Shown here one piece after another: positions 1 through 38,605 of a DNA stretch of 38,605 bases (positions are counted from its first letter, which is position 1; each line of letters starts with the position of its first letter). Location of the stretch: contig CADABS010000024.1 of assembly GCA_902786245.1 (NCBI GenBank), positions 1 to 38,605 on the forward strand. Reading direction: 5' to 3'. The stretch is from an uncultured Erysipelotrichaceae bacterium (GTDB lineage: Bacteria > Bacillota_I > Bacilli_A > Erysipelotrichales > Erysipelotrichaceae). The translations under genes were made by a program, and so were the position numbers. The notes under the pieces were generated by a model. That model made no database searches. It saw only the letters and a list, made by a program, of their open reading frames with translations, and was not told the origin of the DNA.

Positions 1-232
1 AAGAAACAGATCTATACATAAGTCAGGGCACCTCCACAGCCCTCACCTTCAGATCTGGCCGCGAAGCGGCCCGAAATTACCTGTATCTGTCAACCTTTTT
101 CAGCAAAAAATTCAGAAAAAAAAGACCCCCATATAATTTGAGGATCTATCAGTAAATAATACTACATCCGGGAAATCCTTAACTTACCAGCATTGCGGTA
201 ATTCCGGACTTCCTTCTGTGTCTTTCAGATAT
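1..232. other. gene-free left edge
   Basis: No convincing gene is visible here. There is a perfect GC-rich hairpin at 57-71 (6-bp arms GGCCGC and GCGGCC around GAA) without a following T run. A weaker hairpin pairs AGGGC near 25 with GCCCT near 40. A TATAAT lies at 132-137 on the plus strand with no recognisable -35 box. The region could be a leader or 3' end of a gene lying beyond the left edge; I cannot tell which. Confidence 0.5.
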
Positions 233-259
233 AAAAAGTTCCGCGCAGAACACGGAACT
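233..259 (-). terminator. intrinsic terminator of the zinc-ribbon gene
   Basis: Read on the minus strand, a 7-bp stem (AGTTCCG and CGGAACT, at 253-259 and 237-243) is followed by TTTTTAT. It sits just past the stop codon at 268. Confidence 0.8.
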
Positions 260-267
260 AATGCATC

Positions 268-1905
268 TCAGTCAAAGCCGAATGCGGTCAGATATACACA
301 CATGCAGAAGCACAGAATGCCGAACCACAGGATCAGTGGTTCCGGCGGTATGAACAGGAAGCGCAGCACCTCTTTGATTCCTGCCCATGTGATTTTCGTT
401 TTTTCTGTATCTGCTCTTTTATGAGATACACCCTGCTCTGTCACCGGATAGATCCAGGGTCTGTCATGCAGTTCGGCAATGCCGTATTTCAGAAGATAGA
501 CCGGTACGACAGGTACGGCTACGCAGAACCATACCGCTGATCCGCCAGGTTCCAGCTGACGGAAATCAAATCCCCGCAGCACCCATGCGATCAGTACCGG
601 CAGAAATATCACACAGAGTGCCAGAACGATCATTCTGACGATCCGGTACGGGGTGGTGAATTTCAATACCGCCGGGATGCTTTTTCCCTGTACATCCGCA
701 TAGAATACCGGATCATCGACCTGTCTTTCCAGCAGGCTGTCGCGCAGTACCAGTTCGCCGTTTTCTCGTTTGAAGCTCTGCGCACCGGAGGTATAGATTT
801 TCCTTCCGGAGATGACCCGGAAAGCATTGTGCACGGTATCGCTGTAATAGCACAGCGTAATGATCAGCATCACGATTGCAAGCATGCCGGTGATCATCAG
901 GGCAGTGTACGTTTCCATGCCGAACAGCATCAGTCCGCCGCAGACCGCGCCGCAGATCAGCACAGCTGCGATCACTGCCTTGAACCACCAGGGCAGGAAA
1001 TAATAATGGGAATCTTCCATGGCCCTGACCGATACCTTGCCGGTCTGTCCGTTGACGGCAGCCATCAGGCCGTCTTCATACAGGTAATATACCGGCAGAA
1101 GCACCGGAAAACGGATCATCGAGCTGACAGATACAGATGTTTCAATGGCTCTTGTCTCCAGTGTTTCCGCAAGTTTCGGTGCATAGGTTTCTGCTGTTTC
1201 TTTCTGAATTCTCTCAATCAGTACCTTTTCTTCCAGATCAGCTGTTTTGACGCGCTGACCGGCGATATATCCGAAATCAAACTCGGTCAGGGCATCGGTA
1301 TCAAACGGCTCCATGCCGTCCAGCAGAAGGTTGTCGGTCTGCGAGGAACGGCTGATAAATGCTTCCCGGACACAGCCTTCGCATTGATAGGAGGAAAAAC
1401 TGTCCATTCTTCCGGTTTTCATATATACAGGTCCCTGGACCAGTTCATAGGGAAGATAGAATCCCTTCAGCTGCTTCAGATGCCGGCGGGCTGTCTCTGC
1501 TTCTTTTTTTCCCTTGTTGGCGGAGCACCATTCCGCCAGTCTCTGCTCTGCCTCTTCTGCAGTCAAAGCAAAAGGAATGACGGATTCCGGCATCAGATCA
1601 CTGTACAGGTAGTCTCTGCGGACCATGGATGTATGGCAGAAAGGACATACCGTCAGCGCTTCGTTTTCTTCGAAGACCAGCTCTGCGCCGCAGTTCCGGC
1701 AGGAAGCCTGGAGCAGATGAAAATGCTGAACGGATTCACGCAGGGCATCCTGGCGGATCTTCCGGAAACCCTGTTTCTGTTTCTGCGCTTCATCGATGGA
1801 AACGGTTCCCCCGCAGTGTCCGCATACATATTTCTGATGAATGATATCGAATTGTGCCGGTGCCCCGCATGAGAGGCAGCGGATATCCGTAATTCTGTTT
1901 TCCAT
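268..1905 (-). CDS. zinc-ribbon membrane protein, function unknown
   Basis: 545 residues. The start at 1905 is chosen because GGGGGA precedes it at good spacing; an in-frame ATG at 1941 has no such site. The N-terminus carries two CxxC-CxxC zinc ribbons (Cys10/13 with 28/31, Cys69/72 with 87/90), resembling TFIIB-type ribbon modules. A soluble middle region follows, then about five hydrophobic segments (roughly residues 308-329, 331-353, 424-444, 457-475 and 518-541). The layout suggests an inner-membrane protein with a cytoplasmic metal-binding head. No catalytic motif is recognised and I give it no function. It stands alone: the hydrolase operon ends in a terminator before it and it has its own terminator. 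Confidence 0.85.
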   Translation of the reverse strand: MENRITDIRCLSCGAPAQFDIIHQKYVCGHCGGTVSIDEAQKQKQGFRKIRQDALRESVQHFHLLQASCRNCGAELVFEENEALTVCPFCHTSMVRRDYLYSDLMPESVIPFALTAEEAEQRLAEWCSANKGKKEAETARRHLKQLKGFYLPYELVQGPVYMKTGRMDSFSSYQCEGCVREAFISRSSQTDNLLLDGMEPFDTDALTEFDFGYIAGQRVKTADLEEKVLIERIQKETAETYAPKLAETLETRAIETSVSVSSMIRFPVLLPVYYLYEDGLMAAVNGQTGKVSVRAMEDSHYYFLPWWFKAVIAAVLICGAVCGGLMLFGMETYTALMITGMLAIVMLIITLCYYSDTVHNAFRVISGRKIYTSGAQSFKRENGELVLRDSLLERQVDDPVFYADVQGKSIPAVLKFTTPYRIVRMIVLALCVIFLPVLIAWVLRGFDFRQLEPGGSAVWFCVAVPVVPVYLLKYGIAELHDRPWIYPVTEQGVSHKRADTEKTKITWAGIKEVLRFLFIPPEPLILWFGILCFCMCVYLTAFGFD

Positions 1906-1966
1906 AAGCAGTCCCCCAATGAAATAACCGGAATTGAACAATGGATTGACAAGTTCATTTTATCGT

Positions 1967-1993
1967 AAAAAAAACATGCCGTTAAGACATGTT
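1967..1993 (-). terminator. terminator of the esterase operon
   Basis: On the minus strand AACATG (1993-1988) pairs with CATGTT (1978-1973), followed by a run of eight T (1974-1967). It begins at the stop codon of the esterase gene. Confidence 0.75.
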
Positions 1994-3039
1994 CACCGGT
2001 CCAGATGCTCGAGCAGATGATCCAGAGCTGCCAGTTCATCCCGTACGGATGCATCGATCAGCGACTTCAGCAATGCCATGCCGTCGGGTTTTCCCGGTTC
2101 CTGGGCAGCCCGGTAATTCTGACGGGCATAGAGGAATGCCTCTTTCAGCAGTTTTCTTGCTTTCTTTGCACAGGATGCATGCGGCACCGTGATATCAAAG
2201 CCATGGAAACAGCCCGGAAAGACCCTGTACATTACCGGTACATCTGCTTCATACAGCCGCCTGCAGTAAGCAAGCGTTTCGGCATAGAAGGGTTCAATGT
2301 CTCCGACATAGGTAAAGGCCGGCGGCAGACCGGAAAGATCGGCTGCCCGGGCCGGAGCGCAGTAGGCAGGAACGTCTGTCCTGTCCCCTTTATACATCGC
2401 CCATGCCGCATGGTTTTTCTCCGTATTCCATACCGGCGCATCGTTGTCGGCGGATGTTTCGGTATCCCGGTCATCCAGCATCGGATACAGGGGCATCTGG
2501 AATGCGACATTGACTTCTTTTCTGTCTCTTGCCAGAAGACACAGAGCCGCTGCCAGATTGCCGCCGGCGCTGTTTCCGCCGACAAAGATCTGGTCTTGGC
2601 GGATCCCGAGTTTTTCGGCATTGGCCGCCATCCATAACAATGCCAGATAGCAGTCTGTCAATGCGGCCGGATACGGTGCTTCATAGCTTTTTCTGTACTG
2701 GGGCATGATGACCAGGGCCTGGTCCGTTGAAAGAAACACATCCGCAAACGAGGCGTCCTGTTCCGGCATACCTACCGCAAATCCGCCGCCGTGGATCCAG
2801 AGAATACCGGTCAGATCATCGGTCTTTCCGTTTTTCTTTGCGGCGATGCACAGGCGCAGCTGTGTCCCGTCATCCCTGGATATATATTCTTCATGCATAT
2901 GCGAGACAGGCGAAAACCATTTCCCCTTCAATACTTTCTCAGAAGCGGTTCCCATTTTTGCAAGATTCCAGCGGTCCGGCATGCGCATCAGAATGCGTCC
3001 GGTCAGCCTCAGTTCGGGATGGATTTCTTTCGGATTCAT
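1993..3039 (-). CDS. HSL-family alpha/beta hydrolase (esterase)
   Basis: 348 residues, a cytoplasmic carboxylesterase of the hormone-sensitive-lipase type (bacterial family IV). The oxyanion-hole motif HGGG is at residues 83-86, the nucleophile elbow GNSAG places the serine at 157, and the histidine is 279 in CFHGFD. The acid position, usually Asp in a DPL motif, appears to be Glu249 (DIEPF), a substitution seen in some members. Its natural substrate is unknown, presumably a short-chain ester. Last gene of the operon: its ATG follows the TGA of the patatin gene by one base and is served by GGGGAGA inside that gene, so translation is probably coupled. Confidence 0.88.
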   Translation of the reverse strand: MNPKEIHPELRLTGRILMRMPDRWNLAKMGTASEKVLKGKWFSPVSHMHEEYISRDDGTQLRLCIAAKKNGKTDDLTGILWIHGGGFAVGMPEQDASFADVFLSTDQALVIMPQYRKSYEAPYPAALTDCYLALLWMAANAEKLGIRQDQIFVGGNSAGGNLAAALCLLARDRKEVNVAFQMPLYPMLDDRDTETSADNDAPVWNTEKNHAAWAMYKGDRTDVPAYCAPARAADLSGLPPAFTYVGDIEPFYAETLAYCRRLYEADVPVMYRVFPGCFHGFDITVPHASCAKKARKLLKEAFLYARQNYRAAQEPGKPDGMALLKSLIDASVRDELAALDHLLEHLDR

Positions 3040-3040
3040 A

Positions 3041-3901
3041 TCAGTCTCCCCGGTTCAGAAATTCCCTGAGTTCAGGCAGTGCCGCCATGCCGGCATCTCT
3101 GCCCATGTTGTACGCTGCCAGTATTTCTCTGGTGTCATGCTCGATTTTGCCGACCCGCAGGGGAACCGGCGGAGCGATGACAAATACAGCTTCTTTTTCT
3201 TCCTGTTCACGGATATAGTCCAGTGCTGCGTTATAGCGGATATGTCTGGTCTTCAGTGCTTCAATCACCGCCGGATAATTCTTCAGAAACAGCTTCATGA
3301 GGCCGAGCGCCTTCTGGGGCTGTTTGCGGTAATCACGGGGTCTTGTGAGAATGATGACATTCTTCGTATAGCCCATTTCTTCAAACTTCCGGATCGGGAT
3401 GGCATCGGAAAGGCCTCCGTCCAGATATCTTCTGCCGTCGATTTCCACCGGTCTTGCGGCAACCGGCATGGAAGCGGATGCCCGTATGCATTCCATGCTT
3501 TCACGGCCGAGATCCCGGATCTCCCTATAGACGCATTCCCCTGTATCCACATCGGTCATATTGACATAGAACTTCTGCGGATTTGCCATGAATGTTTCTT
3601 CATCCATCGGATCCAGTTCTTCCGGAAGCCGGTGATAGCAGAACTCCGCACCGTACAGATCGCCTGTTTTCAGCAGAGAGCGGAAGCTGCAGTATTCCGG
3701 TTCATGGGCAAAGCGCAGGTTGTAGCGCAGTACCCGGCCCGGCTGCCTGGATGTATAGTTGCCGCCGAAGCAGGCACCTGCCGAAACTCCGATGACGCCG
3801 TCGAAGTCGATTCCGTTTTCCATCATCACATCAATGACGCCGGCTGAGAACATCCCCCGCATCGCGCCGCCTTCCAGTACAAGACCTGTACGTTTCTTCA
3901 T
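3041..3901 (-). CDS. patatin-like phospholipase (RssA/YlbK type)
   Basis: 286 residues, about the normal size for short bacterial patatins. The glycine-rich oxyanion loop (EGGAMRG, residues 10-16), the nucleophile elbow GVSAG with Ser40, and the DGG dyad motif with Asp161 are all present, so it should be an active acyl hydrolase using a Ser-Asp dyad. There is no signal peptide, so it acts in the cytoplasm or on the inner leaflet. GGAGGA precedes the ATG by about 8 bases. It sits 4 bases after dusB and 1 base before the esterase gene. Two lipid/ester hydrolases in tandem suggest turnover of acyl esters, but the substrates cannot be read from sequence. Confidence 0.88.
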   Translation of the reverse strand: MKKRTGLVLEGGAMRGMFSAGVIDVMMENGIDFDGVIGVSAGACFGGNYTSRQPGRVLRYNLRFAHEPEYCSFRSLLKTGDLYGAEFCYHRLPEELDPMDEETFMANPQKFYVNMTDVDTGECVYREIRDLGRESMECIRASASMPVAARPVEIDGRRYLDGGLSDAIPIRKFEEMGYTKNVIILTRPRDYRKQPQKALGLMKLFLKNYPAVIEALKTRHIRYNAALDYIREQEEKEAVFVIAPPVPLRVGKIEHDTREILAAYNMGRDAGMAALPELREFLNRGD

Positions 3902-3905
3902 CCGA

Positions 3906-4886
3906 TCATTCCTCCGCTGCGCCCAGCTGTGCTCTGTATTCTTCGATCATCGCATACAGATCGCCGAGCGTTTCTATTTCATTGAGCTGTGCCTTGTGCT
4001 TTGCCGCATACGGCATCCCGGCGATGTACCAGGGAGCCATTCCCCGCATCATCCGGATACCGTTCTTTTCGCCTTCATAGGCACAGAGTTTTTCACCATA
4101 GTCTTTCAGCAGATCCAGACGCTCTTCATACGCCGGGGCAGTGTATTCTGTATGATTCAGTGCCGCATTGAGTTCCTGCAGGAAATACGGTCTTCCCAGC
4201 AGTCCCCGGCCGATCATCAGTCCGTCGCAGCCGGTTTCTTCCAGCATCCGCAGGGCATCTTCCTTTGTGCGGATATCGCCGTTGCCGATGACCGGGATCG
4301 ATACGGCTTCCTTGACCATCCGGATATAGCGGTTATCGGATTTTCCGGCATACATCTGGGTACGGGTGCGGCCATGCACTGCGACTGCTGCCAGCCCTGC
4401 TTTTTCCGCCAGAGATGCAATCTCAGCGCAGTTGATATGGCTGTTATCATAGCCGGCCCGGATCTTGACGGTGACCGGACGGTCGCTGTGATCCGCCACC
4501 GCCTTCATGATCCTGTATGCCAGATCAGGCTCCTGCATCAGCCAGCTGCCGGAATGGGCCTTGAGCACTTTGGATACCGGACAGCCCATATTGATATCGA
4601 TCACATCGCAGTCGGTTTCCGCACACAGATATTCCGCTGCCTCTGCCATCGTATCGGGATCCGATCCGAACAGCTGCAGCGATACCGGATGCTCATAAGG
4701 AGAAATCCGGCACATATCCTGCGTCTTTCTGTTTTTATAGTGCAGGGCCTTGTCGGAGATCATCTCGCTGACGGCCATGGCTGCGCCGTTTTCACGGCAC
4801 ATCTGGCGGTAGACAGGATTGGAAATACCGGCCAGCGGGGCGGCGATCAGAATATTCTCAAGCTGCAGATTTCCGATCTTCAGCAC
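3906..4886 (-). CDS. dusB: tRNA-dihydrouridine synthase (DusB type)
   Basis: 326 residues. An FMN-dependent TIM-barrel enzyme that reduces uridines in the tRNA D-loop region. The signature DINMGCPVSKV places the catalytic acid Cys at 102; the FMN/tRNA motifs HGRTRTQMY, VIGNGDI and GLMIGRG follow in family order. The start is GTG at 4886, supported by CTGGAGG about 7 bases upstream. This places the first 29 bases inside the end of hslO. The usual Pro after the catalytic motif (CPVPK) is Ser here. DusB beside Hsp33 is a recurrent pairing in Firmicutes. Confidence 0.94.
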   Translation of the reverse strand: MLKIGNLQLENILIAAPLAGISNPVYRQMCRENGAAMAVSEMISDKALHYKNRKTQDMCRISPYEHPVSLQLFGSDPDTMAEAAEYLCAETDCDVIDINMGCPVSKVLKAHSGSWLMQEPDLAYRIMKAVADHSDRPVTVKIRAGYDNSHINCAEIASLAEKAGLAAVAVHGRTRTQMYAGKSDNRYIRMVKEAVSIPVIGNGDIRTKEDALRMLEETGCDGLMIGRGLLGRPYFLQELNAALNHTEYTAPAYEERLDLLKDYGEKLCAYEGEKNGIRMMRGMAPWYIAGMPYAAKHKAQLNEIETLGDLYAMIEEYRAQLGAAEE

Positions 4887-5750
4887 GCCTGGCCTCCAGG
4901 ATTTCCTTCAGTTCCTCTTCGGTATATGTATAGACGCTGCCGCAGTACTGACAGCGGATTTCCGCTCCATGGTCTTCTTCGATCATCTCTTTCAGATCAT
5001 CTGCACTCAGTGTCCGCAAAGCATCAAAGTAGTGTTCCCGTGAACATCCGCAGTACCAGCGCACATCTCTTGTTTCAAGAATATCGGCGTCTTCGAAATA
5101 CATCCGGATGATTTCCTCGGGTGTATGTCCTTCATCGATCAGCTGCGATACCGGTTTCTGCGTCCGTGCGACTTCTTCGCATTTTTCGATTGCTTCTTCT
5201 GAAGCACCGGGCATCAGCTGATAGATCAGTCCGCCGGCTGCCCGGATCGTCGAATCCGGATCGACCAGTACACCGACGCCGACTGCGGAAGGTGTCTGTT
5301 CGGAGAGAGCGAAATAATAGGCAAAGTCATCGCCGATCTCACCGGTCTGCAGTTTTACCGATCCGGTAAAAGGCTCTTTCATGCCCATGTCTCTGGCAAT
5401 GCTGAGCATGCCGTTTGTACCGACAGCCGCACCGACATCGAGATGTCCGTCTTCTCTTGCAATATACAGATTCGGATCGGAGATGAGTCCTTTGACATTT
5501 CCTTTTCCGTCTGCCTGGGCAATGATCGTTCCGGCCGGACCGCCGCCGTTGATCATCGCCGTGATCTTCTCATATCCGTTTTTCAGATCGCTGGCCATGA
5601 TGGCTGTAACGGTCAGGGTCCTGCCCAGGGCTGCCGCGCTTGTCGGCATGCACACATGGGCAAGTCTTGCCTGTTCGACGAGTTCCGTCGTTCTGGCCGC
5701 ATGAATACGCACCTGCCCGCCCATGGCCGATGCGATGACAATTTCATCTT

Positions 5751-5754
<4 letters not shown>
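4858..5754 (-). CDS. hslO: Hsp33 redox-regulated chaperonin
   Basis: 298 residues. A cytoplasmic holdase switched on by oxidation. The C-terminal zinc switch is intact: Cys235 and Cys237 (CGC) and Cys268 and Cys271 (CQYC), the CxC...CxxC pattern whose disulfide formation releases zinc and unfolds the linker. The start is GTG at 5754, with GGAGGA about 10 bases upstream; it overlaps the stop of the preceding glycosidase gene as GTGA, implying coupled translation. Its 3' end overlaps dusB by 29 bases. Confidence 0.95.
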
Positions 5755-7475
<1,721 letters not shown>

Positions 7476-7506
7476 AGTCTCACCTGTCAGACATATTCTA
7501 TCATAT

Positions 7507-7926
7507 TCACTGTTTATGAACTTTCTGCCGCATCCGCTTCCATTTTGCATACAGCGACGCACCGATGGCTACGGCCAGAGACGCTCCATGCAGGATCACC
7601 GACAATGCCCTGACGGAATCCGAGATATTGGCATACTGCGAGCCGATCCCGCTTCCCTGTCCCATGGCCGATGCATATTTCATCATGATCATGAAAGAGA
7701 CCATGATCATCGTTATTCTTGCCCAGAATACAGACAGACCGCTGCTGCGGAATACCCCCAGACACAGCGGCAGCGCACATACAGCGGCCAGTTCCAGCCA
7801 GAAGCTGAGCTGTCCGATCATAAACCCCGCCGTCATGGTCATATACAGGATCAGCAGTGCCATCAGGATCCCGCACAGTGCACCGCCGAAGATACTCAAT
7901 AACAGATTTTTTGTTTTCGTTTCCAT
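7507..7926 (-). CDS. small four-helix membrane protein, unknown
   Basis: 139 residues from the ATG at 7926. It has four hydrophobic segments, Met/Gly/Ala-rich, with a basic C-terminus (KWKRMRQKVHKQ). No family is recognised. Longer in-frame starts (7944, 7935) are rejected because a TACAAT -10 box lies at 7934-7939, upstream of the ATG by 7 bases. No Shine-Dalgarno sequence is present, so the message may be leaderless. It is 31 bases upstream of the GH2 gene and probably opens that operon. Confidence 0.7.
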   Translation of the reverse strand: METKTKNLLLSIFGGALCGILMALLILYMTMTAGFMIGQLSFWLELAAVCALPLCLGVFRSSGLSVFWARITMIMVSFMIMMKYASAMGQGSGIGSQYANISDSVRALSVILHGASLAVAIGASLYAKWKRMRQKVHKQ

Positions 7927-7933
7927 ACCGTAC

Positions 7934-7962
7934 ATTGTACACAAAGCACGGCAAATTGAAAA
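7934..7962 (-). promoter_or_regulatory. promoter, probably of the 7926-1993 operon
   Basis: On the minus strand: TTTTCA (7962-7957), a 17-bp spacer, then TACAAT (7939-7934). The ATG at 7926 follows the -10 box after 7 bases, so the expected transcript start falls on or next to the start codon. Confidence 0.6.
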
Positions 7963-7992
7963 TCAGAGGGCACCGGAATCCAGTCTGTGCAT

Positions 7993-7998
7993 TATAAT
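7993..7998 (+). promoter_or_regulatory. -10 box of the acetyltransferase gene
   Basis: A perfect TATAAT lies 45 bases before the ATG at 8044. No good -35 box is found at the usual spacing, so this rests on the -10 box alone. Confidence 0.4.
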
Positions 7999-8043
7999 AG
8001 TGGACCAGAGAAAGAAATATCCAGAAGGATACGGGAAAACAGC

Positions 8044-8673
8044 ATGAACCAGACAGAACGCCGCGACAGAGAAATTGCCTATATCGCTGACCTGCATGTG
8101 CAGGAGGAGATGAAAGCATGCAGAAGGATCCTGCAGAAACTGAATTTCATGGACAGGACTGATTTTGAAGGAATTATCGAAACGGTCAGAGAACTGATCG
8201 ACGCCGAAGGAGCCTTCATCAATCCGCCCTTTTACTGTGACTATGGAAAGCATATCCATGCCGGGAAAAACTTCTTTGCCAATTACAACTGTACGATCAT
8301 CGACGTAGCACCTGTCACGTTCGGAGACAACTGCTTGCTGGCACCGAATGTAGCAATCTATACGGCAGGCCATCCCGTCTGGCCATCCACCCGGAATTCC
8401 GGATATGAATACGGCAAAGCCATTACGGTCGGCGATAACGTATGGATCGGAGGCAATACGGTGATCTGTCCGGGTGTTCATATCGGCTCGAATACGGTCA
8501 TCGGTGCCGGAAGCGTAGTGACAAAGGATCTCCCGGACTGGTGCATCGCAGCCGGCAATCCCTGCAGGGTACTGCGTAAAATCACAGAAGACGACAGAAG
8601 AAAACTGTTTAAGAATGAAGAAATCGATGAGGAGGCATGGCAGGACATCGCAGCCCGGGGATATGCGGACTGA
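8044..8673 (+). CDS. maltose/galactoside O-acetyltransferase family (Maa-like)
   Basis: 209 residues. An N-terminal Maa-type helical segment (about 1-55) is followed by a left-handed beta-helix of hexapeptide repeats (about 70-175). The catalytic histidine is His110 in YTAGHPV, and the acetyl-CoA-binding turn GAGSVVTKDLP is present. It should transfer acetyl from acetyl-CoA to the 6-hydroxyl of a sugar in the cytoplasm. The start at 8044 is the first residue that fits the family; the site before it is weak. It is a monocistronic gene between the leftward operon and the riboswitch unit. The exact sugar acceptor is not known for most members. Confidence 0.88.
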   Translation: MNQTERRDREIAYIADLHVQEEMKACRRILQKLNFMDRTDFEGIIETVRELIDAEGAFINPPFYCDYGKHIHAGKNFFANYNCTIIDVAPVTFGDNCLLAPNVAIYTAGHPVWPSTRNSGYEYGKAITVGDNVWIGGNTVICPGVHIGSNTVIGAGSVVTKDLPDWCIAAGNPCRVLRKITEDDRRKLFKNEEIDEEAWQDIAARGYAD

Positions 8674-8692
8674 CGGTGCTGTACCAATCATC

Positions 8693-8721
8693 TTGCACAG
8701 GGTACTAAACCGTATTATCAT
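8693..8721 (+). promoter_or_regulatory. promoter of the riboswitch-ABC unit
   Basis: TTGCAC (8693-8698), a 17-bp spacer, TATCAT (8716-8721). The predicted start near 8728 coincides with the first base of the riboswitch P1 helix at 8729, which supports both calls. Confidence 0.6.
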
Positions 8722-8728
8722 ATTTTCA

Positions 8729-8807
8729 GTGAGGGAGTAACCGATGGAAACTTCCATCCGCAGATCAACATCACGGCACAGCCTGGTCTGCTTATGGTGA
8801 GACTCAT
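8729..8807 (+). ncRNA. yybP-ykoY manganese riboswitch aptamer
   Basis: The fold follows the family plan. P1 pairs GTGAG (8729-8733) with CTCAT (8803-8807). The conserved loop-1 element GGAGTAA follows at 8734. A P2 hairpin lies at 8743-8758 (GATGG against CCATC). The P3 arm GCAGA (8760-8764) pairs with TCTGC (8787-8791) and encloses the conserved TCAACAT (8765-8771) and a small GGC/GCC hairpin. The 3' element GGTGAGA (8796-8802) sits directly before the P1 return strand, as in the Mn2+-sensing aptamers upstream of mntP and alx. The match is by eye, from memory of the family consensus. Confidence 0.85.
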
Positions 8808-8852
8808 GCACAGCGTGTTCTGTGTACGGGTCCGCTCACGAAGGAGATTCCG

Positions 8853-8884
8853 GATACAGACACACGGTCTGTATCTGTTTTTTT
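8853..8884 (+). terminator. riboswitch expression platform: intrinsic terminator
   Basis: A perfect 9-bp stem, GATACAGAC (8853-8861) with GTCTGTATC (8867-8875), loop ACACG, then TGTTTTTTT. It lies between the aptamer and the ABC ATPase start at 8901, so the riboswitch most likely acts by transcription termination or antitermination. A competing short pairing between GTGAG in the aptamer and CTCAC near 8836 is possible. Confidence 0.85.
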
Positions 8885-8900
8885 AAGGAGAGTGAACACT

Positions 8901-9635
8901 ATGCTCAATGTATCACATGTAACCAAGCGGTACGGTAAAGTCACCGCCTGCGACGATCTGTCTTTCACCCTGGAAAACGGCAGCGTCACGATCCTGCTGG
9001 GACCCAACGGTGCCGGCAAGAGTACGATCATGAAATCGATCATCGGCTTTCTGAAATTCGAAGGAGAGATCACGATCGACGGTATGGAGAACAAAACATC
9101 CGAAGCCAGACGCAGGATCGGCTATATTCCCGAACTGCCTTCGCTGTATCCGAATCTGACGGTATCCGAGCACATGGAATTTCTGGCCCGGGCCTATAAA
9201 CTGAAGGACTATAAAGACTATGCGGATGAACTGTTCGAACGATTCGAACTGAGCGATAAAAAGAAAAAATTCGGCGATGAACTGAGCAAAGGCATGCAGC
9301 AGAAGCTGAATATCTGTCTGGGACTGCTGCCGAAGCCGGATGTACTCCTGCTCGATGAACCGATGATCGGTCTGGATCCCCATGCCATCAAACAGCTGAA
9401 GAATCTGTTTGAAACGATGCGTTCAGAAGGCCGGACCCTGCTCATATCCACGCATATCATCGACTCCGTCGATATGCTCTGGGACAAGACCATCATCATG
9501 CAGAACGGTCAGAAGAAAGCAGACGTGACAAGAGAAGAACTGAATGAGAAGAATATGTCTCTGGAAGATCTGTTCTTTGAAGTCACCGAAGGAATCAGAC
9601 ACGAAGACATGCAGAACGGAGAGGATGCGGAATGA
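8901..9635 (+). CDS. ABC transporter ATP-binding protein
   Basis: 244 residues from the ATG at 8901, preceded by AAGGAGAG. Walker A is GPNGAGKST (residues 34-42), the signature is LSKGMQ (128-133), Walker B ends in LDEP (151-154) and the switch histidine is 185. It is a cytoplasmic ATPase of the exporter-like (NatA/YtrB-like) class with a short C-terminal extension. Its stop overlaps the start of the partner membrane gene as ATGA, so the two are translated together. Expression is expected to depend on the manganese riboswitch in front. Confidence 0.93.
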   Translation: MLNVSHVTKRYGKVTACDDLSFTLENGSVTILLGPNGAGKSTIMKSIIGFLKFEGEITIDGMENKTSEARRRIGYIPELPSLYPNLTVSEHMEFLARAYKLKDYKDYADELFERFELSDKKKKFGDELSKGMQQKLNICLGLLPKPDVLLLDEPMIGLDPHAIKQLKNLFETMRSEGRTLLISTHIIDSVDMLWDKTIIMQNGQKKADVTREELNEKNMSLEDLFFEVTEGIRHEDMQNGEDAE

Positions 9636-12283
9636 GACTGTTCGGTTATTATGCCTGGCATTCGGTGATCAATCAGCTCCGCAAGGTATTCAAAACCTGG
9701 GTGCTGGTCTTCATTCTTGTCTGTGCACTGATCGGCGGCATGGTCGGCTACGGTGCCGCAAAACTCGAAGATGCGGCAGCACCGGAAGAAGATATCAGTG
9801 AAATCATCGATGATGATGCGGTCATTGAAGAAGCAGGCATGTCCTTTGAGGATTTCGCCGGGATCGAAGGCTCCGCTGCCATTGAACTGGCGGCCGGGGC
9901 GATCATCCTGGCCATGTGCGCATTCCAGATCATCAGCGCCGACCAGAACGGATCAAAGATCTTCCTGCCGGCCGATGTCAATCTGCTGTTCGCTTCCCCG
10001 ATGCAGCCGCAGTCGGTACTGATGTTCCGTCTGGCCACCCAGACCGGCACGGCCCTGCTGGGTACGGTATATCTGTTCTTCCAGATACCCAATCTCGTGC
10101 TGAATGCCGGCATGAGTCTGACCGGTGCACTGGGACTGATCATCTCCTGGGGCATGACGATCATCGTTTCAAGACTGCTGCAGACACTGGTGTATACATA
10201 TACATCCACGGTCCCCGGCACAAAGAAATATATCCGTACCGGCACCTATGCCGTGATTGCGGTTCTGGCTGCTGCCTTTGCGGCTTATGCTCTGCTGAGC
10301 CATGAGCCATGGCTGAAGGCCGCAGACAGTTTCTTCAATTCCCCGGTTTCCAGATGGATACCGCTGTGGGGATGGCTGAAAGGCTTCTGCCGCTTTTCCA
10401 TTGACGGAAACCTGCCGATGTCCCTGCTGTCTGCAGCCCTTGTCATCCTCGGCTGCGTTCTGACTTCCGCATGCATCTATAGAATCAAAGCAGACTTCTA
10501 TGAAGATGCCATGGCAAGATCGCAGGAAGTCGCGGAGATGATGGAACGGATCAATTCCGATACTTCCGGACGCTTTGTCTTCGCAAAACGGAAAAAGGAC
10601 AGAGCCGATTCGATCGAGCGCGACGGTCTCCATAAAGGCTGGGGCGCATCGGTATTCTTCCACAAGACGATGTACAACCGCTTCCGCTTCGGCCATCTGC
10701 ACTATTTCACCAAGACAAGCGAGACATATCTCGTCATTGCCGTCTGTATGGCCCTGCTGCTGCGGTTTCTCGTGAATACACGGAGCGCTGTGCCGGTCAT
10801 CCTGGCAATCGGCGTCATGGTATTCTTCCGGACACTGGGCAATCCGATGGCGGAAGACACCCGGAATGAATACTTCCGGATGATTCCCGAGAATTCCTAT
10901 AAGAAACTGTTCTGGTCCATGCTGGCGGGCACCGCCAACTGCTTCCTGGATATCCTGCCGGGAATGATTGCAGCGGTACTGATCCTGCAGGGCGATGTAC
11001 TGCAGATGCTGGCAGGCATACCGCTGATCCTCTCCGTAGACTTCTACGCGACAAGCATCAGCACCTTCCTGGATGTATCGATTCCCTCTGCCATCGGCAA
11101 GACGATCAAGCAGGTCATTCAGATCATGTTCATCTACTTCGGTCTTCTGCCGGATATCGCCGTGATTGCCATCGGCATCACATTCAGCCATGCATATCTC
11201 GGTGCGGCGGCTGCTTCTCTTGTCAATCTTGCACTGGGTGCCGTATTCTTCTGTCTGATTCCGATCTGGCTGCAGCCCCAGGGCGGCACACCGCCGATCC
11301 GGCAGATCACAGAAACAGAATCAGATGCGAAGAAAGCATTCAACCGCTGCGGTCTGGCCCTGACTAACATGCTCGTCATGTCCGTTGCCGCCCAGACGGG
11401 TGTGCTGAAGATTGCCGAAAGCATCCGTCCGGGTATTGCGGAATCCGAAACCGGCGCCTGGCTGCTGACATTCCTGCCGATGTATCTGATTGCTGTACCT
11501 CTGGCACTGCTCATCCTGAAGCAGATGCCCAAAAGAAAGCTCAATGAGATCACTCTGCCGGCAAAATACATATGGATCCTTCCATTGATCTGTATCTTTA
11601 TCATGTATGCCGGAAACATCCTCGGCAGCGTCGTCGTCATGTTCTTTGCATCGCTCAGACCTGCCGTCGAGGAAATCAGCCCGATGAGCCTGTATATCAG
11701 TACCGGCTCCGTCTGGATGCGTATTCTGTTTGTCGTCATCCTGGCGCCGTGCATTGAAGAATTCGTATTCCGCAGACAGCTGATCGACCGTTTCAGTCTC
11801 TATGATGAAAAAGCCGCTGTGCTCATCTCTGCTTTGATGTTCGGTCTGTTCCACGGCAACTTCTCACAGTTCTTCTACTGTGTCGGACTGGGTCTTGTCT
11901 GGGGCTATGTCTATCTGAAGACAGGCAGACTGCGCTATACCATTGCAATGCATATGTTCGTCAACTTCGTCGGCGGCATCGTCGGACCGCTGCTGACGGA
12001 ATATGTCAATGCATCCCTGCCGTCATTCACGGAAATGGCAGACATGACCGTTTCCCAGATCATGACACCCCAGGTCATTCTCTATATTGCATATCTGATT
12101 CTGCTGATTGCCATGGCACTGGGCGGACTGGTTCTGTTCTTTACCGAAGCAGCCGGCAGACAGTATCTGACCGCACCGGAACAGATTCCTCTGAAGAAAA
12201 GGATGAAAGCTTCCCTGCTTTCACCCGGCATGATCTTATTCATCATTGCCACTTCAGCGCTGTTCATCAACAGTATCCTGTAG
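9632..12283 (+). CDS. ABC_export permease fused to CPBP intramembrane protease
   Basis: 883 residues. The N-terminal part (about 1-560) resembles the putative ABC exporter family: an early membrane helix (about 20-42), an acidic external stretch (about 46-75), and many further helices. The C-terminal part (about 580-883) is a CPBP (CAAX protease/Rce1-like) glutamic intramembrane protease with all three motifs: EEFVFR (709-714), FGLFH with His741, and HMFVN (His774, Asn778). So the protease is probably active. It pairs with the preceding ATPase by a 4-base ATGA overlap. Substrate is unknown; the riboswitch suggests a link to manganese. CPBP domains also occur in bacteriocin immunity, an alternative role. 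Confidence 0.88.
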   Translation: MRLFGYYAWHSVINQLRKVFKTWVLVFILVCALIGGMVGYGAAKLEDAAAPEEDISEIIDDDAVIEEAGMSFEDFAGIEGSAAIELAAGAIILAMCAFQIISADQNGSKIFLPADVNLLFASPMQPQSVLMFRLATQTGTALLGTVYLFFQIPNLVLNAGMSLTGALGLIISWGMTIIVSRLLQTLVYTYTSTVPGTKKYIRTGTYAVIAVLAAAFAAYALLSHEPWLKAADSFFNSPVSRWIPLWGWLKGFCRFSIDGNLPMSLLSAALVILGCVLTSACIYRIKADFYEDAMARSQEVAEMMERINSDTSGRFVFAKRKKDRADSIERDGLHKGWGASVFFHKTMYNRFRFGHLHYFTKTSETYLVIAVCMALLLRFLVNTRSAVPVILAIGVMVFFRTLGNPMAEDTRNEYFRMIPENSYKKLFWSMLAGTANCFLDILPGMIAAVLILQGDVLQMLAGIPLILSVDFYATSISTFLDVSIPSAIGKTIKQVIQIMFIYFGLLPDIAVIAIGITFSHAYLGAAAASLVNLALGAVFFCLIPIWLQPQGGTPPIRQITETESDAKKAFNRCGLALTNMLVMSVAAQTGVLKIAESIRPGIAESETGAWLLTFLPMYLIAVPLALLILKQMPKRKLNEITLPAKYIWILPLICIFIMYAGNILGSVVVMFFASLRPAVEEISPMSLYISTGSVWMRILFVVILAPCIEEFVFRRQLIDRFSLYDEKAAVLISALMFGLFHGNFSQFFYCVGLGLVWGYVYLKTGRLRYTIAMHMFVNFVGGIVGPLLTEYVNASLPSFTEMADMTVSQIMTPQVILYIAYLILLIAMALGGLVLFFTEAAGRQYLTAPEQIPLKKRMKASLLSPGMILFIIATSALFINSIL

Positions 12284-12288
12284 TACAT

Positions 12289-12317
12289 GCAGTACGGAAA
12301 ACCCGTACTGCTTTTTT
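12289..12317 (+). terminator. terminator of the ABC/CPBP unit
   Basis: GCAGTACGG (12289-12297) pairs perfectly with CCGTACTGC (12303-12311), followed by six T. It lies 5 bases after the stop codon. Confidence 0.9.
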
Positions 12318-12376
12318 CTGTCTGAGCATTTATATCGACATCCCGCATCCTCTCTGTCTATCCTGCAGCGAAAATC

Positions 12377-12405
12377 AAAAAAAGATACCGGAGAATTCCG
12401 GTACC
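12377..12405 (-). terminator. terminator of the tilS-hpt-ftsH operon
   Basis: On the minus strand TACCGGA (12403-12397) pairs with TCCGGTA (12392-12386) around ATTC, followed by a T run (12383-12377). Confidence 0.85.
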
Positions 12406-12416
12406 TCATATGTTCC

Positions 12417-14261
12417 TTACGAATTTGCGACTGCCAGTTCCTGGGCAGGTTCCGGCTCGCCATGGACGATGTGCTGGATCTGCTCAGCTGTCAGGGTTTC
12501 GTTTTCCATCAGAGCATTGGCAATCGCAATCAGCTGATCGCTGTGCTCTCTGATGATCTTTGCGGCCATGTCATGGCAGGAATTGACAATCTTTCTGACT
12601 TCCTGGTCGATTTCATAAGCCACTTCACCGGAGACATTGTTCGGTGAATTATAATCTCTGCCAAGGAATACGTTTTCGTTTCCGCTGTTGTACTTGATCG
12701 GTCCCAGATCGCTCATACCGTACAGAGTAACCATGTCTTTGGCAATGTTGGTTGCTCTTTCGATATCATTGATGGCACCAGTCGTTACATCGTCGAAGAA
12801 TGTTTCCTCAGCTACACGTCCGCCCATGTACGAAGTAATCGTCGCAAGCAGATCGTTCTTGGTGTTCATCATCTTTTCTTCCTTCGGTGTCATCAGGTTG
12901 TAGCCGCCTGCCTGACCGCGGGGAATGATCGTGACTTTCTGTACCACCTGGGCATTTTCCAGGAACAGACCGACGATGGCATGTCCGCTTTCGTGATAGG
13001 CAACCAGTTTCTTCGTCTTTTCATCATAGGTACGGCTTACCTTGGCCGGACCCATCATGACACGGTCGATTGCTTCATCGATATTGGACATCGAGATTTC
13101 TTCTTTGTTTTCACGGACTGCCAGAATCGCAGCTTCATTCAGTACGTTTTCAAGATCCGCACCGGAGAAGCCGGGCGTTCTCTTGGCCAGGGCATCCATA
13201 TTGATATCACTGGCGAAATGCTTGTTTCTGGCATGAACATTCAGGATTGCTTCACGGCCCTTGCGGTCCGGGAGAGAAACCGTGATCTGACGGTCGAATC
13301 TTCCCGCTCTCAGCAGCGCCGGGTCAAGGACATCGGGACGGTTGGTTGCGGCGATTACGACGATGCCGGTATTCTCTTCCATACCATCCATTTCAACAAG
13401 GAGCTGGTTCAGTGTCTGTTCACGTTCATCATGGCCGCCGCCGAAGCCTGCGCCTCTCTGACGTCCGACTGCGTCGATTTCATCGATGAAGATGATGCAC
13501 GGAGCAGTCTGCTGCGCCTTCTTGAACATATCGCGGACACGGGATGCACCGACACCGACGAACATTTCGACAAAGTCTGAACCGGAAATGCTGTAGAAAG
13601 GCACATTTGCCTCACCGGCAACTGCTTTGGCAAGCAGCGTCTTGCCGGTACCGGGATGGCCGCTCAGCAGTACGCCCTTGGGAATGCGGGCACCCATCTT
13701 TTCAAACTTCTTGGGATATTTCAGATAGTCGATGATTTCAGCCATTTCCTGCTTTTCTTCATCGCAGCCTGCGACATCCGAAAATCTGACCTTGATCTTG
13801 CCTTCCAGACGGGCTCTGCTTCTGGAGAATTCAAATGCCTTGTTATTGGCACCGCCGCCGTTCATTCTTGTGATCAGCCAGACTGAGAATCCGCCCATGA
13901 TTACAAACGGAATCAGAGTCAGCAGCGTATCCAGGAATACATTGGACGCATCCGCATCGGTAATGGAAAGCTTGGAACTGTCCAGTGTTTCCAGCAGAAC
14001 ATCGATTTCCTGTGTAGTTGAGGGAACCGTCGACTGGAAAACAACCTTCTGGTCATCTTTTTCATATGTACCTTTGACCGTTGTAATATTCGATCCGATC
14101 GCCAGAGAACTCTCGGTGATCTTTTCTTCTTTCAGAACTGTCTGCAGTTCCTGATAGGTCAGCGTTTTGACGGCGCTGCCCTGGTTCATCGTCATTAACA
14201 TGACGACGGAAAGAATTACAACCAGATAAGGCAGAAAGTTTGCAAATCTGTTTCTCTGCAT
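12417..14261 (-). CDS. ftsH: ATP-dependent zinc metalloprotease FtsH
   Basis: 614 residues. A membrane-anchored AAA+ protease that degrades misassembled membrane proteins and regulators. Helices lie at about 8-28 and 111-131 with an extracytoplasmic domain between. The AAA domain has Walker A at 201-208, Walker B IIFIDE (256-261) and the arginine-rich SRH around 302-323. The protease has HESGH (423-427) and a third zinc ligand at Asp499. Walker A reads GHPGTGKT where almost all FtsH have GPPGTGKT. GAGGAG inside the end of hpt serves the start. The tilS-hpt-ftsH order is conserved in Firmicutes. Confidence 0.97.
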
Positions 14262-14265
14262 CTAT

Positions 14266-14820
14266 TTACTCCTCATTACTATATACTTCGTCCTTCAGAA
14301 CGCCGATATACGGCAGGCAGCGGAATTTCTGATCATAGTCCATACCGAATCCGACGACGAATGCGTCCGGTACGGTAAATCCGATATAATCCGCATAGAT
14401 ATCCGTAGTCCTGCGGCTCGGTTTATCCAGCAGCGTTACGATACGGACGCTCTCTGCACCTTTGTGCTTCAGTGTCTTGACGACTTCGGCAATCGTTCTG
14501 CCGGTATCGACAATATCTTCTACCAGCAGAATATCCAGACCTTTGACCGATGTATCCAGATCCTTGATAATCCGGATGTCGCCGGTGGACTTTGTACCGG
14601 CGTAGCTTGATACATCCATGAAGTCATACTGGATATCCATATCGATACAGCGGATCAGTTCACCCAGGAACGGAACGCTTCCTCTTAACAGCGCCACCAG
14701 CAGAAGCGGTTTGCCGCTGTTCTTATAATCTTCGGTGATCTGCCGCCCCAGTTCTCCGGCACGTTTTCTGATATCTTCTTCGCTGTACAGTACTTCTTTG
14801 ATTGAATTCTTTTCCCACAT
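14266..14820 (-). CDS. hpt: hypoxanthine phosphoribosyltransferase
   Basis: 184 residues from the ATG at 14820 (MWEKNSIKEV). It converts hypoxanthine or guanine and PRPP to IMP or GMP in purine salvage. The PRPP loop EDIVDTGRT is at residues 101-109, and the flexible loop SSYAGTKSTG precedes it at 71-80. The longer open frame (to 14910) overlaps tilS and is not used. Upstream sequence GCGGGG is a weak ribosome site. It lies 29 bases after tilS and 4 bases before ftsH. Confidence 0.95.
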   Translation of the reverse strand: MWEKNSIKEVLYSEEDIRKRAGELGRQITEDYKNSGKPLLLVALLRGSVPFLGELIRCIDMDIQYDFMDVSSYAGTKSTGDIRIIKDLDTSVKGLDILLVEDIVDTGRTIAEVVKTLKHKGAESVRIVTLLDKPSRRTTDIYADYIGFTVPDAFVVGFGMDYDQKFRCLPYIGVLKDEVYSNEE

Positions 14821-14849
14821 AGATATGACCCCGCTGCAGTTATTGTGTA

Positions 14850-16058
14850 TTAACCAGGATATTGTATCACATTGAAATCGGGCGTTACAGAGTAATGATT
14901 TACATCGCATCCCAGCCCGGGCACCAGAATAATGTCCCCGCGGCTGTTCACAACGACCGGCCAGGTCTCCCGTAAATACAGGGGAATATGGCGGTCGATG
15001 AAAAAACGGTGAACGCTCTTGGTACCGAAACGCATCCTGATCCGGTCGCCTTCCCGGAAGGAACGCACAGTCAGAGGAAAGTCATCCTCTTTCACCGTAC
15101 AGGCAAAGACACCCGGTGTTCCTTCTGTGATCCGGTATGTCTTTTTCATGATATTCCGCATTTCATCAAGGGATGCATAGGTATCTTCAAAAGGATCATA
15201 CAGATCAGCCATGAAGAAATGCCCGTCCTTCTGCACCAGATTTCTTTTCCCGATACGGATCATGAAATCATTCTGCTTCATCAGAATATGATCGGTTTCC
15301 AAAAGAAATGCACGGGAGAGATGGTCATTTCCCGCCGTCATCCGCAGCAGAGCGATTCTGTCTTCTTCCGGCAGATGCCGGTATTCTTCAAGCGATACCT
15401 CTGCATCGCGGATCATCGTCTTTACCCGGCAGGTTCTTTCCTGCTTTACGGCATTCTTCATTCTGATTTCCCGCAGAACCATATCCCTTTCCATCCGGGA
15501 CATCGGTTCAACCATGGTATGACGGATCCGGTTGCGGGCATAGCTTTCATCCGCATTGGTGGAATCGATATAATACCGGATCTTTCTTTCATCGCAGTAC
15601 TGTTCCAGCTGCTTCTTCGTATAGCCAAGAAGTGGTCTGACGACCCGTACGCCTTGGTACAGGATTTCTTCTTTCAGTCCGTAATACGACGGCTCTATAT
15701 TCTTTTCTTCCTGCATGAAATAGGTCTCGATCAGATCATCTTCATGATGGGCGACCATGATGCCGGCATAACTGTTTTCTTTCACAAGGCTGCAGAAAAA
15801 GGCATATCTTCTGTCTCTTGCGGCAGCTTCAAAATTCCCTGTATATACAAACGGTGTGTTCAGTACATGCACGGGAATATGATGTTCCTGACAGAACGAG
15901 CGCACATACATCTCTTCTTCATCTGCTTCGGGACGATGATGATAATTGACATGGGCACAGACGATATCCGTCTGACTGTCCAGGCACATTGAAAGCAGAG
16001 CCATTGAATCCGGCCCTCCCGATACGCCGATCAGCCATGTGCCTGCCATCTTTTTCAC
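14850..16058 (-). CDS. tilS: tRNA(Ile)-lysidine synthase
   Basis: 402 residues with a GTG start at 16058, or 399 with the ATG at 16049. It attaches lysine to C34 of the minor tRNA-Ile so that it reads AUA. The PP-loop ATPase motif SGGPDS is at 13-18; the C-terminal TilS domain includes FREGDRIRMRFGTKSV and the HIPLYLRE segment. No clear Shine-Dalgarno sequence precedes either start. A TATGAT lies 6 bases before the GTG, so a leaderless GTG message is possible. It heads the tilS-hpt-ftsH block. Confidence 0.94.
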   Translation of the reverse strand: MKKMAGTWLIGVSGGPDSMALLSMCLDSQTDIVCAHVNYHHRPEADEEEMYVRSFCQEHHIPVHVLNTPFVYTGNFEAAARDRRYAFFCSLVKENSYAGIMVAHHEDDLIETYFMQEEKNIEPSYYGLKEEILYQGVRVVRPLLGYTKKQLEQYCDERKIRYYIDSTNADESYARNRIRHTMVEPMSRMERDMVLREIRMKNAVKQERTCRVKTMIRDAEVSLEEYRHLPEEDRIALLRMTAGNDHLSRAFLLETDHILMKQNDFMIRIGKRNLVQKDGHFFMADLYDPFEDTYASLDEMRNIMKKTYRITEGTPGVFACTVKEDDFPLTVRSFREGDRIRMRFGTKSVHRFFIDRHIPLYLRETWPVVVNSRGDIILVPGLGCDVNHYSVTPDFNVIQYPG

Positions 16059-16065
16059 AGCAGAA

Positions 16066-16578
16066 TCATATCATATCGATGACTCTGTTTCTTACTGTTC
16101 TGAACATGGCACTGTCCACCGGCATATGCGCTTTGACATCAATGACTCTGGCTGTATTGACGAAGCGGAAATCATTGAGAAACAGGACCGAAGGACGGTT
16201 CATCCCCTCCAGCATACCGATCCGCATCAGATGTTTCTTGCCATTGGGATTGTCAGTACGGTCATAGGCCTGGGCATAAGTCTTCGGATTGCTGGTCATC
16301 GGCACACACAGTGCCTTGCGGTTTTTGACGGAGATAATCAGTCCGAAATGCTGGTAGCCGACCTCATTGAGATAGGCCATGCCGAAATCCATATAGCAGA
16401 TATCTCCCGGCCGCACCCGGATACCCATTGCCTCACCGGATGACATCCGCGACCGGATGATCCAGTTGGCCTCTGAGATCAGAGAGCCCGTATAATGTTC
16501 CGGTATCAGGGTTTCATAAATACCTGCCCGGTAGCGCATATACTGCGTCCACATCTTTTCATTATTTTTCACTGTCAT
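16066..16578 (-). CDS. PemK/MazF-like toxin protein, orphan
   Basis: 170 residues from the ATG at 16578. The central part fits the MazF/PemK fold: GDICYMDFG (about 88-96), then GLIISV, VPMTSNP, and a C-terminal block around SVLFLNDFRFVNTARVID. It is longer than classic MazF (about 110 residues) owing to an extra 80-residue helical N-terminus. If active it would be an endoribonuclease, but no MazE-like partner is adjacent. The start is preceded by a strong AAGGAAGGAG that lies in the 3' arm of a hairpin formed by the 60-bp repeat. Upstream in-frame ATG within the repeat would add an 18-residue extension. Confidence 0.65.
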   Translation of the reverse strand: MTVKNNEKMWTQYMRYRAGIYETLIPEHYTGSLISEANWIIRSRMSSGEAMGIRVRPGDICYMDFGMAYLNEVGYQHFGLIISVKNRKALCVPMTSNPKTYAQAYDRTDNPNGKKHLMRIGMLEGMNRPSVLFLNDFRFVNTARVIDVKAHMPVDSAMFRTVRNRVIDMI

Positions 16579-16635
16579 AAAGAAAAACTCCTTCCTTTGT
16601 GTATATACGCAGGGAAAGAGCTTTTTACGCATTTT
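16576..16635 (-). repeat. 60-bp direct repeat, copy 1 (leader with SD-masking hairpin)
   Basis: This block is nearly identical to 17367-17425 (one A inserted here). Read on the minus strand, CTCTTTCC (16620-16613) can pair with GGAAGGAG (16595-16588), which is the ribosome site of the MazF-like gene. A T run and the ATG follow directly. The same hairpin also looks like a terminator or attenuator. Upstream lies TATAAT (16651-16646, minus strand). The repeat also encodes a short peptide, MRKKLFPCVYTQRKEF, in frame with the downstream gene. Confidence 0.85.
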
Positions 16636-16636
16636 T

Positions 16637-16997
16637 TCACAGCAGATTATATGACATGCCCGATTCATTTATATAGCGGTCCTGCGTTTCCTCCATGGAA
16701 CCGGCTCCAAAAAGAGCAAGCATATAGTCTTCATGTTCATGAAAGATATTAATGATTTGAATACTGTCTTCTGAAACACGGAAAAAAACATAATTATGAG
16801 CAATATAAACATATCGATAATCCGTATCAACACCGTACATTCCGCGCAGAGACACCCCGCTTTCCGGATGAATCTGCAGCAGATGAAGCCGATCTGTAAT
16901 CCGCTGCAGTGTCCTTAAGCTGACTTCTCCGCCGAAGTGGAAACTAAGCTTTTTTTATCTTTTTCAGTTTTCTGCGATACTGCAGCGAATAAACCAG
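16637..16997 (-). pseudogene. decayed ParE/RelE-type toxin
   Basis: The C-terminal two thirds are readable in one frame (from about 16920 to 16637): RITDRLHLLQIHPESGVSL, then a YRYVYIAHNYVFFRV strand typical of ParE toxins. Further upstream that frame hits stops. A fitting N-terminus (LQYRRKLKKIKKA) is found in another frame right after the antitoxin stop and ends in TAG. So the gene carries at least one frameshift, probably also a deletion, and lacks a normal start codon behind the GGAG at 17002-16999. A GTG at 16855 could start only a 72-residue fragment. Confidence 0.7.
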
Positions 16998-17002
16998 TCT
17001 CC

Positions 17003-17263
17003 TCAATCAGAAATCCCCATTTCTTTTTCCAGCACATCCGCTTCAATCCAGCCGCTTTTCTGTGCTTCATCTTCTGCTGCTTTCAGATCTGTCAGAAGAT
17101 GATACATTGCCTTTACTCTGTCGAGTTCATCTGCTTCTTCGATACGCATAATGGCATAGGCACCGTGGCCGTTTCTTGTCAGATATACTCTTTTCTTTTC
17201 GTCAACTTCTCTTAATACATCCGTATAGTTTCTTAAGTCAGAAATCGGTTTTATACTTGGCAT
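17003..17263 (-). CDS. Phd/YefM-family antitoxin
   Basis: 86 residues from the ATG at 17263, preceded by AGGCGG. The sequence PISDLRNYTDVLREVDEKK, then VYLTRNGHGAYAIMRIE, is the Phd/YefM DNA-binding fold; the C-terminal part (about 55-86) is the toxin-binding tail. It normally represses its own operon and neutralises the toxin encoded next. Here the following ParE gene is broken, so the antitoxin is an intact remnant, which may still act as repressor or guard against related toxins elsewhere. Confidence 0.85.
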   Translation of the reverse strand: MPSIKPISDLRNYTDVLREVDEKKRVYLTRNGHGAYAIMRIEEADELDRVKAMYHLLTDLKAAEDEAQKSGWIEADVLEKEMGISD

Positions 17264-17297
17264 ATTCTTTCCGCCTTTCTCAATGTTCTGTACGGAT

Positions 17298-17326
17298 ATT
17301 ATATGAATCATTTCAAACCCATGCAA
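17298..17326 (-). promoter_or_regulatory. promoter of the antitoxin gene
   Basis: Minus strand TTGCAT (17326-17321), 17-bp spacer, perfect TATAAT (17303-17298); the ATG follows 34 bases later. The -35 box is weak. Confidence 0.5.
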
Positions 17327-17366
17327 ATTAACATGTGAATATTGCATCATCCAATCTGTTCTCCGG

Positions 17367-17425
17367 CATAAAGAAAACTCCTTCCTTTGTGTATATACGC
17401 AGGGAAAGAGCTTTTTACGCATTTT
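17367..17425 (-). repeat. 60-bp direct repeat, copy 2
   Basis: Second copy of the block at 16576-16635, same orientation. The same hairpin arms are present (17410-17403 with 17385-17378). It starts at the stop codon of the DUF1146 gene and ends in an ATG that opens only 13 codons, so it may serve here as a terminator, or be a leader cut off from its gene. Confidence 0.85.
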
Positions 17426-17624
17426 ATCTGTAAATAAATTCAAGAATGAATGATCCTGCCATCCATGCCAGTGCCATGGCCATCATGACGTACAGGACCT
17501 GTGCCTGCCGTACATGGGAACCTCTGAGAAACTTCTCATAATGCAGCGCGCTCAGCCCGTACCAGGCTGCCGCAAACGCTGCGAGATACACTGCGCTCCG
17601 GCAGAAAAACATGGTCATTGACAT
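17424..17624 (-). CDS. DUF1146 (YwzB-like) small membrane protein
   Basis: 66 residues with two hydrophobic helices (about 8-25 and 40-62) joined by a basic loop (YEKFLRGSHVRQAQ). Size and pattern match the DUF1146 family, which in Firmicutes is found near upp and the ATP synthase genes. Function is unknown. Its ATG at 17624 directly follows the upp stop codon, so translation is probably coupled; an ATG at 17618 is an alternative start. Confidence 0.75.
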   Translation of the reverse strand: MSMTMFFCRSAVYLAAFAAAWYGLSALHYEKFLRGSHVRQAQVLYVMMAMALAWMAGSFILEFIYR

Positions 17625-18245
17625 TTACTTCGTGCCGAAAATTCTGTCGCCGGCATCGCCCAGACCCGGAACGATGTAGCCGGTCTCATTGAGTTTTTCA
17701 TCCAGCGCTGCCAGATACAGATCGACATCCGGATGCGCTTCTTCCAGTGCCTTGACACCTTCCGGTGCGCCGACCAGGCAGACCATCTTGATATTCTTTG
17801 CGCCGCGCTTCTTGATCATATTGATCGCATCAACAGCGCTTCCGCCTGTTGCAAGCATCGGGTCGACGACCATGACGATCGCGTCTTCCAGATTCTTCGG
17901 GAACTTTGCGAAATATTCGTGCGGTTCCAGTGTTTCCTCATCTCTGTACAAGCCGATGAAGCCGACCTTGGCAGTCGGAACCAGACGGCGGATACCGTCC
18001 AGCAGGCCGATGCCTGCTCTCAGGATCGGAACGATGATGACTTCCTTGGACAGTTCATAGCCTGTCATCTTTGCCATCGGTGTTTCAATTTCAACCGGCT
18101 TGACCGGCAGGTCGCGGCATACTTCATACGCCATCAGTTCTGCAATTTCATCAAGATGCTCACGGAAATCTTTGGTACCGCAGTTCTTGTCTCTCATCTG
18201 TGTCAGTTTATGCGTGATTAAAGGGTGATCGAGTACTGTAAGCAT
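17625..18245 (-). CDS. upp: uracil phosphoribosyltransferase
   Basis: 206 residues, normal length. It salvages uracil with PRPP to UMP. The PRPP-binding motif [11 protein letters not shown] is at about 127-137 and the uracil-binding C-terminus contains [10 protein letters not shown]. The start at 18245 has GGAGGAG upstream; the longer open frame upstream is not coding. It is followed without a gap by the DUF1146 gene. Confidence 0.97.
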
Positions 18246-18276
18246 AATTTGAACTCCTCCGTTTTTCTCTTTTACA

Positions 18277-18305
18277 ATGATATTCCAATCCAGGCGCACA
18301 GGCAA
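18277..18305 (-). promoter_or_regulatory. upp promoter
   Basis: Minus strand TTGCCT (18305-18300), 17-bp spacer, TATCAT (18282-18277), 31 bases before the start codon. It lies back to back with the TATACT at 18313-18318 of the divergent glycosyltransferase gene. Confidence 0.6.
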
Positions 18306-18324
18306 GGTGGTGTATACTGATACT

Positions 18325-19425
18325 ATGAGAATTCTGATCGTGCCGCTGATCCTCAGAAACACCATGGAAGCCAATGCCTGCTTTACCCGGGAACTGGCAG
18401 AACTTTTGGTGCGCAGCGGTCACAGTACCGCCGTCTCTGCCCCGAAAGATATCCGTCTGTCAGGGGTTTCTCTGCATCCGTGTCCAGTGACGAAAAAACC
18501 GTTTCTGATCCGGGCAGACGGACGCAGCTATGAAGAATGGATGTACAATAACGGCTGCCTCCAGCAGAAATATCTGCAGGAAGATACCGATCATCTGATC
18601 CGGACCATCGATGCATTTCATCCCGATGTCATGATCGTCATGGACAGACCTGCCGCATGCATTGCCGCAAGGGTCCGCTCCATACCGGTATGCGCCTGGG
18701 TCCATCCGGCGATGTACCGTTCCAAGACACCGCCCTATAAACTGCTGAAAGGCCTGAATGCGGTTCTCTCTTCCTTCCGGCTTGAACAGGAACATACCCT
18801 TGCCGCCCTGTATAACCGGTGCCGGTCCCGGGTTTCGCCCGGAACCGCAGATACCGCCGGATTCCGCAAAGAAAGCGATATCTCCCGGATCGGTGTGATC
18901 CGTGCTTATCCGCTGCGTCCGTCAAACAGCGGCGATCCGCTCATCCTGCTGGGAAATACGGAAAAGAATACTTCTTCACTGCGGAGCGTAATCAAAGAAA
19001 CATTCGGCGGCGCACCCTATCCGGTATACGCATGGGTGGATGGCGTAAAGAATGAACAGATTGGATATCTGCAGTTTCTGCAGAAGCCGCCGGTATCCCG
19101 TATCCCGAGCGCTTCCGTTTTGATCCATGACGGAAATACAGCCCTGTACCATCAGGCTGCCGCCTGCGGCATACCGCAGATCATCGTCACCGATCATACA
19201 TACAGCCGAATCTGGAACGGACAGACTGCCCAGAGATGCGGTATCGGCCTGTATCTGTTCGAAGAAGAACTGACCGTTTCCGGTCTCTATGAAGCCTACC
19301 GGCAGATCTGCAGCGATGACCGGTTTGCGGAAAATACGAGAAGAATGCGGGAAGAAGCTCTGCGTCTGGGCGATCTTGAAAAGATCATTCCGGTCCTGGA
19401 GCAGATCCGCAGAAAACAGAACTGA
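18325..19425 (+). CDS. GT1/UGT-like glycosyltransferase
   Basis: 366 residues. A GT-B protein: the N-terminal domain has the glycine-free start [20 protein letters not shown], while the C-terminal half carries the nucleotide-sugar site of the UGT type ([19 protein letters not shown], then [10 protein letters not shown]), in which DGN stands in place of the usual HGG. There is no signal peptide or membrane helix. Donor and acceptor are unknown; macrolide/lipid glycosyltransferases are the nearest type. The ATG at 18325 follows TATACT (18313-18318) after 6 bases and has no close ribosome site, so the transcript may be leaderless. Confidence 0.75.
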
Positions 19426-19426
19426 G

Positions 19427-19450
19427 AAGAAAGCGGAAAGCTTTCTTTTT
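19427..19450. terminator. bidirectional terminator
   Basis: AAGAAAGC (19427-19434) pairs with GCTTTCTT (19440-19447) around GGAAA. T residues follow on the plus strand. It sits between the converging glycosyltransferase gene and the oxidoreductase remnant and could serve both. Confidence 0.7.
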
Positions 19451-19994
19451 ATCTGCCTTCCGCTGCTTTCCTGTTCAGGTTTTCTTCGTAGATTCTTTCG
19501 AATTCTTTTTCTTCTTCCGTATTCTCCCCGGGCAGATGGATCATCCGCTTCTGCCAGGAGGATAATGCAATGGCATTGGCCAGCAGAAGGCTTTTTCTTC
19601 CTTCGCTGCCCGGGGCAATACAGTGTCCTGTGCCGTTGGCTTCATCTGCGAATGCCTGCAGAACTGCAATATAGGGATCCGTCTGTGCCGGTGCTTCCAT
19701 GGTATGCCAGATGCCCCGGATCTTGCGGAAGCTGTCTTTGGATGTATAGCGGTATTCCGCCTCTGTGCAATGCAGTTCACCGATCTGTTCTTTTCCTGCT
19801 TCGATACTGTCAAGCAGGTTCCCGGCGCTTTCATATACCTGTATACCGTTATGCAAAGACGGCGCAAACATTTCCCTGTCTGCCGGACGGATGCGGGTCA
19901 GTGCCTGCAGTTCAAGACCGCGGATCTTCTGATTCTGCAGATAAAACGCATATCTTTTTCCCATGTTTCCGATGCCGCATACTGCTGTTTTCAT
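19449..19994 (-). pseudogene. Gfo/Idh/MocA oxidoreductase, internally deleted
   Basis: 181 residues, about half the family length (330-380). The N-terminus is a normal Rossmann start (TAVCGIGNMGKRYAFYL), and the C-terminal part (from about GELHCTEAEYRY) also fits the family. The middle of the Rossmann domain with the EKP catalytic lysine, and most of the substrate domain, are missing. The reading frame is still open and GAGGAGG precedes the ATG at 19994, so a protein may be made, but it could not bind NAD(P) and substrate in the usual way. It is probably a remnant. Confidence 0.65.
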
Positions 19995-20011
19995 GGCTTC
20001 CTCCTCAAATG

Positions 20012-20032
20012 AAAGGGACCTGCACAGGTCCC
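20012..20032 (-). terminator. probable terminator after the HAD gene
   Basis: GGGACCTG (20032-20025) pairs with CAGGTCCC (20022-20015), 8 bp, followed on the minus strand by only TTTC. The stem is strong but the T run is weak, so readthrough into the remnant at 19994 is possible. Confidence 0.55.
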
Positions 20033-20038
20033 GTATCA

Positions 20039-20881
20039 TCAGTCAATCAGTTTGAGATACTTAAACGCATTGTACAGACCGTCGTCATTGACATCGGTCG
20101 TGATATAATCCGCTGCTTCCTTGATTTCCGGACCGCCGTTGCCCATCGCAACATTGAATGCGCACAGTTCGAACATCGAAAGATCGATCTTGGCATCGCC
20201 GAAGGAAATCGTATCCTTCTGATCCGCATGGAGATAGTCCAGCAGAACTTCAATGGCATGTTTCTTGGTAATGCCGGCCGGACCGAGATCGCCGAACAGT
20301 GCCAGTTCACCCTTGCCGCCCCAGGTATTCGCAATCAGATCCGGGAATTCCGTTTTGGAATCCAGATGATCCTGATAGGAACTGAGAATGAAGCTGATCT
20401 TGTTTACATCTTCACGGTACAGGTCTTCACCCTGCAGATGGATGAAGCTGTTCACAAAGCCGCTTGCCGTGGCTTCGGCCTTGGCCGGATCCGCACCTTT
20501 GCCGGTCGCGTATTTGACCATGGTCGCAGGACCCTGTTCAAGCATATAGTCGTTGCAGTACATGCCGGAATTGGCTTCCAGATAGAATCCGAGATGACGG
20601 TCATTGCACCAGTCGACGATGTGCTTTACATCTGCTTTCGAAAGTCCCTGATGCATGACGACGACATTGCTGTCTTCGACATAGGCACCGTTGCCGCCGA
20701 TCATGCCATCGAGATCCGGCAGATCTCTCTGTTCGATTTCAGCTTTGGAACATCCGGTGCAGATATACACCTTATGTCCGTTCTTTCTTGCCTCGTCAAT
20801 TGCCTTCTTGGCACTGGCAGGCGTTTTTGCATTGTAGTCGATGAGTGTTCCGTCGACATCCAGAAATACGATTTTGCTCAT
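20039..20881 (-). CDS. Cof-type HAD hydrolase
   Basis: 280 residues. Motif I FLDVDGTLID gives Asp8 and Asp10; a cap of the IIB (Cof) type fills the middle (about 85-190); the late motif SFGDAKIDLSMF (near 219-230) holds the metal-binding Asp, and MGNGGPEIKEAADYI follows. It should dephosphorylate a small phosphometabolite such as a sugar phosphate or flavin nucleotide; the true substrate cannot be inferred. GGGAG precedes the ATG. It follows glyA after 12 bases and is the last intact gene of the tsaC-glyA-HAD operon. Confidence 0.9.
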   Translation of the reverse strand: MSKIVFLDVDGTLIDYNAKTPASAKKAIDEARKNGHKVYICTGCSKAEIEQRDLPDLDGMIGGNGAYVEDSNVVVMHQGLSKADVKHIVDWCNDRHLGFYLEANSGMYCNDYMLEQGPATMVKYATGKGADPAKAEATASGFVNSFIHLQGEDLYREDVNKISFILSSYQDHLDSKTEFPDLIANTWGGKGELALFGDLGPAGITKKHAIEVLLDYLHADQKDTISFGDAKIDLSMFELCAFNVAMGNGGPEIKEAADYITTDVNDDGLYNAFKYLKLID

Positions 20882-20893
20882 GTTTCTTCTCCC

Positions 20894-22111
20894 TTATTCA
20901 AACGGATGCTGATCGCACAGGGCAATGACTTCTTCCCTGATCTTTGCTTTCAGTTCTTCGCTGTCTCTGTTCTTGAGAACCTGGGCGATCCAGGTACCGA
21001 CCTGACGGAAATCATCTTCTTTGAATCCCTTGGTCGTCATGGCTGCCGTTCCCAGACGCAGACCGGAGGTGATGTTCGGCTTCTGCGGATCAAACGGAAT
21101 GGCATTCTTGTTGGCAGTGATATTGACTTCATCAAGGGCTGCTTCCGCATCTCTGCCGGTGATGCCCATGGACATTGTATCAACCAGGATCAGATGGTTG
21201 TCTGTTCCGCCGGAAACCAGACGGAATCCTTCTTCCTGCAGGGTCTTTGCCAGTACCTGGCAGTTATCGAGAAGCTGGCGGATATACTCTTTGTAATCAT
21301 CCTGCATCGCTTCATAGAAACATACTGCCTTGGCTGCAGTGATATGGCACAGCGGTCCGCCCTGGATACCCGGGAAGATTGCCTTATCCACTGCTTTGGC
21401 ATACTGCTCTCTGCACAGGATCATGCCGCCGCGGGGTCCGCGCAGTGTCTTGTGCGTCGTCGTTGTGACAAAGTCGGCATACGGTACCGGATTCATATGA
21501 TATCCTGCCGCAACCAGACCGGCGATATGGGCCATATCGACCATTAACATCGCTCCGCTGTCATCCGCGATTCTGCGGAACTCGGCAAAGTCCAGCGCTC
21601 TTGCATAGGCCGAAGCGCCGCAGACGATCAGCTTCGGCTGGATTTCCATTGCATACCTGCGTACGGCATCATAGTCGATGCATTCCGTTTCACGGTCGAC
21701 GCCATAGGAGTAAAAGTCATACAGTTTTCCCGAGAAGGATACCTTGGCACCATGGGTCAGATGTCCGCCGGCTGCCAGGTCCATGCCCAGTACCTTGTCG
21801 CCCGGCTGCAGTACACTCATATAGACGCCCATGTTTGCCTGGGAACCGGAATGGGGCTGTACATTGGCATGATCCGCACCGAACAGTTCGCAAGCTCTGT
21901 TTCTGGCAAGATCTTCGATTTCATCGATATGCACACAGCCGCCGTAGTAGCGCCGGCCGGGATAGCCTTCGGCGTATTTGTTCGTCAGAATGGAACCGGC
22001 TGCTTCTCTTACTTCTTTGGAGCAGAAATTTTCCGATGCGATCAGCTCAATGTTATGACGCTGACGCTGTGCTTCCAGTTCAATCAGATGTTCCAGCTGT
22101 TTGTCTTTCAT
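20894..22111 (-). CDS. glyA: serine hydroxymethyltransferase
   Basis: 405 residues. A PLP enzyme that interconverts serine and glycine with tetrahydrofolate, feeding one-carbon units. The PLP lysine is Lys221 in [14 protein letters not shown]; other marks are ELIASENF (22-29) and [13 protein letters not shown] (46-58). The start overlaps the stop of tsaC as ATGA, with AAAGGAAAA upstream inside that gene. The same gene order (ywlC/tsaC near glyA) is common in Firmicutes. Confidence 0.97.
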
Positions 22112-22731
22112 ACTGTTTTTCCTTTCACTGTCTCGTATATGCGCATGACTGTTTCTTCACAGACCGGTCCCTCCCGCAGGATCGCCGGTATCTCTTTCGT
22201 ACAGTCAATAATCGTGCTTGCTTTTCCAAAGGAGGTTTCCCCCTCCATCATACCATCGAGCATCGGACAGAATTTTTCAATCTCATCGAGATTTGTACAG
22301 ACCGGTTCACCTGATAGATTCGCACTGGTCATATACAGCGGACATCCCGTCTTCATGATCAGTTCCTTGAGGGCATCATCCGTTGCCATGCGGATGGCAA
22401 GCGTATCCATCCCGCCGTTGACAAAGGCAGGAACCTCCGTCTTTTTCTTCATCACAAGCGTTACCGGTCCGGGCATCAGCGCATGGATCAGCGCTTCGCT
22501 GACAGCAGTTGTCTCGGCGACAGAGCGGATCTGTTCGATATCCGCGCACATCAGCGGGAATGCCTTGTCCTTCGGTCTTTTTTTGATATCGCGCAGGTGT
22601 TCCTGGGCAGTCAGGGAGTCATATCTGGCGCATACGCCGTAGACGGTATCCGTCGGTACGGAGATGACCCCGTCATTGCGGAGAATCTCTGCCATTTCTC
22701 TGATTTCATCTTTTCTGAATCGTCTGATCAT
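22108..22731 (-). CDS. tsaC: L-threonylcarbamoyladenylate synthase (YrdC/Sua5 domain)
   Basis: 207 residues, a single YrdC domain without the extra C-terminal Sua5 domain. It makes threonylcarbamoyl-AMP from threonine, bicarbonate and ATP for the t6A37 modification of tRNA. PTDTVYG (26-32) and the KxR-type [11 protein letters not shown] region mark the active site. The ATG at 22731 is preceded by GAGGTGA; an ATG at 22749 is possible but less well placed. Its start lies only 44 bases from that of the divergent threonine aldolase. Confidence 0.93.
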
Positions 22732-22734
22732 AAA

Positions 22735-22772
22735 AATCACCTCGTTCATGATACCATATCACCGAGGTGATT
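22735..22772. promoter_or_regulatory. perfect inverted repeat between divergent genes
   Basis: AATCACCTCG (22735-22744) and CGAGGTGATT (22763-22772) are exact inverted copies 18 bases apart. Each arm contains the ribosome site (GAGGTG) of one of the two divergent genes. It may be an operator shared by both, or simply two similar ribosome sites facing away from each other. Confidence 0.5.
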
Positions 22773-22775
22773 GAC

Positions 22776-23801
22776 ATGATACGATTTGACAGTGATTACA
22801 TCGAGGGATGCATCCCGGAAATACTGGACGCTCTCATCAAAAGCAATGACGAACAGACGATCGGATACGGCGAAGATCCGCACTGTGAAAACGCCAGAAA
22901 TCTGATTAAAAAAGCAATCGGCAGAGAAGATGCGGCTGTCCATTTCCTGGTCGGCGGAACCCAGGCAAATGTCACGGTGATCTGCAGCGTCCTGAAACAC
23001 CATCAGGGTGCAGTCTGCGCAGACAGCGGCCATATCAACGGCCATGAGACCGGTGCCCTGGAAGCTTCCGGCCATAAGTGCCTGACCATTCCGAGCACAG
23101 ACGGAACGATCTCTGCTGCCCAGGTGGATAAATACATCAATGACCACTATGCCAGCGCGTCGTTTGAACATACCGTACAGCCGGGCATTGTCTATATTTC
23201 CTTCCCGACAGAAAGCGGTACGCTGTATTCAAAGCAGCAGCTGAGCGATCTCTATGCTGTATGCAGAAAACATGACATTCCCCTGTTCATCGACGGCGCC
23301 CGCATGGGATACGGTCTGGCAGCGGCTGACAATGACATGACACTGGCAGATATCGCAAACCTGTGCGATGTATTCTATATCGGCGGAACCAAGGTCGGCG
23401 CTCTGTTCGGAGAAGCAGTCGTTATTACCAATGAAGCACTGAAGAAGGATTTCCGCTACCACATCAAGCAGCATGGCGGCATGCTTGCCAAAGGCAGAAT
23501 GCTTGGCATCCAGTTTGAAACACTGTTCACGGATGACCGGTATCTGACCATTTCAAAGCACGCCATCGCCATGGCAGAGAAACTGACCAGGGGCTTTGCG
23601 GACAAAGGCTATGCCTTCCAGTACAGATCCGAAACAAATCAGCTCTTCCCGATCATCAGCGATGAAAAGGCAGCAGAACTGGCAGAAAACTTTGCCTATA
23701 CACCCTGGGCAAGACTGGATGATCATCATCAGGTCATCCGCTTTGTCACAAGTTTTGCGACAAAAGAAGAAAACGTCGACAGACTGATCGAAGCACTGTA
23801 A
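22776..23801 (+). CDS. low-specificity L-threonine aldolase
   Basis: 341 residues from the ATG at 22776 (GAGGTG 6 bases upstream; a GTG at 22767 is not used). A PLP fold-type I enzyme that cleaves threonine to glycine and acetaldehyde. HFLVGGTQAN (57-66), the PLP aspartate in FIDGARMGYG (171-180) and the lysine Lys206 in YIGGTKVG are all in place. It sits opposite tsaC-glyA; all three use or make threonine or glycine. Confidence 0.92.
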   Translation: MIRFDSDYIEGCIPEILDALIKSNDEQTIGYGEDPHCENARNLIKKAIGREDAAVHFLVGGTQANVTVICSVLKHHQGAVCADSGHINGHETGALEASGHKCLTIPSTDGTISAAQVDKYINDHYASASFEHTVQPGIVYISFPTESGTLYSKQQLSDLYAVCRKHDIPLFIDGARMGYGLAAADNDMTLADIANLCDVFYIGGTKVGALFGEAVVITNEALKKDFRYHIKQHGGMLAKGRMLGIQFETLFTDDRYLTISKHAIAMAEKLTRGFADKGYAFQYRSETNQLFPIISDEKAAELAENFAYTPWARLDDHHQVIRFVTSFATKEENVDRLIEAL

Positions 23802-23916
23802 TCACTGCGGTACAGGCAGTTATTCATATGCATTCATAACAGACACGGGGCAGCACATGCCCATTTTCTCATGCCTTCTGCATGCCCGCAATGATTCATG
23901 ATTTCCGGATTACTGT

Positions 23917-23953
23917 CCGAAACAGCAGGGACATTGGAGCTCTGCTGTTTCGG
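23917..23953. other. long perfect hairpin in intergenic DNA
   Basis: CCGAAACAGCAG (23917-23928) and CTGCTGTTTCGG (23942-23953) form a 12-bp perfect stem with a 13-base loop. No T run follows on either strand, so it is not an ordinary terminator. The gap 23802-24011 holds nothing else I can name besides a weak ACTGC/GCAGT hairpin just after the aldolase gene. Confidence 0.7.
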
Positions 23954-23982
23954 ATGTACATAGAATATTACGAATAAAGTGC

Positions 23983-24013
23983 ATATAAAAAGGATGACCC
24001 TTTGATCATCCTT
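23983..24013 (-). terminator. terminator of the rpoD-to-lipoprotein operon
   Basis: Minus strand AAGGATGA (24013-24006) pairs with TCATCCTT (23997-23990), followed by TTTATAT. It overlaps the lipoprotein stop codon. Confidence 0.8.
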
Positions 24014-24488
24014 AACTGACTCTGACAAGAACACCGCCGCTGGCGATATACTTGATCGCATCGGAAGTATCCAGACACGAAACATTGCCGTTTTCATCTG
24101 TACCGATGGGTACCCCGATACTGACATAGCCTTCCGATCCGAGAATGCCGAAATCCTCATTTCCCTGATCGGTATAGATGATAATACCGTACCAGAGACT
24201 GTTGGCTTCCACATAATCGAAATACCACTCCGTCAGGGCTTCTTCCGTACAGATGGAGGAATCCGCCCAGGCAACCGAATAGTTTCCGACATCCTGTCCG
24301 TTCCAGATGATCGTACGGATCTCCGCCGTTTCCAGAATCGTCTTCGGTTTTTCCGGCTCCGGTTCAACGACAGGTTCCGGTTCAACGGCAGGTTCGGTTT
24401 CGGGCCCGATGACGGTTTCGTCCTGTTCAGGTGCCGTGCAGCCGAGCATGCTGAGACATGCAAGTGCAATAAGTATCTTTTTCTTCAT
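24012..24488 (-). CDS. putative lipoprotein
   Basis: 158 residues. The N-terminus MKKKILIALACLSMLGC is a lipoprotein signal with Cys17 as the lipidated residue, so the mature protein is anchored outside the membrane. A Glu/Pro-rich linker (about 20-50, repeats of EPEP and VEPEP) acts as a spacer, then a small domain of about 105 residues with no family I recognise. The start overlaps the stop of the preceding gene by one base (TGATG) and has no strong ribosome site, so coupling is likely. It lies two genes after the sortase but has no sortase signal. Confidence 0.8.
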   Translation of the reverse strand: MKKKILIALACLSMLGCTAPEQDETVIGPETEPAVEPEPVVEPEPEKPKTILETAEIRTIIWNGQDVGNYSVAWADSSICTEEALTEWYFDYVEANSLWYGIIIYTDQGNEDFGILGSEGYVSIGVPIGTDENGNVSCLDTSDAIKYIASGGVLVRVS

Positions 24489-25147
24489 CAGGCAATCGGT
24501 ACGATCGTATCGTCTTTCTTGTAGATGCTGTTTTCCGGAACGACGCCTCTGACGCAGGAAGTCGGATAGACGCGGCTTCCCCGGCCGATGACCGTACCCG
24601 GATTCAGAACGGAGTTGCAGCCGACCTCGACATTGTCGCCGAGCATGGCACCGAACTTCTTGCGTCCGGTTTCAATGGATTCTTCCCTGTTATGTACGAC
24701 AACCAGCTTCTTGTCGGATTTGACATTGGAAGTAATGGATCCGGCTCCCATATGGGAATAATAACCAAGAATAGAATCGCCGACATAGTTGTAATGCGGT
24801 GTCTGCACATGGTCAAAGAGAATGACATTCTTCAGCTCGCAGCTGTTGCCGACAACGCAGTCTGCACCGACCAGAGCACTGCCCCGGATAAATGCGCAGT
24901 GGCGTACTTCCGTATTCGGTCCGATAATGCACGGTGCACCAAGATATGCACTGGGGAATACCTTTGCGGTTTTATGGACCCAGACATGTTCGCTGACTTC
25001 ATCGTATTCATCCGTACTGAGCTGCGCACCCAGTTCAACGATCAGATTCTTGATGCCGTCGAGCGCTTCCCAGGGATATGTAAACTGTGCAAGATAGTTC
25101 TTTGCCAGCGTATGATCGAGATCATACAGGTCTTTGATCGTATACAT
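24488..25147 (-). CDS. hexapeptide-repeat (left-handed beta-helix) protein, GlmU-like
   Basis: 219 residues from the ATG at 25147, with GAGGAGAG upstream. From about residue 60 it is a run of hexapeptide turns (for example HKTAKVFPSAYLGAPCIIG and GDNVEVGCNSVLNPGTVIG), the acyltransferase half of GlmU-type sugar nucleotidyltransferases; homologues are often annotated as UDP-GlcNAc pyrophosphorylase although the nucleotidyltransferase signature is missing. A glycan- or peptidoglycan-precursor acyltransferase role is an inference. It lies between the sortase and the lipoprotein in the same operon. Confidence 0.75.
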   Translation of the reverse strand: MYTIKDLYDLDHTLAKNYLAQFTYPWEALDGIKNLIVELGAQLSTDEYDEVSEHVWVHKTAKVFPSAYLGAPCIIGPNTEVRHCAFIRGSALVGADCVVGNSCELKNVILFDHVQTPHYNYVGDSILGYYSHMGAGSITSNVKSDKKLVVVHNREESIETGRKKFGAMLGDNVEVGCNSVLNPGTVIGRGSRVYPTSCVRGVVPENSIYKKDDTIVPIA

Positions 25148-25161
25148 GCTTTCTCTCCTCC

Positions 25162-25935
25162 TCATTCCTCTATTTCATTGATCCGGCACAGCAGTGCATA
25201 TCTTCCGTCGTTCTGGTCATAGGAACAGGTTGACAGAAGTATGAGTCTGTCACCGGCCGCAACTGAGACATCTGATGTAAACGTTGAGCGGCTGGTAAAT
25301 GAATATACATAGTTCAGGAATGCATCATCATTTTCAAAGCCGAGCCGGACATAGCCGCCGGTGCCGACCGTCTTGATGCCGGCAACAACCTGCAGTTCAT
25401 ATACCTTATCCGGGGTTTCGATGATCAGTGTCTTATGGGTATCATAGTACGACTGATTCTCATAGTTTTCCAGTTCTGCGAACATCTTGGGGTCGCTGAG
25501 CATATGGTGGCCATAGAGAACTGTATTGCGGTCATTGAACGGATCGCTGTTATTGACATCGATGAAGATCGTACCGGCATTGGATTCCCTGCCGTTGATC
25601 AGATGATTGAGATAATATACGTTATCGTTTCCCTGTACGATCGGATAGTCAATCGTCGAATCCTTCATGGAAATCCAGCCGACGACATCCGGATTGATTG
25701 CCTGCAGTTTTTCCCAGTTGATATCATGGCGGTAGTCAGAAATCTTTATCTCTGAATTCATGACTTCCCCGCGGATCACAGTGTATTCCTGTTCCGATTC
25801 CTGATATGCATGCATTGCGGAATAGATCCGGTATCCCGAATAGCCTGCTGTCAGCAGCGCAGCGATCAGGATGAGATCCAGGATCCAGCGGCCGGCCTTT
25901 GACAGTTTCTTTTTTTTCTTTGCGGTCATGGGCAT
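25162..25935 (-). CDS. srtB: class B sortase
   Basis: 257 residues. A basic N-terminus and one membrane helix (about 17-36) anchor it outward. Catalytic residues are His143 in VLYGHHM, Cys237 in LLSTC and Arg245 in DGRYALL. The class B features (YPIVQGNDNVYYLNH and the long beta6/beta7 region) are clear. It attaches proteins to the wall or joins pilin-like subunits; no protein with a sortase signal is encoded in this window, so its substrate lies elsewhere. GGAGGGAGA precedes two ATGs (25935 and 25929). The position inside an rpoD-prfA-prmC operon is unusual for a sortase. Confidence 0.92.
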   Translation of the reverse strand: MPMTAKKKKKLSKAGRWILDLILIAALLTAGYSGYRIYSAMHAYQESEQEYTVIRGEVMNSEIKISDYRHDINWEKLQAINPDVVGWISMKDSTIDYPIVQGNDNVYYLNHLINGRESNAGTIFIDVNNSDPFNDRNTVLYGHHMLSDPKMFAELENYENQSYYDTHKTLIIETPDKVYELQVVAGIKTVGTGGYVRLGFENDDAFLNYVYSFTSRSTFTSDVSVAAGDRLILLSTCSYDQNDGRYALLCRINEIEE

Positions 25936-25950
25936 TCTCCCTCCGGGATA

Positions 25951-26801
25951 TTATAAGCCGAAATACACAAACAGCATCCGGTCTTTTCCGTTCATGTCTT
26001 TCAGTATTTCGTATCTGCATTCCGGCAGCGTCTCTTCGATCAGTGCGCTGATATGCTCTCTCTGGTTCCAGCCCATCTCAAATGCCATGAAGGATTTCTT
26101 TTTCATGACGCTGCGGCAGTCGCGGAATATCTCGCGGTAGAAGAACAGGCCGTCATCGCCGCCGAACAGGGCGACATGCGGTTCAAAGTCAACGACTGCT
26201 TTTTCCATTTCTTCATGGGCAGGGATATAGGGCGGATTGCATACGAGCACATCCAGTTTTACATTCTGCGCGATCAGCGGCTTGACCATGTCTCCGGCGG
26301 TGAATTCGATCTCCGCTTCATTCAGCTTCGCATTCTCCATGGCAGTTGCCAGCGCTTCTTCGCTGATATCCGTTGCCCGCATATGGATCCGGGGTTCTTC
26401 TTTTGCCAGAACAATGGCGATTGCACCGCTGCCGGTGCCGATATCCACGCATTCGATCGTTTCAAGATCTGCGAAGTACTCATCAGTCCTCGCAAGGATC
26501 TGGGCACAGAGTTCCTCTGTCTCATAGCGGGGAATCAGAACATTGCCGTTGACGATCATCTTGTAGCCGTAGAACCATGAATAGCCCAATACATGCGCCA
26601 TCGGTTCCTGCTTCAGGATCCGCTCCATGCCGGCTCTGAATTCTGCTTCCAGCTGCGCCGGCATTTCTTCATTGAAATTGGCATACAGGTTATAGCGTTC
26701 TTTCTGGGACAGTTCAACCAGAAAAGCCATGACCGTTTCTTCCGGCACATCGTTTCTGCGGCACAGTTTTTCATATTCTTTTACGCATCTGGAAAACTTC
26801 G

Positions 26802-26805
<4 letters not shown>
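25951..26805 (-). CDS. prmC: release factor glutamine methyltransferase
   Basis: 284 residues. It methylates the Gln of the GGQ motif of RF1 and RF2 using S-adenosylmethionine. The SAM loop DIGTGSGAI (121-129) and the catalytic NPPYIP (190-195) are intact. The start is GTG at 26805, overlapping the prfA stop as GTGA with GGAGGA upstream, so it is co-translated with its substrate protein RF1. Confidence 0.96.
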
Positions 26806-27878
<1,073 letters not shown>

Positions 27879-27890
27879 CGCATTCTCCTT

Positions 27891-29000
27891 TCACCAGGTT
27901 AGATCCCGGAAGTCTTTATTTCTGCTCAGTTCCCGGTGCAGCCGGCGCAGAGCCTTTGCCTCGATCTGGCGGATCCTTTCCCGGGTGACATGGCAGGCAT
28001 TGCCTACTTCTTCCAGGGTCTTGGAATGATTCGTTCCGTCCAGTCCGAACCGCATCCGCAGGATCATTTCTTCCCGCTCGGGAAGTTCTTTCAGGAGTCT
28101 GTCAACGATCTCCTGCAGACTCGTGTTATTGACATATTCCATCGGGTCGATCGCCGTGGAACTCGGAATAAAGTCGCCCAGCGTCGATGTCTCTTCATCG
28201 CCGGCCGGTGTTTCCAGCGATACGGTATCCAGCATCAGTTTCTGGATCTCTTCGACCTTGTCCTCACTCATCCCGTCGATCTTCTCCGCGATCTCCGCCG
28301 CCGTCGGATGACGGTCCAGTTCCTGGATCAGATTCCGCTCGGCCCTGCGTACCTTGACGATCTGCTCATTCAGATGCACCGGCAGACGGATATCCCTTGA
28401 CTGGTCCGCGATTGCCCGGGTCATGGACTGGCGGATCCACCAGGTCGCATAGGTACTGAAACGGAAGCCGCGGGAATAATCGAATTTCTCGACAGCCCGC
28501 ATCAGTCCGATATTGCCTTCCTGAATCAGATCCAGGATCGACAGACCGCGGTTGGTGTAATCCTTGGCAATCGAAACAACCAGACGCAGATTGCTGGAAA
28601 TCAGAAGTTCCTTAGCGTCCTTATCGCCTTCGGCTGCCTTCTTTGCGGCTTCATATTCCTGTTCCGGCTTCAGCAGAGGTATATCGCCGATTTCCTTCAG
28701 ATACTGACGGACGCTGTCCTGTCCCCGGCGGCTGCCGGCAGAAACGGAAGGTATTTCCGGCTGATGTTCCTCTTCTTCCTCTTCTTCTTCTTCTGCTTCC
28801 TCCGCTATTTCATCATCCATTTCCCCGGTTTCATCCAGTTCCTGAAACCAGGCAAAAAGATCTTCTGTTTCTTCTTCGCTGAGGTGCATTTTCTGTGCTT
28901 CCTCCAGCAGTTCTTTTTCCGATACCTTCTCTCCCTGTGAAAGCTTCTGCAGAAAAGCATCCCGCAGTTGTTCCAGAAGGTTATTCTGTTTTTCGCTCAT
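27891..29000 (-). CDS. rpoD: primary sigma factor RpoD/SigA
   Basis: 369 residues from the ATG at 29000 (AGGAGG 8 bases before); the open frame begins at 29018. A region 1.1-like N-terminus with a long acidic run (about 68-85, mostly Glu), region 1.2 ([15 protein letters not shown]), region 2 with the -10 reading helix ([15 protein letters not shown]), region 3, and region 4 with the -35 helix-turn-helix ([18 protein letters not shown]) are all present. In most Firmicutes rpoD follows dnaG; here no primase gene is present and rpoD heads an operon with prfA-prmC. Confidence 0.97.
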
Positions 29001-29027
29001 CCCTCTGTCCTCCTGCATCCATCTATG

Positions 29028-29033
29028 ATTATA
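29028..29033 (-). promoter_or_regulatory. -10 box of rpoD
   Basis: A perfect TATAAT on the minus strand lies 27 bases before the ATG and after the rpmE terminator. No good -35 box is seen. Confidence 0.5.
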
Positions 29034-29052
29034 CAGGAAGCCGGCTTAACAC

Positions 29053-29078
29053 AAAATAAAGAAGGTCATCGACCTTCT
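29053..29078 (-). terminator. rpmE terminator
   Basis: Minus strand AGAAGGTC (29078-29071) pairs with GACCTTCT (29067-29060), followed by TTTATTTT. Confidence 0.85.
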
Positions 29079-29079
29079 C

Positions 29080-29283
29080 TTATTTAAGTCCGTATTTCTT
29101 ATTGAACTTTTCGACACGTCCCTGTGCCTGTGCAAATCTCTGACGTCCTGTGTAGAACGGATGGCAGTTCGAGCATGTGTCAACCTTGATTTCCTTTAAG
29201 ATGGAACCGGTCATGAACTCAGAACCGCAGCTTGTGCAGATGACCTTGCACTGCTGGTACTTAGGATGGATATCTTTCTTCAT
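29080..29283 (-). CDS. rpmE: 50S ribosomal protein L31
   Basis: 67 residues. This is the zinc-binding (C+) form, with CTSC (16-19) and CSNC (36-39). The start has GGGAG upstream. It is a single gene with its own promoter and terminator, between murA and rpoD. Confidence 0.96.
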
Positions 29284-29301
29284 GTTAATTCTCCCTTCAG
29301 G

Positions 29302-29343
29302 CCTTAAGCCTCTATGCGTGCTTAAAGAAAGTGCTTATTTATA
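29302..29343 (-). promoter_or_regulatory. rpmE promoter and leader hairpin
   Basis: On the minus strand a TATAAA -10 box (29343-29338) is followed by a leader with a stem pairing CTTTAAGC (29327-29320) with GCTTAAGG (29309-29302). The stem ends just before the ribosome site. This is the right place for autoregulation by L31, for which leader motifs are known in several phyla; a match to a named motif is not shown. Confidence 0.5.
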
Positions 29344-29372
29344 CTATCACAACAGAATCTTCACCGCAAGAA

Positions 29373-30647
29373 CTATTCGTCATCGTCTTCACAGGGTTCA
29401 CGCCAGATCTTTGCGCCGAGTGCTTCGAGCTTTTTGTCGATCTCGGAATAGCCTCTGTCAATATGATAGACGTTGTGGATTTCCGTTACGCCATCCGCCA
29501 GCAGTCCGGCGATGACCATGGCTGCACCGCAGCGCAGATCGGTGGCCGCAACCCTTGTCCCGTACAGTCTGGAAGGTCCGTGAATGATTGCGCCGCCGGG
29601 GATGACATCGATGTCCGCTCCCATCCGCTGCAGTTCAATGCAGTGCTTGAAGCGCTCCGCATAGATCGTTTCCTTGATCCGGCTCTCGCCTTCTGCCTGG
29701 GTCAGCAGAGCGGTCAGAGGCTGCTGCAGATCGGTCGCAAATCCGGGATACGGACGGGTCGTCACATCCACCGCCTTGAGGGCATCGCTGTGTTCGATCG
29801 TCACCTTGTCGACATCGATCTTCATATTGACACCCATGTCCTGCAGCTTGGAAAGCAATGCGTCAAGATGCTGGGGAATGATGTTGTTGATGACCATTTT
29901 CTTTGCCATTGCCGCAGCGATGATAATAAACGTACCGGCTTCGATGCGGTCGGGAATGATCTCATGGAAACATCCCGACAGACTGTTGACGCCGTTGATC
30001 GTAATGACATTCGTACCGGCACCGCGGATCTTCGCACCCATCTTGTTGAGCAGGGTTGCGACGTCGATGATCTCGGGTTCCTTGGCTGCGTTTTCAATGA
30101 TGGTCCTGCCTCTGGCGTGGACCGCCGCCATCATGATATTGATCGTTGCGCCGACACTGGCAATATCCAGGAAGATCTTGGCACCGGTCAGCTGTTCCGC
30201 TTTGATCGTATAGCATCCCCGTTCATATTCCACTGTCGCACCAAGTGCTTCAAAGCCCTTCAGATGCAGATCGATCGGGCGGGGACCCAGGTAGCATCCT
30301 CCCGGCATCTTCATGCGCACATAGCCGTATTTGCCCAGCAATGCGCCCATGAAATAATAGGAAGCGCGGAGCTTGGTGACTGCGTCATCTTCCAGATCGA
30401 CATTTTTCATATTGGCCGGATTGATGATCAGATGATCCGCACCGACTTCGGTTACTTCGACATTGAGAATGCGCAGGATCTGCGAGAGGGAATCCACATC
30501 GGCGATCTGGGGAATGCCGACGATCGTCACCGGTCCGTTGGCGAGAACCGCTGCCGGGATCAGTGCCACGGTCGCGTTCTTTGCGCCGGATATCGTTACT
30601 TCACCTTCAAGCTGGTGGCCGCCTTCTATTTTCATTACTTCATGCAT
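29373..30647 (-). CDS. murA: UDP-GlcNAc 1-carboxyvinyltransferase
   Basis: 424 residues. First committed step of peptidoglycan synthesis. The PEP-reactive cysteine is Cys118 in PGGCYLGPRPIDLH, so it should be fosfomycin sensitive; the substrate lysine is Lys23 in ISGAKNA. The C-terminus is acidic. The start at 30647 has AAAGGAAAA upstream and overlaps the end of the HAD gene by 8 bases; an ATG at 30635 is an alternative. Firmicutes often have two MurA copies, and which one this is cannot be said. Confidence 0.96.
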   Translation of the reverse strand: MHEVMKIEGGHQLEGEVTISGAKNATVALIPAAVLANGPVTIVGIPQIADVDSLSQILRILNVEVTEVGADHLIINPANMKNVDLEDDAVTKLRASYYFMGALLGKYGYVRMKMPGGCYLGPRPIDLHLKGFEALGATVEYERGCYTIKAEQLTGAKIFLDIASVGATINIMMAAVHARGRTIIENAAKEPEIIDVATLLNKMGAKIRGAGTNVITINGVNSLSGCFHEIIPDRIEAGTFIIIAAAMAKKMVINNIIPQHLDALLSKLQDMGVNMKIDVDKVTIEHSDALKAVDVTTRPYPGFATDLQQPLTALLTQAEGESRIKETIYAERFKHCIELQRMGADIDVIPGGAIIHGPSRLYGTRVAATDLRCGAAMVIAGLLADGVTEIHNVYHIDRGYSEIDKKLEALGAKIWREPCEDDDE

Positions 30648-31305
30648 GACTGTTTTCCTTTCCGATCCAATCCGCCAGTTCCGTGATGTTCTGTACGATC
30701 AGATCCGCCTGACTCTGGTCCTGATGGAACCGTTCATCGCGGCGGGCGACAGTGAAGATGCCGGCCCGCTTCCCCGATTCGATTCCCAGGGTGCTGTCTT
30801 CATAGATGATGCAGTTTTCCGGAGCAGTTCCCAATGCCTGCCGGGCCAGCAGATAGCCGTCCGGTGCCGGTTTGGGATGTTCCAGATCCGCACCCGAGAT
30901 CAGATAGTCAAACATGTCCCGGATGCCCATATCCTTCAGTCCGTTTTCAATATAATCATACGGCGATGATGAACAGACCGCTGTCTGAATGCCCATCGCC
31001 CTGATTCTTTTCAGCGCTGCCGGTACATCTTCAAACATGATCGCCTTGAAATCGATCGGATGTTCACGGAAGTAGCGGGTATTGCTTTCCTCCAGCTGCG
31101 CCAGGGAGACCCTGCCTTCCAGCAGTTCATACAGGATCCTGTATGTGCCTTCCATTGTCGTGCCGATGATCCGGTAGATCTCCTTCTCATCGCCTTGATA
31201 GCCGAAGGCGCGCATCTGTTCGACCGTGCCTTTCATATACCAGTATTCACTGTCAAAGAGAATACCATCCATGTCAAATAAGACTGCTTTAATCATCCCG
31301 TTCAT
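30640..31305 (-). CDS. HAD phosphatase, beta-phosphoglucomutase-like
   Basis: 221 residues. Motif I is LFDMDGILFDSE (nucleophile Asp11 with the 31305 start), motif II CSSSP, Lys in HPKPAPDGYL, and motif IV EDSTLGIESG. The helical cap places it in subfamily IA with beta-phosphoglucomutase and sugar phosphatases. Two ATGs (31305 and 31296) are possible; neither has a good ribosome site. It lies between rpiR and murA; with an RpiR regulator upstream, a sugar phosphate is a likely substrate. Confidence 0.88.
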   Translation of the reverse strand: MNGMIKAVLFDMDGILFDSEYWYMKGTVEQMRAFGYQGDEKEIYRIIGTTMEGTYRILYELLEGRVSLAQLEESNTRYFREHPIDFKAIMFEDVPAALKRIRAMGIQTAVCSSSPYDYIENGLKDMGIRDMFDYLISGADLEHPKPAPDGYLLARQALGTAPENCIIYEDSTLGIESGKRAGIFTVARRDERFHQDQSQADLIVQNITELADWIGKENSHA

Positions 31306-31325
31306 TTTACATGATATGCCTGCAG

Positions 31326-32186
31326 TTATTCAACCGTATCCGCAATGCCCCGGCGCAGATCATAGATCTTTCTGATCTGGCTGACATTCTTTTCATAATC
31401 GATCTGAAAAATCAGTGCATAGAGCATGTCGAGAACCACACGCATCGCCGTTTCCGAGCCGAACGGCGCAGTCTTCGGTTCTGCTTCATAATAGCTGATT
31501 TCCAGGGATGCATCGGCATAGTTCCGGATCCGGCTGCGGAAGGGTCCGGTCACAAGATAGATCGGAATATGTTTCGCGGCAAGCACCTGGGCGCACTGGC
31601 TGAGAATTGCTTCCCGGCCTGTATATGTAATCAGCAGGGCTGCCGTATCCTCCGGCTGGGTGGAAGCGATATACTGCTCGCTGCCGGATACCATCGCTGT
31701 CTGGACGCGGAATCCGATGCGTCTGAGCTTCATCGCAAAGTCCATTGCGGCAAATACGCATTCCTCAAATGCATAGATATACAGTTCCCGGCAGTCACGG
31801 ATCTTTGCGGCAAGTTCGCTGATCCGCTGGATATCAAGATCCTGATGCGTCTCGGTAACTGCCCGGTAATGGATGGCCGCAATCTTATCGGCAGCGGTAC
31901 GGGCATTGTCCGAAGCCGTCAGAGGCATCGATGTATCCAGGTTTGCGTCGTTTTCGATGAACATGCTCAGTTCCTTGGCCAGTTCAACGCACATTTCATG
32001 ATGGCCGCGGTAGCCGAGTTTCTTGCAGAAGCGGATAATCGTCGATTTTGAAACATAGATCGTCTCCGCCAGTTCGTCCAGGGTCATATTGACAGCCTGG
32101 TCGGAATTGGTCTGGATAAACCGGATAATTTCATTTTCCGTAGGAGTGAATGACTCCCTGTCTTTGATTTTGCTGGATATTCTCAT
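31326..32186 (-). CDS. RpiR/MurR-family transcriptional regulator
   Basis: 286 residues. An N-terminal helix-turn-helix of the RpiR type (about 12-75, MTLDELAETIYVSKSTIIRF) is followed by a SIS sugar-phosphate-binding domain (about 115-250). Such proteins sense phosphosugars and control sugar uptake or amino-sugar genes. The likely targets are the neighbouring PTS EIIC gene upstream and the HAD-murA genes downstream. GGAGAA precedes the ATG. Gene order suggests an rpiR-HAD-murA operon. Confidence 0.9.
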   Translation of the reverse strand: MRISSKIKDRESFTPTENEIIRFIQTNSDQAVNMTLDELAETIYVSKSTIIRFCKKLGYRGHHEMCVELAKELSMFIENDANLDTSMPLTASDNARTAADKIAAIHYRAVTETHQDLDIQRISELAAKIRDCRELYIYAFEECVFAAMDFAMKLRRIGFRVQTAMVSGSEQYIASTQPEDTAALLITYTGREAILSQCAQVLAAKHIPIYLVTGPFRSRIRNYADASLEISYYEAEPKTAPFGSETAMRVVLDMLYALIFQIDYEKNVSQIRKIYDLRRGIADTVE

Positions 32187-32238
32187 GCCTGTTCTCCGCT
32201 GTTACCATTTTACGAGAAAGAAAAAGAAAAGAAAACGT

Positions 32239-32271
32239 AAAAAAAGAAGCCATACCGGAGTATGACTTCTT
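32239..32271 (-). terminator. terminator of the EIIC operon
   Basis: Minus strand AAGAAGTCATAC (32271-32260) pairs with GTATGGCTTCTT (32255-32244) with one wobble, followed by a T run. Confidence 0.88.
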
Positions 32272-32280
32272 ATCGATCGC

Positions 32281-32595
32281 TTAGCGAGCACTGATCATTG
32301 TCCAGATGTACTCGAGATACTTGTACATGATCACGCAGCCGACGAATGTCCATAACAGGACTGACTCACGGTTCAGATACAGTTTCTCGCGCCTTGTCCA
32401 GACATACCAGATACCGACAGGCGGGAGAAACACGACCATTGCATAGGCCAGCAGGTTTCTCTTCGACAGCGTTTCTACGATACGCTTCGAATCTTCTTCG
32501 GAAAGATTATCCGCATAAACTTTTTTACGCAGTTTCTCGTTTTCCGAATGGATCTCTTCCTTCGTCAGCTTCTGGCGTTTTGATGCTTTGCTCAT
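32281..32595 (-). CDS. small membrane protein, unknown
   Basis: 104 residues. A charged, lysine/glutamate-rich N-terminal half (about 1-45) is followed by two hydrophobic helices (about 47-66 and 77-100). No family is recognised. It begins 3 bases after the EIIC stop, without its own clear ribosome site, so it is co-translated with the transporter; it ends before a strong terminator. A role as an accessory subunit is only a guess. Confidence 0.7.
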   Translation of the reverse strand: MSKASKRQKLTKEEIHSENEKLRKKVYADNLSEEDSKRIVETLSKRNLLAYAMVVFLPPVGIWYVWTRREKLYLNRESVLLWTFVGCVIMYKYLEYIWTMISAR

Positions 32596-32598
32596 TAA

Positions 32599-33975
32599 TT
32601 AAGCTGCTGCCTCTTCTGCGTTTGTCTGAGCGTTAGCTGCAATAACAAACGGTGTGTAGATCAGAGTTGCAACTGCAATACAGATCAGCTGCGACAGACC
32701 GCCCATCAGCTTGCCGCCCGAAGCGAGGACGCCGAGGATACCTGTCGGAGTTGTCCAAGGTGCGTTGACTACGAATACAGGGCAGAATCCGATTCTTGTC
32801 AGGATGTAGCCGACTGTAACGGAAGCCATCGGTGCTACGAAGAACGGAACAGCCATCAGCGGGTTCATAACCATCGGGATACCGAAGATAATCGGTTCAT
32901 TGATGTTGAAGATTCCGCAAGGGATCGCCAGTTTCGCAACAGCCTTATAGTCATCTCTCTTGGAGAACAGCAGGACAGCGATGATGAATCCGCCTGTCAG
33001 ACCGGAACCTGTGTGAGAGAAGAATGCGGATGCGAACGGCGAGCAGATGATGGTATATGTATATTCTGTACCGTTGACAATTGCGCTTGTGCCGAGCTTA
33101 GCCGGGATACCAGCGCCATACAGAGCGTTGTTAGCAGCATATGCTCTTTCGAAGAATGCTGTTGTAACAGGGCTCATTACGTTTGCGCCGTGGATACCGA
33201 ACCACCAGAACAGCATAATGAAGAATACAACTACCAGGTAGCCAGGCAGACCTGTCATGATCTTTTCTACCGGTGCCATAATCTTTCCGATGACATCGAA
33301 GAAGCTCATGTGCAGAGCGCTTGTCATAAAGAAGCCCAGAGCGCCGAAGACCAGGATTGTGCAGGCTGCAGGAAGCAGTACTGCGAAGGACTGTGCTACG
33401 TTCGGAGGAACGGAATCCGGCAGAGAGATCTTCAGTTTTCCGCTGTCAACCAGCTTGACGTAGATCAGAGTTGCCAAGATAGCAACGATCAGAGAAACGA
33501 ACAGACCGTTAGCACTTGTGTAGGAAGAAGCGACGACACCGCCGACAGTGTAAGCAACTTCTTCACCAGCTTCTGTTGTAACTGTGCCATTGACCGATGT
33601 TGTGATCAGAGTTACGAAAGAAGCAAGAGCTACTGACGGAACTGTACGGTCATTGTAATGACCGATGTTCTCCGCGAAATGCATAGCTACGAGGACGCAG
33701 ATAGCAACAGCGAGGAAGTTCATGCAACCGTAGTTGATGGTTCCCCACATGTTCCACAGACCTGCGAGCCAGCCGAAGCCCGGTACGTTGGCCAGAGAGA
33801 TGTCATATCCCTGAGCCTTAGTAGCCGAAAGAGTAAACTGGAACAGGGTTGCGAAAGCACCCGTGATGGTGACCGGCATGTTGTCGATAAAACTGTCCTT
33901 GATGGCACTCAGAACAGAGTTACCCTGCATCTTTCCCGCGAGGGAAAGAAGGCCGTTCATAAATTTTTCATTCAT
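32599..33975 (-). CDS. PTS sugar transporter subunit EIIC (cellobiose/lichenan type)
   Basis: 458 residues from the ATG at 33975, with AAGGGGAG upstream. About ten membrane helices; the EIIC signatures FGIHGANV (about 263-270) and NINEPIIFGIP (about 348-358) are present. It moves a sugar across the membrane while EIIB phosphorylates it. No EIIA or EIIB gene is next to it, so it must borrow these from elsewhere. Cellobiose, chitobiose or another beta-glucoside is the likely class of substrate. A 300-bp regulatory region with a LacI-like operator precedes it. Confidence 0.92.
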   Translation of the reverse strand: MNEKFMNGLLSLAGKMQGNSVLSAIKDSFIDNMPVTITGAFATLFQFTLSATKAQGYDISLANVPGFGWLAGLWNMWGTINYGCMNFLAVAICVLVAMHFAENIGHYNDRTVPSVALASFVTLITTSVNGTVTTEAGEEVAYTVGGVVASSYTSANGLFVSLIVAILATLIYVKLVDSGKLKISLPDSVPPNVAQSFAVLLPAACTILVFGALGFFMTSALHMSFFDVIGKIMAPVEKIMTGLPGYLVVVFFIMLFWWFGIHGANVMSPVTTAFFERAYAANNALYGAGIPAKLGTSAIVNGTEYTYTIICSPFASAFFSHTGSGLTGGFIIAVLLFSKRDDYKAVAKLAIPCGIFNINEPIIFGIPMVMNPLMAVPFFVAPMASVTVGYILTRIGFCPVFVVNAPWTTPTGILGVLASGGKLMGGLSQLICIAVATLIYTPFVIAANAQTNAEEAAA

Positions 33976-34013
33976 GATTTGAAACTCCCCTTTCATTCTT
34001 GAGTTTACTCATG

Positions 34014-34030
34014 TTGGAAACGCTTTGCAA
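34014..34030. promoter_or_regulatory. LacI/CcpA-like operator upstream of EIIC
   Basis: TTGGAAACGCTTTGCAA is a near-palindrome of 17 bases with the central CG of LacI/GalR/CcpA operators. It lies 39 bases before the EIIC start. It differs by one inserted base from the standard CcpA cre pattern, so a local LacI-type regulator or CcpA are both possible. Confidence 0.55.
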
Positions 34031-34243
34031 TCATTATCATTCATAATGAAAATAACTTTCCTTGATTATCACAAAATTCATCTCATTTCTGACACTAAAT
34101 TGTCATTTTTCACAGAATTACGAATAGTTAAGCGATTTCATAAAACCGATTTGCCTGAATCCATGAAAATTACATCTCAAATTTATGTGAATTTCTTGTG
34201 ATTATCACATTTTTCACAGGATTGCAATACTTTTTTCATGCAT
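34031..34243. promoter_or_regulatory. AT-rich regulatory region of the EIIC gene, dense in dyads
   Basis: This gene-free stretch holds several repeats. TGTGATTATCACA (34197-34209) is a perfect dyad nested inside TGTGAA (34186-34191) and TTCACA (34213-34218). TGACA and TGTCA face each other at 34090-34105. A direct repeat containing TTTTTCACAG occurs at 34106-34115 and 34210-34219, with similar sequence on both sides. A half-dyad GATTATCACA recurs near 34064. No coding sequence is seen. The EIIC promoter must lie here, but I see no clear -35/-10 pair. Confidence 0.55.
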
Positions 34244-34272
34244 GAAAAAAGAAGTCCGGAATACCGGACTTC
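34244..34272 (-). terminator. fba terminator
   Basis: Minus strand GAAGTCCGG (34272-34264) pairs with CCGGACTTC (34259-34251), then a run of T. Directly beyond it is a perfect 20-base palindrome at 34231-34250 (six T, CATGCATG, six A). Confidence 0.9.
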
Positions 34273-34284
34273 CTGCATGAATGA

Positions 34285-35151
34285 TTAAGCCTTGTTCTCA
34301 GAACCGAAAGCCTTGATCAGTTCAACTGCCTTGGCAACGATTGCATCGCAGCCCGGCTTCAGGAGCTTACGGGGGTCATAGCCCTTGCCTTCGAGATCCT
34401 TGCCTGCTTCGATGTACTTTCTTGTTGCGTCAGCGAATACCAGCTGCAGTTCTGTGTTGACGTTGATCTTGGAAACGCCCATTGTGATCGCCTTGCTTGT
34501 CTGCTCGAACGGGATGCCGGAGCCGCCATGGAGAACCAGCGGTTTGCCATTGACTGCTTCATTGATCTCATTCAGACGGTCGAAGTTCAGACCGGCCCAG
34601 TTTGCCGGATACTTGCCGTGGATGTTGCCGATGCCTGCTGCCAGGAAGTCAACACCGAGAGCAGCGATCTTTGCGCATTCTTCCGGATCAGCCAGTTCGC
34701 CGTTGGATGTAACGCCGTCTTCTGTTCCGCCGATGCCGCCGACTTCGCACTCAACCGAGATGCCCTTGGAATGTGCCAGAGCGATGATTTCCTTGGACTT
34801 TTCAACGTTCTCATCGAAATCGAAGTGGGAACCGTCGAACATTACAGATGTGAAACCTGCTTCGATGCAGGCCTTTGCGCCTTCATAGGAACCGTGGTCC
34901 AGATGCAGAGCAACCGGAATCGTGATGCCCATAGAATCGTGCAGATCTTTTACAAGATCAACGACCATCTTGTAGCCGCCCATATATTTAGCTGCGCCTT
35001 CAGAAGCCTGGATGATGACCGGGGACTTCGCCTGTTCGCATGCCTGCAGGATGCACTTTGTCCATTCGAGATTGTTTGTGTTGAACGCAGGGATTGCATA
35101 ATGTCCCTCATGCGCCTTGTCGATCATTTCTTTTGCAGAAACGAGTACCAT
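34285..35151 (-). CDS. fba: class II fructose-bisphosphate aldolase
   Basis: 288 residues. It cleaves fructose-1,6-bisphosphate in glycolysis with a zinc ion. Asp85 and the zinc ligand His86 lie in LHLDHGS; the other ligands are His178 (GNIHGKYP) and His208 (LHGGSGI). AAAGGAGG precedes the ATG by about 12 bases, slightly long. It is a single gene with its own promoter and terminator. Confidence 0.96.
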   Translation of the reverse strand: MVLVSAKEMIDKAHEGHYAIPAFNTNNLEWTKCILQACEQAKSPVIIQASEGAAKYMGGYKMVVDLVKDLHDSMGITIPVALHLDHGSYEGAKACIEAGFTSVMFDGSHFDFDENVEKSKEIIALAHSKGISVECEVGGIGGTEDGVTSNGELADPEECAKIAALGVDFLAAGIGNIHGKYPANWAGLNFDRLNEINEAVNGKPLVLHGGSGIPFEQTSKAITMGVSKINVNTELQLVFADATRKYIEAGKDLEGKGYDPRKLLKPGCDAIVAKAVELIKAFGSENKA

Positions 35152-35184
35152 AAGATTATTTTTCCTCCTTTAATCCGTAGATTA

Positions 35185-35213
35185 ATCATATTCTTTTTTT
35201 TCTGGATTGAAAA
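35185..35213 (-). promoter_or_regulatory. fba promoter
   Basis: Minus strand TTTTCA (35213-35208), a 17-bp A-rich spacer, TATGAT (35190-35185), 34 bases before the start codon. Confidence 0.6.
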
Positions 35214-35224
35214 GATTTCACACG

Positions 35225-35246
35225 AAAAAAGAGAGCACAGCTCTCT
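35225..35246 (-). terminator. rpoE terminator
   Basis: Minus strand AGAGAGC (35246-35240) pairs with GCTCTCT (35236-35230) around TGT, followed by T residues. Confidence 0.85.
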
Positions 35247-35247
35247 C

Positions 35248-35580
35248 TTAATATGCGTCTTCTCCTTTAGGTATATCCAGACCGCTGTCATCGATCGGCT
35301 CATCCGTTTCTTCATCTTCGATTTCGATGTTGCTCGTATCGATATAGACTTCATCGAATTTACGGCGGTTCCGCAGATCCCACTTATTTCCTTCCAGTGA
35401 GGCGAAACGGTTGTCCATTGAAAGTTCAGAATAAAACCGGCTCTGTTTTTTCTTGCGCTTTTCTTCCGGAATTTCCATCTCCTCCGCTACTTCCTGCCAG
35501 AGTTTTCCGAATTCGACTTCTTTTTTCCGTTTAGAAAGCCAGGTGTAGGCAACGTCAGTCATTGTCTGATTATACGTCAT
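35248..35580 (-). CDS. rpoE: RNA polymerase delta subunit
   Basis: 110 residues. The N-terminal HARE-HTH domain (about 8-75, DVAYTWLSKRKKEVEFGKLW, then FASLEGNKWDLR) is followed by a short acidic tail (about 78-110) rich in Asp and Glu. It is shorter than the Bacillus protein (about 170) because the tail is short. Delta helps recycle RNA polymerase and sharpen promoter choice. AAGGAGAG precedes the ATG. Its presence argues for a Bacilli/Erysipelotrichia relative. Confidence 0.88.
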   Translation of the reverse strand: MTYNQTMTDVAYTWLSKRKKEVEFGKLWQEVAEEMEIPEEKRKKKQSRFYSELSMDNRFASLEGNKWDLRNRRKFDEVYIDTSNIEIEDEETDEPIDDSGLDIPKGEDAY

Positions 35581-35662
35581 TTTGAATCTCTCCTTAAAGC
35601 TTACCCGAATGTCTTTCTTGCTTTGTAATTATATGCGCTTGCAATTCATTGTCAATAAGATT

Positions 35663-36034
35663 TCAATCAATTCTGCGCCAATAGATCACCTGATGCGTTA
35701 CTGCTTCGCCGCCGCTGAAAATCCTGTATTCTGCGGCTCTGTATCCGTTCCTGCAGTCGTAATTCACGAGTTCTGTTTCCAGACACATATCGCCGTACTG
35801 CGAACAGATCAGCGTTTTCCCCCTTCCTCCTCTGTACAGTTTCGTCTTCGAGCGCATATCTTCCGTGCTGCGCTCAATCGTCAGACCGTTATCTTCAAAG
35901 AGAATCCGGTGTCTGCTTCCATCTGAGGCAATGTACAGCAGCCGCTGTCCGTCAAACAGCGCATCGGCATTCTCCAGTATTTCCTTTGTATGTTCAAGCA
36001 GATCTTCTCTGCCCATTTCCACACGGATCTTCAC
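35663..36034 (-). CDS. DUF1934 (YwiB-like) protein
   Basis: 123 residues from the GTG at 36034. The sequence MKIRVEM (GTG read as Met) is the usual start of this beta-barrel family, and the end (RIFSGGEAVTHQVIYW) also fits; B. subtilis ywiB is likewise near rpoE. An ATG at 36091 is excluded because a consensus promoter lies between it and the GTG. The GTG follows the -10 box by 7 bases with no ribosome site, so the message is probably leaderless. Function is unknown. Confidence 0.75.
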   Translation of the reverse strand: MKIRVEMGREDLLEHTKEILENADALFDGQRLLYIASDGSRHRILFEDNGLTIERSTEDMRSKTKLYRGGRGKTLICSQYGDMCLETELVNYDCRNGYRAAEYRIFSGGEAVTHQVIYWRRID

Positions 36035-36041
36035 AAGGCGT

Positions 36042-36069
36042 ATTGTACTAGGAATATCGCAGGTGTCAA
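36042..36069 (-). promoter_or_regulatory. strong promoter of the DUF1934-rpoE genes
   Basis: Minus strand TTGACA (36069-36064, perfect), 16-bp spacer, TACAAT (36047-36042). The transcript start should fall at about 36035-36034, on the GTG codon of the gene. Confidence 0.8.
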
Positions 36070-36128
36070 ATCGAATGATTTGCGCTATCATAATCGCGTA
36101 CAGAAAAAAAGAAAAGGACGGTTTGAAA

Positions 36129-37403
36129 ATGCAGTTCCGAGAAATCCCCCCGGCTGAATATGAATCATTCGCTCTTCAGCATCCGGGCAGATATTATATC
36201 AACAGTTCTATTATGATCGAACTGAAAAAGAAAAACGGCTGGAACACGTATTACTGCGGTGTGACAGACGATGACGGAAAGCTTCTGGCTGCCGCCGGCT
36301 TCAGTGCGGTTCCGGCAGCCCGCAGATATCACTATGCCTATGCCCAGAGAGGCATCCTGTGCGACTTCGAAGACCATGCGCTGACAAAGTTCTTTACGGA
36401 ACATCTGCAGTCTTTCTGCAAAGCACACGGCATGGCATATCTGCGCATGGATCCCTATTATGAATACCAGGAGCTGACCCAGGACGGCGCCGTCAGAGAA
36501 GGCGGCTTCTGCCGGCAGAATGTCATCGATGACCTGCAGAGCATGGGCTGGCAGCACCAGGGATTCTACAAAGGCGTACAGGGCGACAGCCAGGTCCGCT
36601 ATATGGTCGTTCTCGATCTCGAAGACAAAACCGTTGACCAGCTCGTCAGCGCCTTCGATCCCAAAACAAGAAGAAACATCAAACGGGCCCAGAAACTCGG
36701 TGTGCAGATCCGGGAACTCGACCCCGCCCATCTGGATGAATTCATGAAACTGATGGAATTCACCAGTGAAAAGAGAAATTATGAGGACATGGGACTGGAA
36801 GCCTACCGCTCTCAGCTCGAAGCCTTCGGTCCGGAACATGCCAAAGTACTGATTTCCTATCTGAACATGGACCACTTCCATGAAATGATCGATATCGAAA
36901 GACAGCAGGTAAACGCAGAGCTTGCCAAAGCCGAAGAACTGCTGCAGGAAACACCCGGCGGCATGAAAGCAACCAAGCGGAAAAACGATGCCCTTGAACT
37001 TCTGAAGCAGATCGACGCAAGACAGCAGGAAACCGATGAACTGGAAGAAAAATACGGCAAAGAGATCATTCTCTCCGCCGCATACTTCGTGATGTATGAC
37101 GATGAAATGTATTATATTTCCTCCGGCAGCTACGATGCATTCCGCAAATACAACGGTCCGTATTTCATTCAGAATTACGCCATCGCCGAAGCGAAGAAGC
37201 ACGGCTGCCGCAGATACAACTTTACCGGCACCAGCGGCATCTTCGATGAAAGCGCCGATGATTACGGTGTCTTTGAGTTCAAGCGCCGTTTCAACGGAAG
37301 ACCGATCGAACTTGTCGGTGAATTCATTCTTCCCTGCGATCATGCCATGATGAAGAAGATTCATGCCCTGACAGGTTTAAAGAAACTGCTCACACACAGA
37401 TAA
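36129..37403 (+). CDS. FemABX-family aminoacyltransferase (FemA/MurM-like)
   Basis: 424 residues from the ATG at 36129 (AAGGACGG upstream). Two GNAT-like domains, with a coiled-coil arm inserted at about 255-310 (residues around IDIERQQVNAELAKAEELL), the arm typical of FemA, FemX and MurM. These enzymes use aminoacyl-tRNA to add residues to the peptidoglycan lipid precursor, forming interpeptide bridges. FDPKTRRNIKRAQKLG (about 175-190) and the late YNFTGTSGIF (about 361-370) are family hallmarks. It is a single gene divergent from DUF1934. The amino acid added is not predictable here. Confidence 0.92.
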   Translation: MQFREIPPAEYESFALQHPGRYYINSSIMIELKKKNGWNTYYCGVTDDDGKLLAAAGFSAVPAARRYHYAYAQRGILCDFEDHALTKFFTEHLQSFCKAHGMAYLRMDPYYEYQELTQDGAVREGGFCRQNVIDDLQSMGWQHQGFYKGVQGDSQVRYMVVLDLEDKTVDQLVSAFDPKTRRNIKRAQKLGVQIRELDPAHLDEFMKLMEFTSEKRNYEDMGLEAYRSQLEAFGPEHAKVLISYLNMDHFHEMIDIERQQVNAELAKAEELLQETPGGMKATKRKNDALELLKQIDARQQETDELEEKYGKEIILSAAYFVMYDDEMYYISSGSYDAFRKYNGPYFIQNYAIAEAKKHGCRRYNFTGTSGIFDESADDYGVFEFKRRFNGRPIELVGEFILPCDHAMMKKIHALTGLKKLLTHR

Positions 37404-37408
37404 AAACG

Positions 37409-37433
37409 AGGACAGATCTCTCTGTCCTTTTTT
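37409..37433 (+). terminator. terminator of the FemABX gene
   Basis: AGGACAGA (37409-37416) pairs with TCTGTCCT (37421-37428) around TCTC, then a T run. Confidence 0.88.
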
Positions 37434-37487
37434 CATGCCCACAGGCGGATAATATGCATTCATGCCATCACCGTTATATCTGCGGAG

Positions 37488-37515
37488 AAAATCCTGCTGT
37501 TTATCTCAGCAGGAT
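37488..37515 (-). terminator. terminator of the Rpn gene
   Basis: Minus strand ATCCTGCTG (37515-37507) pairs with CAGCAGGAT (37499-37491), then TTTTCT. It overlaps the last codons of the gene. Confidence 0.7.
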
Positions 37516-38435
37516 CCGGTCCCCGACAGTATTCTTTCTGTCTCTTCAGCAGGCAAACCCGTCATTTCAGCAATGATTTTCAATACGTCTTCATTACTGT
37601 ATCCTTTTGCTTTCAGTTTTGTCATCATGGCTGAAATCATTGCTTTTCTTTCTTCTCTGCGGCCTTTTCCTTCGCCTTTTTTCAAGCCTATTTCCTCGCC
37701 TTTTTTCAAGCCAATTTCCTCGCCTTTTTTCAAGCCTATTTCCTCGCCTTTTTTCAGACCTGCTCTTTCTGCGCGGTTCAGTTCGAATTGCCAGTCCATA
37801 TACACTCTCTCGCTTTCCGGATCCATCCGCTTTAATTGTACTCTGTTTTCGATTTCTCGTACAAACACATCATCATACGTCCCGGATGGATCTCTGACAT
37901 AATCCGTAAATGCCTTCAGCTGCGGACTGTCATTTTCTTTTGCGTGACAGCCGATCAGGATGATATTGAATTTGTCGCTGCCTGTATTTCCATCAGCGTC
38001 TTTCATCGAATAATGCGTCATCCGCCTGCCATGATTGACATCATAATCACATATGAAAATTACATATGATTTCAATTTCAGTTCATAATCCGTCCGGCTG
38101 TCAGGACGCACCATGCTCTGTACCATTGCGGTCAGATTATACATTGCTCTGTCAAACAGAAATTCCTGACTCTCTGTCTGCATCTCAACATCAAACAGGT
38201 GCGAATTGTCTTTTCTGTACACATCGAAGCGCACTGCCCGGGATCCATATGCCGATTTGATTTCCATTTCTTTGATTACGATATCATCCGGATCAAGAAT
38301 CTCTTCCGGAAGAATCAGAGCAAGCAGTTTTGCCAGAAGCAGCGGATCGCTGAAAACAGCGGTAAACATAAAACTGTCCCTGATCGTTAGATTTCTGTAT
38401 CTGCGCTGCAGTTCTTCTATTGTTATTTTCACCAT
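37506..38435 (-). CDS. Rpn-type PD-(D/E)XK nuclease/transposase-like protein
   Basis: 309 residues. The N-terminal two thirds match the Rpn (recombination-promoting nuclease, formerly Transposase_31/PDDEXK) group: RDSFMFTAVFSDP (19-31), the Asp in RFDVYRKD and the FDVEMQ acidic motif (about 81-86) of a PD-(D/E)XK core, and YVIFICDYD. A stretch of four GLKKGEE(I) units follows (about 225-256), then a helical tail ending near a proline-rich turn. Rpn proteins are linked to RecA-independent recombination and phage defence. AGGAGG precedes the ATG. Confidence 0.85.
   Translation of the reverse strand: MVKITIEELQRRYRNLTIRDSFMFTAVFSDPLLLAKLLALILPEEILDPDDIVIKEMEIKSAYGSRAVRFDVYRKDNSHLFDVEMQTESQEFLFDRAMYNLTAMVQSMVRPDSRTDYELKLKSYVIFICDYDVNHGRRMTHYSMKDADGNTGSDKFNIILIGCHAKENDSPQLKAFTDYVRDPSGTYDDVFVREIENRVQLKRMDPESERVYMDWQFELNRAERAGLKKGEEIGLKKGEEIGLKKGEEIGLKKGEGKGRREERKAMISAMMTKLKAKGYSNEDVLKIIAEMTGLPAEETERILSGTGSC
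37673..37756 (-). repeat. 24-bp tandem repeat inside the Rpn gene
   Basis: Units at 37673-37696, 37697-37720 and 37721-37744 are nearly identical, with a half unit after them. Each encodes eight residues (GLKKGEEI). Being in frame and a multiple of three, copy number could vary without breaking the protein. Confidence 0.9.
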
Positions 38436-38605
38436 GAATACCTCCTGTTTAAGGTATTCGGATCAATATGCAGAATGACGCAAAAAATATCCGCAGTCTG
38501 TGCGGACAATGGCGTAAACCCTAAAAATATGGGAATACGTCTTTTTTTGTTGGGAATGTCATAAAATGTAAAGATGAGTAGTATAGGAATATATTGATTA
38601 TATTC
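38436..38605. other. gene-free right edge
   Basis: AT-rich DNA with no coding sequence I can support. There is a small hairpin CCGCA/TGCGG near 38491-38505 and T-rich stretches. The upstream region of the Rpn gene lies here, but no clear promoter is seen. Confidence 0.5.

Follow-up and report, generated by a model that had tools for sequence, protein, structure and literature searches.

The window, i.e., the whole stretch of 38,605 nucleotides that we analysed from an uncultured Erysipelotrichaceae bacterium, contains four genes in which a -10 box lies 6 or 7 nt ahead of an ATG or GTG start codon (Table 1). These are a gene for a DUF1934-like protein, which is followed by the gene for the RNA polymerase delta subunit, the gene tilS, a glycosyltransferase-like gene and a gene for a small hydrophobic protein. 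Below, d denotes the number of bases between the -10 box and the start codon. The genome to which the window belongs, that of a gut bacterium, is a 2.75-Mb assembly in 102 contigs, with 50.5% GC in the sampled part; the closest named tilS records come from MAGs labelled Erysipelotrichaceae or Solobacterium, several of them from rumen.

Table 1. Features of the window that are discussed in the text.
Feature	Positions	Strand	Basis or remark
-35 box TTGACA of the DUF1934-like gene	36064..36069	-	sequence; 36069 is the first base of the box
-10 box TACAAT of the DUF1934-like gene	36042..36047	-	sequence; 7 nt ahead of GTG 36034
Gene for DUF1934 (YwiB)-like protein, GTG start, proposed leaderless	35663..36034	-	homologues match PF09148
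RNA polymerase delta subunit gene, 3' of the DUF1934-like gene, own SD site	35248..35580	-	TIGR04567, E=5e-23; SD -8.2 kcal/mol
Extended -10 box TGA-TATGAT of tilS	16065..16073	-	6 nt ahead of GTG; overlaps stop codon of the PemK-like gene 5' of tilS
tilS, first gene of tilS-hpt-ftsH, GTG start, proposed leaderless	14850..16058	-	Pfam; orthologue layout
Phd/YefM-like antitoxin gene	17003-17311	-	below Pfam cut-off
-10 box TATACT of the glycosyltransferase-like gene	18313..18318	+	6 nt ahead of ATG 18325
Glycosyltransferase-like gene, divergent from upp, proposed leaderless	18325..19425	+	PF06722, E=4e-12
-10 box TACAAT of the gene at 7926	7934..7939	-	7 nt ahead of ATG 7926
Gene for small hydrophobic protein, leaderless layout here	7507..7926	-	no Pfam or NCBIfam match

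A preliminary description of this DNA had proposed that the DUF1934-like gene is transcribed into a leaderless mRNA, given a promoter TTGACA-16-TACAAT that is followed after 7 nt by a GTG with no Shine-Dalgarno (SD) sequence. Both the promoter and its distance to GTG 36034 on the minus strand are read directly from the sequence. The pairing energy with the anti-SD is +0.6 kcal/mol at this start codon, as against -8 to -10 kcal/mol at SD-led genes nearby, e.g., the delta subunit gene, a divergent FemAB gene (-9.2 kcal/mol) and upp (-9.5 kcal/mol). The lack is also not general, as had been stated: the median SD energy at transcript-heading genes of this genome is -7.35 kcal/mol, which excludes a genome-wide absence of SD sites. 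A promoter of this quality is rare, since the 2.48 million strand-bases of the genome contain 16 cases of a perfect TTGACA combined with a -10 box that matches at least 5 of 6 positions at a spacing of 16-18, and the chance of finding one at d=5-8 is about 2.6e-5 per gene.

The protein encoded here in the window does not itself match any Pfam family. Its homologues at the same places, which were found in the same genus by protein search and a family model, belong to DUF1934 (PF09148). That GTG 36034 gives the family's N-terminus is borne out by 41 of 47 genus homologues (the window excluded), whose alignments begin at residue 13-23 of the long form, i.e., at or close to the GTG, which is residue 20; those of the other six begin elsewhere. 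We rejected ATG 36091, in the same frame, as the start, because it has no SD (+0.8 kcal/mol) and is absent from orthologues. In-frame starts 3' of the GTG were also rejected, as their SD sites are weak (-3.7 kcal/mol) and their use would remove an N-terminal segment that relatives keep; this speaks against a mis-called start at this gene.

The distance between promoter and start codon appears labile among relatives of this gene. It was found in 48 of 60 genomes and could be read in 46, the other two copies lying at contig edges. In 30 of these 46, a -35 and a -10 box that each match at least 5 of 6 positions occur within 30 nt of the start, at d = 6 to 23. The value is 6-8 in only 8 of the 46 orthologues, the window's gene included, and not in the other 38; 16 have no strong promoter within 30 nt, and several of these have SD sites. 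The 16-nt spacer is shared by 29 of the 30 promoters. Strong promoters of the window's genome have a spacer of 16 in 13 cases and of 17 in 17.

The other three sites named in the preliminary description are likewise present as described, i.e., TACAAT-7-ATG at 7926, TATACT-6-ATG at 18325 and TATGAT-6-GTG at 16058 (tilS). It had listed tilS with a "perhaps", and this, rather than the DUF1934-like gene, is the best supported of the four. It had further suggested a check of whether orthologues keep the distance between -10 box and start codon. The outcome of this check differs by gene: it is strongly positive at tilS and at 18325, positive with a labile distance at the DUF1934-like gene, and weak at 7926. 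For the last gene, 20 loci were read out of 51 genomes with a match, and the layout is seen in two of them (the window and locus L232) and is absent from 18, so that it appears hardly conserved. We also considered TATAAT-9-ATG at 29018 as a leaderless start and rejected it, since the ATG at 29000 that comes after it has a strong SD site (-10.3 kcal/mol).

The distribution of -10 boxes across the genome gives a more general view. Genes were called on 1.24 Mb of the window's genome with a dicodon model that used no upstream signal, and a box was accepted if it had the form TA...T with at least 5 of 6 matches. Among 514 transcript-heading genes, the boxes cluster broadly at d=20-33, corresponding to SD-led genes, and show an isolated spike at d=6, with counts of 0, 1, 1, 12, 4 and 4 at d=3, 4, 5, 6, 7 and 8. 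Dinucleotide shuffles yield 2.8 +/- 1.6 at d=6, and none of 300 reaches 12. A congener (G082, 37% GC) has 7 of 164 genes at d=6 where shuffles have 1.4, and again none of 300 reaches the observed count. No gene out of 170 lies at d=6 in G050, the single sister-family genome that was sampled genome-wide. The spike is absent from genes close behind a same-strand neighbour (1 of 475 at d=6 in the window's genome, 0 of 110 in the congener). When only 4 of 6 box matches are required, weaker spikes remain, namely 14 against 7.5 in the window's genome (4 of 300 shuffles reach this) and 9 against 3.8 in the congener (2 of 300).

The excess over shuffles is about 9 of 514 genes in the window's genome and 5-6 of 164 in the congener, which suggests that 2-3% of transcript-heading genes are leaderless. 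The upstream neighbour lies on the opposite strand for 11 of the 12 d=6 genes of the window's genome, so these genes need a promoter of their own. Starts were picked by coding score or homology, and by that score 2 of these 12 genes and 3 of the congener's 7 have a single plausible start. The Pfam families of the 12 genes are mixed (SRAP, DUF1836, EamA, Macro, NUDIX, AddB-like nuclease, GNAT, YgjP and others), and no functional theme is visible by inspection.

It might be supposed that such matches reflect chance or mis-called starts, i.e., that the true leaders come from promoters further upstream, or that an SD-led start lies downstream, and that the -10-like hexamer is a coincidence. This does occur at single genes, as the site at 29018 illustrates, and about 3 of the 12 matches at d=6 are expected by chance. 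We nevertheless regard this explanation of the class as highly improbable, because it does not account for the conservation at tilS and the glycosyltransferase gene, where it is mainly the -10 element and its distance from the start codon that persist in diverged flanks.

This conservation is most pronounced at tilS, which was found in 65 of 70 genomes of the genus; 60 loci were read, with the five weakest matches left out. Accepting TAnnnT boxes with at least 4 of 6 matches, we found one at d=6 in 48 of the 60 and at d=5-8 in 53. Because orthologues share ancestry, these counts are not independent; with near-identical upstream regions removed, the box is at d=6 in 38 of 49. The genus is very diverse, with 47-63% identity among the TilS proteins that we read. 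In an unanchored alignment of 11 loci, TGnTA is the sole run of invariant columns upstream of the gene, and the last T of the box is invariant too. When 49 non-redundant upstream regions are anchored at the start codon, strong information is confined to -17 to -14 (TGTG), -12/-11 (TA), -8/-7 (AT) and -1 (C in 51%). Mis-calling is further disfavoured by the 39 of 60 genes that have one candidate start near the homologous position.

The tilS promoters are mostly of the extended -10 type. TGnTAnnnT is found at d=6 in 44 of the 60 genes, which means that TGn precedes 44 of the 48 d=6 boxes, compared with a background of 6.1%. The triplet reads TGA in 19 of these 44, where it can double as the stop codon of the gene before tilS, and TGG, TGT or TGC in the other 25. 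Matches to a -35 box ahead of the d=6 boxes are near background.

The situation in the sister family is different. Among 24 of its genomes, a box at d=5-8 ahead of tilS was seen in one (G053, TATAAT at d=6), and an SD site of -6 kcal/mol or better is present in 20, as opposed to 5 of 60 in the genus. Many of the sister-family genes have TATAAT at d=15-19 or further upstream. At loci L320-L328 the box lies at d=15-19, so the message would begin with the SD or close to it and have an ultra-short SD leader. Such an arrangement, with an SD close to the start codon and a -10 box about 15 nt or more away from it, was not seen for tilS in the genus.

An explanation specific to tilS is that its expression depends mainly on translational coupling to the PemK-like gene upstream, with the internal promoter playing a minor role. 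A PemK-like homologue ends -11 to 44 nt ahead of tilS in 47 of the 60 genus loci, which is compatible with coupling; the gap is variable, however, and the -10 element persists where the PemK-like neighbour was not found. We therefore judge it improbable that coupling is the main route. Given that this gene is usually close upstream, a read-through mRNA with a leader may also exist at tilS.

The PemK/MazF-like gene itself (16066-16578, minus strand) lies directly upstream of tilS. Its window copy falls below the Pfam cut-off for PF02452, and 8 of 9 aligned members match this family at E 0.01. MazF carries a G..RP motif. In the 47 aligned PemK-like proteins QH is invariant, mostly as GYQHFG; within the toxin superfamily, this may be a housekeeping protein. 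It has no sequence match in the PDB, and its predicted structure is poor (mean pLDDT 50.8). Further upstream, a 52-bp exact direct repeat at 16584 and 17374 (stretch 16584-17425) flanks the Phd/YefM-like antitoxin gene, and this stretch may be a toxin-antitoxin insertion ahead of the PemK-like gene and tilS.

The glycosyltransferase gene was found in 64 of 70 genomes. We read 60 loci and dropped four (one at a contig edge, three with alignments that start inside the protein), which leaves 56. The box is at d=6 in 33 of these, at d=5-8 in 47 and at d=9 in 8, and with near-identical upstream regions removed it is at d=6 in 25 of 42. An SD site of -6 kcal/mol or better is present in 8 of the 56. 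In the window, the SD-like sequence AAGGTGG near 18325 (-10.2 kcal/mol) sits upstream of the gene's own -10 box. Between the divergent upp and glycosyltransferase genes (18245-18325 in the window), several orthologues have in common a block like AATGATATTCCAAAT; this block may belong to the upp promoter on the opposite strand.

The bases around the start codon are also informative. Within the d=6 sets, a pyrimidine precedes the start codon in 12 of 12 genes of the window's genome, 7 of 7 in the congener, 46 of 48 tilS genes and 33 of 33 glycosyltransferase genes, the background being 64%; in the genome samples alone the excess is modest (Fisher p = 0.005 and 0.05). With an ATG or GTG start codon, the base at +1 is a purine. 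The start codon of the 116 tilS and glycosyltransferase orthologues is ATG in 99 cases, GTG in 17 and TTG in none; the absence of TTG is weak evidence, since our homology-based choice of starts penalised this codon. GTG is the start codon in 11 of the 48 tilS genes at d=6. At this distance, an SD between promoter and start codon is not possible by position.

For comparison, the mean distance from box to transcription start at S. agalactiae promoters is six nt, the starting base is A in 63% and G in 32%, and 64% have TGn, according to the sections of PMC4448216 that were available. With these promoters as a guide, the distance from -10 box to start codon, together with the pyrimidine at -1 and the purine at +1, points to transcription that starts on the first base of the start codon.

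It is important to consider the alternative that the leaders are ultra-short, i.e., that the messages carry 1-10 nt ahead of the start codon, again with no SD. Some observations fit such leaders: the eight glycosyltransferase orthologues with d=9, five genus tilS genes with d=11-13, the purine at -1 in 6 of 13 glycosyltransferase genes at d=7, which makes a 1-nt leader possible, and the relatives of the DUF1934-like gene with a nearby promoter, mostly at d=10-18. As a general explanation we consider ultra-short leaders unlikely, given that the spike is limited to d=6, where -1 is almost always a pyrimidine and +1 a purine.

We thus return to leaderless messages. The layout occurs in excess over chance, is conserved at two genes and has a characteristic initiator context. 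The d=6 spike, this context and the orthologue distances support the leaderless reading of the preliminary description, with the mRNA itself being what we infer. With a probability of roughly 0.8, the genus has a small class of leaderless mRNAs, on the order of 2-3% of transcript-heading genes. In the mechanism that we propose, a sigma70-type -10 box (TAnnnT) would have its last base 6 or 7 nt ahead of an ATG or GTG start codon; at tilS, this box would mostly carry a TGn extension, with no clear -35 box. RNA polymerase would start on the first base of the start codon, a purine that follows a pyrimidine, and the resulting mRNA would thus have neither a 5' UTR nor an SD site. By analogy with streptococci and mycobacteria, the ribosome would then bind the 5'-terminal AUG or GUG directly. 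The tilS and glycosyltransferase genes would be stable members of the class. The DUF1934-rpoE gene would be a variable one, its strong TTGACA-16-TATAAT promoter lying 6 to 23 nt ahead of the start in relatives.

Leaderless genes are already known in Firmicutes. The preliminary description had called such messages uncommon in this phylum, which is partly right: as far as the consulted portions of the sources indicate, fewer than 1% of enterococcal messages are leaderless, a few of them with GUG (PMC7724050). The statement does not hold for streptococci, where 8.6-9% of mRNAs are leaderless (PMC6431027; 8-9% when taken with PMC4448216), nor for the survey of Zheng et al. 2011, the available part of which reports leaderless genes in 56 of 209 Firmicutes genomes, mainly in Lactobacillales and Mycoplasma, and gives an average of 4.2% (PMC3160421).

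Our candidates resemble those of S. agalactiae and S. pyogenes in their sigma70 promoters, their frequent TGn -10 boxes and a purine start site about 6 nt past the box, and in that leaderless messages are a minority whose state is conserved between species, judging from the same portions of PMC4448216 and PMC6431027. They differ in the size of the class and in the start codon, which is AUG on all leaderless mRNAs of S. agalactiae. The "TA-led" genes of Zheng et al. 2011 have TANNNT about 12 bp ahead of the start codon. In our genus, TAnnnT is likewise found about 12 bp upstream above chance, the start codon is RTG, and the layout is kept in orthologues of tilS and the glycosyltransferase gene; a gene-by-gene orthologue series was not found in the part of that paper available to us, and its main text does not contain the words Erysipel, Mollicutes or Tenericutes (PMC3160421). 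Mycobacteria accept ATG and GTG at the 5' end and not TTG or CTG, whereas in E. coli a 5'-end GTG yields under 10%, according to the consulted part of PMC4633059. The candidates here are similar to those of mycobacteria in having ATG or GTG at the leaderless position. In mycobacteria, however, leaderless genes are a major genome feature that was shown by reporters and ribosome profiling, as opposed to a minor class that we deduce from sequence (PMC4633059).

We found no report of leaderless mRNA in Erysipelotrich-, Solobacterium or Bulleidia within the retrieved part of the open-access full-text literature, and a search for leaderless and tilS in the open-access literature gave no paper with either term in its title or abstract. 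As far as searched, therefore, the present lineage with its frequent predicted GUG starts would be new to the literature. Tentatively, at slightly less than even odds, we propose a broader picture: a Firmicute lineage with mycobacteria-like leaderless initiation on 5'-terminal GUG and AUG, in which an essential translation gene, tilS, is SD-led with an ultra-short leader in one family and fixed as leaderless across a genus of its sister family in the same order, so that TilS output would depend on the leaderless pathway.

Leaderless initiation may be a relic, or lineages may acquire and lose it; the matter is debated. The layout of tilS is fixed across a very diverse genus, and its message probably begins with the start codon itself. 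A gene with the leaderless layout throughout one genus and an SD-led one in the sister family bears on this debate. The change may have gone in either direction; G053 of the sister family shares the short distance. Within one genus, the leaders predicted for DUF1934-rpoE range in length from 0 to about 16 nt. Together with the tilS contrast, this range makes the transition between leaderless and SD-led initiation testable with reporters. A practical point is that gene callers tuned to SD sites may misplace the starts of leaderless genes. Finally, E. coli has a strong preference for AUG, and frequent leaderless GUG starts would provide a test of whether the present lineage has it as well; if GUG messages are efficiently translated, the lineage would in this regard resemble mycobacteria more than E. 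coli.
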